This document shows positions 1-64,000 of a DNA stretch of 64,000 nucleotides, one piece after another (position 1 is the stretch's first letter; each line of letters opens with the position of its first letter). A program made the position numbers and the translations under genes. The stretch is from Pseudisothecium myosuroides (Eukaryota > Streptophyta > Bryopsida > Hypnales > Lembophyllaceae): NCBI GenBank assembly GCA_951799445.1, contig CATOGU010000239.1, positions 186,001 through 250,000 on the forward strand, given 5' to 3'. The notes under the pieces are model-generated. The model had not been told where the DNA came from and searched no databases. It worked only from the letters and a program-made list of their open reading frames with translations.

Positions 1-194
1 AGGCCTTGTTGCATAAACACCATTATTTATCAACTCATATATCCAATTCCAATGTTGTTTTTTTGGTTGGATGCAAAATTCTTGTGACCACAAGCATTCT
101 TCAAGAACAATTTCCAAATTGTTGAGCAATTTCACTTTGTAAGCTAAAAACCGCTCTATTGAACACAAAATATGGTTCAGTGGTCTCTAAAGGG

Positions 195-839
195 TTAACC
201 CCTCAAAGCCCAAGGGGCTAAAATCTTGCCCCTCTGATTTTTATTTGGTGATGCCTAAGGTTTCTTTAAGATTATTTTTTGTGGTTATTGTCATTTTTTG
301 TTCTTATTGAAGTCTCCTTTAAGTCTGATTTTGAAAATGAATTCATATGATTTGTCTATCCAAGATTTTGTACAAGGATGTCCATTGCAAATTTTCACTT
401 TCTAGTGTTGAAGGCTCTTGGAAATGAGCCTCAAGTACACTAGAACTTGTAGAAGAAATCACATCAAAAATTCAATTTACAAAATTGTAGAATAGATTTT
501 TGAGAAGTTGTAAATTGATTGGGGTTATGCATGTTATACTTTACGTACTCATGTTTTTTTGGTACCTTCAATTTTAGGTTTGAGATGCAAAAAGAGGATT
601 GAAAGATTTCAAATCACTTTTGCAGTTTTAACACCTTCATGATCAAACATTATAATCTTTCGATCCATAAGTGATATTGTTGGAATTTCTTTTCCTATGT
701 GATCTATAACATGTCTACCTTAAATTTGTACGGTTACACTTCAAAAATATTTGATAAGATTGATCAAAATGCAAACACTTTGTTCACTTCCAAGCAAAAT
801 CTGAGATACTGAAAAACAGTAAGGGCGTTGAGGGGTTAA
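195..839. mobile_element. TTAA-flanked non-autonomous element (MITE), family H
   Basis: Begins TTAA-CCCCTCAAAGCCC and ends GGGCGTTGAGGGG-TTAA. The outer 13 bases match in inverted orientation with one mismatch, and both sides carry TTAA. No coding potential is seen inside. TTAA target duplication with CCC-starting termini is characteristic of piggyBac-type elements; assignment to that superfamily is inference because no transposase is present. Confidence 0.6.
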
Positions 840-894
840 CCACTAAGCTTTGAAACCTCTGTTGGAAATTAGGCAGTGGCAAGGTGTAAACGGC

Positions 895-1258
895 TAGGGG
901 CTCAAATCTAGCCCCTCTGATCTTGCTCTAAATGTAGGTCAAGTATTTATTTCTTTTTCTAAACTTATGGTTATTATTATATTTTATTCATATTCTATTC
1001 TCCAAGTAACATTAGAAGTTGGATTTTGAAAATGATTTCATATGATTAGTCTATTCAAGATTTTCACATGTGTGTCCACTGGAAATTTTACTTTCTACTG
1101 TTGAAGGCTCTTGGAAATGAGGGTGAAGTACATCTGAACTTCCACAGAAAATGGTACTAAACATTCTATTCATGAAATCGTAAAACACATTATAATAGGT
1201 TATAAAGTGCTTGGGGTCCTCCATGTTACACTTTACATACTCAAATTTTTTTGGTACC
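895..1258. repeat. Second, truncated copy of the 195-839 element
   Basis: Co-linear with about 206-565, although diverged. Shared stretches include CCCCTCTGAT near the start, GATTTTGAAAATGA, GTTGAAGGCTCTTGGAAATG and the end TTTTTTTGGTACC. It lacks its own right terminus, so this is a tandem or nested partial copy. Confidence 0.6.
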
Positions 1259-1262
1259 ATGG

Positions 1263-1615
1263 ACCACCCATTTTAGGTTTCACATGTCAAAAAAGGATTG
1301 GACGACGTCCTTCGTCCGATTTCATCACTGTCGTCCGACATTTCGTCGCTTCACGGTCTCTCGTTTGTCAGATTGGTGCTTTTCCGATATCGTTGGATGT
1401 CCGCCATGATGAAGTCAGCGAGGGTTGGCGACCCCGTGCGCGGCGACGGTGCCATTCGGGAAGCGAGGGAGGCAGTTGCAGATTAGGCCGAATTCGGGAG
1501 TCAACTGCATCCTCATGGATCGCGAGGCAACCCCAGAGCAGTGCCAGGTAGCATTTCTTTGGAGGTCAGCGGCGGCGCAAATGTGCGGAGCGCCATCGCC
1601 GGAGCAGGGGTAGAG
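1263..1615. other. GC-richer segment, no recognised gene
   Basis: Several overlapping short open frames exist on both strands but none has a recognisable domain. The segment contains repeated GTCGTCCGAC-like words. It may be a remnant of coding sequence, but no function can be assigned. Confidence 0.3.
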
Positions 1616-1797
1616 AAGTAAGATATTGACATCTAAAGAGAAAAAAAAGTTTTTTTCTTTGCTGCCCAAAATTTTTAGAAGCCTTTGACAGCTCCTAAAT
1701 CAAAAAAATTGCTCTACACAAAACTAATGTTTTTTTTTCTTATGTAGAAGACCAAGTTGGTTTTATGTGGGAGAATTTTCAGATCAATTGGAGGTGT
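1616..1797 (+). repeat. Internal fragment of TTAA-element family A
   Basis: The run from GATATTGACATCTAAAG to GGGAGAATTTTCAGATCAA is co-linear with the interior of the family A elements at 50116-51063 and 57855-58767. Both termini are missing. Confidence 0.6.
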
Positions 1798-1806
1798 GAA
1801 TCATAC

Positions 1807-1990
1807 TTTGTAAAATCTTGCAATGCCATAAGTACCACATCAGAATCGGCAGTGGTCGTGTTGAGGTGAGCGGCATAGCGAGCGATTTCCGCTCCAACTT
1901 CTTGCATGGCCACGACGATCGCTGCTCCTGAGTGGCACCAGCTTCGATCGCACAAATGCACTCCCTGTAGATCTGCATGATAGCTCACCT
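1807..1990 (-). pseudogene. Possible exon fragment, weakly histone-fold-like
   Basis: On the minus strand a frame reads EVGAEIARYAAHLNTTTADS followed by DVVLMALQDFTK, and ends at a plausible GTATGA donor (bases 1801-1806). Alternating helix-like hydrophobics followed by a Val-rich stretch resemble the second half of a histone fold as in TAF or CENP subunits. This is only an impression: the match is short, the upstream frame is poor, and no neighbouring exon was found. Confidence 0.2.
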
Positions 1991-2314
1991 ACTGTACCAT
2001 ACCTAAGAAATTCTAGCCAACAGGAACGAAGAGTGAACACGAGGAATCGTACATCTTTACTTGTAAATTTCAAAAATTGCCTCGTTTTATTATTTGATTC
2101 ATGAATGTTCTCAAGATCTACATTAAATATGACATATCCGCAGATTTCGGGATTGCTTGGGCGCGGTTGTCAGCTGAGGACTTTTCAGCGGGAGTAAGTT
2201 ACTTGCGTTGAATCGCCGTGATTTTTAAATTTCACAGGTCGATTAAACCCTAGAATGGGACGTCGGAGGTGACGGGTCACGGGTAGGCGGGAGTGCCAGG
2301 TGTACCTACAAATC

Positions 2315-2361
2315 TTAACCCCTGAAGGGCCCGAACGCCCTAATGGTCCTTTAGGGGTTAA
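2315..2361. mobile_element. 47-bp TIR-only TTAA element
   Basis: TTAA-CCCCTGAAGG at the left and CCTTTAGGGG-TTAA at the right, with only about 20 bp between them. It is essentially two family A/B-like termini joined back to back. Confidence 0.55.
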
Positions 2362-4825
2362 GTAGGGCAATGGGGCTCTAATATGAAGTAGTCTTCACTT
2401 ATCAACGTATAAATGGCAGACATGAAATAACAGGTGCCGTTGATTGGCGGGGACTTTGCGGTTCGCGCCATTCCCATCACAAAAACGGCCACATCAGAAT
2501 TCAAAATTCCTGCGCCCAAATAACAGTCACATTACTAACGGCCGTTCCAGCTGTAAGTTCTCACGTTCACCACCCCGTATTCCCACCAGTTCCCTGTAAC
2601 CCGTACACGTCAGACGCCAACTCAGCATCTATCAATGCCAGCGAGGATTTTGAAGGTTCAAACCCAATAACATCCTCCGTCTCTGGAGGACACGCTATGA
2701 GGGTCATGCTATGGGGGGTCATGCCATCGAGGACATGAAGGGCATGACCCCATTGATACAATGGGCACGTAGGGTTTACTAGTCTATATATATAATTGAT
2801 TAGGATGTCCGTCGAGCTCCAATAGTATGGTGTCTTTGGTCAAACAAAGTATAATTTTAAAGATTTGCGATTAGCTTAGGGTCAAGAGGCAAAGTATTAA
2901 ATTTGTGATTGGTTGAGGGTCAAAAGGCAAAGTGATGAACATGGGAGTTGGGTGTGAAAGGACATATTTGGTGGAACCCATTGAATCTTTTTTCAACTTG
3001 AATTTGAAATTCATATACAAAGGAATGGGTCCTCATCTGCATCCCATACTCGATGAACTATTGACTTGTGTCGTTTCATGTACTCAGTGCAAAATCCAAG
3101 TGCATCCTCCATGCGATACCCCTCTGCTATGCTGTACATGTAGAAATCAAAGTTTGCAAGCTTCTCTTACGCGCCCCACGTTTTTGTCCTATATGGTCAG
3201 TCAGGGAAGGCAAAAAATGCCCATGCTGCCCTTCTTGCAACACCATTGTAGAGCACTATAGAACTACTGTAGAGAACGTACATCTACCGTAGAAAAGTAC
3301 TCCAGAGGGGCAGTCACGGTGACTAGCCAAGCGATCGAGGGTTACGGCTAAGGGGACACGAGGATAGAGGCACAAGGATAATGAAGAAAATGTAGAAATT
3401 GAAGAAAAGATTCGGGGAAAATTCTCTCTCCACTACAAAGGCTGAGGAACCATTCCCTGAACTCGGTGGATACATGAGCCTTGCCATGACTATCCCTAAG
3501 GCCCTAATGATTGCAAAAAGAAGCATCCCCACAACATTGTTGCTTGGTTCACTGCTCGCCTCCAATTGCCAACCACCCTTGCCCACTTTATGCTTGAGGC
3601 CAGATTGAAGGCCGGCTTGAAGTCTTTGAATTTCAACCAATAGGATTGCTTGATTCTTCCAAATCCAGCCCAAGGGCTTTATATTTGGGTTGGGTTAGAA
3701 CTACAATTATCTTATGTGGCATCCTAGTTGGCAATATTTTGGCGCCAAAACTTTGGGCCCAAGTCATGGAATGGGGACAAGGTTTTAGGTGGCCCAAACT
3801 CCAGAAGCCACATGGCATAGGTAAAATATATATTCTTGCCATTGAGTGAATTCTAGTCACACTAAAGCACTTCTCATTCTCTCTTTTCTGTTGCTCCTTC
3901 CAACTTCTTTCTTGGGCTTTGCCAGCACGACTTTGCGTCATGGAAAGGAATCTGAATACAATGGTGTGCAATGCCCAAAACCAACTCTCCACGCACAAAC
4001 CCTCGCACGCCTCCAAAACTCCGACGCCTCTCAGCTCACCCTCGCGCCACCACCGCTTCCAACCTCACGGACCTCCACACCATAACGCTCGCACCACAAC
4101 ACCAAACCCCAGGGCACCCGGAAATGGCCACCAAACGGCGCGGTAACAATGGGAAAAACGGACGCGGGCAACGGCATCGGCAGCAACGAGAGCACCGCGA
4201 CGTGGCCACGGGAAGAGATGGCCTACAGAGCCCGGGGTGGCGACGCTAGAGCAAGTCGGACATGGCCATGGGAGGTCGCCATAGCCGTGGGATGGCTGAT
4301 GAATCTGTTTCCCTCCTGAACGTCTCAGCCTCGCTCGCCTGGCTGCTCTGACTGGACTGGCGGAGGGTCGTCGTCTCCCTCGCTGTTCTTGCCCCTGTCT
4401 CCGCGCACTCTCTGCCCATGTCATCTACAATCTACAACTATTGGAGATTTTCTGTTGCTTTCGTTTTTTCCGGGGTTGTCAGTCCCCAGTCCCCAGCTTG
4501 AGGTCAAAATGTTTTAGGACAAAATGACAAGTCTTGATAATTTCAGAAAGGAAGGACTAAAGAAGAAAACCGTATAGAGGTGTTGACATCTCAATTTACA
4601 ATATGATTATATCTTATTGGGCTTTTCAACTCACATTATTGAATTTCAGTGAAATTTGACAATGGCAATCCATTTGTGATTTGGAGTTGTTCTCCAAAAG
4701 TTAGAAGTTTGGTCCAGCGTAGAAAGTCAAAATTTAGAAGATTAGGATGAAAATCTCAAGTGATAAGATTACTAGTAGGAAAAGAAAGGGGGGTGAGCAC
4801 CCTTGGAAATGTATTTAAGGGGCTC
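2362..4825. other. Intergenic, no gene recognised
   Basis: Short open frames exist on both strands (for example 2932-3261 plus and 4065-4424 minus) but show no domain or conserved motif I recognise. A GC-rich patch lies at about 3950-4430. Nothing here can be annotated with confidence. Confidence 0.3.
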
Positions 4826-5105
4826 ATTTTTCTCTCACAAACACCCCTTGGGCCCTAGGGGTCTCGGTGCCCTGCCACCTCAGCTGATTTTGCTCTGCCA
4901 CGGTGTCACTGTGCAGTAGCGGGAGTCGTCGTGGTATGCCGGGTGGCAGCGACCATGTAGGGGTTGAAACTGGAGTTGCGTGATTTCTGGAGTTCACACC
5001 ACATTGTAAACTCCCTTCTGAAATCATCACACTCCATGGTGCCAGTGGCACCTGAAAATCGCCGTACTCCTCGATCAGCCGCTCCATAGGACATCGCCAT
5101 ATCGA
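4826..5105 (-). pseudogene. Probable retroelement gag fragment
   Basis: A minus-strand frame reads GVRRFSGATGTMECDDFRRE then FTMWCELQKSRNSSFNPYMV before running into a frame break. The pattern R-F-S-G-x2-G followed by (D/W)(F/W)-(K/R)-x3-F-x2-W resembles both plant retrotransposon Gag N-terminal regions and the gag at 35.87-36.0 kb of this window (RFSG-AGGIS-WKLRFRTW). No protease or polymerase sequence adjoins it. The fragment is short and could be a different protein. Confidence 0.35.
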
Positions 5106-5345
5106 GGAAAAATACTCCAAACTATACAACTTAAATGTAAACCATACACATATAATAATAATATGCATCACATATTATTATACCATACTGCACAATATAT
5201 TATAATCATACTATTATACTATATACTATGCATATTACAATAATATGTAATGATTGTATAATAATTATACATTAATAATATGTTATTAGTATATGGTTAA
5301 TATGATGTATATTAACTATAATGTTATACTAATATAATAATTATC
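5106..5345. repeat. AT-rich low-complexity block
   Basis: Almost purely A/T with recurrent ATAATA, TATTA and ATATG words. It resembles the blocks at 11630-11830 and 29340-29960. No gene. Confidence 0.7.
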
Positions 5346-6197
5346 ATACATATGGGATATAGGGTGAGCCTATAGGAGTTGAGGTCTGCATTGTTTATTT
5401 GGGTTGAAGGGTAGGGCATAATAATGAGAATTATTTAAAATTTAGTTGTACAATAGCCTTGCCAATATTCAAAAAACAAAATCTACACTTTTATTGGATA
5501 TATTTTAATAATTTAATGGTTAGCTAAAAGTATCCCATGTTTTGAGTATGAAAAAGTATCCCATGTTTGATCCCTGTCCAAGTATCCAGCCGTCAGCTGT
5601 CAATAGTAGCTTAGGATCCTAGGGTGAATGAGCAAAATTGGACAAGTCGATGCTACTTACGTTGTTCATTAACGGACTTGTGACTTTGGCTTAGGGTTAG
5701 CGCAAGGTTTGAGAGTTGGGTCTTAGCAATTCCCGCTTGCACGCTTGCGTTTTATGATTTTGATTGCTGAGATTTTGCGACAACGTTTTCTAACATTATT
5801 TGTGAGTGCGTTCATATTTTAAGCTTTCTCTGATTTCTCTTTCTGCGTGCTCGCATCAACGCCATGTCTTCACGATACCTATCTTAGGAGGAGATTCTCA
5901 AAAATATTATCAAAATTTTGTGGAGGGAATTACAGTATTAATACTCTAGACAATCATAGTTTGACTACAAAATTCAACACAAATATCTGATCTTGAAAAT
6001 TAAGTTTTACGCAGTTCAAACCTCTTTGGTTACACATCTATTTTATTAAGTACTTCGGTAGATTGGAAGTAAGTACAATTAAGGAGGGGATAGCATGATG
6101 AGAGTTCAAAACCTCTTCTTCTCTCAACTATTATATTCTACCCACGTTTGCTTTCACAATCCTATAATTAGCATTACAGGCATGAGACATGTCTTTT
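5346..6197. other. Intergenic, no gene recognised
   Basis: Unique-looking sequence downstream (in minus orientation) of the E2F remnant. No ORF with recognisable features. Confidence 0.35.
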
Positions 6198-7857
6198 TTA
6201 ATCTAAACCAACCGGAGTACCGATGGGAAAAGACTTACTCTCGTTTCGGTACTGCAAGGCTGCGGCGGCTGCAACTCCATTCTCTGGCCTGTGCATCGAA
6301 CAATCGTTTGCCCGAGCTGCGTCTGGTCCAGGAGACGGTTCCGGCGCAAGGGCTGCTGCTGGAAAAGGGAATCCGCCAGGATGCATTGGAAAGGGAGGAA
6401 AGAAAGGGTTAAACAGAGCTCCGGCGGGCCTGAAAGGATAGAACGTATCCAGAGGACCTCCTTTGGGTTGACATGTGGGACAACTTCTCCCTGGTGCCAC
6501 CACTGGAGAGCCCGGCGCTCCTTGGCTCTGGCTCGTCACTGGGATGCATTCGCTACGAGTACCCAGTGTGCTCATGGCAGCAGCTGCAGCAGCAGCATTT
6601 GAAGGCCCACCGTGGTCACAACACAAAGGGGGAGTGATAGGAACGACGTGAGCTTGAGGACCGTCATTCCACCCTCTCCATCCTGCCATCAATAAAACAA
6701 AGACATAAAAAAAAAAAAAAAACTAAATCAATGCAGCACAAAGTTCATAAAAAGCCAAGTTCATGAAATACAAATAGAGTGAAAGCTGGAAAGAAGCTAA
6801 GAAGCTAAGTCCAAGAACTGGATCGTGGAATTTGACGCAATTACGAGCACCGAAAGCTGCAGACATACATACCAGTTTTTGCCACTGCTGCTGCACCATT
6901 TGAAAATGAGGTGTTTGGTGGTGCAATAGGAGATTCATTTGGAGCAGTTGCTGCTGTTTTTCTGCACACGATTTTGGAAGGGGAGTCGACTTGAGACAGA
7001 CGTGGATACAGTGGCACAGGTTTGTTGATAATATCTCTGGAATAAGTCCTCCTAGTCGTCGTGGTCATGACGTTCGGGTCTCTTGGCTGCAATGGTCTCA
7101 AGGCGGTTCGCTTCTTCACCGTGCTGCACTCCACCCTTGGAGCATCCATCCCCGCTCGTTTCAAACCTCTGTTGGAATGAGCGCTACAAGCAGGGCTTGT
7201 GCTCACGCTCTGGCTCAGGGTGTTCGTCCCTGATATTCTTCTACGGGTAGCTGGACCAACAAGGTCATCCTTGGTGCCGAGCCACCGAAATGCAGGTTTG
7301 CGGTTCTCCGCCATATGTGTCTGTACAGTGGCAACACAAGGCTTCAGTTTCACCCTCCAATTCCTTAGAAAAGGTATAACCAAAATGGTCAAAGGTGGTT
7401 GCTTTTTGGAAGTGGGATTTTGTGGTGAGCTTGGGCATTTATTAGATAAATTCAAGAATTCTCATAGGCACACGTACAAAAATGCTCAGATGCAGTGGAA
7501 ACTCGAGCAAGTAGTTAGTTTGTTGATCTACCTTCTCTATGAGCTATAGTGATGAGAGGATGTTAGCAATGTCGTATAATCGCCTCACTTTAGCTGCCAT
7601 TGTAGAAAAAAAGTTACACGTTACTTCAAGGAATACCCGCAAGAATAAAACATAAAACATCAGACATAGAAATGCTCGGCATGTACTAGTATCAAGGTTT
7701 TTATTGCATTACGTACTCTTGAGTTTGGAGGCATCTTTGCAGTCACCAAGTAGCAGCCGAGCAGCATCTTCGAGAGTAACAACTTGCGTCTGGGAGATTA
7801 AAAAAAGCTGAACAAACTTCTGGCTCAAGAGTCCCAACAATTTCTCACGCCGGCACT
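6198..7857 (-). pseudogene. DEL: Atypical E2F (DEL/E2F7-8 type) second DNA-binding domain, 5' truncated, with in-frame stop
   Basis: Four minus-strand exons with GT-AG borders and matching phases are visible. Exon 7717-7857 encodes CRREKLLGLLSQKFVQLF and an AARLLLGD segment. Exon 7532-7593 encodes TKVRRLYDIANILSSL, a TAG stop (bases 7544-7546), then LIEK. Exon 6873-7320 begins THMAENRKPAFRWLG. Exon 6198-6682 is Pro/Ala-rich and runs to a TAG. Atypical E2Fs carry two winged-helix DNA-binding domains without a DP partner and repress S-phase and endocycle genes; RRLYDIANxL and (T)RKPAFRWLG mark the second domain. The first domain is not seen upstream, where repeats start at about 7990. The stop inside the DNA-recognition exon and the missing 5' half point to a pseudogene, unless the first domain lies beyond a very long intron and the stop is a sequencing error. 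The C-terminal 270 residues show no domain. Confidence 0.85.
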
Positions 7858-7992
7858 CTGTACAAGGCAAGTCCCATGTTTTACATAAACCAACTAACAC
7901 TCATGGGACGGCAAAGTTGCACAAGACAAGTTACCAGTCCCAACAAACTTACATTGATTGAAAAAAAGGTGTATATTTCATTCGCTACTTGG

Positions 7993-8180
7993 AAAAATGT
8001 CATTCTACATAGTAAACCCAAGCCGGTTTTTACATCCTCCCATTAACTTTTTGCATCCCCTCCCATTGGTCCAACCTCCATAACTTGGAGTGCCAACTCC
8101 CTCCCATTGGTCCACCTTTTGGAGTGCCAACTCCCTCGCATTGATCCACCTTTTGTAGTGCCAACTCACTCCCATTGGGT
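7993..8180. repeat. Dispersed repeat with 34-bp tandem units (copy 1, three units)
   Basis: Begins TAAACCCAAGCCGGTTTTTA and continues into tandem units of the form CTCCCATTGGTCCACCTTTT plus GGAGTGCCAACTCC, at about 8059-8100, 8101-8134 and 8135-8168, then a partial unit. The same segment at 9882-10016 has one unit fewer and sits behind a tRNA-like hairpin. Confidence 0.7.
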
Positions 8181-8996
8181 AGAAGTACACTAGACCTCTA
8201 CCAATTTCGGCAGAATTTTTACTATATTTAGTGTATAAAAACACATCAAAAACACTAAAATGTTGAATAACTTTTGCAAAAAAAAGTAATTTGGATTTTC
8301 TTTTAAAGCCATTCTAGAGCTAGTTGCAACCAATTGAAATCTCAATCACAATTAAGGAAAACATAATTTTTCACAAAGTTATCCCTTGCCAAAAAATGAG
8401 CAAAAATTCAACGTTATTTTGTAGATATTTGAAAAATTTGTGATGTATTTAGAAATTTGAATGCAAATTTGGATAGAAGAGCCATGGATGTCTTTTGTGA
8501 AGTAAGGGTGGAAGAATATGATATCTCCAAGTCCAAGTTTTTTGTACTTTTCCATAATTTTCTAGTACTTTCTAGTATTGTGACATTTTAATGATGTTCC
8601 ACAAAAGTACAAATTTAACAATTTAAATTCATTTTTTTAACAATTTTAATTATGATCCTATGTATTTAACTCATATAGTTAATAGGAAAACAAAACAAAA
8701 ATCTAAAAAAACCCTTTCAACTTTGAGCAATTTCAAGTACAAAATCATGTTTACCTTCATTTTTGGGTTGTGACACCCAAAGTGGTACACCTCTAGTGTA
8801 CTCTCACCCCATTGGTGCACCTTTTGGGGTCACATTTGGCAAACGTTGCCGTAAGGGGGGCCATTTTTTATGCATGAGCAATTTAGGTGAGATCAAGCTG
8901 AAACTTGCACTCATGACTTGTGTCATGGTGAGGAGCCTCCATGAATTTTTGTGGCTTCATTGGGGTCGCTTTTAGGCGTGACCTTGCTTGGGGTAC
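8181..8996. other. Intergenic, no gene recognised
   Basis: AT-rich sequence. A patch at 8770-8850 carries words related to the 34-bp repeat (CCATTGGTGCACCTTTTGG). No coding features. Confidence 0.35.
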
Positions 8997-9222
8997 TTCA
9001 AACGTGATCCAAAATGTAGAATCTAGTAAGTGAATATTGAAATGAGATACTTCAATAAAATGAAACATGAATATGTCAAGATCGGAAATAGAAAGTGTTT
9101 AATTTGAAAGTCAACCTTGAGTTTGACTGTGCTAGACGGACAGAGGGTCTCATGTCCGTCTATGACGTCAAGTTTGTCGAGTTGTCGCCGTGTCGGGGAA
9201 GACAACGCTGGTGTCTGTGTTG
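8997..9222. repeat. Dispersed repeat R1, copy 1
   Basis: Nearly identical in direct orientation to 19985-20213, from CAAAATGTAGAATCTAGTAA through GACGGACAGAGGGTCTCATG to GTCGGGGAAGACAAC. No terminal repeats seen, so the type of element is unknown. Confidence 0.75.
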
Positions 9223-9224
9223 TA

Positions 9225-9675
9225 AACGCAATTGAAATTGAACTTGTGACCAAAATCAAAAGTAAAGCAATTGTAATAAAAATTGAAGTTGTGATTGCTG
9301 TTAGAATCATAAAGGTAATTGACATTGCAAAGTGTAATTGAAACTGCAAGTTGTAATTGAAATTGCAAATCATAAATGAAATTGCAAATGGTAATTGAAA
9401 TTGTGATGGTCATTGCAAATGGAATTGTAAATGTAATTGGAATTGGAATTGAGACTGATATTGAAGTTGAAATTGAAGTTGTAATTGAAATTGAAATTGA
9501 ATGTGAAACCAAAAGTGAAGTTGAAATTGGAATTGGAATTGGGTTTAGGGATTGAAATTGAACGTGAACTTGTAATTGAGGTTGCAAATTGTAATTGAAA
9601 TTGAAATTGTAATTGAAATTGAAACTGTGACTGAAATTAGAACTATAGTTGTAATTGAAACTAAAATAGAAGTAG
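9225..9675. repeat. Degenerate GAAATT/GTAATT hexanucleotide array
   Basis: About 450 bp built from variants of a six-base unit (GAAATT, GTAATT, GGAATT, AACTGT). Frames across it give Ile/Ser/Thr-rich peptides that are clearly artefacts of the repeat. Confidence 0.8.
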
Positions 9676-9775
9676 GGTTAGGGTCATGTGGGAATTTTTG
9701 TGGGGTTAATTGACACTTTATCCTTGGTGACCCCAATACCATTTGGGTGTCAACTATAAAAGTAAATTAAACATT

Positions 9776-10016
9776 AGCTATACTTGGTAATCTAAGGCTC
9801 CAACCATTAGGCCGATAGACGGTTGGAGCCTTAGATTACTAAGCTCGAGGTTCCGGGTTCAAACCCCGGGGGTGGTGGTGGGTAAACCCGAGCCGGTTTT
9901 TACATCCTCCCATTAACTTTTTACATCCCCTCCCATTGGTCCAACCTCCATAACTTGGAGTGCCAACTCCCTCCCATTGGTCCACCTTTTGGAGTGCCAA
10001 CTCACTCCCATTGGGT
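9776..10016 (+). mobile_element. tRNA-like SINE candidate
   Basis: Bases 9853-9869 (CCGGGTTCAAACCCCGG) form a perfect 5-bp T-arm with a 7-base TTCAAAC loop, an intact pol III B box. Just upstream, 9788-9805 and 9821-9838 form a perfect 18-bp hairpin. Downstream come GGTTTTTACATCC and the 34-bp tandem repeat shared with 7993-8180. A normal A box is not obvious (TAGCTATACTTGG at about 9776 is a weak candidate). It is most simply a SINE head with its body; a decayed tRNA gene is the alternative. Confidence 0.5.
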
Positions 10017-10141
10017 CTTTCTGTTATTTCAGCGGTGAATCCTCCCAGATCTAAGTTCCTAGCTCGGGATGTACAGTTTTTAGGAGCATGGTCACTCCCG
10101 GCCGCATTTTCTCGGTTTTGCGTTGGGCACTCAGGGGTTAA
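10014..10141 (-). repeat. TTAA family B terminal fragment
   Basis: Reverse complement of the left end of the 797-bp elements (47336 and 53688). It ends GGGCACTCAGGGG-TTAA at 10138-10141. Confidence 0.7.
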
Positions 10142-10697
10142 ATAGTGAGATGGGTACTCAAAATAGTCATTGTAGTCACCCACAACCATCACTTCATGGC
10201 CCATAACCATCACCCACAACCATTTGTTATTTTATTAATTAGCCCCTGCCACTGTCAGGTACATCCTTAGAAGGATCAAATCAACTAATCACATAATATT
10301 AGTGACACATTCGTGATTGCGAAAGGTAAAGTGAGAAATTAGTTCTTTCTATAAGTCGGTGATGATTGATTTCTAGAGAGTCTTTCGTAGCCTTCTGTGT
10401 TGGTCATAAACACCTACAGTTTTAAGTCAATAGAAGCAAACATCAACAATACAATGCCTTGCAATAAGTACTCAAAAATGAGCACACTTAGTCTACTATT
10501 CTGGACTCAAGCATACAAGTGATTTTGGGACCCAAAATTGTCAGGCATATGTGGTTGAATATTGATACAAAGAATAGCAATTTTACAGAAGGGATGGAGG
10601 AAAACAATATTGGTACCATTCCTAAATTGCCCAGTTGAACCCCGGCAGGGGACACTATACCAGTAACTACACTCGGTGTACTGATGATCTCAGCGCC
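10142..10697. other. Intergenic with a small CCATAACCATCAC repeat
   Basis: At 10160-10225 the phrase CACCCACAACCATCAC recurs; the same phrase family is found at about 42930-43030. The rest shows nothing recognisable. Confidence 0.4.
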
Positions 10698-10785
10698 AGC
10701 TCAGCTTCTCCCCATTGCCAGCTCAGCTTCAACCCATCGCCAGCTCATCATCTCCCCATCGTAAGCTCAGCATCTCCCCATCGCC
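10698..10785. repeat. 22-bp tandem repeat, four units
   Basis: Four consecutive 22-bp units of the form AGCTCAGCTTCTCCCCATTG plus CC, starting at 10698, 10720, 10742 and 10764, with a few substitutions. Confidence 0.8.
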
Positions 10786-10871
10786 GTGTGCCTGTCAATG
10801 GAGAAGTAACAAAAGTCTGCAACGAAGGAGGCAGACTTGAGTGATGGCTCTTCTAGTTCGCGACGTCGGCG

Positions 10872-11052
10872 TTGCAGGATGGCAAAAGCTTTGCAAGCGC
10901 TCTTTCAGAGCAGCGGCATCTCGCAGATCGGCGAAGTGAAGTCGCGGCGCTACTCCATGCTTGTGCAGGACGGCGTCGTTCAGTCGCTCAACATGGAAGA
11001 GGGCGGCGCCTTCACCAGCAGCAGCGCCGAGGAGATCCTGAAGCAGTTGTAG
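10872..11052 (+). pseudogene. PRXIIE: Type II peroxiredoxin C-terminal fragment
   Basis: The reading frame ends [39 protein letters not shown], stop TAG. This matches the C-terminus of plant atypical 2-Cys peroxiredoxins (VRSRRYA...NLEEGGAFT...SAEDxLKxL), best the chloroplast PrxIIE type. These enzymes reduce peroxides with thioredoxin or glutaredoxin. The piece just upstream ([11 protein letters not shown]) fits the family only in another frame, so a frameshift is likely. The peroxidatic Cys domain is absent. This is a gene remnant, not an enzyme. Confidence 0.75.
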
Positions 11053-11280
11053 AAGCCCAAGGCCGCTCCCAACGTCGAATGCAATGCCGGCCACAACGTC
11101 GCCGTACGTTACATGACCCCACGCCAGGAAAAGGCGCCTTTTGAGTTGATTCCAGATGGAATTCTGGTCGGCCAAGTGAGTAGAGCGTCCAAGCCCGGTG
11201 AGGCGGGATGCAGATTGTTGGTTTGGCGTGTATGAGGATCGTGAGTTGGGATATTGGCTGCACGGTTCAGAAGTGTCATA

Positions 11281-11575
11281 GATTCCTAAACCTCGAAGTG
11301 ATATCACGGATGGTTTTGTCGGGGGTTCTTTTGATATCCCGAGCGTCGGGACACTCGACGAGGATTATGTGAAGATGCCGTGAGCTGACAGAGTGGTGGA
11401 CCGATGTTGGTGGTGTGGCAGGGTGGAAATGAGAGGAAGGTGCAGCTACTGAGTCGTTCGCTGTCCGGCACGAGGCTGAATGCGGGAGCACCGTCGTTCG
11501 TGCCGAAGGGGCTGCAAATCGCCGTGGCCAACTCTCTGCCAGGATTCGGGGAAGGACTGGGGTTGAGTCACCTGC
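11281..11575 (+). pseudogene. Gene fragment with PAM2-like motif (copy 1)
   Basis: A plus-strand frame contains SLSGTRLNAGAPSFVPKG. The core L-N-x2-A-x2-F-V-P fits the PAM2 motif, which binds the MLLE domain of poly(A)-binding protein in proteins such as ataxin-2/CID and ERD15. The segment about 11332-11575 recurs in inverted orientation at 21249-21492. No start codon, splice site or other domain is convincing. The parent gene is unknown. Confidence 0.4.
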
Positions 11576-11629
11576 CAATCATAAGACTATAGGAGGAACC
11601 AAAACTATGCATTTAAATATCTATAGGAG

Positions 11630-11830
11630 TCAACATATTATTATTAATATTATCATTTTTAATAACATTAATACTATGGATATACTATAGTATATAATAG
11701 TAATAATCATATAGTATGTATAACATATATGTATAGTATATAATCATATAGTATATCATACTATATAGTATTATGGCATATAGTATATAGTTATTAATAT
11801 GGTTATTATGATATATTAAATCATATTATG
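11630..11830. repeat. AT-rich low-complexity block
   Basis: Dominated by TATAGTATA, ATAATAG and TTATTA words. Same character as 5106-5345 and 29340-29960. Confidence 0.7.
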
Positions 11831-12524
11831 CATAACTATTATGTACGTTGAGTTTAAAACTTATCGTCATATTTGTGGGGCTGAGTCTGTTGATTGTTTT
11901 ATGTGTGATTGGTTTTGAATGTGTTGACCACCTCATTTCGAATCCACTGAATTGCACAGACCTGATATCACCAACTACATAAAACAATTTGGCCCTCTTT
12001 CGTACCGGAACTAAACCCAAAAATGAGACTCACGGAAGACTACACGTCAGCAAATTTCTATGTAAACATGAAATTCAAGAGTTGACTTTAGAACAGCAGA
12101 TTAACAGCAGACCCAATTAAAGTTAGCATATTGGTTTGCAGCAAGAAATCTCCCTAAATCTAATCAATCCAAAAATTCCAGCAGTGCATGTCAACCACTC
12201 TTGAAGTCAAAACTTTCAGTCAAAATGCATAGTACTTTGATCCTTGGTTCCCATGTCAATTACAAGGTCATAATCAACCACCAATATGTCAAGCCACTTC
12301 AACATGTCAAGACCAAGTTTGTAAAACCACCCTCCCTAATGATTACTCTTGAAATCATGGCTCATGAAAACACCCTGTGCCCAAGTTACAAACAATCCTG
12401 AAAACGATGGAAACAATCCTGAAAACGATGGATGTATCAATAGAGACACTTTAACTTGAGACATTCTAGCATGGGACCAGCAGGTTCAGGCAAGGAAAGA
12501 ATTAAAAAAAAGGTAGCATGAAAT
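11831..12524. other. Intergenic, no gene recognised
   Basis: Contains a short duplication (ATCCTGAAAACGATGG twice at about 12395-12430). No coding features. Confidence 0.35.
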
Positions 12525-12660
12525 GGAGAGGTGTTCATCTCATCCCCAAATCCATGAAATTCCAGTGATCACCCAAGGAACATGCCACATGTCCACAAAA
12601 GAATTAAAAACAATCCAGCCATTGAAAGTATAATCTAACGAGGTGCTACCAAAGCAGACC
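12525..12660 (-). repeat. Dispersed repeat X, copy 1
   Basis: Inverted copy of 32119-32256. Shared words include GGAACATGCCACATGTCCAC, CAATCCAGCCATTGAAAGTA and the terminus CAAAGCAGACC at 12650-12660. Copy 2 abuts the SAM synthetase fragment precisely at this terminus. Confidence 0.75.
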
Positions 12661-12699
12661 GTAGGGGCTCCTTCATTCATGAGTTATTTTTAAGACGCG

Positions 12700-12722
12700 A
12701 CTGTGTTTGGGACAGAGGGAGT
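12700..12722. mobile_element. Stowaway-type MITE terminus
   Basis: GGGACAGAGGGAGTA is the classic right end of plant Stowaway (Tc1/mariner) MITEs, closing on TA. The matching left end is not seen nearby. Confidence 0.5.
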
Positions 12723-12936
12723 ATTTTTTTTCTTGCCCTTCATAACCTATCAAAGTTGGGATCTGGCATTGAGTTAGGACCTGCAGAGTTGGGAAGTGGG
12801 ACGTAATGTAAACCGCTCCTTATTCTAGATCAGTGTGAAAAAAAACATAGTGGATGTACTTAGCTATTAACTGACTTAACCACGGAAGACATAAAAGTAC
12901 ATACAAATATATGAATATAAAAGGAACAGAACGCAC

Positions 12937-13158
12937 CTGATGTCGAGTTTCCAAGTCCATAAGCTCAAACTCATCACAAGCAGAGTTAAGGGGTGCGCCC
13001 ATTTGCACGATCATAGGAATCTTCTGACTGAACGCCATGGCATAGCGGTACAGTGCACCCAGTGACTGCGGATCCCGGACGTTGACAGGAGTAAAGCAGA
13101 AGTTGAACCGGTCCTCTAGTGACAAACCTTTCACGTTGTCCAGAACAATCGCTACCCT
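12937..13158 (-). pseudogene. SUV3: Single exon of mitochondrial RNA helicase SUV3
   Basis: A 74-codon phase-0 exon with an intact acceptor (TTTGCAG) and donor (GTGCGT). It encodes RVAIVLDNVKGLSLEDRF, CFTPVNVRDPQSLGALYRYA and ELMDLETRHQ. This is the C-terminal region of plant SUV3 (LSLEDRYxFCFxPVN...LLDLExRHQ), a DExH-box helicase that unwinds RNA in the mitochondrial degradosome. No neighbouring SUV3 exon was found on either side within several kb, so this is either an isolated captured exon or part of a gene with very long introns. The exon itself is undamaged. Confidence 0.8.
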
Positions 13159-13627
13159 CTGCAAATCCGTGACAAAGAGATGGTCCATTCATGAGCCTCC
13201 TACCTTAGTGGGGGTGTCTCCACTTGACCTTAAAAACTTCATCAATGAAAATAGAATGTTTCATGTCTATTGTATAAACCACTTGTTTCTTCCAACCGTG
13301 CAACTAGGTAATATATTGTTCAATTAATGATAATTCTCCTTGTTTGCAAAAGCAAATTGATTTCATCATTGATTGGGGAAGAAAAGGTAGTTTTTGAAGG
13401 AGTTACTGACTTATTGTGCCTGACAAACCAGTGCCAAGGAAGATATTTTGGCAAGTCCATACTTTACTTGCTCCCATTTCATTTCACTAGCCTATTGTAT
13501 TTCCACACGGATGGGTATGCTCGTACATAATTAAACCAAACGTTCAAAACCCATTCTCACATGTAACCAATTCAATTCCCATGCCTCAAAGTATGACTCT
13601 ATTGCAAAGAACAAAGCCAGCTAGAAT
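13159..13627. other. Intergenic or intronic, no gene recognised
   Basis: Sequence immediately 5' of the SUV3 exon. It could be SUV3 intron if the gene is larger, but no exon is visible. Confidence 0.3.
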
Positions 13628-13935
13628 GAGGCACATCATACCCTATACTTTGGGGGGCCTTGGGAAAAATTTCAAATGATTCCCACTCTTTTTGCTATGG
13701 GAATTAATTTAACCCTCAACCCCTTGTTCCTTGTGAACAATATGAAATTCAATGGTACCAAGACATCATATAGAACCATGTTTCATTATCATCCCAAAAT
13801 ATTCCCACATGCTACCCTACATTTTTTAGGGCCTTGGGAAAAGTTTCAAATGATTCCCACTCTTTTTGCTATGGGAATTGATTTAACCCTCAACCCCTTG
13901 TTCCTTGTGAAAAATTTGAAATTCAATGGTACCAA
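13628..13935. repeat. Tandem duplication, period about 182 bp
   Basis: The block with GATTCCCACTCTTTTTGCTA and CTCAACCCCTTGTTCCTTGT occurs at about 13640-13762 and again at about 13822-13935, with few differences. Confidence 0.8.
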
Positions 13936-14345
13936 GAGGGGATGTCGAAGCTTTCACCGCCGTTCCACTGTTTGAGATTGCACGCAAATTTGAGATCGAC
14001 GCATTCGCTGCTTCGGTACCTCTCCCCGCCCCCAACGAGTGCATATCCAACCTACCCATGGGCCCAAAAAAGTCATCCACAAATGGTGCTCGAGGCATAC
14101 TTCCTCCTTCCTGCACCTTCTCTTCTCCCAAACCCCCTAGCCCTGACCCTGAAAACCAGGACCGAAGGCTGAACCCCAATCCTGTACGTTCAGCGCTAAA
14201 TGCTCGCTATGGAAAACGTCGGAGGGGTCCGGGATGGGGTCCGGGAACCCCATGGAAACTGGCTCTTACAAAACCTGGCTGCTTCACCAGACCTTCTTCA
14301 AGCCGCGGACGCCGTGTACAGTACTCTCAAATGATCAATTTCTAA
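13936..14345. other. GC-richer segment with open frames, unassigned
   Basis: Frames of about 139 codons (plus, 13926-14345) and 98 codons (minus) overlap. Neither contains a motif I recognise. Possibly a decayed exon. Confidence 0.25.
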
Positions 14346-15146
14346 GATTTCAATGAGATGTGGGATAATCTACTCTAGGTGCTAATTTTCTTCTAAATTA
14401 AGTTAATTATGAAATTTGGAGAGGTGGTCTGTAAGCTATTTTACCTTGAAATATTTACCACCTTCAGAAAAGGCGCAGAATTAGGACACTCCATCTCAAA
14501 TACAAAAGCAAAAAAAAACAATAGAAGCAGCTCCACCAAATTGCCAATTGCACTAATGCACAGAAGCCACGTCAGCTCAAATACCATGCACCAACGCTGA
14601 CGTGGCAATCAGCTTCCCTGCAAATCCTAGAGTCTTGCTCTTTTGCTTCAGCTTTAAACTCTCAATCTTAGTCTTCCTAGAAGATACCGCTCTCACTCAC
14701 AACTCTGATAAAAAAAAACACCAAACTTGTCAAAGAAAGCTACATTCTCTCACTTTGCAAGACCAAGTGTAGAACCTCAAGCAAAAATCATCAAGCATTT
14801 TATAGATAGCAAGGCCAATATGGGTTGAAAATTTAATGAATATCCTTGGAGCTTGCAATATTTGTATAAATGCCCTTGGCCCAGCGACCTTGGCAGTGGC
14901 AGGAAGCCTTAGCAGTTTTGCGAGCAGCCCCTTCCACAATATTGAACATGTAGGTGCTCTAGACCAAATTTGCACTAATGAAGGGCTGAATTTAAGATAT
15001 CCATGTGTTGGGTCATTTTTCATTTATACTCGCTTGAGTTTTTGTCATGATATCTAGAGGAATCGTCATGCTTGGAGATTTTGACAGTGGTGATGATATA
15101 TGCCTCTTAAGTCAAGGACAGAGGGTTCAAGAGATGATCTGTGTAC
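14346..15146. other. Intergenic, foldback fragment only
   Basis: About 14826-14885 resembles the left end of the foldback family at 55648 and 56335 (CCTTGGAGCTTGCAATATTT). No gene. Confidence 0.4.
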
Positions 15147-15620
15147 ATTTGATCCTTTGGCGCGGTTTATTGCACATCTGGAGGTGGAGTACGGCGGTTT
15201 CCGCCGCGACCAGATGCAGCGCATCCAGGATTTCCGTAGGGAGAAGGAGGATACGCCGCGCACCATGTACACGCGCCTGGCGCGATTTGCGGCTGAGTCT
15301 GGCGGAGTTTTCACTGAGAGTCAGCTTGTCAAGATCTTCTTATCGAAGATGGACAAGCGGCTCCTTGATCTAGCCTCACCTCGTATTATTCTCGATTTTG
15401 AGGGTAGAGCTACTTTGGCCCAGGCCTTCACAGTTGTGGAGAGGTGTGACCGAGCGTTGTGTCACCACGACGCCACTGACATGGTCACTTCCATGACAGA
15501 CTCTTCCAAGGGGAAGAAGACCCCTGCTGTTACTACCAGTTTGGCTGAGACCAAGCCATCAGGGACTGTACATTGTTGGAGATGTGGGCAGGATGGACAT
15601 TCAAAGAGCACATGTCTCCG
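15147..15620 (+). pseudogene. Retroelement gag fragment, paralogue of the 36.3 kb gag
   Basis: Encodes ARFIAHLEVEYGGFRRDQMQ through the zinc knuckle CWRCGQDGHSKSTC (C-x2-C-x4-H-x4-C), after which homology to 36317-36778 stops and the frame ends at once. Within it the junction ESQLVKIFLSKMDKRL is continuous, whereas the 36.5 kb copy lacks four bases (TCAA) there. Gag proteins form the particle that packages element RNA; the knuckle binds nucleic acid. No upstream or downstream element parts remain. Confidence 0.85.
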
Positions 15621-15784
15621 TCCTCCTCAACATTGATATTCTCGCACCTCTTGTAGAAGGCCTCAAGCTTTGGTATCTGCTCATCCATCTTGCATAGAGA
15701 AATAGAATAGCACTTGTTACAATCAGGTCGAGTCGAGCTGATTTGCTTTCGTCAGTGTGTTTCTTATGGTTTTGCTGGTCTCCC

Positions 15785-15991
15785 CATCCTAGCGCATGTT
15801 TTTAAAGAAGTGACCCCAAGGGGGGTCACCACTGAAAACGACTCCAATGAAGCCCATTCTTTTCCCACATGTCCCTAACCCTAGCTTGACCCTCCAGCTC
15901 AAAAATCACCCCATTCCCATACTTTATGCTACCCCTTTTGAATAACCCCCCCCATTACCCATCCTAGCGCATGTTTTTAAAGAAGTGACCC
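15785..15991. repeat. Direct repeat pair of about 34 bp
   Basis: CATCCTAGCGCATGTTTTTA followed by AAGAAGTGACCCC occurs at about 15785-15818 and 15958-15991, bracketing the left arm of the inverted repeat. Confidence 0.8.
15818..15952. repeat. Left arm of a 2.3-kb-spaced inverted repeat
   Basis: From AAGGGGGGTCACCACTGAAAA to ACCCCTTTTGAATAACCCC. The near-identical reverse complement is at 18031-18163. Between the arms lies the 5.8S rRNA fragment. Confidence 0.8.
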
Positions 15992-16105
15992 CTCTAGTCA
16001 CAAAAAACGTGTGAAGGAATAGTAAATGCGTGTAAAGGAATAGTAAATGACCTTGCCTTTTTGTCTCCCTCTACACCCATTCAATTTAAATTCTAAGTCC
16101 AGAAC

Positions 16106-16213
16106 GGGAAAAAGTTGTAAGAGCCAATCATCTTCCTTGAATCCCCGATCTATTCAAGAACTTGCAAGTGAACGGTTTTTGAAAGGTCTAGGAACATAAG
16201 TAGAGACCTATGA
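16106..16213. repeat. Dispersed repeat Y, copy 1 (empty site)
   Basis: Direct copy of 19298-19404 (GGGAAAAAGTTGTAAG, GTGAACGGTTTTTGAAAGGT, GACCTATG). This copy continues CCTATGACA without interruption, whereas the 19.4 kb copy has a 203-bp palindrome inserted after CCTATG. Confidence 0.75.
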
Positions 16214-16329
16214 CACAAGTCCTTCAAAAATTCATAAGTAACTCAAAAATGCTTCAAAAAATATGAAACAACTTGTGTTACATTTTGCATCACTTTATCT
16301 TTCTCTGAAAAATGATTTAAAAATCCTCC

Positions 16330-16930
16330 CATTCACGGAAGACCTTGAAAAAGGGAGACAAACCCTTAAATGCTCGGTTTACGGACCTCCTACCTTAGAG
16401 AGGACGAGGAGGATAGGGGAAGCGGAAGGGGAGGGAGAGCCGGGCTTTGGCTGGTTTTCATGCCGGGTATCAATTGTATGGTCTGTCATTGTGTGAAAAT
16501 GATTGGTTGTCCTTGGACGACAGGGACAGGGGCGGCGGCTGTCGCTGTCGAGCGGTTTTAGAAAGGTAGGTGGAGGGTATGTGCAGGGTATAGGGAGGGT
16601 GTATGGTGGGTTTGGAGAGGGTATAGGGAAGGTTATCGAGGGGTCTTGTGTTGAGGCGGTTCAGAGTCGGTGGGACAGGTGTTGGTGGGTGTGGTTCCGG
16701 GCCGGTTATCTTGGGGGGTCTAGGGCCTCCTAGCTCTGCAAACCCGGAAATCACGGATTGGAATCCGAAGGTCCAATCGGCACTGCGGGTGAGCACAAGT
16801 TCTAATATAAACCCCTCCAGAGGGTCCGGCCCGGAGCTCCAATCCGCCAATGGAAAGTGGCCCTAAGAAGGGCCTCTTCATACTAAGAGCCGCTTTACAT
16901 TTGGGAGCCGGGCTACTGGCATGTGTCAAA
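16330..16930. other. GC-richer region, no recognised gene
   Basis: Overlapping open frames on both strands, including an extended G-rich strand at 16560-16730. No domain recognised. Confidence 0.3.
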
Positions 16931-17124
16931 GGCCAAGAATCCTCCCTTTTGATTGGATAGGAGGCTGAAATCAGTTCCAACCCAATGCACCGACGCTGCC
17001 TTGAACGTGACTGAGTCTCGCTTGATACCGAGGAACTGTGGGAGTCCCGCCAGGAGTTGGTGTGCTAGCGCCGGCTGCGGCTGCGGCTCTCGAGTTGTGA
17101 GGAGGATGCGAACCGAGATAACAC
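16931..17124 (+). other. Probable ITS1 remnant
   Basis: Lies directly 5' of the 5.8S sequence, moderately GC-rich. Its 18S-proximal end is not present. Assigned by position only. Confidence 0.45.
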
Positions 17125-17283
17125 AACACAACTCTCAGCAACGGATATCTTGGCTCTTGCAACGATGAAGAACGCAGCGAAATGCGATACGTAGTGTGAA
17201 TTGCAGAATTCCGCGAATCATCGAGTCTTTGAACGCAAGTTGCGCCCGAGGCTTGTCCGAGGGCATTTCCGCTAGAGCGTCAC
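17125..17283 (+). rRNA. 5.8S rRNA (isolated copy)
   Basis: Contains CAACGGATATCTTGGCTCTT, CGATGAAGAACGCAGCGAAA, GAATTGCAGAATTCCGCGAA and TCGAGTCTTTGAACGCA, the universal 5.8S landmarks in order and in green-plant form (GAATTGCAGAATTCC). The end is placed near AGCGTCA by comparison with other plants. 5.8S rRNA pairs with large-subunit rRNA in the ribosome. No 18S or 25S rRNA is present on either side, so this is a dispersed piece of the 45S cistron, probably not expressed as part of one. Confidence 0.9.
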
Positions 17284-17390
17284 CGCGCCCCCCAAACACC
17301 GATCCAAGCGCGCGCAAGTGTGCTGATGGGGTCGAGTGGAGCTGGCCGTCCCGACCTGGCGTCATCTAACCCCAGCCATCAATGCAGGGG
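17284..17390 (+). other. Probable ITS2 remnant
   Basis: Follows 5.8S directly; contains GAGCTGGCCGTCCCGACCT, reminiscent of an ITS2 helix. The sequence then becomes unrelated without a 25S start. Confidence 0.45.
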
Positions 17391-18030
17391 GTGCGTAAAT
17401 AGTTTTCTCAGCGAATTTTGGATTCTTTGTAGGAATTGTCATGAACCCATTCGTTTTAGGATGAACATCTGATGAAAGGTGAACAATTGTGGATGTGCGT
17501 GAATGATTGATGATTTTGAAGGATGGCGTGGGTGGGTGGGGATGAAATGAGGGGAGGAGTGGTAGTGCAAATTTGGGAGGCAAAATCACCTCCACAGAAC
17601 TCCAATTAAAATTCTCGAAAGCCCCTACTGCGGCCGAGCCATCTCGCCGGACGGGTAGGTCGAAGGGGCTGCCCGGAGCGGGGGCTGGCCCTGCCCCAGA
17701 TGAAAATATCCACGGAGCCGGAGCGACGGAGAGGGGACGACCGGAAGTGAGATTTTTTCGTCGGGTAAGACGAGAAGTGGGTGACGACGGCGCTATCATC
17801 GAATCTCCGACGAGGAACGATATTGGCGAGGAGGGCATTATTTTTATTATTAAATTTCTGATTTCATATATCGTTCTGAACTTTTTTATAGGGGGTTCCA
17901 AATCAGATTGTGTGAGAGATCTAGCGTGCCAGCGACGTCGCATGTGTGCTCCCATGTGGGCTCTGCCCTCACTTCATTTGATCAGCCACCCCAACAGCGT
18001 CTCTCATTAGTGCTCTCTGGATCCTGCACC
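17391..18030. other. No recognised gene
   Basis: Long overlapping frames on both strands (minus 17362-17955, plus 17573-18010) have no recognisable motif and look like chance openings in GC-richer DNA. Confidence 0.3.
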
Positions 18031-18163
18031 GGGGTTTATTCAAAAGGGGTAGCATAAAGTATGGGAATGGGGTGATTTTTGAGCTGGAGGGTCAAGCTAG
18101 GGTTAGGGACATGTGGGAAAAAAATGGGCTTCATTGGAGTCTTTTTCAGTGGTGACCCCCCTT
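18031..18163. repeat. Right arm of the inverted repeat
   Basis: Reverse complement of 15818-15952 with only a few differences (for example an extended A-run at 18117-18124). Confidence 0.8.
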
Positions 18164-19077
18164 AAACTAATAATTTAGCAAAGATACAAAGAGTTGCATA
18201 GCAATGGGGAAAGGGTGTGTTCATGCTCCTTGCCTCTAGTTTTTCTTCCATTTCCTAGGCCTGGTACCTCTCAAACTACAAGATTCATGGATCAAGAGGA
18301 ACTGGTCCTAAGAGGTGGCTTCCAGTCCTCAACAATAAACAGAACCATAGTTCCCAAAACTTAGGCCGATTAGGAGTCCTGCCATTTCAAGACGATTCAT
18401 CCTCCGGAAATTAATAGTGAATGATGTGTTTTATCAAATGGTTTTCTTTTGTTTGAATGATCCTAAACCTTGGTATCGGCCTCTGACTCAAAAAACAACG
18501 ATTATTTAGTTAAAATGTCAAATTTTTGGCACATGGGCAGGAAGAATGAGTAGGGAAGAAGGTCCAGCTATTGATCTGAGGTTTTGCAAGTTATGGAGGC
18601 GGTTTTTAGTAAACCTGCGCTGTAACTAAGATTTCTACTCCAACACTCCCACGCCATGCCCATTTCTGACCTTAATTCATCAAGCCCAGTCTATGTATGA
18701 AGTCTCTCTTCCCCCTCCTATCCTTGTTAGTTGTTATCTACCTCTATTAACTGAATCACCTAGTGTAATTTGCATCGGCCAAATTTTGAGCTTTCGATCA
18801 GTAAATTGAGGACAAGTGTTTCATGAATTTATCTTGGAGTATGCTGTATGGTGGTTCTGATTCACAGCTCCTCTGCGCACCAGGTTACATTCACAACTCC
18901 AGGGGTCCACCTCGGCAACCATCTGGCCGTCCAACTAGGCCGTCGGATCGGTCCGTCCAACGGGGACCGTCCACATCGACCGTCCTTCGAGCTCGGAACC
19001 GTCCCCCCATCCGACTGTCGACATTTATCGTCGACTACGCCCGTCCGACGAGGCTGTCCCCACGGTACTACTCTCAA
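18164..19077. other. Intergenic, no gene recognised
   Basis: A CCGTCC-rich patch at 18900-19060 (GGCCGTC, CGGTCCGTCC, CATCGACCGTCC) opens frames on both strands but encodes nothing recognisable. Confidence 0.35.
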
Positions 19078-19196
19078 GCCACAAAGTGGGCGATGGGGGT
19101 TTCACCTCTTGTACAAGCACAGATTGTGCAAGTCAACCGTGACGATAGTTCACTAAAACTTCATTTCATGCAATTTAGGGTTTAGGTGCAAGGGAG
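19078..19196 (-). repeat. TTAA family B internal fragment
   Basis: Reverse complement of part of the 797-bp elements (about 47880-48000): CTTGTACAAGCACAGATTGT and CAAGTCAACCGTGACGATAG. Confidence 0.65.
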
Positions 19197-19297
19197 GCTT
19201 GTAACGCGTGCGGTCATTTTGAATTGCCCATGTAGACTCCATCTCAATGAATATGAGGTTGTTCTAAAATCACCCACTTACAGTCATTGTAATGCAT

Positions 19298-19404
19298 GGG
19301 AAAAAGTTGTAAGAACCAATCATCCTCTTGATTCCCCAAATCTCATCACAACTTGCAAGTGAACGGTTTTTGAAAGGTCTAGGGATATAAATAGAGGACC
19401 TATG
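19298..19404. repeat. Dispersed repeat Y, copy 2
   Basis: Direct copy of 16106-16213, interrupted at its end by the CACTA-type palindrome. Confidence 0.75.
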
Positions 19405-19607
19405 CACTACAAGAGAATGGGGTCTTTTAAGTAGTGTCCTAGACATCATGTCTTTTAAGTAATGTCTTTTAATGCGTCTTTTAAGTAAAATTTTACTGAA
19501 AAGACTGTCTTTTCAGTAAAATTTTACTTAAAAGACGCATTAAAAGACATTACTTAAAAGACATGATGTCTAGGACACTACTTAAAAGACCCCATTCTCT
19601 TGTAGTG
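19405..19607. mobile_element. 203-bp near-perfect palindromic CACTA-type foldback MITE
   Basis: Starts CACTACAAGAGAATGGGG and ends CCCCATTCTCTTGTAGTG. The two 100-base arms are exact reverse complements around a 3-base centre (CTG). It is flanked by ATG on both sides, a 3-bp target duplication as expected for CACTA (En/Spm) elements, whose plant termini commonly read CACTACAAGAA. Internally GTCTTTTAAGTA recurs several times. No coding capacity, so it would need a transposase in trans. Confidence 0.85.
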
Positions 19608-19984
19608 ATGACAGTTGCTGCCATCTTGTCCGGAGTGCAACAAAACCCTGATACTGAGAGCTTGATGCGCTGCTGGTCTGGCCGCGTGACTGGACACCGA
19701 AAGAAACGGCAGTAATCTTGCATACGCACGGCGGGTGGAGGGTGAAAACTGGGGAAGATGTATGAATAAAATTGTAGGGTGATACTAGTGCTGCCTTGAT
19801 GGAAGTGAGGGGAGAGGGGAGTTAGGGTGGTCATGGACCCGGGTTATATTCATTTTCTTTGAATAGGCCTTAAGTCTTATTTTGCTATCTTCCATTAGCC
19901 ATGGAAATTGTCTCTTTTGTTTTAGTCTTTTTGGCATAAACTACATCTTCTTCTGTCGGCTTGAGCCATTTCCTTTTTATTTTA
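19608..19984. other. Intergenic, no gene recognised
   Basis: Short minus-strand frame at 19550-19834 overlaps the palindrome and has no recognisable motif. Confidence 0.35.
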
Positions 19985-20213
19985 GTTCAAACATGACCCA
20001 AAATGTAGAATCTAGTAAGTGAATATTGAAATGAGATACTTCATTAAAATGAAACATGAATATGTCAAGAACGGAAATAGAAAGTGTTTATTTTGAAAGT
20101 CAACCTTGAGTTTGACTCTGCTAGACGGACAGAGGGTCTCATGTGCGTCTATGACGTCGAGTTTGTGGAGTTGTCGCCGTGTCGGGGAAGACAACCCTGG
20201 TCTTTGTGTTGTT
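19985..20213. repeat. Dispersed repeat R1, copy 2
   Basis: Direct copy of 8997-9222. After the shared end (GACAAC) the flanks differ: a hexanucleotide array in copy 1, non-repetitive sequence here. Confidence 0.75.
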
Positions 20214-20560
20214 TTCTTGCGTTCCATCGGGTTTATTGTAAATGAAAACAATGTTCGTGGAGGGCAGTTCGGATCCCAAATAGGATTCTTTCCACCCTCT
20301 GCCAGTTCCACTGCCAGCTCAGCTTTCTTGACCCTTCCACCAATCCTTCGAGCTCCTTTTTGCCCTCTCTTTGAACATTGAAATGCCGTAGCACTTTGTC
20401 AAACCCTTCATTTTGCCTTGACTGCAAGGTAGGAATACCAAACCGTTACCGGCAGGCCGCCACCGCCGCTGCCATTGCAGGGAGCTGCCAGCATTCTTGT
20501 TTCGAAGTCAAACAAGCCCTGTACAAATGTTTTGTGAATCTCCCAAAATGGCTTAATCAC

Positions 20561-20600
20561 TACTCCCTCTGTCCCTCTAAACACGTCCAAAAAGTTTCCT
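20561..20600. mobile_element. Stowaway-type MITE left terminus
   Basis: TACTCCCTCTGTCCC matches the plant Stowaway (Tc1/mariner) left end with its TA target. No right end is seen within several hundred bases; truncated. Confidence 0.5.
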
Positions 20601-20639
20601 TGCAAACTGTGTTTTTAGTCTTTGTGCTAGTGACACATG

Positions 20640-21179
20640 CATTCTAGAATCAATATACCATCTACCAAATGTATGAAAAATCTCTAGTTTTGATGTTGCC
20701 GTTTGAGCACCCAAATTCCATGTACAAAATACCATATTTGTGCATGTTGCTAGTTTCTTATTATTGATGACTTAAAGATTAGTAGCAACAATATTGGTAC
20801 CCTATATGGGCAGCTTGTTAGGAGAGGAAGCCCTTCCGTAAACTTCGCAATCTAGACTAAACACCATTTGGAGTACCCACCACCCCGTCGTCCCCATCCA
20901 CCCCGTCGCGCCGCAGCTGCGGGTTCGCGCCGGCGCCGGGTCACGTTGCGCAGCGGTGGCGAGGGATCCGCGAGCACCCTCTCCACAACGGGAACCAGTC
21001 CTTGCCTTTCCCTGGCCCTGATATTGTCCTTTAGCTGTGCCTGCACGGCCCTGCTCTCCTGCTGCTGCTCCTGCATGGTCGAGGGGTGTAGATGAGTAGA
21101 TCTTCCCCCACTCACTCCTGCCATGGCCCACCGCCACGGCAGGTGGCATCACCGCCCGCCATCTGTCACCCCCTCCCAC
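20640..21179. other. GC-rich patch without recognised gene
   Basis: About 20870-21180 is GC-rich with open frames on several reading registers and no clear domain. It joins the PAM2-bearing repeat directly and may be more of the same parent gene. Confidence 0.3.
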
Positions 21180-21492
21180 CCGACGTCCCTTTCGCCGCAG
21201 GCGGAGGAATCATCACCGGAATCACGGACGACGGACCTTGCACCAGACCAGGAGGACTCAACCCCAATCCTTCCACGAATCCTGGCAGAGAGCTGGCCAC
21301 GGCGATTTGCAGCCCCTTCGGCACGAACGACGGTGCTCCCGCATTCAGCCTCGTGCCGGACAGCGAACGACTCAGTAGCTGCACCTTCCTCTCATTTCCA
21401 CCCTGCCACACCACCAACATTGGTCCACCACTCTGTCAGCTCACGGCATCTCCCACATAATCCTCGTCGAGTGTCCCGACGCCCGGGATACG
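21180..21492 (-). pseudogene. Gene fragment with PAM2-like motif (copy 2, inverted)
   Basis: Minus-strand frame with RLNAGAPSFVPKGLQIAVAS, then a Pro/Gly-rich tail to a stop near 21166. About 21249-21492 is the reverse complement of 11332-11575. The extra 3' part (PPGLVQGPSSVIPVMIPPPA) is not in copy 1. Parent gene unknown. PAM2 would mean binding to the MLLE domain of poly(A)-binding protein, but this rests on one short motif. Confidence 0.4.
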
Positions 21493-22171
21493 GTCATTGT
21501 GACTGGCCCATTTGACTAGGAAATTGTCAACTTGACTGGAACTTTGACTGCAGTCAAATAGGCCTAGTCAAAAAGACAGCTTTTTCTTGTAGTGGCCGAA
21601 CATGTCGTACAGACGTTTATGAAAGGGGGCCTTGCACATAAGGCATCTCTTTCTTGTCATCATGAAGGCGAGGACACACCCAGGATGGTACTTATGTTGA
21701 CATGTACCAAGGCTCTATGCGCCCTCGGGGCCAAAAGGGCTTTGGCAAAAAGAGCATACCCCTGCTCCATGTTCGTCGCCAAGACAGCAAATCCCAGCTC
21801 CAACAGAAACCACGCCAAGCACACGGGGAGACAGGGTTGTCTCTAATCTCCACGCAAAACCCTAACCACTCACAACCCTAAAACTGCAAGCCGTGCCATT
21901 GCAACAAAAACACGGAAGACCGCAACGCCGCCCATCAAAAGAGAAGGCGCGCGGGATGAGAGAGAGAGAGAAGGAGGCTAACACCTTGTTAAAAGTAGAA
22001 TAAAATAAAAATGATATAAAGCAGTAAAATTTGGGATTTTTTTAGCAAACCAGTTTTTGAAATTAAGGCCACCAAAGTAGTATAAAAAAGTTAATAGGTT
22101 GTTGAGCGACCCAAAAGGACATATCTCAAATGCAACCAATTGTAAAAAATAGTACCAAGTGAACTCAAATA

Positions 22172-22321
22172 CGCTACAAGAAATTGAGTCCTAATTGACA
22201 TGTCCAAATTGACTAAATGTGTCCAAAATGACAAAAAGAGTATGAAATTGGACAATTTATGTAGATTTAGCCATGCTGATTTGGATATATTTTTGTCATT
22301 TTGGACAATTCCCTTGTAGTG
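22172..22321. mobile_element. CACTA-type foldback MITE
   Basis: Left CGCTACAAGAAATTG, right CCCTTGTAGTG, flanked by ATA on both sides (3-bp duplication). Internally complementary words GTCCAAATTGAC and GTCATTTTGGAC. One base of the CACTA start is changed. Confidence 0.65.
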
Positions 22322-22456
22322 ATAGGAGTGGAAGTTCACCCCTTTTCATGAAAAACACTCTCTAAACTATGGTCAGATGACATATGTAATAACTTTGAGT
22401 GTCATGGATTAATTTCTAACCTATACAATTTTGCTTTGGTTTATGTTGCCACTCTT

Positions 22457-22727
22457 TTAACCCCTAAATGACTTGAGGATGACCTGCGTCTTCCCCGGTA
22501 GAAACTTTTCAACTTCAGCTTTCTTGCGGCGGAGCAGGAACGGGCGGATGACCTGGTGCAGCCGCCGGATGACGAGGAACTGCTCCTCCTCCGTGAGTGA
22601 CACGTCGGACCGGTCGGTAAATGGCGCGTTGAACCAGTCCTCGAAGTTCTCGCTAGAGTTGAAAATGGCCGGGAGCAGAAAGTTGAGCAGCGACCAGAGC
22701 TCCTGCAAACTGTTCTGAATCGTTTAA
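22457..22727 (-). pseudogene. CHR12: SNF2 chromatin-remodelling ATPase fragment (MINU/CHR12-CHR23 type), flanked by TTAA
   Basis: The minus-strand frame reads [67 protein letters not shown]. This is helicase motif III to just past the RRLHxxxRPFLLRR block of SWI/SNF-class ATPases, closest from memory to plant MINU1/2 (CHR12/CHR23), which use ATP to slide nucleosomes. It starts within (GTP)IQN and stops after QVILK, so both ATP-binding motifs I-II and motifs IV-VI are missing. The piece is bounded by TTAA at 22457-22460 (followed by CCCCTAAA, like a family A terminus) and by TTAA at 22724-22727. Confidence 0.85.
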
Positions 22728-22946
22728 TTGACAACCCTCCCAACCTCAAAGATTGAGTTTCAGCTGATCGCTTGAGAGATCTCATTGACGCTAAAGAATC
22801 AAATTTGGCAGCTTTGAATTTTGGTTCCATTATGTGCATGTTACCACGTGATATATACGGGACTTTGAGGGAAATGCTCCATTATGCAAAAATAAAGTTG
22901 TGCCACGATGCTCAAAGAGATGTTGGAGCTCAAGATGTCCATGAGG
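22728..22946 (+). pseudogene. Possible plus-strand exon, unidentified
   Basis: A frame interrupted by one TGA (at about 22757) encodes ADRLRDLIDAKESNLAALNF, GSIMCMLPRDIYGTLREMLH and CHDAQRDVGAQDVHE, before a plausible donor (GAG|GTATTT) at 22947. Amino-acid composition is protein-like and the sequence after the donor becomes T-rich like an intron. I do not recognise the family. Confidence 0.35.
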
Positions 22947-22949
22947 TAT

Positions 22950-23637
22950 TTTTCTCCATCTTTTTTTTGTCATGTTTTGTCTACCTATTTTTATTTTATT
23001 GTATGACTTCTTAGAGATTTTGATTTGTAAGCTTCATCAGGGTGAGTATGAAGATGGTCCGGGTGCCATTTGGGCGGGCGTCGTCGCGGGCTCGTCTCTA
23101 GGTTCTTCTCGGACGCCGTGAGGCGCGTGTGCGGTGGCGTTTTCCTGTGCAAACTTGGTGGCATCCTGTCGCGCCCTGCTGGTCGGGGTTTCACGGGGTG
23201 TCGCTCGGGCGGGGCGTCGTCGTGTGCTCGTCGATCGGTTTCCGGCGGTTAGCGCGCTGGTGGAGCGTTGGTTTGATCGGTGGTGGCGGCTTCACCGTTT
23301 TGATAGCTGGACGTGGCCGAGTGCAACGCTCGAGTCGGACCGGGAGCGGGTTGCGCCCCTCAGGGTGCCGCTTGTCAACGTGTGGTGGTGGCGAACTGGT
23401 ATCGTCGTCCCCTATGAGCCCGTCGCCCTGACCGGTGGCGGGCGCCGATTGTTGGTCTTGTGCGGATACGCGAGCCATCGCGCAGCGGGAGCTGTCTGAG
23501 CCGGTTACCTTTTCGTGCGGGAGGCGACGCTCGCGGTGGTTTCTTTCGCCAAGCGCGCCTTGTCGGACCTCCTGAAAAGGGAATACCGGTGTTAATAAGT
23601 TGCCCCAGCAGTTATGAAGAGCTAAGGTTGACGCATC
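22950..23637. other. GC-rich region, unassigned
   Basis: Open on both strands from about 23040 (plus frames near 23130-23500; minus frame continuing from 24366). Only the part at 23640-23960 gives a recognisable pattern. Confidence 0.3.
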
Positions 23638-23958
23638 CCAGGCTCCCCTCTCGCCCTGCAGTAGGCCAAATTGATCGCCCGCTTCAATGCTCGTCAAGAA
23701 TCTGGATCCTGTCCAGGCTTGGCCAATTGTACGCAACCCTGCCTTGTGCAGCTGAGCAGCCCTACTACGCGCAAACCCCGGGCCGATTTGGCTTGAGAAA
23801 GGAGACCACCAAAAAGGTTCACTCAACAGTTCCTCGGGAAGTGAGGGTTGGACAGGAATGATCTTCTCCACCAGTTTCTTCCATGCCAACCCAGCTCTGT
23901 TCCAGATCTTAGATCCCACACATGGTGGAAAAGAAAAAAGGGCTCCCGGATCGGGCCA
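23638..23958 (-). pseudogene. Possible non-LTR retrotransposon (LINE) fragment
   Basis: Inside a 391-codon minus frame (23191-24366), residues about 137-243 read WNRAGLAWKKLVEKIIP, LSEPFWWSPFSSQIGPGFAR and SRAAQLHKAGLRTIGQAWTG. Trp-rich spacing of this kind (hydrophobic-x-P-L/F-W, then AAxLxxAGLxxI) is seen in the region after the reverse transcriptase of plant LINEs. No catalytic YxDD block is present. The flanking parts of the frame are low-complexity Gly/Ala/Pro and probably not coding. Confidence 0.35.
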
Positions 23959-23959
23959 G

Positions 23960-24922
23960 TGATGGGGGAGTGTCACAAACCCTTGGGCGAGGGCCGAGGG
24001 GGGTCGGAGCGACGGACGATCTCCCCCCTCCACTGCCACCGACGTGGCAGCTCGGCCCACCTCCTCGTCGCGTGCTTCGCTCTCCTCCGCTCCTCCCGTT
24101 TTCGCCACGGCCCCCGCCTCCGACCCCTTCCCTGCATCCCTGTCACCGCCTTCCAGGCCCGACCCCGCCACCGTACCATCGCCTCGTCGTCCCACAGCCT
24201 CGCTCGCCTTCGCCGCAGCTGCGCCTCCCTCCAAATCCACCTCCTCCGCCCCTCCCGCGAACAAACCTGTCCACGACACCGTAGCATTCGCACTCCCTGC
24301 TCCCGATAACCCGTTCCTCCTCAAATTATGGCCCGCAAAATACAACACCCTTCCGTGTGCGCCCATCTACCATATCCCACCACACCATGCAGCCACACAC
24401 CATCAACAGCCGCATCCCACCATGCCCACACATTTCACGTTAACCACCTCCCCGCACCCAAAACAACTCATCGCCCTCGCTGCAACGTCACACCACTCAT
24501 CTCTCACCGGCCAGGTTTAGTAATTATTTCCACAGTTCCTTGTGTGAATAGGGTTACTTTTTTACAGTAGAAAAGTAGTTGTATTCCAGTTGTTTCTTGG
24601 TTAAGAACAACTGCTGTACAACTACATATCAACTGAAAAACAACTGTCTCTTTTTCTTTCCTCACGATTTGTTTCTTTATGACCTGATATAGGCTCTCTT
24701 CTTTTACTCTCCCATTTCACTTGATTTGGTGCTACTCCCCCTACTTATTGGATACCTGTCGCGCGACCACTCGACCACTCGAGCAGTGAAATACCAGAAG
24801 GCCATGGCTACAGCAAAGCCATAGCCGCGGACCGCATGTGGAGATGAAACGATGACGACAAAAGACTGTACGGACGAAAAGGCCTTTAGTACTTTTCATC
24901 CATCAGCATGAAGTGCAATCCG
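23960..24922. other. GC-rich low-complexity then unassigned sequence
   Basis: 23990-24330 is Pro/Ser/Ala-coding on one strand and Gly/Ala-coding on the other, a sign of compositional bias rather than a gene. At 24757-24772 CTGTCGCGCGACCACTCGAC resembles a phrase at about 30684-30700. Nothing else seen. Confidence 0.3.
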
Positions 24923-25142
24923 TTAACCCCTGAGCGCCCAGGGTCCCCAAAACCGGCCCTCAGGATTTTAAAGCCTGGTTTTGAGGGACTGGATCTAACT
25001 TTTTGGTCTTGATACAAACTACAATTATGAAGGCATTCAAGTTGTCCATGCCAATGAAGTAATGACAAAGAAACCCATATGTTATACAAGTGTTGTAAGA
25101 GACTTGATTAATTGAAAAACCATATTGGGAGTGGTTTAGGGC
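24923..25142 (+). mobile_element. TTAA family C element, right end lost
   Basis: Begins TTAA-CCCCTGAGCGCCCAGG and is the reverse complement of 28294-28524 and of 43790-44023. Homology stops at GTGGTTTAGGGC without a right TIR. Confidence 0.75.
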
Positions 25143-25149
25143 GGGTTAA

Positions 25150-25300
25150 CATGGATGGGAGATGACATGGATCGAGGATGACATGGATAGAAGATGGCAT
25201 GGATGCGCTTGCCATGGATGGCGAATGGCATGGATGGGTTTGGCATGAATGTGGGATTTCAAAATTAAGAGATGGCATGGATGGGGTTGACATGGTCCAC
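25150..25300. repeat. Imperfect GATGGCATGGATGG minisatellite
   Basis: Recurrent GACATGGAT, GGCATGGATGG and GATGGCATGG words over about 150 bp with variable spacing. Confidence 0.65.
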
Positions 25301-25672
25301 GCCATCTAAACTCTCAACTCCACGAAATCGAAATGTGTCGGCCACAGGCTCCATTTCGGCTCCCACGGTCAAATCCAAGCTGCTCTCCTCCACGAATTGA
25401 CGCACATCATCCGTCAAACTACTAAAAATCCTCAGGATCTGCATACACTTTGCTCTCAGGCTCCCGGAACCCGCTACAACACCACTTCGACATGCTCTCC
25501 ATCCCCGTCACGCCCGACGACATCGTCACTCCCTTCTTCTGCCACGTGGCACTGATGCTGCTGCTGCTCTGCTCCTCCACTCGCCGTTTCTTCCGCACTG
25601 GCTCCAGCGCCTCCACCTCTTCTATTGATGCACTATGGCGGCTCTCAAGGCCACAATCCTCGTCAATAATAT
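25265..25672 (-). pseudogene. Unidentified gene fragment with basic (NLS-like) motif and 1-base frameshift
   Basis: Minus strand: EALEPVRKKRRVEEQSSSS (nuclear-localisation-like KKRR), then WCCSGFREPESKVYADPEDF and TAG TAG. Shifting by one base at the TTTT run restores a frame SSLTDDVRQFVEESSLDLTV, GAEMEPVADTFRFRGVESLD. Acidic, Ser-rich, protein-like composition continues on both sides of the shift, so a single-base insertion in a real coding sequence is the simplest reading. Family not recognised. Confidence 0.4.
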
Positions 25673-26865
25673 AATTGTGCTATATGGCGGATTGTTAACC
25701 TCTAAAACCAACTGAACAAAATCTGTGATTGACACTACCCCTCGAAAGTAGAAATCTCAAGTTGCCGTTTCTTAGCGACGATCAAACGGATCTAAACTTC
25801 GCTGCAATGCTTTGCAATGGAATTATGGCCTGGTGGCGCAGGGGGCTGGAGAAAAACGGGCAGCTGAAACGAGGGCAGGACGGGCAGAGGCGTGGAACGG
25901 AAATAGACTGGGACTACGGAAATAGACTGGGACTTAGCCGAGGCCCGGCCAAGCAGGGTGAAGAGCAACGGCAGCCGATGGGGGAGCCTTCTTTTGCTTC
26001 CGAGCATCCGTGACGGTTATGGATGCTGCTACCTTATTGTTTAGGCTGTCTCGATCTTCAAGAACCTGTAAGACGCCGCCATCTTGGTTGATGGTTTAGC
26101 TTAACTAATGACGGCTGTAGCAGAAATTACGTAATTACTTTATCTGACATTGACAGTTTAAATATTATCTCAAATTGTGTGATTTAAACGACCAAATCTT
26201 CAAGAAGATTTTGCAAGCACATATTTCAATGAAAGATTGTGTAAAAGATGTTGTATTCTAATGGTTGCACTACTAAGTCCATATTTGATGGGCCATAAAA
26301 GGTTGTGCCTAAATTGCATTTGGAAAGAGGCATGTTGTGTTTTTACATTAAACGAACAAAATTTACCCAAATTAGTGTCAAGGGATCTTGAACTATTAAA
26401 AGTCTTGTGTTAATTGAGATAACTTGTGTAAGGTAGGTAGCTTCAAAAGGACACTTTAAAGGTTAATTTGCCTTCTTATGGGCATCTTGAGATTTTTATC
26501 TTATTTTTCAAATAGAGGGTTCAACAAATGATGATATCTACTAGCTTAGGCTAGCGCAGGCTTTGCGATTGGCTACGAATGAACGGAGTCTGGTCCGGGG
26601 CCTGGTTCGGGGCATGGTTCGGTCTGTGGTCTGGTGTCAGGTCCGGTGTCTGCAAGAGATGCCGGGGGCGGACCTGCCACCCCGTCCTTTGCGCTTCAAA
26701 CGTGCGAGCCGCACTGTTGTTCTTGCGGTTCCAGCCCTGCCGATTATTAACGTGATCGCACACCTCGAAGAACTGGCATAAAAGCCCTTCGCACTGGCAA
26801 AAGCCACAAGCCAACATTCCGTGCCTTTGCCCGCGGTCCTCCGGCGTGCTCCGGCGTTGCCCACC
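25673..26865. other. Intergenic, no gene recognised
   Basis: Contains a short direct repeat (GGAAATAGACTGGGACT twice at about 25900-25935). The sequence at 26560-26860 is open in several frames but after the PsbO homology ends it shows no domain. Confidence 0.35.
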
Positions 26866-27158
26866 GTCAGCGGCCCCTCGATCTCGTCCAGCGTGTACGT
26901 CAGCCGCGTCATCAGCTTTGTGTTCTGGAACCCCTCGCCCCCGCCCTTGAACGGCGACTCCGCCTTCACCGTGAACGACGTCGGCTCCATGCACAGCTTC
27001 CTCAGCGTGTAGCTCCCTGCCTTGAACCCGAACGTGTCCGACCCATTCGCGATGATCGGGCACTGGTTCGCCGTCCCCGATCCCTTCACCTCGTTGTACG
27101 TCTGCCCGATCACCTCGCCGTAAGTCATCCTCCCCGGGTTCCCCTCCGCCATTGCTCC
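26866..27158 (-). pseudogene. psbO: PsbO (photosystem II manganese-stabilising protein) N-terminal fragment
   Basis: Minus strand encodes [59 protein letters not shown] and [20 protein letters not shown]. These are the start of mature PsbO, including both Cys residues of its disulfide and the conserved [22 protein letters not shown] block. PsbO caps the oxygen-evolving Mn cluster on the lumen side of photosystem II. A plausible acceptor (GTGTGCAG) precedes it at 27159-27161. Homology stops abruptly after GPLTV, leaving about 95 of about 245 residues. No transit peptide or C-terminal exon was found nearby. Confidence 0.88.
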
Positions 27159-27897
27159 CTGCACACCACCACATGCTCTCTCAGTCCCCGCCCCCCTGTG
27201 CCACAAATCCTCCGCTACCATCGACGCCATGCGTGCTCATCCTCCGCCCAATCCATTACCCTACCAATTTGGCGCCCCCTCATCCTGCGCATCCTACATG
27301 ACCCGGGGGCCTGTAATCAGGTATGGCAACAACTGGAGCAGGACACCATGTTATGGCACAAAATACCTCGCCGGTCTGAAACCAAGTGGTTCCCAGCTGT
27401 CCCGATTGCATAGATCCAGAAATCTCAGACCACCCCGACTGAACCCCCTAAATTTCCCAACCCTAAACTACCTCATCTTGTCATCCCACTACACTACATC
27501 AGCAACCCCCCACGCCACACCAAACCAAAACAACACAAACCCAAATAGAGAAACACCACGAAATCTACTCCTCACTTCTCCACAGAAATACACACAAACA
27601 ATGCACCGTAAAGGCTACGCTACACGTGAAACCCCAAGCAACGGCAAAGAGATGTGCCAACGGAGGTCATCTTGCTATAGGGTTTGATAAAGAACTGAAG
27701 TGTCCATACAACACGGTTTGGAGCTCCAGAAACTCCGTCTTGGTGAGGGGCAGAGGATGGTTGGATAGCTTCAGCGTTGCTGAAGCATCTCCCACGCTTG
27801 CCTTCAGCCTTGCTTGCATGAGCTCTTGGATTAAGGCTGGTAATGAATGGTCTGAAGTTGTATTGAATAAAAGTGTGACAGGAGAATGTATGCCTTG
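27159..27897. other. No recognised gene
   Basis: Plus frames at 27229-27687 and 27626-27931 have no recognisable motif. The sequence directly 5' of the PsbO fragment could be its original intron, but no upstream exon is seen. Confidence 0.3.
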
Positions 27898-28060
27898 CCC
27901 TGTTGGCGGCACTCCTTTACATAATATTTAGACAGGGGGTGCAATTTACAAGTATCTTGCTTGCTACCAAATTTGGTAATGTTTTGACATCCGCAAGGTG
28001 CTTTTTGAGAGGCCCAAAGTTGTAAGGCTCACACTGCATGGTGGACAATAGATGTATTTT
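27898..28060 (+). repeat. TTAA family B internal fragment
   Basis: GTGCAATTTACAAGTATCTT, GCTTGCTACCAAATTTGGTA and GAGGCCCAAAGTTGTAAGGC match the interior of the 797-bp elements at 47336 and 53688. Confidence 0.75.
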
Positions 28061-28293
28061 ACAAGAGTTGTTTATTGTAGTGGTGATTATAAGATGGTTT
28101 CTTTATTTAAAAAAATAAAATAAAACTAGTAAATACATGATTGAGGTGAAGTCACCTGGACCAATGGTACTTTTAGGATTAATCAATTAGTGAAAACCAA
28201 TGAGACGGTGTCTTTCACCACTATCCACTCAAATGTAGAATTTTACTCCCAATAAATGTTCTCAAACGTCATTAAATTTAACAAAAACCTATG

Positions 28294-28524
28294 ACACCCC
28301 GTGTGCCCTAAACCACTCCCAATATGGTTTTTCAAATAATCAAGTCTCTTACAACACTTGTATAACATATAAGTTTCTTTGTCATTACTTCATTGGCATG
28401 GACAACTTGAATGCCTTCATAATTGTAGTTTGTAGCAAGACCAAAAAGTTAGATCTGGTCCCTCAAAATGAGGAAATAAAATCCCCAGGGCCGGTTTTGG
28501 GGACCCTGGGCGCTCAGGGGTTAA
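28294..28524 (-). mobile_element. TTAA family C element, left end lost
   Basis: Co-linear with 43790-44023. Ends GGGCGCTCAGGGG-TTAA at 28521-28524, followed by GGGTTAA. Confidence 0.75.
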
Positions 28525-28682
28525 GGGTTAAGTAAAGCTATTGAAATGATTATTTGTGAAAGGAGAGACAACCAAAGTGAAGTCGTTATTCTGTAGAAGC
28601 AAACTTATTATTCTTGAAGCCCTATCTATAGATTTGCATGTGGGGGTCATAATGGAAAGTAGTACAAAATAAGGTAGAAAAG

Positions 28683-28937
28683 TCATATGGCTTGGAGAAG
28701 ACGAGTGGATAGTGGTGGTGGTGGTGGTAGTGGAGCTGAGGTGAGTGGCGCTTCTGTTGCTGGCTTGTCGGGAACGGGTGACTTCGCTGGTGATGGCGAT
28801 GGCGATGGCGATGGCAGTTGGTTGCCTGCTGCTGCTACTGCTACTTCGCGTGCTGCTTGCTCCGCTAGCGCTCTCTGTAGCAGCTCCTCTTCCTCGTCTT
28901 CTTCCTCGTACTCCGCAGGCGCTCTCTGCGTCGCCAT
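28683..28937 (-). pseudogene. First-exon fragment, possibly exocyst subunit SEC5
   Basis: From an ATG at 28937-28935 the minus strand encodes MATQRAPAEYEEEDEEEELL, QRALAEQAAREVAVAAAGNQ and a (SP)n stretch. The acidic start followed by ELLQxALxEQAxRD resembles the N-terminus of plant SEC5, a subunit of the vesicle-tethering exocyst. The resemblance covers about 25 residues only. The frame ends without further SEC5 sequence. GATGGC triplet repeats (28795-28818) affect the alternative frames. Confidence 0.35.
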
Positions 28938-29225
28938 CTCGATACACAACTCTCACAACCCTTGGGAAAAAAAAAACAGAAGCTCAGAGCAGAGTGCTAC
29001 AGAATTCGATAGGCGAGGCAAGTTTGGTCAGTGCCTGGTAAGGCTTCCACCGTTTTTGAATTTTTGTGACTTTTAATGCAGGAAGGGAATTGAACCTAAA
29101 AGCTAACCTGCAAATGCTGAACATAGTTACTGCTAATACTAGGATGCTTAGATTTTGAAAGATTCTTACTTGCAATTCCAATGCACTTTCGAATGCACTC
29201 TTTGGATATCTCATACCTTTAGGGG

Positions 29226-29303
29226 TTAATCCCTAAAAGACCATTGTCTATTTGGGGGACAATTGGGATTTTGGGCATGTACCTATGGCTAAACTACTTT
29301 GCG
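29226..29303 (+). repeat. TTAA family A left terminus, truncated
   Basis: TTAA-TCCCTAAAAGACCATTG then GGGATTTTGGGCATGTACCT and ATGGCTAAACTACTTTG. A second terminus (CTTTAGGGG) ends on the same TTAA from the other side. Confidence 0.65.
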
Positions 29304-29339
29304 CCCACCAAGGGCATAACCCTATGCAAACAATAACAC

Positions 29340-29960
29340 CCTCATGCATTTTAACATTACAATAATATGTGATAATATATATATTAAACACATATATTAA
29401 TTATAGTATCAATAGTATATATTATACATACTATATGATGATACATACTATCATTATTTATGTTATACTAATTATCATAATATATACATTAAATTGTAAT
29501 AATATAGTTATAATATATTAATGTAATATATATTAATTATACGTTATATTATGATAATAATATAATAATAGTTATGACTATTATGACTATTATGATAATA
29601 TAATATTATAATAATAATAATAATAATAATAATTATAATATAATATTATAATATACTATTATGACTAATAATATAATAATAGTTATTATGACTATTATGA
29701 TAATAATATAATAATAATTATGACTATTATGACTATTATAATATTATAATATTAGTTATAATATAATTATAATATAATTATAATATAATTATAATATAAT
29801 TATAATATTATATTATAATAGTTTATGATTAATAGTAACTATATATACATATTATTGTTATATGTTATATGTTACATAGTATATAACATATAACATACTT
29901 TAACATGGTATTATTAATATATATAGTGTTATGTCATCATGTTTAATAACTATGTTAGGT
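29340..29960. repeat. Large AT-rich low-complexity block
   Basis: About 600 bp almost free of G/C, made of ATAATA, TTATGACTA and TATAATATAAT repeats. Confidence 0.85.
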
Positions 29961-31163
29961 GATAGGTAGACTATGAAAAACTATAAGTGTTGTAGGGTTC
30001 AGAGGTAATAGGACTGGGGTTGATACCTTTTGCACCATCAACCCAAATATAAGGAATGAGAGTGTAACTTCATTTTTGTTGGTGGGCTAGTTGTATACGA
30101 GAGTGAGGTATTTTTAGTGCTCCAACGCAAATACAACAACGCATAACCAGGAGAGGGCTCCATCAAAACAAAATCTTTGAACAACAAATTCAATGCCTTG
30201 AGAATTCCACTATAATGTATACTAGGAGGACACATTGCTTGCAAGAGCTCACCATTTCTCCAACTCACAAGTGCTCACAAGCAACTCTCTCTTGTGCCTC
30301 AGTTTAGGACAAGAGTTACTACAAAACTAGGAGAACCCAATGAATTGGATTGCAAAATTTTGTGAGTAGGAGCAACACACGAGCAGCTAGTTCCTAGTCC
30401 CAAACCCAATGTACGGGTTCACGATGCACTTACACGAGAACAACTTACATGAGAACAACTTTTTAAATCTTGGCAAAATCTTACTTCAATATGTGACCGG
30501 CTACTACTACACTACAGTATTCAAGTCAAAATATAGAAAAGCACCAAATCCGCCCCCAAGCTAACACCAGTTTTGCAAGAATTTGGATGAAAAGACACTA
30601 GAATTTGTGGATGAACGTTCACACTTCAGTGAGTCTATCCATTTGTATCGAAATTTTTCTTACCAGCTTTACGCGCATGGGTGCCTGTCGCGCGACCAGG
30701 TGGGTCGTAACTTATTTAGGAAGATAAGTGATGCGAGCGAGGATGACGATCCGTGGGGAACGTCATCGTCATCGTGATCCCTGCAACGACTTCATCCACG
30801 TCGAGTCGTCGTCCACCTCACGCTCAGAGTCGCGGTCTCTCTCTCTGCTTGTCCGGGGATGGCATGTCTTTAGGGTTCGCTGGCCCTTGTGAGTTCTCGC
30901 CATTCGCATCCTCCATCGGAACCCCGCACCAGCACCACCACCAGCCAGACAAGCTCCAATCTCCAAGCTCCGCGCGATGCAGGCGACGCAATTGGACATG
31001 GGGTCGTGATGCCCGGGAGCGCGGGCGAGGCGCGGCTTCGAAATTGAGTCAGCCCCGCGGAGGGCCGAGGCTGTGTCGGTGGCGGAGGAGGTGCTGGTGG
31101 ATGCGGAAGGAGGGATTGAGGCTGGATTGAAGTGGCCCGGGCGGGCGGGCCGGGGCTGGCGTC
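29961..31163. other. Intergenic; upstream region of the ClpP exon
   Basis: 29961-30760 shows nothing recognisable. From about 30760 the sequence turns GC-rich, consistent with a captured promoter or 5' leader in front of the ClpP exon. Confidence 0.35.
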
Positions 31164-31457
31164 TTGTCGTGGGCCGCAATGAGAGGGGCGGGGAGGCTGT
31201 GGAAGGCCTCGGCCGCAGCTACTGCTGGTGGAATTGAGCGGTTCGGCGTGTTGGGGAGGTGGGGGCAATTCAGGCGCGGGTATGGGCTGGTGCCTATGGT
31301 GATCGAGCAGATGTCGCGCGGGGAGCGGGCGTACGACATCTTCTCGCGGCTGCTGAAGGAGCGCATCGTGTGCATCCACGGGCCCATCTCGGACGACACG
31401 GCGTCGCTGGTGGTGGCGCAGCTGCTCTACCTGGAGTCGGAGCACCCCGACAAGCCG
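31164..31457 (+). pseudogene. CLPP2: Mitochondrial-type ClpP protease, first exon only
   Basis: Encodes an Arg/Ala-rich, acid-poor leader typical of a mitochondrial transit peptide (start at 31164, or Met six codons on at 31179), then [40 protein letters not shown] and [16 protein letters not shown]. The exon ends at a clean donor (CCG|GTAAGG). ClpP is the serine protease core of the ClpXP complex; the catalytic Ser, His and Asp lie in later exons, which are absent: 270 bp downstream the opposite-strand SAM synthetase piece begins. An isolated, undamaged first exon. Confidence 0.88.
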
Positions 31458-31728
31458 GTAAGGGTCTCACGATTGCGGGGAGAGAGGGTCGGGAGGGTCG
31501 GGGCGTGTTGGATTGTTTGTTTGTATCTATGGGCTTTGGAATGCCGCGTTTCGTAGCTAGGTGGTAGCTTGGAATTGGATTCACTGGAGGTGTCCCCTTC
31601 CACTACTCCGACACCGTTAATCGGTACCTACCAGAACAATCCGCCTCGCCCGCATGCTCCCATTCACAGCCCGGCTTGGCGTCACAAACACACTCATACA
31701 ATCACAACGGGACACGACAGCTTTGCAC

Positions 31729-32118
31729 TCAGGCCTTGTCCCACTTGAGCGGCTTCACGGTCTCCCACGTGAAGTCCGGGTCGCTGCGCCCGAAGTGCCC
31801 GTACGCCGCCGTCTTCTGGAAGCGCCGGTTGCCGCCGCGCTTCAGGTCCAGGTTGATGCACATCATGCCCGGCCGGAAGTCGAAGTTCTCCTTCACGATC
31901 TTCAGAATGTCCGAGTCGTGGATCTTCCCCGTCCCGTATGTGTCCACGAACACTGACAGCGGCTCCGGCATCCCGATCGCGTACGACACCTGCACCAGCG
32001 CCCGCCGCGCCATGCCCGCCGCCACGATGCTCTTTGCCGCCTGCCGCATGATGTACGCGCCGCTCCTGTCCACCTTGGTCGGGTCCTTCCCCGAGAACGC
32101 GCCCCCGCCGTGCCCCGA
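31729..32118 (-). pseudogene. SAMS: S-adenosylmethionine synthetase C-terminal fragment
   Basis: Minus strand: [100 protein letters not shown], then [10 protein letters not shown] and TGA. This is the last third of plant SAM synthetase, including the [16 protein letters not shown] loop that binds ATP phosphates. The enzyme makes SAM, the methyl donor for DNA methyltransferases among others. The N-terminal two thirds are missing; homology stops exactly where dispersed repeat X begins (32119). Confidence 0.92.
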
Positions 32119-32256
32119 CGGTCTGCTTTGATAGTACTTCCTGAGATTATACTTTCAATGGCTGGATTTTTTTTATTTTCTTTGTGGACGTGTGGCATGT
32201 TCCTTGGGTGATCACTAGAATTTAATGGGTTTGGGGATGACATGAACACCTCTCCA
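32119..32256 (+). repeat. Dispersed repeat X, copy 2
   Basis: Inverted copy of 12525-12660. Begins GGTCTGCTTTGATAG directly against the SAM synthetase fragment. Confidence 0.75.
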
Positions 32257-32261
32257 CATAT

Positions 32262-32530
32262 CCATGGGCGGCTTGGGGTGTGTGGTGGGAGGTGGGAGTC
32301 CGGTTTGATGTGGCTGCATCCGGTAGCAGGGGGTTGCCCGCATCGGGCAGCGAGTCCGTGGTCCCCGTTTGAGTGGTTTGGGTATGGTGAGTCGGGCCGT
32401 GAGGCAATGGGTGGGCGGTTGGCGCGGGAGATGTCGGGTGGTGCGTTGACGAGACGGGGTGGGGGCTGGAGGCTTTCCATGGGCGGCTTGGGGTGTGTGG
32501 TGGGAGGTGGGAGTCCGGTTTGACGTGGCG
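32262..32530. repeat. Direct repeat pair, about 54 bp
   Basis: TCCATGGGCGGCTTGGGGTG through GGGAGTCCGGTTTGA occurs at about 32262-32316 and 32475-32529 with one difference. Confidence 0.85.
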
Positions 32531-32544
32531 TGTGAGTGGTGGTG

Positions 32545-32800
32545 GGAGGGGTACCCCCGACGAATGTTAGAGAAATCCGCGGATTTCTGGGATGCGTTGG
32601 CTACTACCGGCGGTTCATCGACGGATATGCCAAGAGGGCGATTCCGCTCACGGAACTTCTGAAGAAAGATACGGAGTTTGTCTGGACCGGAAGGAGACAA
32701 TCAGCTTTCAAAGATTTGAAGACCTAGCTGGCTAAAGCTCCGATCCTATCCGTTCCGGATTGGGATCGGGAATTCCATGTCACCATTGACGCATCTGCAA
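32545..32800 (+). pseudogene. Ty3/gypsy polymerase fragment (RT thumb to RNase H)
   Basis: Frame [40 protein letters not shown], then FKDLKT, TAG (32725-32727), LAKAPILSVPDWDREFHVTI, DAS. This is the conserved junction after the reverse transcriptase catalytic core of Ty3/gypsy elements (LRxFLGxxxYYRRFI ... PLxxLLKK ... APIL ... DxS). The catalytic YxDD block upstream and integrase downstream are missing. The internal stop marks it as dead. Different in origin from the gag at 35.7 kb as far as one can see. Confidence 0.85.
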
Positions 32801-33651
32801 AAAAGAAGAAGAAAAGGCTAGCCTCTATAGAAAGCAACCATTGGTTGCACTACGATCGGTACATACGATTGGTATGTACGATCAATCTATACAGTACGCA
32901 AGGCAGCATACGTCTATGCCGTATATTAGGGCTTACAGCGTTTGCCTAGCAGACGCCGTTGGCCTTGGGGATGGCGTGCTTCTTGTGGTGAGCCCCGCCA
33001 TGGCTGCGGCTATGGTGGTGCGTCGCGCCGTGGTGCTTCTTCTTGCGACCGTGGTGCCAAATAAAATAAGCATCTTGCTTACTTAAATTTGTCATTAATT
33101 TACTTTTTGTTGAAAGTTTTGGACAACAAAGTCTTTGCTTTTGATAAAAAAAATGCCATTGAAATCCATATTGGTTGTAGCATTGCCTTCCAAATAGCCA
33201 ACTACTTCATCTTCTTCCAATGGAATTCTACAAACCCACGCAATATAGTTCAAGTGAATAACTGCAATCCCAATCAAATAAAATAGCATGTTAGCTTTAT
33301 TGTATTGATTATATAAAACGCTTGGACCAACAATGCTTCCCAAAAAAAATGAAACAACTTAATAATTGCTAACTTCAAAATGGAATACAACTTTGTGCAC
33401 GTCACATGTCTATCATTGCTGTTGATTACTGTAACCAACAACTACTTCCTAGAATTCTACCCATGTCAAAAATGCAAAGGAAATTTTGCAACTTTCTCTA
33501 TATGTGTACCACCTTATGCCATTGAAATCATAGCCCATATAGAATTGCTTATGACAATTCATGCACATATAACAAATCTGAAATATCTAACTTTTATGTA
33601 AAGTTTGCAACTAGCAAAGGCAACTTGATAAAATTATACACATGCTCTAAT
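32801..33651. other. Intergenic, no gene recognised
   Basis: Short AT-rich frames on both strands without motifs. Confidence 0.35.
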
Positions 33652-33785
33652 TAGAGCAAGAAAACCATGGTTGAATCTACAAAAAGTTGATAAAAACTGT
33701 GACTTAATCTACAATAGTGTACTCTAGATTAAGTCACATTTTTTGTCAACTTTTTGTAAATTCAACCATGGTTTTCTTGTAGTGT
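33652..33785. mobile_element. CACTA-type foldback, left end eroded
   Basis: GCAAGAAAACCATGGTTGAA at the left and TTCAACCATGGTTTTCTTGT plus AGTG at the right form inverted arms of about 60 bp around AATAGTGTAC. Confidence 0.6.
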
Positions 33786-34129
33786 AACGACTAACATTGC
33801 CTACAGGGGAAGGGGCAATGGTGGATGCAGCAGCGCAGGTTTTAATGAGCGGCAACAAGGATTGAGAAATCAAAGTGAGTTAAAAGAGTATGGCGGTCCG
33901 TCGCCGGAGCTGGTTCCGAGGCAAAAACATTCAAGTTGCGCAAGGGGCGACGGCTATTCAACTTCTTCTCTGGCCACTTTCCACAGTGCTGAGAGCTTTT
34001 GAAAGTAATCCTCAAGCATACCAGACCTTGGAGAAAAATCTACTCTAGAAATCATTCAAAAACATTGTAGAGATTTCAATAAGCAATAAAGTAATTGAAG
34101 TTAAGGTAGACATACCCATACCCAATTGT

Positions 34130-34157
34130 TTAACCCTTAAAGGCGCTCAGAGGTTAA
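34130..34157. mobile_element. 28-bp TTAA footprint element
   Basis: TTAA-CCCTTAAAGG-CGCTCAGAGG-TTAA: two termini of different families with nothing between. Its right TTAA is also the left TTAA of the family D copy. Confidence 0.45.
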
Positions 34158-34320
34158 CCCTTTAACGACTGGTCGACCAATTTTTGGTCGATTTTGACTC
34201 TTTTCACTTTGTAGAGAGAGCATATCAAGGAATTTGATGACATGGCAAAGGGGACGGGTCCAGGGAATTGGAAAGTGAAGAGTTTAGGACAGTAACCAAG
34301 CCAATCTGAGGTGGCATGTG
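34154..34320 (+). mobile_element. TTAA family D element, right end lost
   Basis: Starts TTAA-CCCTTTAACGACTGG and follows the complete copy at 44039-44460 through GAGGTGGCATGTGG, then diverges. Confidence 0.7.
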
Positions 34321-35665
34321 GCTACGTAGTGTGAAGCGCCAAGTTTCAAACTTTTGGCTCTACACCAATCATATTTTCAGATTTCAGTGGAACGTGAGAC
34401 GTAAGACATAGTTTGACCCGCCCCTAACTCTATGATCTCGCGTAAGTGTTTTGTTTGATGTTCATCTTTGCCTTTGTATGCAGGGAGGCCCTCATAATCA
34501 TACTATTGGAGGACTTGCTGTGTAGTTTCTGGAGTTTTCTGGAGATTTTGGAATAGCACTTGAGTGCACTGGAGTTGCTGTCAGAAGCTGTCAGACCTGG
34601 CCAGGAACGGGAGCGGGGCTGCGGGGCTGCGGTGCTGCGGCAGAGCCGGTGTCCGAGAGACGGCGTCGCTGGGCGGCAGCGGAGCGGGTCGGCAGGCGGG
34701 GACGGGACCGCAAGCTGGCTGCGGGGCCGGAGCAGGGCGTCGACGAGCGACGGCGTGGGAGTCGGAGCGACGAGCGAGGGCGGTGCGCGGCGCCGCTCGC
34801 GCGGGCGCGCAGGAGCTGCAAGCCAGGGTTTCATCCGGTTTCCTCATCCAAACTTCCCATCCACTCTTTCCCATCCAGACTGGTTTTCATCCGCGCAGTT
34901 CCATCTGCATTTTCTGGTTTTTCATTCATCTCTCTTCTTTCAGCTAGTTGCTGGAATTTTCAGCATTGCTGGAAATTTTCAGAGTTTGTAATTATTTTAG
35001 GGGAACTTTGAGTGTAGATTGTGGGGGCATCCGGGGGCCATATTTCACTTATTTTATATCAAAATGGGGTAGGAGAAGCCAATGTGTTCATTGGTGTACC
35101 TTATTTTTGATTTTAGTGAGATTTAGGTCACTCAATTTATTATTGAGTTAGGGAGTTTTTCACATTTCTTTCTACTCTTCTTTCTTCTTCCCTTTTCCTT
35201 TCTTTTTCTACACTTCTCTCTCTCTTTCTTCTATTCTCTATTCACCTCTATGTTTTTAGGGTTTTGAGAGATTTTAGGGTTTTTGAGAGTTTCTAGAGAG
35301 GTTTCTCTACTGTAGGGTTGTTGCAGCAGTTCCTTTTGCTACCACCACCAACCGCAGGCGTGTGCCGGTTGCGTGGATTTCTTTTTCCGCTTATTCGTTG
35401 TTTTGGGGAGAGGATCCAGTTTTGTTTTCTGGATTTTGTCTTGGTACCTCCCTGGTTGTGGATTTTATCCATTATTATTGTTATTTGTGGGGTGGGAGGC
35501 GTACCGTGGGGGTGAGGTCGGGTTAATCACCGGCGAGACCTTTTCTGTATGTTTTGAGCCTGTGTAAGCCGGAATTTATTACCGGTGGACCACACAGTTT
35601 GATTGTGGATGCAGGTTAGGTTGCCCTAAGCCTTAGATAGTTGCAGGTACCCAGGTGGTCAGTTT
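34321..35665. other. Upstream region of the gag gene; no LTR identified
   Basis: A GC-rich patch (34560-34830) is open on both strands without a motif. From 35160 there is a pyrimidine-rich stretch. I compared this region with 39628-40260 by eye and found no long direct repeat, and no recognisable tRNA primer-binding site before the gag start. It may hold a promoter and leader. Confidence 0.35.
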
Positions 35666-36535
35666 ATGGTGACGACCAGGGCCCAGTACTATCGGTCCCC
35701 GTCGCCAGACCACTTGGAGGATACCCACATCGAGGACTTTGGGCCAGTGGTAGACACCAACGAGGCTTTTCAGCCTATTTCGACGTTGGACACTACTAGT
35801 AGGCTTTGGGTCTTGAGTGTGGGTACGTTCGACGACATGGAGGACGATCACCAAAGTTCGGTTCGGGATCGTTTCTCAGGGCGAGCAGGAGGGATTTCCC
35901 TTCCTGATTGGAAGCTCCGCTTCCGCACATGGGCGAAGGAGAAGCGCCAGAGGTCACCAGGTTTCAACGACTGGTTTGCCTTTGAGCTTATTCCCCAGCA
36001 CTTAGAGTTTGAGGCACTGCAGACTTATGAGGTGTGGACTCAGGCTCATCAGCTTGAGCTCATAGAGGTGCAACTCTATTGGGAGACGCGCATGGAGCTC
36101 ATCTCTGCGCTGAAGGACGGAGCTCTGGCCACTGTTCCTTCTTCTATTGTGAAGGAGGAAGATACACCTGTTGAAGGTGAAGCCTCAGCTTCCCAGGATC
36201 CTCAGAGCAGAGCAGTTGCCACGAGATCGAGGGCATCAGCGAGCAGCACACCCATGTCCCGGTTAGCGCAGGCTATTCACGCCGCGTTGACTACGGTGGG
36301 ACCACCGCCTGGTTTTGACCCTCTAGCGCAGTTTATTGCACATCTGGAGGTGGAGTACGGCGGTTTTCGCCGTGACCAGATGCAGCGCATCCAGGACTTC
36401 CGCAGGGAGAAGGAGGACACGCCGCGTACCATGTACACGCGCCTAGCGCGATTTGCGGCCGAGTCTGGCGGGGTTTTCACTGAGAGTCAGCTTGGATCTT
36501 CTTATCAAAGATGGACAAGCGGCTCCTTGATCTAG
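35666..36535 (+). CDS. Gag-like protein of the methyltransferase retroelement (frame broken at about 36494)
   Basis: From MVTTRAQYYRSPSPDHLEDT the frame contains RFSGRAGGISLPDWKLRFRT, an N-terminal Gag-like block. A Ser/Ala-rich linker follows, then FIAHLEVEYGGFRRDQMQRI and TMYTRLARFAAESGGVFTES. These correspond to the capsid-like region of plant retrotransposon Gag (TMxxYxxRFxxL pattern). At 36494 the sequence reads CTTG-GATC where the paralogue at 15.33 kb reads CTTG-TCAA-GATC. This 4-base loss shifts the frame and the protein ends 14 codons later, at 36535, while the ancestral frame continues as the next feature. Start chosen as the first Met of the long open frame; no upstream in-frame coding resemblance. 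Confidence 0.7.
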   Translation: MVTTRAQYYRSPSPDHLEDTHIEDFGPVVDTNEAFQPISTLDTTSRLWVLSVGTFDDMEDDHQSSVRDRFSGRAGGISLPDWKLRFRTWAKEKRQRSPGFNDWFAFELIPQHLEFEALQTYEVWTQAHQLELIEVQLYWETRMELISALKDGALATVPSSIVKEEDTPVEGEASASQDPQSRAVATRSRASASSTPMSRLAQAIHAALTTVGPPPGFDPLAQFIAHLEVEYGGFRRDQMQRIQDFRREKEDTPRTMYTRLARFAAESGGVFTESQLGSSYQRWTSGSLI

Positions 36536-39500
36536 CCTCACCTCGTATTATCCTTGATTTTGAGGGTAGGGCTACTTTGGCCCAGGCTTTTTCAGTTGTG
36601 GAGAGGTGTGACCGGGCGTTGTGTCACCACGACGCCACAGACATGGTCACCTCTATGACAGACTCTTCCAAGGGGAAGAAGACCCCTGCTATTGCTAGCA
36701 GTTTGGCTGAGACCAAACCATCAGGGACGGTACATTGTTGGAGATGTGGGCAGGATGGACATTCGAAGAGCACATGCCCGGAGAAGCCGAAGACCCCTTC
36801 TCAGCCTGCTAAGGCTGCCAAGAAGGAAGAGGCGAAGGGTGAGCAAAAGTCCAAGAAGAAGGCTCTGAAGTGCTCACATTGTGGGGGCACTAATCACGAC
36901 GATGATCATTGTTTTCAGCTGCACCCTGAGCTGAAGCTTGCTAGCTACGTGGCTACCAAGTCACAGAGGGAGAAGACCTTGGAGGCGAAGATAGCAGAGC
37001 TGGAGGAGAAGTTGAAGACCTCTGCCTCATTGGCTCAGACTTCTACTTCAGGGGCTACTTCTCAGGCTAGGGTTGGTACTACTAGCTCTGGTCGCTACAT
37101 GTATGGAGCAGCTGGGGAGATGGGAGCTGCGGCTGCCACTCGGTCTCAGACCAGTTCAGACCCAGCTAGTGCTCCTCTGCCAGATGTGCCAGCCGTTGCA
37201 CGAGCTAGACACAGTGGCCCAGCAGATTCCATTGGCCAGGCACGGTTGCCACTATCTTTTGGCTTGACCGATGCTGTTGTTACGAGCAATCGCCCAGCTA
37301 CTTTACTTCCACACCGTGGGAGTTCGACCTCATCTGATACTCTGCAAACCTTGGCACACAAGGTTCTGCAGATGCCAATTTTTTCGGCCTCAGAGTTGAT
37401 TACACCTGGATTCCAGGCCTCTAAGGTATTCTATATGGTGGGACGTGTTATGGAGGGGAAGGCGGACATGCCATCCCTTCAGGTTTCTCAGGCGTTAGCC
37501 GAGACCTCTACCCTTCAGGATTCAGAGGCGCAGGCGAAGCTACGTGCTAAGCTTGCCGCCGAAGCCATAGCAGCATTCGGAGGGGACGCGAGTGGTCATG
37601 CACCACCTCCCTCTTCCACGGACGCGCCTCTAGCGGCGGGAGCAGCTTATCTTGCAGATGTTTCTACAAGATCCGCTAGAGAGCGTCAGGCTGTGCACCC
37701 AGGCATTGTTCGTTTGATTAACGACAACGGGGTGTTTATGGTGTCTTGTGGTGGAGAGCGTGGTCGTCAGGTCACTCCACTCAGAGTGATGATGGACTCT
37801 GGGGCTCAGCCTGTTATGATTGGCAGGCAGTTGGCAGAGGAACTTGGCGTCACAGCTAAGGACTTAGTGCCCTGCCCATTTACTATTGTTACATCAGTTG
37901 GAGGCATGGAGAGGGCTACAGGCTACACCAGAGAGCCTCTTCAGCTGATCTTTCGAGTGGGGGGAGGACCCACTTATTCCCATTTTTCGTTGCGGTGTGC
38001 TGTCACCGACGCTACCAACTATGACATTTTAGTTGGTCAGCAGGCACTTTACCCTCTCGGTTTTGGTATGGATAACTGGACCGAGGAGGCCTGGATTAGA
38101 CCAGGATGGTCTTCTGGTGATGGCCGGAAGGAGCTCATTCCTGTAGCATTTGCAGCACTGACTATGTCTATGTCTGCTGATGCTGTATTTGGATGCTCGG
38201 CATCTTTGGAGAGCCTTCCATCTGGCTTTACACTTTTGGAGGAGACTTTGGCATTTGCTGCTACACTCCCAGAGGATAGGCGGGAGTTACCGATTTTGGT
38301 AGCTACTCCACAGCATTCCAAGGACGCTTTGCCGCCTTGGATTGACCATCAGGAGTTGTCTCGACGATGTAGAGACATTGCAGCCTCTATTCCACTTGAT
38401 ACTTTGGCTTCCTCCTCCAGCAGCTCTATTTTGGGACGACCAATTTATTGGCGCCCATCTACGGACGGGATTACCGTTGTGGAGCTTTTTGGAGGTCTTG
38501 GTACTGGTTTGGCAGCCATTTTGGAGGCTGGGCTTGTGGTTCGGCGCTACATCCACGTTGATATCAGCTATGTGCCGACCAGATCAGCCCGTCATCATCT
38601 TCAGAGGCTCATGGCTCAGTTTCCTGAGCAATTGCCTCCCTCATCCATCCATGGATGTTTTGGCCACCTTCCTAGAGACGTTACCCTTATCAGTGATGAG
38701 GATTTGAGGAGGTTGGGCCATGTAGATTTTCTTGTGGCAAGATGGCCTTGCCAAGGTCATTCACGTGCTGGCGCTGGTCAAGGGTTGAAAGACCCGAGAT
38801 CAGGCCTTTTTATGGAGTTGGTGAGGATCACTCAGTGGTGGTATATCCACCAGACCACTCCACCAGGGTACATTTTTGAGAATGTACCCCCGTTGGGCGA
38901 TGAGCGGCTTCAGGTGATGGAGGATGGTCATTATATTTGCCAAATTCTTGGCCCTCCCACCTTTGTGGATGCTGCAGCACTGGGATCATTTGCCCATCGA
39001 CCTCGTTGGCTTTGGACCAACATGATGTCACATTCCATGTTGGCCAAGTCATTTTCCCAGGTTATTGTACCTCCAGGACGTGTGGTGAAGGATATTTTGG
39101 ATGACCATAGGGAGCCTTTGGCTGTGGCCAAAGATGATTCACTTCCCTTTGCTTTGGTCAACAGGGTTGGGAAGCCTTGCATGGCATTACCGACTTTTGT
39201 TACATATCCACATTCCTTTGCATTCAGAGCACGTGGACCTGGCATGGTGTGGGATTCTCACAGTCGCACTTATGAGGAGCCCACTGCAGATGAACGAGAG
39301 CGTGCCATGGGATTTTCTACTAGCACTACAGCAGCTCATGACCTCACTGAAGGTCAACGACGTTTTGTTTTGGGGCAGGCCATGGATCTTCATACCATGG
39401 TTTGGACCATTGGCATTTGCCTTGCTGTTCAGCAGCGACATGGCCATTTGTTCACTCTAGGGGCAGAGGACAATGGTCAGGGGGCAACGGGGATCCTTAT

Positions 39501-39627
39501 TCCACTCCGATCGCTCGATCGACGCGTAGATTCGAGAAAACAGAGCATGAATTCCAGACGAGAGTGTGGATTTGAGAACAGAGCATGGATTCCAGACGAG
39601 AGTGTGGATTCTGAAGCTGGAACGTGA
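36511..39627 (+). CDS. Zinc knuckles - retropepsin-like protease - cytosine-5 DNA methyltransferase fusion
   Basis: 1038 codons open without interruption. Residues 76-89 CWRCGQDGHSKSTC and 121-134 CSHCGGTNHDDDHC are two CCHC zinc knuckles. 154-170 is a short coiled coil. D429-S-G (VMMDSGAQPVMIG) with NYDILVGQQAL at 503-513 is an aspartic protease of retropepsin type. Residues 655-975 carry the methyltransferase motifs in canonical order: I ELFGGLGTGL (658-667); IV WPCQGHSRAGAGQG (745-758), catalytic Cys747; VI FENVP (789-793); VIII-like HRPRW (829-833); IX-like PTADERERAMGF; X-like RRFVLGQAMD (950-959). PCQ and unpermuted order place it nearer DNMT1/bacterial enzymes than plant DRM or DNMT3 (PCN). 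Such enzymes use SAM to methylate cytosine. No reverse transcriptase, RNase H or integrase lies inside or after it. The Met at 36511 is probably not the natural start: the frame is the continuation of gag after a 4-base deletion. Confidence 0.85.
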   Translation: MDKRLLDLASPRIILDFEGRATLAQAFSVVERCDRALCHHDATDMVTSMTDSSKGKKTPAIASSLAETKPSGTVHCWRCGQDGHSKSTCPEKPKTPSQPAKAAKKEEAKGEQKSKKKALKCSHCGGTNHDDDHCFQLHPELKLASYVATKSQREKTLEAKIAELEEKLKTSASLAQTSTSGATSQARVGTTSSGRYMYGAAGEMGAAAATRSQTSSDPASAPLPDVPAVARARHSGPADSIGQARLPLSFGLTDAVVTSNRPATLLPHRGSSTSSDTLQTLAHKVLQMPIFSASELITPGFQASKVFYMVGRVMEGKADMPSLQVSQALAETSTLQDSEAQAKLRAKLAAEAIAAFGGDASGHAPPPSSTDAPLAAGAAYLADVSTRSARERQAVHPGIVRLINDNGVFMVSCGGERGRQVTPLRVMMDSGAQPVMIGRQLAEELGVTAKDLVPCPFTIVTSVGGMERATGYTREPLQLIFRVGGGPTYSHFSLRCAVTDATNYDILVGQQALYPLGFGMDNWTEEAWIRPGWSSGDGRKELIPVAFAALTMSMSADAVFGCSASLESLPSGFTLLEETLAFAATLPEDRRELPILVATPQHSKDALPPWIDHQELSRRCRDIAASIPLDTLASSSSSSILGRPIYWRPSTDGITVVELFGGLGTGLAAILEAGLVVRRYIHVDISYVPTRSARHHLQRLMAQFPEQLPPSSIHGCFGHLPRDVTLISDEDLRRLGHVDFLVARWPCQGHSRAGAGQGLKDPRSGLFMELVRITQWWYIHQTTPPGYIFENVPPLGDERLQVMEDGHYICQILGPPTFVDAAALGSFAHRPRWLWTNMMSHSMLAKSFSQVIVPPGRVVKDILDDHREPLAVAKDDSLPFALVNRVGKPCMALPTFVTYPHSFAFRARGPGMVWDSHSRTYEEPTADERERAMGFSTSTTAAHDLTEGQRRFVLGQAMDLHTMVWTIGICLAVQQRHGHLFTLGAEDNGQGATGILIPLRSLDRRVDSRKQSMNSRRECGFENRAWIPDESVDSEAGT
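39541..39616. repeat. 38-bp tandem duplication at the 3' end of the methyltransferase frame
   Basis: CAGAGCATGAATTCCAGACG plus AGAGTGTGGATT starts at 39541 and again at 39579. Because 38 is not a multiple of three, the two copies are read in different frames (NSRREC versus PDESVD), so the last 30 residues are probably not ancestral. Confidence 0.8.
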
Positions 39628-41103
39628 TTAAGATTCTTGTGTTTAGCTTTTGTTAGCATTTATGGACAAAATTATTTTCGAGCAGTTGGATTTTCTGCTG
39701 AGACAAGTGCTTTTCTTGATTTGCATATTGCGATTAAGTTACAATGTGAACAACGCGAGTCTGATTTCGCATGTTTATCGCACTGGATTTTGGATTTTAC
39801 AGCGTCGTTGAGAGTTTTGTGTAGAAAGAGACTTGAGACGGAGTAATCTGAAGTTAGAATGGCTTCATTTAGAAACACTTTGGAGGATCTCTTGTTGTGA
39901 TGCTTGCTCAACGTTTTTTTACAGCCTGTAATTTGATGCATCGGGGACCGAATTGTTGTTGTTGCTTGCTTGCATGTTGTTGTAAGGTAAAATTGAGCAG
40001 CATTATTAGTATAATTGTAGCTCGGTGAGCTTTTGTGAAGTGTCGGATGTTCAGTTGTCAGCTTGTTGTGTGTTTAGGGTTTAGATTGGAGTTCTCTTTT
40101 GTAACGACCTCCGGGATTAGTTAAGACGAGACTTTTTATGAGGTTTTTGATCCTTTGCGCTTGATTTTGTGATTGCAGGAATTTTTGTGAGCACGGTTAA
40201 GAGCTTCGGTGATTCACGTGTTAGGGTTTGGTGCGGGACACAGTGCACTCCCCATTTTTTTTTTAGGTACACGTGCGATCAAATGAAGGGGTATTTTAAT
40301 TGCCTTGGTCCTAAATTTAGACATGGCTTGGAAATAAGTTAGGGTCACCTTAATAGGCTTGAAATCTCTATAAATAATGAAGGGTATGATCTATTCTTCA
40401 ACTTCTTTGTTGGCCTCAAATGTAGTAGAGGTGTCGATCCACTCCAAATACAAATAGTGGGTTTTATTTATTTTTAGTTCTACAATAGGATGGCCAATAT
40501 ATTTTTTTTAAATCAATACTTTTATTAGAGGTAGGGGTTGGGGTTTTATGTTCAATTTAGCTTTAGTATTGCAAGGTATCCAAAGCAAGGTATCCAAAGT
40601 AAGGTATCCAATGCACGGTATCCAAAGCAGGATCCAGTAGGCACGTTGTTTAAGCCAGATATTACGATGTTCATGTTCAGATAGTACAAAGAGAGTGTAT
40701 TTAAAGCGTGCATGGGTTTATTCATTGAATTCCAATGGAAAGAACTGGATGGAAGGTTTAAGGGTTCACATTAATATTTTGTTGACGTTATCTCCTGGCC
40801 CGGGAGGTTTACTCATGCAACATCAATAAGCTTGTAAGCTTACTTACATTCGCCTGGTGTTTGGGAGCTTTTGGTTTTCTGTTTTTTCGACTTTCATTAC
40901 GTATTTATAATGAACATAGGGTATATAAAAAGATAACATTTATTTATTATAATGAAGCTAAGGGTACATTAAATTGCGTCAATTTAGAAATTTAGGTAAA
41001 GATAGCCCTATAGAAATTTAAATTTTTTACCTACATAGCCCTCCGTTTATAGGGCCTTGCACGCACGTACCCCACCAAAACTACGTATAGTGCACTCCCC
41101 GAG
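39628..41103. other. Downstream of the methyltransferase gene; repeats only
   Basis: TGTAACGACCTCC at 40100 resembles a plant LTR start, but no second copy is found upstream. About 40390-40460 is a family E fragment (CTCAAATGTAGTAGAGGTGT). 40571-40628 is a 15-bp tandem repeat, four units (GCAAGGTATCCAAA). No reverse transcriptase frame is present. Confidence 0.45.
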
Positions 41104-41826
41104 CCCCTAAAGGACCAAGGGCCCTTTTGAGGGACAAATGGGATTTGGGGCATGTTTCTATGGCTAAACTACTTTGCATGGTTTTCTAAAACTTTTGTTG
41201 AAGGTGAGGAATTCATGGACCTATGTGGGAATGTAATTTTTTCTTCATTTCAATATTTAGTGAAGAAGTTAAAAATGAAAATTTAGAAAAAGCTGCTCCC
41301 TGGGCAGCCAAAAACTTCTTCAAAAATTTCATTTTTTTCAAAATAAAAATCTGAAATAGGTTCTTTAGACTTATATAGACATGGGGAGTTTTGAAACATT
41401 CTACTTTGATAGTTGAGATGAAAGTTATGAGAAGTTTTAGTTTGCTGGTAGGTGCAGTTTTGAGAGAAACTACACCTACCCGCAAATTGAAACTTCTCAT
41501 AACTTTCATCTTAACTATCAAAATTGAATGTTTCAAAGCTCCCCATGTCTATGTAAGTCTAAAGAACCTATTTCAGATTTTTATTTTGAAAAAAATGAAA
41601 TTTTGAAGAAAGTTTTTGGTTGCCTAGGGAGCAGCTTTTTCCAGATTTTCATTTTTAACTTCTTCACTAATTGTTGGAATGAAGAAAAAATTACATTCCC
41701 ACATATGTCTTTGAATTCCTCACCTTCCACAAAAATTTCAGAAAATCAGGCAAAGTAGTTTAGCCATAGGTACATGCCCAAAATCCCATTTATCCCTCAA
41801 AGGGACAATGATCCTTTAGGGGTTAA
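41104..41826. mobile_element. TTAA family A full-length foldback element
   Basis: Left CCCCTAAAGGACCAAGGGCC (its TTAA lost), right ATCCTTTAGGGG-TTAA. The two halves, about 345 bp each, are inverted copies around GGTAGGTGCAGTTTTGAGAG AAACTACACCTACC. An RNA copy would fold into one long hairpin. The short frames at 41213-41758 belong to this repeat and are not genes. Confidence 0.85.
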
Positions 41827-43239
41827 AGACCTCCTATCTAATTTAATCTTAAGCCAATGAAAAAAACTTTTGACCAACCAAAGGTGAATAACATCTTCAC
41901 TTCACCTTAGAAAAACAACTCATGTTCTTCAAACATTAAGTTTACTACTTCGAATTGTACTTAGAATTTTTGTTCGCTTTCAAATTAAAAGTAAACAACA
42001 AATTGCTTTGAAAACAAGTTTCCAATCATTTCACGTATTGCTTCTTAATATAGAATGAACAAATTTGGTGCATTTACAAGAGTACATTTAAACCAAAATG
42101 GAAGATATGGAATTTACAAGGATAAATACTTAGATTCACTCAAGTGATTTATACCAAGTAAACAAATCTTCACCTTCATCCAAGGGGGCACATGACATGG
42201 CAAGTGAGCTGTATCTGAAACTCTTTAGGTTTGTAATTTGCTATTGGATAAACATAAGATAATGAGAGCCACTAACAACATTGTAAGGTCCTTTATCTAT
42301 TCCTCAATGCAAATTTTAATATATTATTCTACTCAATCGTGTTTTGAATTTCATTTGAATCAATTTTAAATGTATTCAATGTCACCATCGATGGCATGTT
42401 TTCTCAATACATTATCTAATTCAGTATTAAAAAAACGGACATTTTGATTTTAGTGTCCAAATAAAAACTCCAAATAACTGGATATTAGCCCAATATTGGT
42501 CTTTTTGATGTTGATTTTAAAGTTGAATCTCAGGTATTTGTTATCAAAAAAGTAGGTCTATAGCATAATAACAACGGGATACAAAAGCATATCACACTTT
42601 CAAATTACTTTGATTGGTATGATGAATATTCCATGGAAAACCCTTCAAAATGACAAGTACTACTCCCTGAGTGGCTCCTGTTATCTAATGTTTAAGGTAT
42701 GTACACCCATACCCGTGACTTTAAGCATTCTAGGGTATATACACTGATCAAACGAGCTTGAAAATAATATTGCTAGATTAGCAAGAAGGAATGAAAAATA
42801 TTGGCATCAATTTCAAAGTCTGAATTGCAAGCATTTGTTCGCAAACAATTTTCAAAGTCCAAAATCATTGAAAATCCATGGCCGTGAGTAGGAGATGCTA
42901 AAAACCACAGGATGGGGATTCTCAAAATCGTCATGCAGGTCACCTACAACCATCACTTTGTAACCCATAACCATCACTTTGTCACCCAAAACCATCACTT
43001 AAGCACCCAAAACCATCACTTAAGTTCCCATAACTACCAGATTTAATAATTTCAAATGACTGACAACTTGTGTCAGCCATAGGTCACGGCCAGGGGTACA
43101 CTCACGCGAATGGGTACACATACCTTACGCTTACAGGCAATTATAACTTTCAAAAATTTCAGATGTTCAAAAGCAACAGCAAAGGTATTTAAATCCTACA
43201 AGGAGTAAATGCCTTTGTTGGCTTGGAGGGGTTATGTCC
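41827..43239. other. Intergenic; small tandem repeat
   Basis: No gene. About 42950-43030 is an imperfect array of about 20-bp units (ACCCAAAACCATCACTT), related to 10160-10225. Confidence 0.45.
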
Positions 43240-44023
43240 TTAACCCCTGAGCGCTCAGCCCGTATTCACCAAAATCACAGTTTTTGGAGACCGACAACTT
43301 TGATGCATCCTATCTCAGTCAATTAGATGATCCACAAAAAGTGACCATTGAAAATAGTGAAACACCTACTCAGAAAATGGCTTGCAAATTTTGGGAACAA
43401 TCCACCGTGAGAGATGGGAGATTATAACATTTGATCAAACAACATGTGATGACAAAATCTCATTTTTTTGTAGGTAATTGTTACTTGATGATTTTTACAA
43501 AATTCCATGAGCTTTGGATTCGTCTCAAACTTTGTGAGCAGCAAGATTAGATGTGAATGCACACACTTGTAAATTATTGAAGGTGGTACCTCTCTTTACG
43601 TCAAGTTTTAGGGCTTCAAAATAGCTATTGCATGGAAAACAATGACCGGCACAATTGGTGACGGTTGCCATAATAAGGGTCTAGAACATGCTTGAACCCT
43701 TGCCAACAACTTTAACACTACCAAAATGCTTATATAAGGGAGCTTGTATGGGATATTGACCGGTTGTAGCATGTAAAATGCTACTTGCCACCACACCCCG
43801 TATGCCCTAGACCACTCCCAATATGGTTTTTCAAATAATCAAGTCTCTTACAACACTTGTATAACATATGGGTTTCTTTGTCATTACTTCATTGGCATGG
43901 ACAACTTGAATGCCTTCATAATTGTAGTTTGTAGCAAGACCAAAAAGTTAGATCTGGTCCCCAAAACTAGGATTTAAAATCCTGGGAGGCAATATCTCGG
44001 GCGCCTGAGCGCTTAGGGGTTAA
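43240..44023 (+). mobile_element. TTAA family C element, complete (784 bp)
   Basis: TTAA-CCCCTGAGCGCTCAG at the left and CTGAGCGCTTAGGGG-TTAA at the right. The inverted 15 bases match with one difference. It is the full parent of the truncated copies at 24923 and 28294. No coding capacity. Confidence 0.85.
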
Positions 44024-44038
44024 CTTGCCAATGACAAC

Positions 44039-44460
44039 TTAACCCTTTAACGACGGGTCGACCAGTTTCTGGTCGATTTTGACTCTTTTCAGTTTGTAGA
44101 GAGAGCATGTTAAGGAATTTGATGACGTGGCAAAGGGGACGGGTCTAGGGAATTGGAAAGTGAAGAGTTTAGGATAATAATCAAGCCAATTTGAGGTGGC
44201 ATGTGGCCGGAGGTTTGAAAAAACTAAAAGATTACTGACTGAAAATACAATGATAAATGCAAAAAGATGGCCATAACAACTAAAGAGTGATCATAATTCA
44301 TGATGCATAACACTAAACCCTACAAGATGCTTCCATACGTATGGTCAAATCTGTGATAGACATCTATTTTCAATAACCCTAAAATTTCCCCTAAATGAAA
44401 ATACAAAGAAATACAAAGGATTGCCCACCCTTAGAATTGACCCGGTCGTTAAAGGATTAA
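44039..44460 (+). mobile_element. TTAA family D element, complete (422 bp)
   Basis: TTAA-CCCTTTAACGACGGGTC and GACCCGGTCGTTAAAGGA-TTAA. Its right TTAA (44457-44460) is also the left TTAA of the next element. Confidence 0.85.
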
Positions 44461-45374
44461 TCCCTAAAGGACCAAGCCCATTTTTCACCAAAAACTCTAA
44501 AAAACTGCCATTTTTGAGCATTAACCAAATCTGAAAACAAAAATGCTTTTTTGCATAAATAACTGCAAGATCTTGTAGTGCAATAAATTTTGAAGATGTG
44601 GAAAAAGTTTCAGAATTTTTCACCAAGTGGATTGGAAGATAATGATTTGAAAAGTTTTTTTTGTCATGTGGAAAACTGGGCAGCTACCTTCAAAAGGTAA
44701 AATTTCTAAGAATAAAAGGCCATGTGAGCGATATTTCTCTAGATTCCATATTCTTACTAAGTAAGGTGCCTATCAAAAAAAAAATCAAACCATTTGGAAT
44801 TGTACAACACGTGGGAAAAAATAGGAAGTAAAAAGAAGTAGAAAAAATGGTTAAAAACACCAAATATTAATAATTTAGTTATGGAAACAAAAATGTTCAA
44901 TCCCAATGGTTGTAATGTTGCTAATACAATTTACAACTTTTGATCTTACATATTTTCTAAAATATTGAAAATTGAATAAGATAAGAGATTTCAAAGTATA
45001 TTTTAGAGTAGAGAATCCATAATTGCCCGCAAACAAAAAATCCTCATAACTTTCATCTCATCAATCCAAATGGAATGATCTAAAGATTTCCACATAAATA
45101 TAAATCTCTTGAACCATTTTCAAATTTGAGTTTCTGAACTAAAGATTTTTTTTAAAACTACCCAAGCTGTCTGCCAAACGTAGAAAGCAACATATTAGGC
45201 CATAACTTTTTGCTCACAATTCCAAACATCATGAAAGTTAGTGCAAATGAAAGATATTTGTCATCCCCACCATCTATTTGAATTTCAATCTAAAATACAA
45301 AAATCTCCAATCACAGGTACCTGCCCAAAATATCTATGTTTCCAAAAAAAAGCAGCTTGGTCTTTAGGGGTTAA
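44457..45374 (-). mobile_element. TTAA family A element (918 bp)
   Basis: TTAA-TCCCTAAAGGACCAAGCCC and CTTGGTCTTTAGGGG-TTAA. Interior related to 59206-60125. No coding capacity. Confidence 0.8.
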
Positions 45375-45456
45375 TATGACAAAAACATTATGAAGAAAGG
45401 AGAAGGGATATAGTGGTAACAAAAGTGGATCAACCATTCTAATGAAAATGATTCTT

Positions 45457-46386
45457 TTAACCCCTAAAGGACCAAGGCCTTTATTTTGTCAAAAGAAACT
45501 CACAACTACCACTTTTATGGCAAAGAGTAAAAACGTTTGAAGATTGGTCTTTTTGCATATCTAACCGTAGGATCTCGTACTAGACTTGCATAAGAATGTT
45601 TCATTAAAATCTTAAAAACTTTGACCGCACAGATTGCAAGATATTTGCGTTTGAAGTTTAAAAAACAAGCATTTTTGCACCTTGCACGACTGGATTATTT
45701 GACTTTCAACTTTTTTAGCTTTAAAGTTTTGCACCATGGAGTTTTGAGGTTTGTTTTTTGATGTTGAGGAATTGAGTTGAGAGTCTTTGAAAAAAAACCA
45801 AAACAAAAAATACTTAATTTTCATTCTTAAAAAAAACATTGAATAGAAGAAGGTTTGAGATTGAACAAAATCTTACATTGTTAATAACCTTGTAATGGAA
45901 TTAAAACACAATAATCCCAATGGTGAGATTGTTTTAGCAAGCAATCTTCACCCTCTCCAATAGTTTGTTTTGAAAAAATGTTGAATTTGCATTCAGAGAT
46001 GAAGTTTATAAGTTTTTTTTCCAGAGCAAACCCACACCTAGCCGCAAACTAAAACTTCTCATAACTTTCATCTCAACTATCAAAGTTGAATGGTTCAAAG
46101 CTCCCACATCCATAAAAATCTAAAAAACCAATTTCAGATTTTTATTTGAAAAAAATGAAATTTTTAAAAAAGTTTTTGGCTGCCCGAGGAGCACCATTTT
46201 TTGGATTTTCATGCATAACTTCTTCAATAAATGTTAGAATGAAGAAAAATTTACACTCCCACGTAGATCTAGGAATTCCTCACCCTCAATAAAAGTTGCA
46301 GAAATTCATGCAAAGTAGTTTAGCCATAGGTACATGCCCAAAATCCCATTTGTCCCCCGTAGGGACAATGGTCCTTTAGGGGTTAA
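45457..46386 (+). mobile_element. TTAA family A element (930 bp)
   Basis: TTAA-CCCCTAAAGGACCAAGGCC and CAATGGTCCTTTAGGGG-TTAA. Very similar throughout to 48805-49731 (TTATTTTGTCAAAAGA, TTGCACCATGGAGTTTTGAG). Confidence 0.85.
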
Positions 46387-46511
46387 TGGTTCAAACACTT
46401 CACTATCCTTGATGACATGGTGAAAAGCTTTCTAGATTGATACAATGGCACGTAAATCCCACATGAAAGATGGGGTTTTTGTGTTCCATGCTCATCTCTT
46501 GAAGGTTATCA

Positions 46512-46741
46512 TTAACCATTCAACGTCTAAGCATGCCTAGCCAATACAATATGAGGTATTATTTTTAAATTTGGAATGAATTTATACCTTTACAATATTT
46601 GAGATCAACAAAGAAGTTGAAATATAGATCAATGTAGCCCTAGTGAATGATTGTTGATCTCAAATTTAAAAAACAAAATGGTAAAGAATGTTAATTATAT
46701 GGCAATGTATCTACAAAGCCCTAGGGACGTTTAAGGGTTAA
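46512..46741 (-). mobile_element. TTAA family E element (230 bp)
   Basis: TTAA-CCATTCAACGTCTAAG and GGGACGTTTAAGGG-TTAA. Interior with GAGATCAACAAAGAAGTTGA as in the other family E copies. Confidence 0.7.
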
Positions 46742-46762
46742 AACTTTTGTGTGAATGAGTTC

Positions 46763-47032
46763 TTAACTCCTCAACGTCATAGCAAATGTTTTCTGGACGT
46801 GGAGAATTGATTTTTTCTTAAAGTAGTCAGTCATCAACCTTTATAATATCTGTATCCATACTAAGGATTCTCACACAAATTGTAGATTTGTGTTTATCTG
46901 GAAGTTGCCAGCAAATCTTTACAATGAAATTTTCAGTGATTTCTTACACTCCAAGTTATTCCATTTTGTTTAGTGCTAGTTTGCCCAAATTTGTCTAGAT
47001 CAGTGTTTCGTCTGTGACACTTAGGGGTTAAC
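46763..47032. mobile_element. Possible further TTAA element (270 bp)
   Basis: TTAA-CTCCTCAACGTCATAGC and GTGACACTTAGGGG-TTAA. The inverted match is weak (about 9 of 14), so this is tentative. Confidence 0.4.
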
Positions 47033-47071
47033 CGTAGGATATTGGGATATGTTTATGTCCGTTCATGTATT

Positions 47072-47306
47072 TTAACCCTTAAAAGTTCCTTGGGAACCGT
47101 ACATACGTGGACGTATAAGTGTCTTTTACTACCAATTAGAAATTTCAATTTGGGATTTCAAGTAGCTCACTAGAACCGCATTGATCTATTCTTCAATTTC
47201 TTTGTTGGTCTCAAATGTAGTAGAGGTGTCAATCCACTCCAAATACAGGAAAAATACCCCGTATTGTACTGGTCCCAAAAGGGTCATTGAAACGTTTAGG
47301 GGTTAA
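47072..47306 (+). mobile_element. TTAA family E element (235 bp), inverted relative to its siblings
   Basis: TTAA-CCCTTAAAAGTTCC and GAAACGTTTAGGGG-TTAA. Contains CTCAAATGTAGTAGAGGTGT and CCAAATACAGG. Confidence 0.75.
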
Positions 47307-47335
47307 ACTCTTCTGAAAACTGCGAAAGTTATGTT

Positions 47336-48132
47336 TTAACCCCTGAGCGCCCAGCGCAAAACCGAGAAAATGCAGCCGGGAGTGACCATGCTCGTAAAAA
47401 TTGTACGTCCCGAGCTAGGAACTTAGATCGGGGAGGATTCATCGCTGAAATAACAAAAAGAGTGCTTGATGCACCCAACTAGAAATTTGCAAAACTTTTG
47501 ACCCCATTGTTTTGGAGATTATAATAGTCAAAGTACAGTTGACTATGTGGCAACCAGCTAATTTTGGGGGGTTCATGGCTATGAATGCAAAAATTCATGC
47601 CTTCAAGGAGGCTCCTTTATACAAAATTTAGACAAGGGGTTCAATTTGCAAGTATCTTGCTTACTGCCAAGTCTGGTAATGTTTTGACACCCGCAAGGTG
47701 CTTTTTTAGAGGCCCAAAGTTGCAAGGCTCACACGGCATGGTGGACAATAAACGGGGTAACAATACGGTTTTGACCTCCACAAGTGCACAAATCTTGGTA
47801 GTATAGCTGCAAAACCTTTTTACAGTCTAAGGCATTCGTGCCAAAACACCCTAATTGTATTAATTCGGCCATAGCCGATGGTCTTTATCCTTGCACCTTA
47901 ACCCTAAACCGCATGGAATGAAGGTTTAGTGTACTATTGTCACGGTTGACTTGCACAATCCGTGCTTGTACAAGTGTTGAAACCACCATCGCCCACTTCC
48001 CAGCATGAGAGTAGTACTATACCTTTGACCAAGTCACTTTCTTGGAAGATACAATATGAAATAGAACCAGATTTTAGGAAAAGTAGGATTTGGAGAGGCC
48101 ATATTCTGGCCTGTGGGGCGCTCAGGGGTTAA
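47336..48132 (+). mobile_element. TTAA family B element, complete (797 bp)
   Basis: TTAA-CCCCTGAGCGCCCAGCG and GTGGGGCGCTCAGGGG-TTAA. Same length (797 bp) as the copy at 53688-54484 and co-linear throughout. Its right TTAA is shared with the next element. Confidence 0.88.
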
Positions 48133-48377
48133 CCCCTGGGCGCCCAGGCCATATTCACTGAAATCCATACCTTTGTGTACTTAGTCCAAAATAAAAGTAT
48201 TATCTAAGTAGAGTCAAATAGTTTGAAATTTTTTTGAGTGGTAATAAACACATGCCCAGAGGTACCTGAAAAAGTACAAGTATATTCATTGTACCATCCA
48301 AACGAGATAAATAATCAAACCCAATGATTTTTTTTCCCGGTCGACAGGATTCTGTCGACCAGGCGCTCAGGGGTTAA
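48129..48377 (+). mobile_element. TTAA family B2 element (249 bp)
   Basis: TTAA-CCCCTGGGCGCCCAGG and CAGGCGCTCAGGGG-TTAA. Interior inverted relative to 53383-53638 (ACACATGCCCAGAGGTACCT). Confidence 0.8.
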
Positions 48378-48804
48378 GGGCAAGGACTTTTTTTCTAGCT
48401 AAATTTTTGTCACAATCTTACCTCATTGTGAAACTTGCTATCTTAAACATAATATTGGGCAAAACTATGGATGATCTTGCCAAGCCCTTCTCATAATAAA
48501 CACTAAGTTTGTCAAGTTTTCAATGAAGTTTGTCGATACTAGGGATTTTTTGCAATAGATGTGCATGTTTCTATCCATTTTTTTCTAACGTGTTTGCATT
48601 CTTGGGTGCTAGTGGCTTGACCATCTAATAGGTAGAAAACAAAATTCCTAAAGGGCCTCATGTGTAGGGCAAGGGCCTCACACAAGGGCATTCTCACATT
48701 TAAAGCAATAAAAACAAGGATAAGATCCAAGTAACTACAAGTGCAAACATGAGATTGCATGTGTGTAGGGCCCTTATCATATGTAAATGTGGCTTGAAAT
48801 GTTG
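48378..48804. other. Spacer between TTAA elements
   Basis: Unique-looking AT-rich sequence. A 73-codon minus frame (48539-48760) has no motif. Confidence 0.4.
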
Positions 48805-49731
48805 TTAACCCCTAAAGGACCATGGCCTTTATTTTGTCAAAAGACACTCAAAATTACCACTTCTATGGCAAAAAGTATTTGTTTTTGCAAATTCGTCTTT
48901 TTTCATATTTGATCATAGGATCTTGCACTAGACTTGTATAAGAATGTGTCATTCAAAACTTAAAAACTTTGACCACACAAATTGCAAGATATTTGTGTTC
49001 AAAGTGTAAAAAGCAAGCATTTTGCACCTTACATGACTAGATTATTTGACTTTGAACTTTTTAAACTTAAAATGTTTGCACCATGGAGTTTTGAGGTTTA
49101 TTTTTTTATGGTGGGAAATTGAGTTAAGAATCTTCAAAAAAAACCAAACAAAAAACACTTAATTTTAATACTTAAAAAAAACATTAGATAGAAGAAGGTT
49201 TGAGATTAAACAAAATCCTACATTGTTAATAACCTTGCAATGGAATTAGAATCACAATAATCCCAATGGTGAGATTGTTCTAGCAAGCAATCTTCACCCT
49301 TTTCAATTGTTTTTTTTTGCAAAAATGTTAAATTTGCATTTAAAAATGAAGTTTATAAGTTATTTTTGCAAAGCAAACCACACCTACCCGCAAACTAAAA
49401 CTTCTCATAACTTTCATCTTATCTATCAAAATTGAAAAATTTAAAGCTCCCCATGTCTATGTAAGTCTAAAGAACCTATATCAGATTTTTATTTGAAAAA
49501 ATTGAAAAATTTAAAGAAGTTTTTTGGCTGCCCAAGGAGCATTTTCTAGATTTTCATGCATAAGTTCTTCAATAAATGTTGGAATGAAGAAAATTTTACA
49601 TTCCCGCATAGATCTTTGAACTCATCACCCTCAATAAAAGTTTTAGAAAATCACGCAAAGTAGTTTAGCTATAAGCACATGCCTGAAATCCCATTTGTCT
49701 ATTGAACGGATAATGGCCCTTTAGGAGTTAA
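48805..49731 (+). mobile_element. TTAA family A element (927 bp)
   Basis: TTAA-CCCCTAAAGGACCATGGCC and ATGGCCCTTTAGGAG-TTAA. Sister of 45457-46386. Confidence 0.85.
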
Positions 49732-50115
49732 TGTCCTTTTTGTTAACATGAGTGATATTATGCAACATGATACCACTTTGTAATTTTTCTTGTTACATTT
49801 ACAAATATAAAGGCAACCAAAATTGCAAAGAATTTTGTCAAGCAACGTTTATAGTTGGATTTTTGCAAATACAACTCCGACCTTAGAAAAAAAACAGAGG
49901 TTACAATCAATGGTATTTTCGAGATCTCAAATGGTTTTTGAAGCAATTCTGATTGTAATCTGCAATATATTTCTACTTTTGAATTCTTGTACGTCTAATG
50001 TAATTGCAATTGTTCAATTAATTTCTCGCTTTTTTCTTTTTCAGTAAGAGTAGGAAAGAAAGAGGAGAGGAAAGTAAGCTCGTTTTTAGTTCAAAACAAA
50101 TGAAAAAAGGGTACT
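49732..50115. other. Spacer between TTAA elements
   Basis: No gene. Shares GCAACCAAAATTGC and TTTATAG words with 60200-60290, so part may be an older repeat. Confidence 0.4.
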
Positions 50116-51063
50116 TTAACCCTAAAGGACCGAGCCTTTTTTTCTGTCAATATCATTAAAAATTGTCATTTTTAGGAGATTTAGTAAAAATGGATTATAT
50201 GTATTGTTTTTGGGAAATTCAACCATAGGATCTTGCCCTAAACTAGAAGAGTACTTGTGGGAAAAAAATTAGTTCATTCCAAATAGAGAGGAGTGAGATA
50301 TTTACATCTAAAGTGGGAAAAAAAGTTTTTTTCCATGCTGCCCAAAATTTTTAGAAACCTTTGATCACTCTTGTAACAAAAAACTGCTCTATCCAAAGTT
50401 GCTCTTTATTTTTTTCCATATAGGAGATCAAGTTAGGTATGTGTGAGAATTTTCAAATCAACTTGAACTATACAACACATGGGAAAGAATAATAAGTAAA
50501 CAAAAGTAGAGAATGAGCTAAAATACTAAATTGTTAAGAATTTAAGTTTTGAAATGAAAAATGCAGATCCCACCAATCATAATGTTGTAATAAAAAATCT
50601 ACTTCCTTATGTTCAATTTTTTTTCCAAAATACTAAAAATTGAGTAAAATAAGGAACTTCAAAGATAAGTTTAGAGTATAGAATCCATTATAAGTTTATA
50701 ACTGCCTGCAAACAAAAACTCCTCATAACTTTCATTTCATTGATTGAAATTGAATGATTCAAAACTTCTCACGTACAGAAAAAATGTAAAGAACCAATTT
50801 CAAATTTTGGTTTTTAAAGAGTGTAATTTTTAAAGAAGTTCTTGGGCTGCCTAGACGGGCAATTCTCTCCAAATTTTCTTAAAATCACATGCATAACTTC
50901 TTCATCAAATATCTAAATAAAGAAAAATTAGATGCCCACATAGATCTTTGAATTCCCCACCTTCAATAAAAGTTTCAAAAAATCACACAAAGTAGTTTAG
51001 CCATAAGTACATGCCCAAAGTCCAACCTGTCCCTTGAAGGGATGATGGTCCTTTAGAGGTTAA
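50116..51063 (+). mobile_element. TTAA family A element (948 bp)
   Basis: TTAA-CCCTAAAGGACCGAGCC and GGTCCTTTAGAGG-TTAA. Same subfamily as 51466 and 57855 (ATCTTGCCCTAAACTAG, TGCTGCCCAAAATTTTTAG). Confidence 0.85.
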
Positions 51064-51237
51064 ATGATACTGCTAAAGTTGGTAGTTATCACATTGAGTT
51101 TTGGAGATTAGAAGGCTTTCATGGTTAAAAATCAAGCCTAAGATTTGGCAAAAATTGTTTGAAAATTCAAAGTAGATACGATATGAACACACTCTTAAAA
51201 TTTTAGAATAGAAGAGAATATTTTATAAACAAGAACC

Positions 51238-51469
51238 TTAACCCTTAAAGGACCTAGAGGCCTTTGCAACCAGTACAATACAAGGTATTTTTCTTGTATT
51301 TGGAATGGATCCACACCTCTACACATTTGAGATCAACAAAAAAATTGGAGAATAGATCAATGTGGTTCTAATGAGCTACTTGAGATCCCAAATTGAAGTT
51401 TCTTATTGGTAGCAAATGACAATTATACATCAGCATATACACTATGCCCTAGGGTTCTTTAGGAGTTAA
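51238..51469 (-). mobile_element. TTAA family E element (232 bp)
   Basis: TTAA-CCCTTAAAGGACCTAGAGG and GGGTTCTTTAGGAG-TTAA. Right TTAA shared with the following family A element. Confidence 0.8.
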
Positions 51470-52390
51470 CCCCTAAAAAACCAAGCTCTTTTTCTGTAAA
51501 ACTCATTGAAAATTGCCACTTTGGGGGGAATGAGTAGAAAGGTAGGAATTTATATTTTTTGAAAACCCAACCATAAGATCTTGCTCTAGACTATGGGAGG
51601 TACTTGTGGGGAAAAAAATAGCTCATTTCAAATGAAGAAGAGTGAGACATTGACATCCCAAGTGAAATATAAAGTTTCTTTTCTTCTTGCCCAAAAATTT
51701 CAAAAGCCTTTGACCACTCTTATAGCAAAGAAATTGCTCTACACAAAGTTGATGTTTAATAGATTCTTGTAAAAAACCAAGTTAGATATATGTGGGAGAA
51801 TTTTCAAATGAATTGGAGGTGTACAACAAAATTTAAAAAAATCTTTGAGTGTCAAAAGGTCATGAAATGTGCAAATACACTAAGTAAAATTGGAGGATTT
51901 ATTTAAAACGCAAAAAATTGAATTACTCTAATCCAAATGGTGAAAACCAAGGAATCCTAGCTTACTACAATTTGGTTGAAAAAGAAAAGTCAAGAATCAA
52001 ACACACAAAACGCTCAAAATATTAGAGTACCAACTTTTACAAAGAGCAAAAGGAATGGAGGGTTGGGAGTTTCCCAAGAAGGGTCCCTTCCACTCCACTC
52101 TCCTTTGTCCAAGTGTTCACACCTTGTGCCTCCATAAGGGTTGACCCACTTTGGAGTCAACATCCACTTACATAGGAGAAGCCTTGCCCAAATTGCCCCT
52201 TCTCCCTAGTTTTGGAAAATTCTTGTTAACTTCTTTGTTGGATGTCAAAATGAAAAATAAATTAGATGTGCATGTAGGCTTGTGAAATCCCCATCTTTAG
52301 TAAAAGTTTCAAAAAATCACACAAATTAATTTTGGTGTGGGTACATGCCCAAATTCCATTTGTCCCCTAAGATGATAGTTTGTCCTTTGA
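51466..52390 (+). mobile_element. TTAA family A element (about 925 bp, right end mutated)
   Basis: TTAA-CCCCTAAAAAACCAAGC at the left; the right end reads TTTGTCCTTTGACCCC, where the expected AGGGG-TTAA has been lost at the junction with the next element. Confidence 0.75.
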
Positions 52391-52614
52391 CCCCTAAAGG
52401 ACCATTGTCCCTTTGAGGGACAAATGGGATTTTGGGCAGTTCCCTATGGCTCAATAACTATTGGAATAAAGAAATAGTTACATTCCCACGTAAGTCTTTG
52501 AGTTCCTCACCTTCGATAAAAGTTTCAAAAAATCACGCAAAGTAGTTTAGCCATAGGTCACTGCCCAAAATCCCATTTGTCCCCCAAAAAGGCTCTTGGT
52601 CCTTTAGGGGTTAA
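52387..52614. mobile_element. Short TTAA family A derivative (about 228 bp)
   Basis: TTGA-CCCCTAAAGGACCATTG and TTGGTCCTTTAGGGG-TTAA. The outer 60-70 bases are inverted copies (GGGACAAATGGGATTTTGGG / CCCAAAATCCCATTTGTCCC). The left TTAA has become TTGA. Confidence 0.8.
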
Positions 52615-52844
52615 CCCCTATAGGACACAACTTGTCGTTGCAACCAGTACAATACAGGGTATTTTTCTTATATTTGGAATAGATCCACACCTCTACTCCA
52701 TGTGAGATCAACAAAGATGTTAGAGAGTAGATCAAAGCGGTTCTAATGAGTTACTTGAGATCTCAAATTTAAATTTCTTATTGATAGCAATTATGGATTA
52801 TACGATAGCATATAAACTATGCCCTATGTTCCTTTAAGGGTTAA
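52611..52844 (-). mobile_element. TTAA family E element (234 bp)
   Basis: TTAA-CCCCTATAGGACACAAC and TGTTCCTTTAAGGG-TTAA. Left TTAA shared with the preceding element. Confidence 0.8.
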
Positions 52845-52847
52845 GGG

Positions 52848-53078
52848 TTAATCCCTAAACGGCCCATCGGCCCTCTGTGGCCGTATGTATAGTCGTGTGT
52901 ACAACCGTATTTGCTGTGCTCTGAGGGCTTTTCAAAAAAATATATATACCCACCATTGTATGACTTTTCACAAAGTATGATTGTAACACTTAATTTCTAA
53001 CTAATTCAAACTTCTGAATACTGGTTGCGACCGTATTTGGTACCGTATCTCTAAAGCCCAAGGGCCCTTTAGGGTTAA
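52848..53078. mobile_element. TTAA family F element (231 bp)
   Basis: TTAA-TCCCTAAACGGCCCATCGG and CCAAGGGCCCTTTAGGG-TTAA. It starts 3 bp after the previous element's TTAA. The interior has no obvious sibling in the window. Confidence 0.7.
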
Positions 53079-53382
53079 AGGAACAAACATTTAAAAGTGA
53101 TAGAAGAGAGTTCAGTCCTCGTAACATATCTTTCAAAAAAGGTGAAGTGAAGGAAAGTGTGAGGTCAAGAATTGGCTAGGCATATCATTTGTGGCAAAGT
53201 TGCCATTTTCTCTAAAGAAGTTATCGTAGCGCTTTTCAATGCTTTTATAGTGCTTTCCATCATTAAGTATGTTTATAGATCCCACATGACAAATTTCTAA
53301 TCAAGTGGCAGTCTCTTTACTAAGTTTTACAATGATTAATTGCAGAAAAAACTCAAGATTCAGTTGAGGCCCTTATATTGCT

Positions 53383-53638
53383 TTAACCCCTGAGCGCCCC
53401 AGCGCCCCAGCGCCCCATTTTGGGGCGCTCGGTTTAAAAAAAAATTCAAGTTTGAATAATATCCTCTCCTTAATGGTACAGCCAAAGGACTTGTACTTTT
53501 TCAGGTACCTTTAGGCATGTGTCTACTACCACTCAAAAAAAATTCAAGCTATTTACTCTACTTAGGTAATACTTTTATTGGAGTAAGTACACAAGGGTAT
53601 GGATTTGAGTGAATTTGGCCTGGGCGCTTAGGGGTTAA
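53383..53638 (-). mobile_element. TTAA family B2 element (256 bp) with terminal triplication
   Basis: TTAA-CCCCTGAGCGCCCC, then AGCGCCCC repeated, and CCTGGGCGCTTAGGGG-TTAA. Interior inverted relative to 48129-48377. Confidence 0.8.
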
Positions 53639-53687
53639 TGTATCATCCAAGTTTCACACGTAATACTCTTATTAATTTGTTTAACCG

Positions 53688-54484
53688 TTAACCCCTGAGC
53701 GTCTAGCGCCAAATTGAGAAAATGAGGCTGGGACTGACCATGCTCTTAAAAATTGTACGTCCGCAGCTGGGAACTTAGATCGGAGAGGATTCACCGTTGA
53801 AATAGCAAAAAGAGTGCTTGATGCACCCAATTAGAGATTTGCAAAACTTTTGACCGCATTGTTTTGGAGATTATAATAGTCAAAGTACAGTTGACTATGT
53901 GGCAACTGGCTAATTTTGGGGGGTCCATGGCTATGGATGCAATAATTCATGCCTTAGAGGAGGCTCCTTGATATGAAATTTAGATACGAGGTGCAATTTA
54001 CAAGTATCTCGCTTGCTACCAAATTTGGTAATGTTTAGACATCTGCAAGGTGCTTTTTTAGAGGCCCAAAGTTGCAAGGCTCACATAGTATGGTGGACAA
54101 TAGATGGGGTATGGATACGGTTTTGATTTGCACAAGGGCCCAAATCTTGGTGGTATAGCTGCAAAACACTCTTCTAGTCTAAGGCATGCGTGCCAAAACA
54201 CCCTAATAGTATTAATTCGGCCAAAGCCAATGGTCTTTATCCTCGCACCTAAACCCTAAACCGCATGAAATGACGTTTTAGTGCACTATTGTCACGATTG
54301 ACTTGCAAAATCCGTGCTTGTACAAGTGGTGAAACCTCCATCGCCCACTTCCGAGCATGAGAGTAATACCATACCTTTGACCAAGTCACTTTCCTGGAAG
54401 GTACAGTACGGATTTGAACTAGATTTTAAGGAAAGTTAGTTTTGGAGAGGCCATATTCTGGCTTGTGGGGCGCTCAGGGGTTAA
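53688..54484 (+). mobile_element. TTAA family B element, complete (797 bp)
   Basis: TTAA-CCCCTGAGCGTCTAGCG and GTGGGGCGCTCAGGGG-TTAA. Co-linear with 47336-48132 and the same length. Confidence 0.88.
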
Positions 54485-54559
54485 GAGTTTGGCTGGTCAT
54501 TATGAATGCTTGCTACAATGATGTGGCAAGAGCTTACATATTTTAATTTTTTTTTAAAG

Positions 54560-55480
54560 TTGTATAAGTTAATCCCAAAAGTCTTGAACACCTTTTTTTT
54601 TGCCAACATAGCAATTTTGGGCAGCTCACTACCAATTGGTGTTTCATTTTTTTTCTTTGAAATTTTCACACATGATATGTCCAAGGAGTAGCTTAAAATC
54701 CCAACAATTTTAATAACTTTTGACTTCATAGTTCAAAAGTTATTGCATGATATGTAGTTTTCTTTGCTCAACAAGCAGTCATAAAACTTATTAAAAATCT
54801 CAATTTTTGAAATTGGCTCTTCAGGTTTATGTATACATAGAAAGCTTTGAATTTGTCCATTTTGATGAATGAGAGTGAAAGTTATGAGGAGGTTTTTTTT
54901 TGTTGGTTCTCTACTCTAAACTAAACTTTGAAGCCTTTACTTTACTCAATTTTCAATATTTTGGACAAAACACAAAACCAAAAGATGTAGGTTGTTTATC
55001 AAAACATTACAACCATAAGGATTGGAATTTTTGTTTTTGATAATTAAGTTCTTAGAAGTTTGTTAATTTGAATCATTCTCAATTTTTTTTACTTACTATT
55101 TTTTTCTATGTGTTTTAAAATTCCAAATGATTTGAAAATTTTCATGTGTGTAACCAACTTGCTTTGAAGAAAAAATCCAAAAAATTACAACCATTTTGAA
55201 GAAAAACTCATACAAATATGACCTTGTGAAGTGCAGTTGCCCAGATTTTTGCAAGGATAAAGAATGGCTTTTTGTCTATTCAAACTCAAATGTCTTAAAA
55301 TCTACATGGTGAAATTTTTTGAACTCTTTTTTGCATCTTTGAATACAAGTGTACTACAAGATTTTTATGGTTACAATCATGTGTCTAAAAATAAATTTTC
55401 TAAAAGTTGGTACTTATACTAGAAATGGCAGTTTTGGAGTGGTTTTAGTGAAAAAATTAGCTTAGGACTTTAGAGGTGAA
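54560..55480 (-). repeat. Degenerate family A copy
   Basis: Interior words of family A in reverse (TGAGAGTGAAAGTTATGAGG, CTTTACTCAATTTTCAATAT) and a decayed terminus GGACTTTAGAGG at about 55470. No clean TTAA pair. Confidence 0.55.
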
Positions 55481-55647
55481 CATTGCATGTTGTTCTCATG
55501 TAAATTGTAAAAAGAGTAGCGTGGGACCTAATACTGTGTTAGTGAATCTTCTCACAATTTGGGTTACTTAAAAATATGAGTGCATTCAATGAGAGTAATT
55601 TTTGGCTTCCATGATAGGCCATGTTTTCATGATTACTTCAATAAAAA

Positions 55648-55967
55648 GGGAAAATTTCATGGATACCCTTGGAGTTTGCAATATTTACATAGATACTCCT
55701 GATTTTTCAGAAATCACACAAATGCCTTTGGACCAAAAAAATTAGGCATTTATTTGTTGTGCTTGTACTTTCTTCATGACCAATGTTGAAGAAGGGAATG
55801 TAATGAAACATAAAAGAAGCAATGTGCGCACAAAGATAGAAGGAAGTGGCATGCATAACAAACACCTAATTTTTTTGGTTCAAGGGTATTTATGTAATTT
55901 CTGAAAAACCAGATGTTTTTCTATATAAATATTGCAAACTTTAGGCGTATACATGACATTTTCCCTA
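55648..55967. mobile_element. Foldback element, family G, copy 1
   Basis: Left GGGAAAATTTCATGGATACC, right TACATGACATTTTCCC, with inner inverted words (CACCTAATTTTTTTGGTTCA versus TTGGACCAAAAAAATTAGG). No coding capacity. Confidence 0.7.
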
Positions 55968-56334
55968 AATTTTATGGATTTGAACAACTATTTTGTATCC
56001 TACAAAATGTTTTATTTTTGTCATCTATCAAACAAAAGACTTATGCATTGGCGTTTAAGGGTTAAGCCCAATTATGAAGGGTTCTTCTATCTTTCGTTAT
56101 TATATATTGGTGGGTAAATCTTATATGGGAATAGATCTGTGTACGACACTTTTTTTACTATTCTACCACATCTACTACTAATACATAAAAATATATATGC
56201 CTAATAGTTACAATATTAAAATAGTTGTGGATCATAGGAAAAACATTAATGATTTAAAAATACAACTTGTCATAAAAGTTGCAACTTTCATTTTTCTTTT
56301 GGCTCTTGATCTTGCTCATAATATCAACTTAAAA

Positions 56335-56650
56335 AGGGAAAATTTCATGGATACCCTTGAATTTGCAATGTTTTTATACATATGCCTTCTTCTTCAAAAA
56401 TATCACAAATACTCTTGCATCAAAAAAATTAGGAGTTTGTTTTGTTGTTGTGCAACCCACTTTCCTTCTTTGTTTATGCGCACGCATAACAAGAAAGAAG
56501 TAGTGTTTGCACAAAGGGAGAAGGATGTGACATGCATAACAAAACAAACTCCTAATTTTTTTGGTCCAAGTGTATGTGTGATATTTCTGAAAAAGCAAGA
56601 GCATCTATGAAAATATCGCAAAATATAGGGGTGCCCATGAAATTTTCCCT
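56335..56650. mobile_element. Foldback element, family G, copy 2
   Basis: Left GGGAAAATTTCATGGATACC, right GCCCATGAAATTTTCCC. Flanks CTTAAAAA and TTTAAAAA could be an 8-bp target duplication with one mismatch. The short frames at 56197-56621 are parts of this repeat. Confidence 0.75.
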
Positions 56651-56652
56651 TT

Positions 56653-57363
56653 AAAAAGTATTAAACTAAACTAAGCATAATTTAGACTTTTCAATTGACA
56701 ACATGAGTGGGATTTGGAGCCAAAAAACAAAATCAAAGTTGCAACTTCTATGTCAAATTGTATTTTCAAATTAGTGATATCTTTTCCATTGTCCACACTT
56801 ATTTTTATAATTGTAAATATTGACTAGTAGGTGTGGTAAAATAGTTGACAAGAAGTGGTACACATATCAATCCTCATCTTATATTTGGACTTTAGTTATA
56901 TAATTGTTTCATGCTGTATGAACCTGCCATGCAGTACTGCACGCAAAGGCAGTGGTCTCCATTATAAAAGCAAAATAGCCAGACATCCTTTTCCGATTGT
57001 CCTGTGGATATTGACTCATGAACGTTACAAAGTGCAGCCTAGCCTTACCAAGCATGTAGTCTTGAGGACGTTTCACACCTTGTCCAAAGTTCCAGAGAAT
57101 TCTGAGAATTCGATCTATCAAAGATATTGAAATTTGGGATTTATTTTGCTCTAAGATCAGCCTCAATTGCAAGACAGTATTTGAGCGCAGCAAAAGGCAT
57201 GTAACATTGAAATCTTAAGTTCCTTAATTTGTTGGTCAACTTTAGCCAAAATCTTATCTTAACTTTTGACTGGCTACCACAACATTAGAAAAATTGAGAG
57301 AACAGATGGATGGAATTGTCAAATCCCTCCTCAATCAACATTAGATTTGCCAGCATTTGGATG
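56653..57363. other. Intergenic, unassigned open frames
   Basis: Overlapping frames at 56855-57130 (plus) and 56909-57193 (minus) in a less AT-rich patch. No motif recognised. Confidence 0.3.
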
Positions 57364-57669
57364 CACTAGAAGAAAACTGCGTTTAACTTGTCAAAAACTG
57401 CGTTTAATTTGTCAAAACTGCGTTGTATTTGACAAAAACTGCGTTATACTCAACACAAAGTGTGGGGTGAATTTTGTTGAGTTCTCCGTTCATAACACAA
57501 AATTCTGCGTTCCACCATTTCAACACAAAATTTGACAAGTAAACGCAGAATTTTGTATTAGAATGCAGAATTTTGTGTTATGAACGGAGAATTCAACAAA
57601 ATCCACCCCACACTTTGTGTTGAGTTACAACGCAGTTTTTGTCAAATACAACGCAGTTTTCTTCTAGTG
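57364..57669. mobile_element. CACTA-type foldback element (306 bp) with ATG duplication
   Basis: CACTAGAAGAAAACTGCG and CGCAGTTTTCTTCTAGTG termini, flanked by ATG on both sides. Arms contain repeated AACTGCGTTTAA-like units and complementary CCACCCCACACTTTGTG. Confidence 0.8.
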
Positions 57670-57854
57670 ATGAAAGCTACTAATATCAATAGATTTTATG
57701 AATAAATATGCACACGTTATTGATTATATCCATTTCTATCCAATTTTTTTTTACCTACTTGCATTGATGGTTGGGTGCACAAAAACAAAATTTTAGCAGT
57801 TCTTATCCAATTTTTCCTCACCTAAGGTAGGAGCACCCATCACCAACATTGTAT

Positions 57855-58767
57855 TTAACCCCTAAAGGACGGAGCCATTTTTCCAGTGAAAATCACTCAA
57901 AACTGCCACTTCTGGGGGTTAGTAAGAAGCTATAATTTTTTTATTTTTTTGGGAAATTCAACCGTAGGCTCTTGCTCTAGACTAGATTAGGTACTTGCGG
58001 GAAAAAAATCAGGTCATTCTAGATGGTTTGAGTGAGATATTTACATCTAAAGTGAAAATAAAAGTTATTTTCATGCTGCCAAAAAAATTCAGAAGCCTTT
58101 GACCACTCTTATAACAAAAAAGTTGCTCTACCCAAAGTTGCGCTTTTTTTTTATCATGTAGGAGATCAAGTTAGGTATGTGTGGGAGAATTTTCAAATCA
58201 ATTGGAACTACACAACACATGGGAAAAATCAGTAAGTAAAAAGAAGTAGAGAATGAGTCAAATCACTTAATTGTTAAAAATTTAATTATTATAATGAAAA
58301 TTGCAAATCCCAAAGGTCACAATGTTGTGATAAACAATCTACTTCCTTTGGTTTATTTTTTTTCCAAAATAATGAAAATTGAGTAAAATAAGGAGCTTCA
58401 AAGTTTATTTTAGAGTAGAGAATCCATAACTGCCCGCAAACAAAAACATCTCATAACTTTCACCTCATTGATTGGAATTGAGTTATTCAAAGCTTCTCAT
58501 ACATAAAAAATTCTAAAGAACCAATTTGAAGTTTTAATTTTTTTTTAAATTAATTTTTTAAAAAGTTTTTGGGCTGCCCGCCCCCCAATTCATGCATAAC
58601 TTACTCAATAAATGTCAGAATGAAAAAAAAATTAGTTGACCACATAGCTCTTTGAATTCCCTACCTTCAATAAAAGTTTTAAAAAATCACACAAAGTAGT
58701 TTAGCCAAAGTAACATGCCCGAAGTCCCACCTGTCCCCCAAAGGGACAACAGTCCTTTAGGGGTTAA
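57855..58767 (+). mobile_element. TTAA family A element (913 bp)
   Basis: TTAA-CCCCTAAAGGACGGAGCC and ACAGTCCTTTAGGGG-TTAA. Same subfamily as 50116-51063. Confidence 0.85.
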
Positions 58768-58771
58768 TGGC

Positions 58772-58914
58772 GTCACTCTCTATACATGATAGTCATTCTA
58801 GAGCTTAAATCTAGGTACACCATAGATAGCTTATTGATGTTGAACAAAATGATAAGCTATCTATGGTGTACCTAAAATTAAGTTCTAAAATGACCACCAT
58901 GTGTAGAGAGTGAC
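58772..58914. mobile_element. Foldback element (143 bp)
   Basis: GTCACTCTCTATACATG versus CATGTGTAGAGAGTGAC, with inner arms GATAGCTTAT / ATAAGCTATC. The hairpin covers nearly the whole length. Family not assigned. Confidence 0.7.
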
Positions 58915-59205
58915 AACAAACAAAATTTAAAGGTTGCTTGGGGCTTGAGAATTGGTGGGTCTTTCGAGCCCGATAGAGCCTACGTTCAGGCCTATAGATC
59001 CACGTGGCAGTGACATCAACACTCTACCTCCGCTGCAGGTCTTCCAATGTTCTCCTTCATTATTGCCGAAGCTCGGTAACTCTAATAAGCTCTTTTCTTT
59101 CAAAACATAGAATAGATTTAACATCATTGTTTGGTAGCAGGTTTGGCACAAAATTATTGCTTTGTGTATGATAGGGTAAGGGCCCCACGAAATGCCATTC
59201 TTACG
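58915..59205. other. Spacer, no gene recognised
   Basis: Short minus frame at 58927-59151 has no motif. Confidence 0.35.
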
Positions 59206-60125
59206 TTAAATCCTTATAGGACCAGTTTTTTTTTGTTTTTTTTAAAAGCAATATAGCGATTTTGGGCAGGTACCTATGATTGGAGCTTTTTGTATTTTAG
59301 GTTGAAGTTTTAATAGAATATGGGAATTAGGTTTATCTTTCATATGCAATATTCATTGTGACCTTTGGAATTATTAGTAAAAATTTATGGCCTAATATGT
59401 TGTTTTTTACATTTGTCGAGCAGCCTGGGCAGATTTTTACAAATCACTTTTTCAAAAACAACATTATTAAATTGGTTTAGAAGATTTATGTAAATGTTGA
59501 AGCTTTAAATCATTCCATTTTGATCAAAGAGACAAGGATTTTTTGTTTGCAGGCAGTTACAAATTCTCTACTCTAAGATAAACTTTGAAGTCCTTTATTT
59601 TACTCAATTTTCAACATTTTGGAACAAAAACAAAACCTAAGAATGTAGATTGTTTCTTGCAACATTATTACCATTGGGATTGGCATTTTTCATTTCCCAA
59701 ATTAAATTCTCAACAATTTTGTGTTTTGAATCATTCTCTACTTCTTTTTACTTACTAATTTATTTCCGTATGTTATATAATTCCAAACAATTTGAAGCTT
59801 TTTTTACATGTACTTTACTTAGGTGGAATAATAAATTTAGAGAAGTACCACCCACATGTCCTTTTTTCATTAGAAATTTCACCTTTTGAAGGCTAGCTGC
59901 CCAATTTTTCACATGACGTTTTTAGATAATCAAACCATTCTATCTTTCAATCCGCGCTGTGGAATACTCTAAAATTTTGTCCACATCTTTTGAACTATTC
60001 TTCTGCAAGATCCTACAGTTGCATATGCATAAATATGTTTTTATTTTCATATTTGGTTGATGCTCTAAAAATGGCAGTTTTGAAAAGTTTTTGATGAAAA
60101 CTTTGCTTGGTCCTTTTGGAGTTAA
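59206..60125 (-). mobile_element. TTAA family A element (920 bp)
   Basis: TTAA-ATCCTTATAGGACCAG and CTTGGTCCTTTTGGAG-TTAA, interior inverted relative to 44457-45374. Confidence 0.8.
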
Positions 60126-60556
60126 GACAATAGGAACAAGGGTGGAACATGTTTGAAGAAAATATGGTCAATTGTCGGTTCTGCTAGTAAGAGTGACATT
60201 ACACATCATGACACTTCTTTGCAATTTTTGTTATTATGTTTGCAAGTGTAGAGGCAACCAAAACTAGACTTTATTCAAGCAATGTTTATGGATCCAACAC
60301 GCACCTAGTAGTATCACATGATAGACTAACAAGTTAATACTCTTAAAATTCGATTTGAGAAGAGAAGATGTTTCATTTGTTTTTCATTTGCAATTGATTT
60401 CCTTTAGACAACCAAGATTGGAACAATAAAATAAAATAATTAAATAAAATAAAAAATAAAAATAAAAATAAAAATAAAAAGTCTATTTGGAGATCCTTGA
60501 GGTGGCAAGCAATGGGTCCTTCTTGGTATAAGTTAGGAGATTCTATAATGGAGCGT
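60126..60556. other. Spacer with A-rich microsatellite
   Basis: 60427-60480 is an (AAAAT)n run. No gene. Confidence 0.5.
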
Positions 60557-60690
60557 TTAACCCCCAAAGGACCATGGTCTTTATCTTGTCAAAAGACACT
60601 CAAAACTGTCACCTCCATGGCAAAGAGTAAAAAAGTTCAAAAAGTAGATATTTTGCATATTTGACCATAGGATCTTTTATTAGACTACTA
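60557..60690 (+). repeat. TTAA family A left end, truncated
   Basis: TTAA-CCCCCAAAGGACCATGG and TTGTCAAAAGACACTCAAAA as in 48805. Cut off where the less AT-rich region begins. Confidence 0.7.
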
Positions 60691-60729
60691 TAAATGCCAT
60701 ATTTAACTACTTTTGGACTATGCGGTAAA

Positions 60730-61075
60730 TTCTGGACTTGGACAAGTTACAATTCATAGAGATACCTACAAATGCTATGCAATACAGAGATGGTTGGCTA
60801 CCAGAAATGACCGATATTTGAAGAACAGCGGTGTGGCAATCAGGGGATCCTGGGATGTCGTGTGAAATAGAGCGCGGGGACACCGATGTGTATGCTTCGA
60901 GGGAGTAAAGCATGCACAACTGTCAAATAAGACGGACTGGTTAAAAGAAGTGTACAACCCAATTAGAATGGGGAGATCTCGACGATCTAAATCAATAATA
61001 CAAGTGGTGACGGAAGAGGACATCACTGACAACAACCAGATTGCTCACAAACTTGTACAGAGGAACTATTGAGAC
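60730..61075 (+). other. Possible coding remnant, unidentified
   Basis: One plus frame reads LSNKTDWLKEVYNPIRMGRS, IIQVVTEEDITDNNQIAHKL and VQRNY, with a TGA about 60 codons upstream of the end. Composition is protein-like, but I recognise no family and no splice sites. Confidence 0.2.
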
Positions 61076-61336
61076 ACCCTACAATACAGTGATCCCTGTA
61101 TCAGAGGAAAATCACTTTGTATCCAAAAACATGCAGTTCAGATGATCTCAATACTAAAGTTCAAACATAATCCATCCATGACACAGAATGAGGAAGACGC
61201 AGTGAAGACATTGGATGAGGTAAAATAATCCATGCATTTCAAAGGATGATAATACAAAGTTGATATATTTGCAGAAAAGAACTAACCACCTGCTTTCGAC
61301 AAAACGGGAAAGCAGTGTAAAGTAGAACTGTGAGAG

Positions 61337-61768
61337 CTACGTCTCTCGAAAATCCATCACAGGTATGGTGCTACGTTTCCAAATAATCTTAACACAGTTA
61401 AGAGGATCCAGACTTAGCAATAAAAATTTTCTATTGAGAAACACCTTGCGAGCGCGAGGATCTGCTAAGAGAACACTCACAATATTACCCGGGTCCGGGA
61501 ATGGAGTGGATCTGTTGGGAAAGGTAGATCCTCCTACATAGTGAAACCGTGAAACAATATCGAAGGGAAGAATCTGCCGAAGAAGCTTGTGTAGTGTCTC
61601 TAAATGCATTGACGACCACAACGCACAGTCTAGATGGTTAACAAAATGTCGCATAAGCTTGACAAAGAGGGGTTGAACTTCAGAATTCTGTGGAAGATCC
61701 TCAACACCACCTTCAACGCAAAGAGCACCGCGGAGTACAACGAGGATAGCCTTTTGCGAGGAGAAACC
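61337..61768 (-). pseudogene. HAD/FCP1-like phosphatase exon, lacking the nucleophile motif
   Basis: Minus frame with VNHLDCALWSSMHLETLHKL then LRQILPFDIVSRF. The hydrophobic-x-hydrophobic-W-S-S pattern followed by a helix is motif II of FCP1/NIF-type HAD phosphatases (VxVWSSM). A plausible acceptor (GTCGTCAG) precedes it at 61769. The DxD-type start is absent and the rest of the frame (to DFRET stop) has no HAD motif III. Either an exon of a second copy of the gene upstream, or a remnant. Confidence 0.4.
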
Positions 61769-62379
61769 TGACGACACAGTCAAATGTCATGCAAACAATA
61801 CAATGGGCAACCATCGAGGGTTCCCTCGATAGAATAAAAACAACATCGAAAATAACAATTGGGGGATCCCTCGACAGAAGCAAACCAAGATCACAACATG
61901 TCGGAGCAGAGTCATTTAAGAAAAAAAAACTTAACGGAATAAAAGGAAACGGTGTAGGAATGCCAAATCTCTTCGGGGGCGGAAATAATCTAGAAATTCA
62001 GAGTGTCTAAACAGAACTTACAATGGCATTGGAGGATTAAACAACGTCAGAGTATGAGCCAATTCTGATGATATTCAGTTACCAATCGAAGCAAAACAGA
62101 TAGACAGGAAAAAATTATGACCTAACACATTAAAAGACAGAACAGATAGGCGGACAGACAAGGACTGTATAGAAAACATAACCAGGTAAGAGAAGCTAAG
62201 TCAATATAGTGAGCATTAAAAAGAAGAAATTTACATGCGAAAATTGCATTAGGGAAATGTAATAAGTCTCCTGGAATATATACACTATCGCCAGAGATCT
62301 GTTTTCGAACTCTGCACAGATCTAAATATATACAACACCATCCAGGGATCCCCCGATAGAAACAGAAGACAGAAATTGT
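61769..62379. other. Between HAD exons; mini-repeats
   Basis: Contains GGGATCCC-type mini-repeats at 61811-61835, 61861-61880 and 62342-62360. No exon recognised. Confidence 0.4.
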
Positions 62380-63108
62380 CTACTGCGATTTAAGTTCACG
62401 CAAAATATCACGACACAGCGGCGAAGACAAGTCCGCTGGAGGCTGGGATCTTGGAAGAGGATTGATCCTGACATACTCCACCACAGGTACGTTTGAGTTG
62501 AGAAGACCGTCTAACCAGGGACGCAGTACACCGTTGAGGAAATTGTCATTCATAGCACCTAGCCACGATTGAGGGTGGACGGCGCTAAACCCGTCGTTCA
62601 GTAGGTTCTTGGGAGGACTATCATCAATTAGGATGATGTTCTCTACTGACTCAAGACGGCGGTAACTCCTGTACACGTCAAGCTTCTTCAAAAAATAGGG
62701 CTTACCAGGCCTATTCGATGATCGAAACATGGACTCCTTACAATACTTCTGAGATAGACAAAGAACGTCCCTCCGACTAAAAGAATAACCCTCCAGAATA
62801 AAAGTCATAACATCGTCCAAATTGAAGTTCGAAATACAGCTCCAAAAACCAAGGTCGGCTTTCCGTTGCAACCAGTTCAGAAACTCAGTCACACCCGGCC
62901 TGCGGTGCTGAATAAATTTCCCACTACCCCGAACCCTGTGAAGGAGCACTCCGTTCAGGTCAAGGACGACGGAGTACCGTCGAAGAGGTACCTCTTTTAA
63001 GATCATGTGCAGCTGAGGGTCAACCGCTGATAAATCTGCAGCACAAATGCACCCCAGTGATTGTATGTCAGCAATTGAGACTCCAGTAGCGACAAGCTCG
63101 ATGCCGAT
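62380..63108 (-). CDS. HAD superfamily FCP1-like phosphatase exon (DLNG type)
   Basis: Preceded by a good acceptor (TTATTTCCAG, ending 63109). The exon contains RYSVVLDLNGVLLHRV (motif I, D-L-N-G instead of DxDxT), FIQHRRPGVTEFLNWL, LGFWSCIS (motif II Ser), GKPYFLKKLDVY (conserved Lys) and NIILIDDSPPKNL (motif III Asp-Asp) before a TAA-type end after RELKSQ. This is the complete core of an FCP1/TIM50-like HAD domain. Plant and bryophyte members commonly read DLNGxL. They are predicted phosphatases or pseudo-phosphatases; the Asn for the second Asp makes catalysis uncertain. Upstream sequence (63130-63977) may be its N-terminus, but the frames do not connect cleanly. Confidence 0.7.
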   Translation of the reverse strand: MGIELVATGVSIADIQSLGCICAADLSAVDPQLHMILKEVPLRRYSVVLDLNGVLLHRVRGSGKFIQHRRPGVTEFLNWLQRKADLGFWSCISNFNLDDVMTFILEGYSFSRRDVLCLSQKYCKESMFRSSNRPGKPYFLKKLDVYRSYRRLESVENIILIDDSPPKNLLNDGFSAVHPQSWLGAMNDNFLNGVLRPWLDGLLNSNVPVVEYVRINPLPRSQPPADLSSPLCRDILRELKSQ

Positions 63109-63124
63109 CTGGAAATAAGGAGAC

Positions 63125-63977
63125 GTCACTATGCACCTGTGACTTCATTTTCCATAGACCCCTGTCCTTCCACTTCCGTTGCTATGACCCTCTCCGATGA
63201 TTCTTCTCCCAACTCAGCGATCTGACCAGAACCCTCCCCCTGCACTTCCAATACTGTAGAAGATACCCTCCCCGTTATTCCTTCTACAAGCTAAGCCTTC
63301 TCATCCGACACCTTTTCCTGTCCAAACGCGAGGTCAAAAACACTTTTGTAAGTGAAACAGTGCGCTTGCCTTACGGCTTCCAAATGCTTAGCCGGTTTGC
63401 TGTCCAGCTTGCGATTTGGGTCAAAAGAAAAACACGGAAACCCGCACATATCTTTAATCAAACTGTCGAGACGGACCTTGTCACTGTGCGGAGCAACCGA
63501 TGCATTAGAGTGCAGAATTGGTTGTGTCCGAGATCCTCGCCGTGGACTAAGCGGTACTAAATCACGTAACGTATCCAAGCAGACCTCCTCAGTAGAAGGA
63601 CCAGTGTTATCGGAGGGGGCCTCAGTTGATACGGCACCAGAGGGCCCTGGGAGAGGGGTTGAAGTCATACAGGCATCCCCTAATGTCATACTGTCACTAC
63701 CGACCTCTGCGTGGTGGCGGACAACATCAGGACCTACACAGGGATCCCTGGATGAAAGACTCTCTCCCCCGCCCCCAACTTTGACCACGGCCACATTCTT
63801 GACTGTACAGGGATCCCTCGATGGAGAGGTATCAGTACCGCCATGAACCTCAGGCCCGACCACATCAGACTGCGGAAGGGTCTGAGACGGCGGTACACCT
63901 AGGGTTGCTTTCCGTGGCGCTTGGGATCCTGTCGATGTTCCACCCACTACCTCCTCCCCAAATAGTGTAGAATCCAT
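63125..63977 (-). pseudogene. Putative N-terminal part of the HAD gene, interrupted
   Basis: A minus frame of 228 codons (63977-63291) starts MDSTLFGEEVVGGTSTGSQA. It contains the phrase S-R-D-P-C twice (encoded by the GGGATCCC mini-repeat) and ends LEAVRQAHCFTYKSVFDLAF, EKVSDEKA, TAG. The same frame continues after the TAG for about 50 acidic codons (LVEGITGRVSSTVLEV to MENEVT), then meets a stop 28 bases before the HAD exon acceptor, too short for an intron. So one nonsense codon and one frameshift separate it from the HAD exon. Alternatively it is an independent gene. The opposite strand also has a 164-codon frame (63352-63846), judged a shadow. The gene probably continues past the window end. 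Confidence 0.4.
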
Positions 63978-64000
63978 ACGGGGATCCCCTGATGTAAGAG

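Follow-up and report, generated by a model that had tools for sequence, protein, structure and literature searches.

A single + strand frame at 36511-39627 of the window, the 64,000-nucleotide stretch analysed here, encodes CCHC knuckles, a retropepsin and a DNMT3-type cytosine-5 DNA methyltransferase. We conclude that this is very probably what remains of a Ty3/Gypsy LTR retrotransposon: a dead copy, truncated at its 3' end, from a family that bears a DNMT3-type methyltransferase as KnitGypsy-Dnmt3 does. The ORF is not a product of chance, because at least 48 matches to it are present in the 388-Mb host genome (a lower bound). Diverged relatives in this streptophyte genome encode Gag-CCHC-protease-DNMT followed, after an in-frame UAG, by RT-RNase H-integrase-PHD finger.

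Parts of the open frame

The original prediction of a Gag-protease polyprotein with a C5 methyltransferase in one frame was borne out by the ORF, its translation and Pfam (Table 1). Both CCHC knuckles that it named are plain in the translation as CX2CX4HX4C, with a weak Pfam zf-CCHC match (E 0.45), and its DSG retropepsin matches Asp_protease_2 slightly below the cut-off (E 7e-5). The profile search that it proposed as a check gave a match to the Pfam C-5 DNA methylase, located after the protease and above the cut-off (E 1.4e-10). The frame is indeed open over its predicted extent, but its first ATG (36511) falls inside Gag, whose N-terminal part lies in a different frame, and the last ~46 codons do not belong to the family: the nucleotide matches of L011-L017 end at 39486 in 7/7 cases. 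The end of ORF1, which encodes this N-terminal part, aligns to the open Gag of the relative L043. In a second, fragmentary Gag copy elsewhere in the window, the Gag halves that are split between frames in the main copy are continuous.

Table 1. Positions in the window of the features of the methyltransferase-bearing copy and of a second Gag fragment.
Feature	Position	Strand	Detail	Basis
N-terminal Gag part (ORF1)	35666..36535	+	289 aa, other frame than the rest	
Open frame: Gag C-part, CCHC knuckles, protease, methyltransferase, foreign tail	36484..39627	+	first ATG 36511	ORF and translation
CCHC knuckle 1	36736..36777	+	residues 76-89	translation
CCHC knuckle 2	36871..36912	+	residues 121-134	translation
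Retropepsin-like aspartic protease	37774..38037	+	residues 422-509, DSG	Pfam PF13650
DNMT3-type C5 methyltransferase	38431..39486	+	residues 641-992	Pfam PF00145, PDB profile search, family alignment
Motif IV	38740..38751	+	residues 744-747 RWPC; catalytic Cys kept, conserved Gly -> Arg	
ORF tail outside family sequence	39487..39627	+	~46 codons	3' truncation point 39486
Second, fragmentary Gag copy	15148..15614	+	same subfamily, 92.7% identical	open where main copy's frame breaks

A profile built from eight methyltransferase domains of the family was run against the PDB. The best matches were the catalytic domains of DNMT3A/B/C (4e-11 to 2e-10), followed by HhaI (9e-6), HaeIII and DRM2 (1e-4), and DNMT1 gave no row up to E 0.01. 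From these sequence matches the domain can be classed as DNMT3-type rather than DNMT1, DRM or bacterial. All 50 of the Foldseek matches listed for an AlphaFold model of the domain were DNMT3 entries, a ranking that is supportive only because the model has a pLDDT of 42.8. In the family alignment, the blocks that we take to be motifs I, IV, VI, VIII and IX/X follow each other in canonical, unrearranged order with the catalytic PC present, and the catalytic Cys is kept in 29 of 30 loci. The predicted PCQ of motif IV does contain this Cys, but the window reads ARWPCQ and has lost the conserved Gly. Arg is found at this position in six of the ten near-identical duplicates described below (window included), and among the 20 loci that do not belong to the window's group (L011-L030), 19 retain Gly. 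Searches by tblastn in phages returned 334 records, the 10 listed of these 334 being methylases at 24-32% identity, and viral contigs gave a single distant match (L044, 35% over 142 residues).

Diverged relatives and known elements

It had been proposed that the methyltransferase occupies the place of the reverse transcriptase (RT). The relatives contradict this: the DNMT/RT border is present in all 19 own-genome relatives whose DNA reaches it, and the RT core follows in 18 (L027 is the exception). The order seen in the window copy results from loss of the 3' half by truncation. The four relatives scanned in their 3' half (L011, L012, L018 and L043) all go on to RNase H, integrase and a PHD finger. 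After the protease, the order RT-RNase H-integrase, with H2C2 and rve domains, was observed in L018/L032, L012/L034, L011/L031 and L043; the same order is general to the Ty3/Gypsy superfamily. Plant chromoviruses also have a chromatin-reader domain after the integrase, which is a chromodomain, whereas the relatives have a PHD finger.

A terminal repeat A of 295-396 bp (96.5-99.7% identical) was found in three of the four elements tested; the fourth, L020, gave no repeat pair. A repeat B of 97-108 bp is present twice in L011 and L012 and measures about 13 bases in L018, the layout in the relatives being A-coding-B-A-B. TG..CA terminal-repeat ends and 4-bp target duplications were read in three relatives out of three, the latter matching the 4 or 5 bp described for Ty3/Gypsy lineages (PMC6317226). 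The integrase is of rve type, and no Phage_integrase match indicative of a tyrosine recombinase was obtained in the frames scanned. By domain order, terminal repeats and target duplications, the relatives can be assigned to the Ty3/Gypsy LTR retrotransposons, and membership of DIRS/PAT is not indicated.

Methyltransferase capture by a retrotransposon, which the original prediction mentioned for charophytes, is exemplified by KnitGypsy-Dnmt3, a Ty3/Gypsy element of Klebsormidium nitens with a Dnmt3 (de Mendoza et al. 2018, PMC5890265). The present family fits this kind, being likened to it by described features and not by sequence. In both, a Dnmt3-type methyltransferase is part of a Ty3/Gypsy LTR polyprotein of a streptophyte, and the repeats, called DIRS-like in KnitGypsy-Dnmt3, are arranged A-coding-B-A-B (PMC5890265). 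The KnitGypsy-Dnmt3 methyltransferase is reported under purifying selection with Ka/Ks < 0.2 (PMC5890265), to be compared with a dN/dS of 0.17-0.21 between the window and L012, L013 and L016, at high dS between the subfamilies (from 1.1 to saturation). The KnitGypsy DNMT lies within the Pol polyprotein ORF, whereas here it stands on the Gag-protease side, ahead of a conserved UAG. The words 'readthrough', 'UAG' and 'PHD' do not occur in the main text of PMC5890265, so that neither a Gag-side DNMT before UAG-CARYYA nor a PHD finger after the integrase, at the C-terminus, is mentioned there. Likewise, 'methyltransferase' is absent from the text of the Ty3/Gypsy survey PMC6317226, for which the count of 'PHD' is zero as well. 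SymbioDIRS-Dnmt3 of Symbiodinium is another retroelement with a captured Dnmt3; it belongs to the DIRS class and has a tyrosine recombinase, in contrast to the rve-type integrase and RT-RNase H-integrase order found here (PMC5890265). Both SymbioDIRS-Dnmt3 domains tested gave de novo CG methylation in yeast. The isolated KnitGypsy methyltransferase gave none, a result termed inconclusive by its authors because human DNMT3B failed too (PMC5890265).

Changes in the methyltransferase during subfamily divergence were mostly silent; for RT, compared in frame, dS is saturated between groups. Between L043 and L012 or L018, identity is 72% or 57% in the methyltransferase, 90% or 83% in RT-RNase H and 91% or 87% in the integrase. 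The methyltransferase is therefore less conserved than RT or integrase, and about as conserved as the protease.

Duplication and decay of the window copy

Ten near-identical copies (97-100% identity) form the window's own group. The upstream flanks are collinear with the window to about 31.03-31.06 kb in the four copies tested, that is ~4.6 kb beyond the Gag ORF and through an S-adenosylmethionine synthase exon. Moreover, two contigs each contain two copies at the same spacing of 73,138 bases. These observations indicate segmental or allelic duplication, and they argue against an RT-less, non-autonomous element spreading with the RT and integrase of its relatives. Such an element, which we regard as having very little probability, could explain the identity of the ten copies, the different upstream sequence of L006 and L008 beyond 35642, and a direct repeat of 169 bases on either side of the window copy (at 34154 and 44039, 93% identity, spacing 9,885). 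This repeat is a possible pair of LTRs but was not adopted as such, because its ends are not the TGTC..GACA found in the relatives and its second copy adjoins a dispersed repeat. No LTRs of the window copy were found by similarity to the relatives or by TG..CA-type end motifs, matches to which are no commoner around it than expected by chance.

Pfam detected no RT, RNase H or integrase in the six frames of 39628-44600, and tblastn with the L043 RT against the whole window detected no RT of the methyltransferase-bearing family. The latter search matched an RT remnant at 32560-32799 (44%), 3 kb upstream, which we read as part of another Gypsy element and not as the RT of the window element.

We also considered a domesticated host gene, in which the Gag-protease-DNMT fusion, freed from RT and integrase, would have been retained as a host methyltransferase. 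The whole matched ORF is free of stops in seven of the ten near-identical copies and the methyltransferase in nine, whereas L011-L030 all have stops; this shared openness is not independent evidence, since one locus has been multiplied. A few pairs in the group have a dN/dS well below 1 (L007-L008, 0.50 over the ORF and 0.29 in residues 1-640). However, the Gag frame is broken in all ten duplicates (L003 representing the window, whose own value, a mis-match on the 15-kb fragment, was not used), and the motif IV Gly is replaced in six. Between L003 and L004-L008, dN/dS over the ORF is 0.64-0.90, and changes in the methyltransferase are nearly all nonsynonymous (2-7, with 0-1 synonymous); whole-ORF and residue 1-640 rows of L009 and L010, whose first codons are out of frame, were left out of these comparisons. 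Domestication is thus quite unlikely. The window copy instead appears to be a relic, with a broken Gag, an altered motif IV and everything past the methyltransferase lost. Given the first two defects and no clear selection among the duplicates, present-day methylation by this copy is unlikely.

The UAG at the DNMT/RT border and its possible consequences

The border codon is TAG in 18 of 20 loci, TAA in one and GAG in one, and CARYYA follows directly in all 20. In this count, the duplicate fetches L031-L034 are not extra loci, and L029 enters once, its additional row at 33% identity being a misalignment. UAG-CAR-YYA is the tobamovirus-type (type I) leaky-stop signal, reported in plant RNA viruses, and the border shares this exact signal in a retrotransposon, as judged from sequence alone (PMC3542737). 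Rice Gypsy elements have also been named as readthrough candidates (PMC2754532).

The UAG could alternatively stem from decay or chance, the element making a single-chain polyprotein or taking its RT from a separate message. Every locus of L011-L030 has at least one further stop in its matched part, so that the case for readthrough is built on decayed copies and one open outside contig; the TAA and GAG variants, and the lack of a shared RNA fold after the UAG when folds were compared by eye, also suit this alternative. Nevertheless, subfamilies only about 47% identical in protein around the border have the same codon at the same place with the same CAR-YYA. In the outside contig the border UAG is the sole internal stop in about 2,200 codons, simple arithmetic with uniform bases puts the chance that a random stop reads UAG-CARYYA at about one in 1,500, and type I readthrough requires just six bases after the stop, according to PMC3542737. 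Decay or chance is accordingly improbable.

With UAG-CARYYA placed after the DNMT, the methyltransferase is predicted to be synthesised together with Gag and in equal amounts, while RT would be reached in only a minority of chains. Most ribosomes would halt at the UAG and release Gag-protease-DNMT, and the readthrough minority would add RT, integrase and PHD finger. Virus-like particles would thus hold many methyltransferase copies per RT, and the packaged enzyme might methylate the cDNA, either ahead of integration or during it. A second chromatin domain within one polyprotein, the PHD finger, may guide the integrase towards a particular histone H3 state. For the window copy, a part in such a cycle is unlikely; the earlier idea that the element methylates its own copies is a reasonable hypothesis for intact members of the family, whereas nothing observed points to the silencing of competitors.

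Retrotransposons carrying the silencing enzyme of their host were already known. The present family extends them to another streptophyte genome and to an environmental contig. With the methyltransferase encoded alongside Gag, ahead of a leaky-context stop, one predicts its packaging in particles, its excess over RT and its action on cDNA. We tentatively suggest that a particle-packaged de novo methyltransferase could pre-methylate the cDNA while a PHD finger of the type reading unmodified H3K4 sends the integrase to silent chromatin, so that the element would persist by writing its own silent state.

The copy in the window and its duplicates

Translation and Pfam place two CX2CX4HX4C knuckles, a DSG protease and a C5 methyltransferase, in this order from the first ATG, in the main open frame (methylase, E = 1.4e-10; protease, E = 7e-5), bearing out the original prediction that all three share one frame. 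The N-terminal part of Gag lies in another frame, and a second Gag fragment of the window reads through the place where the main copy's Gag changes frame; the Gag frame of the main copy is therefore broken. RT, RNase H and integrase were all absent from 39628-44600, and RT was found in none of the 1.5-kb downstream flanks of the ten near-identical loci that include the window. Nucleotide matches of the diverged relatives L011-L017 all stop (7/7) at window position 39486, which corresponds to residue 1086 in L043, an open contig from outside the assembly where the stop between methyltransferase and RT is residue 1163. A Gypsy RT/RNase H remnant lies upstream, and the two copies of a direct repeat on either side of the element copy stand about one full element length apart.

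Features of the window
Feature	Position	Strand	Description
Open frame	36484-39627	+	1047 codons, first ATG 36511
N-terminal Gag part (ORF)	35666-36535		frame other than main ORF
Second Gag fragment	15148-15614		92.7% identical to main copy
Gypsy RT/RNase H remnant	32560-32799	+	one stop; 44% identical to the RT of L043; 3 kb 5' of the Gag ORF
Direct repeat	34154-34322 / 44039-44207		169 bases, 93%, spacing 9,885
5.8S rRNA	17130-17282	+	full-length Rfam match, 149 bits
Palindrome	41104-41822		arms 338 nt, 90%, 6 nt gap
Similar palindromes	~46.03-46.39, 49.38-49.74, 50.70-51.06, 52.2-52.6, 58.4-58.8 kb		

A search of the genome (387.9 Mb, 222 contigs) with the ORF gave at least 48 matches, a lower bound with 44 of 362 candidates scored. 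Sorted by eye, the matches comprise ten loci at 97-100% identity (L001-L010, with the window as L003) and more distant ones at 38-67%, with a nearer group near 60-67% and a farther group near 40-50%. The four flanks fetched (L001, L007, L005 and L004) are collinear with the window to ~31.03-31.06 kb at 98.3-99.9% identity, so that the shared sequence extends ~4.6 kb 5' of the Gag ORF and includes an S-adenosylmethionine synthase exon, and two contigs hold two copies apiece, spaced by 73,138 bases in both. The window group is a single locus that has been multiplied. Since the anchor-to-anchor distance across the Gag break is the same in 10/10 group loci, the break would most simply predate the duplications. 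At 35642, directly ahead of where Gag starts, there is a duplication breakpoint: 5' of it the DNA of L006 and L008 is different, while all that was fetched 3' of it is shared. Between L003 and its duplicates L004-L008, dN/dS of the ORF was 0.64-0.90, with 2-7 nonsynonymous versus 0-1 synonymous changes in the methyltransferase; other pairs were lower, L007-L008 among them (0.50 for the ORF, 0.29 for residues 1-640). We read these small counts as showing no clear purifying selection within the group.

One window exon resembles chloroplast PsbO, with best entries (E = 1e-38) that we take to be from land plants and weaker ones (2e-30) presumably green-algal. Another resembles S-adenosylmethionine synthase (best 6e-74, presumably Arabidopsis; next group 5e-43). 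The sequence points to a streptophyte as the most likely host. The 5.8S rRNA is an isolated rDNA/ITS fragment: no second Rfam family reaches its gathering score in the window, and relaxing the cut-off to E 0.01 within 15500-19500 added no further hit. The palindromes are assigned to a dispersed foldback family.

Architecture of the full-length relatives

The methyltransferase had been predicted to stand in place of RT. This does not hold for the relatives, which run on into an RT core in all but one (L027) of the 19 loci of this genome whose sequence extends as far as the border codon between the two domains. Joined to their 3' continuations, three loci (L018+L032, L012+L034 and L011+L031) show the methyltransferase followed by RT, RNase H, H2C2, rve integrase and a PHD finger. 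RT through PHD is a single open frame in L032; the PHD of L031 is in a different frame, and one stop lies ahead of it in L034.

By flank comparison, terminal repeat A is present at both ends in three of the four elements tested (L012, 295 bp, 99.7% identical; L011, 345 bp, 96.5%; L018, 396 bp, 99.7%) and absent in L020. Repeat B, 97-108 bp long, flanks the 3' A on both sides in L012 and L011, and is short in L018 (~13 bases only). All three elements end in TGTC...GACA with 4-bp duplications, and coordinate arithmetic gives a length of ~9.6-9.8 kb. L012 and L018 have near-identical repeats yet several stops in their coding regions, as if already damaged elements had been copied or the repeats homogenised. 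An 866-base stretch upstream of L011 (L040, L031) recurs as an inverted copy (99.7%) directly past the L011 3' end. L018 and L019 (C7, 11.203 and 11.230 Mb), in opposite orientation ~24 kb apart with identical match scores, are an inverted duplication.

De Mendoza et al. (2018, PMC5890265) describe KnitGypsy-Dnmt3 of Klebsormidium nitens as a Gypsy element that bears a Dnmt3 and whose repeats are DIRS-like; the family therefore matches that element as described. When the KnitGypsy domain was assayed in isolation in yeast, the same authors saw no activity and drew no firm verdict. Among the matches listed, the literature on KnitGypsy-like elements leads back to this paper. A search for PHD fingers with retrotransposons or integrases listed five papers, among them one concerned with a host gene name, and 'methyltransferase' has 0 occurrences in the main text of a 2019 plant LTR survey (PMC6317226). 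The LTR family of Sarre et al. 2025 is termed Copia in the available text, whereas the RT-RNase H-integrase order found here is that of Gypsy. The literature covered was mostly freely readable main text, so earlier reports may exist.

Class and conservation of the methyltransferase

A profile built from eight family methyltransferase domains (A1) matched DNMT3C, DNMT3A and DNMT3B best in the PDB (isolated catalytic domains, E = 4e-11 to 2e-10), with HhaI (9e-6), HaeIII (3e-5) and DRM2 (1e-4) lower. The family motif order is unrearranged, in contrast to DRM. DNMT3 entries made up all of the best 50 listed in a Foldseek search with a low-confidence model (pLDDT 42.8). The catalytic cysteine is present in 29/30 genomic loci. 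The glycine preceding W-P-C is intact in 19/20 loci outside the window's group and replaced by Arg in six of the ten within it, window included.

The PHD finger matched CHD4, PHF12, KDM5, PHF21A, ATXR5 and UHRF1 best in the PDB, several of which read unmodified H3K4. Because the ADD domain of animal DNMT3 has specificity for unmodified H3K4, the pairing of PHD and DNMT3 in the element is suggestive, no more.

When the window was compared with members of the nearer group (L012, L013, L016), methyltransferase dN/dS was 0.17-0.21, at dS 1.07-1.23. Amino-acid identity of the window to L043 is 68% in the methyltransferase, roughly on a par with the protease at 71%, and 44-51% in the Gag C-part, NC and linkers. 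For methyltransferase, RT-RNase H and integrase respectively, L043 shares 72%, 90% and 91% with L012, and 57%, 83% and 87% with L018. The methyltransferase has plainly diverged more than RT-RNase H and integrase, which counts against strong constraint. Among decayed copies, single-copy changes were C-to-T or G-to-A in 242/321 cases (L011-L013) and 205/294 (L018, L020, L023); per available site they reached 27% at CG, 20% at CHG and 10% at CHH in the first set, and 18%, 13% and 10% in the second. Such decay would be expected if the copies were methylated, and the pattern does not tell which enzyme methylates them.

The stop codon between methyltransferase and RT

The border was compared in 19 own-genome loci (L011-L024, L026-L030; L025 falls short of it) and L043. 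Its codon is TAG in 18 of the 20 (TAA in L020, GAG in L022), and the next six bases are CARYYA in 20/20; the nearer group and L043 read CAATCA, the farther group CAACCA. Because L018 and L019 are near-identical duplicates and in-group copies are kin, far fewer of these loci are independent; what carries weight is that subfamilies ~47% identical around the site agree. L043 (CADCWO010000201.1, 9.3 kb), filed in a cyanobacterial genome bin, is likely a mis-binned streptophyte contig, a binning contamination. Its Gag start is lost at the contig end, and frames of 1162 and 1047 codons abut in the same frame with a single TAG between them, protease and methylase lying 5' and RT to PHD 3'.

UAG-CAR-YYA is given as a type I readthrough signal in the accessible text of PMC3542737, and that of PMC2754532 names some rice Gypsy elements as readthrough candidates. 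As the conserved UAG-CARYYA matches the published signal, the UAG would be leaky, and the methyltransferase should be made at the level of Gag, with RT at a fraction of that.
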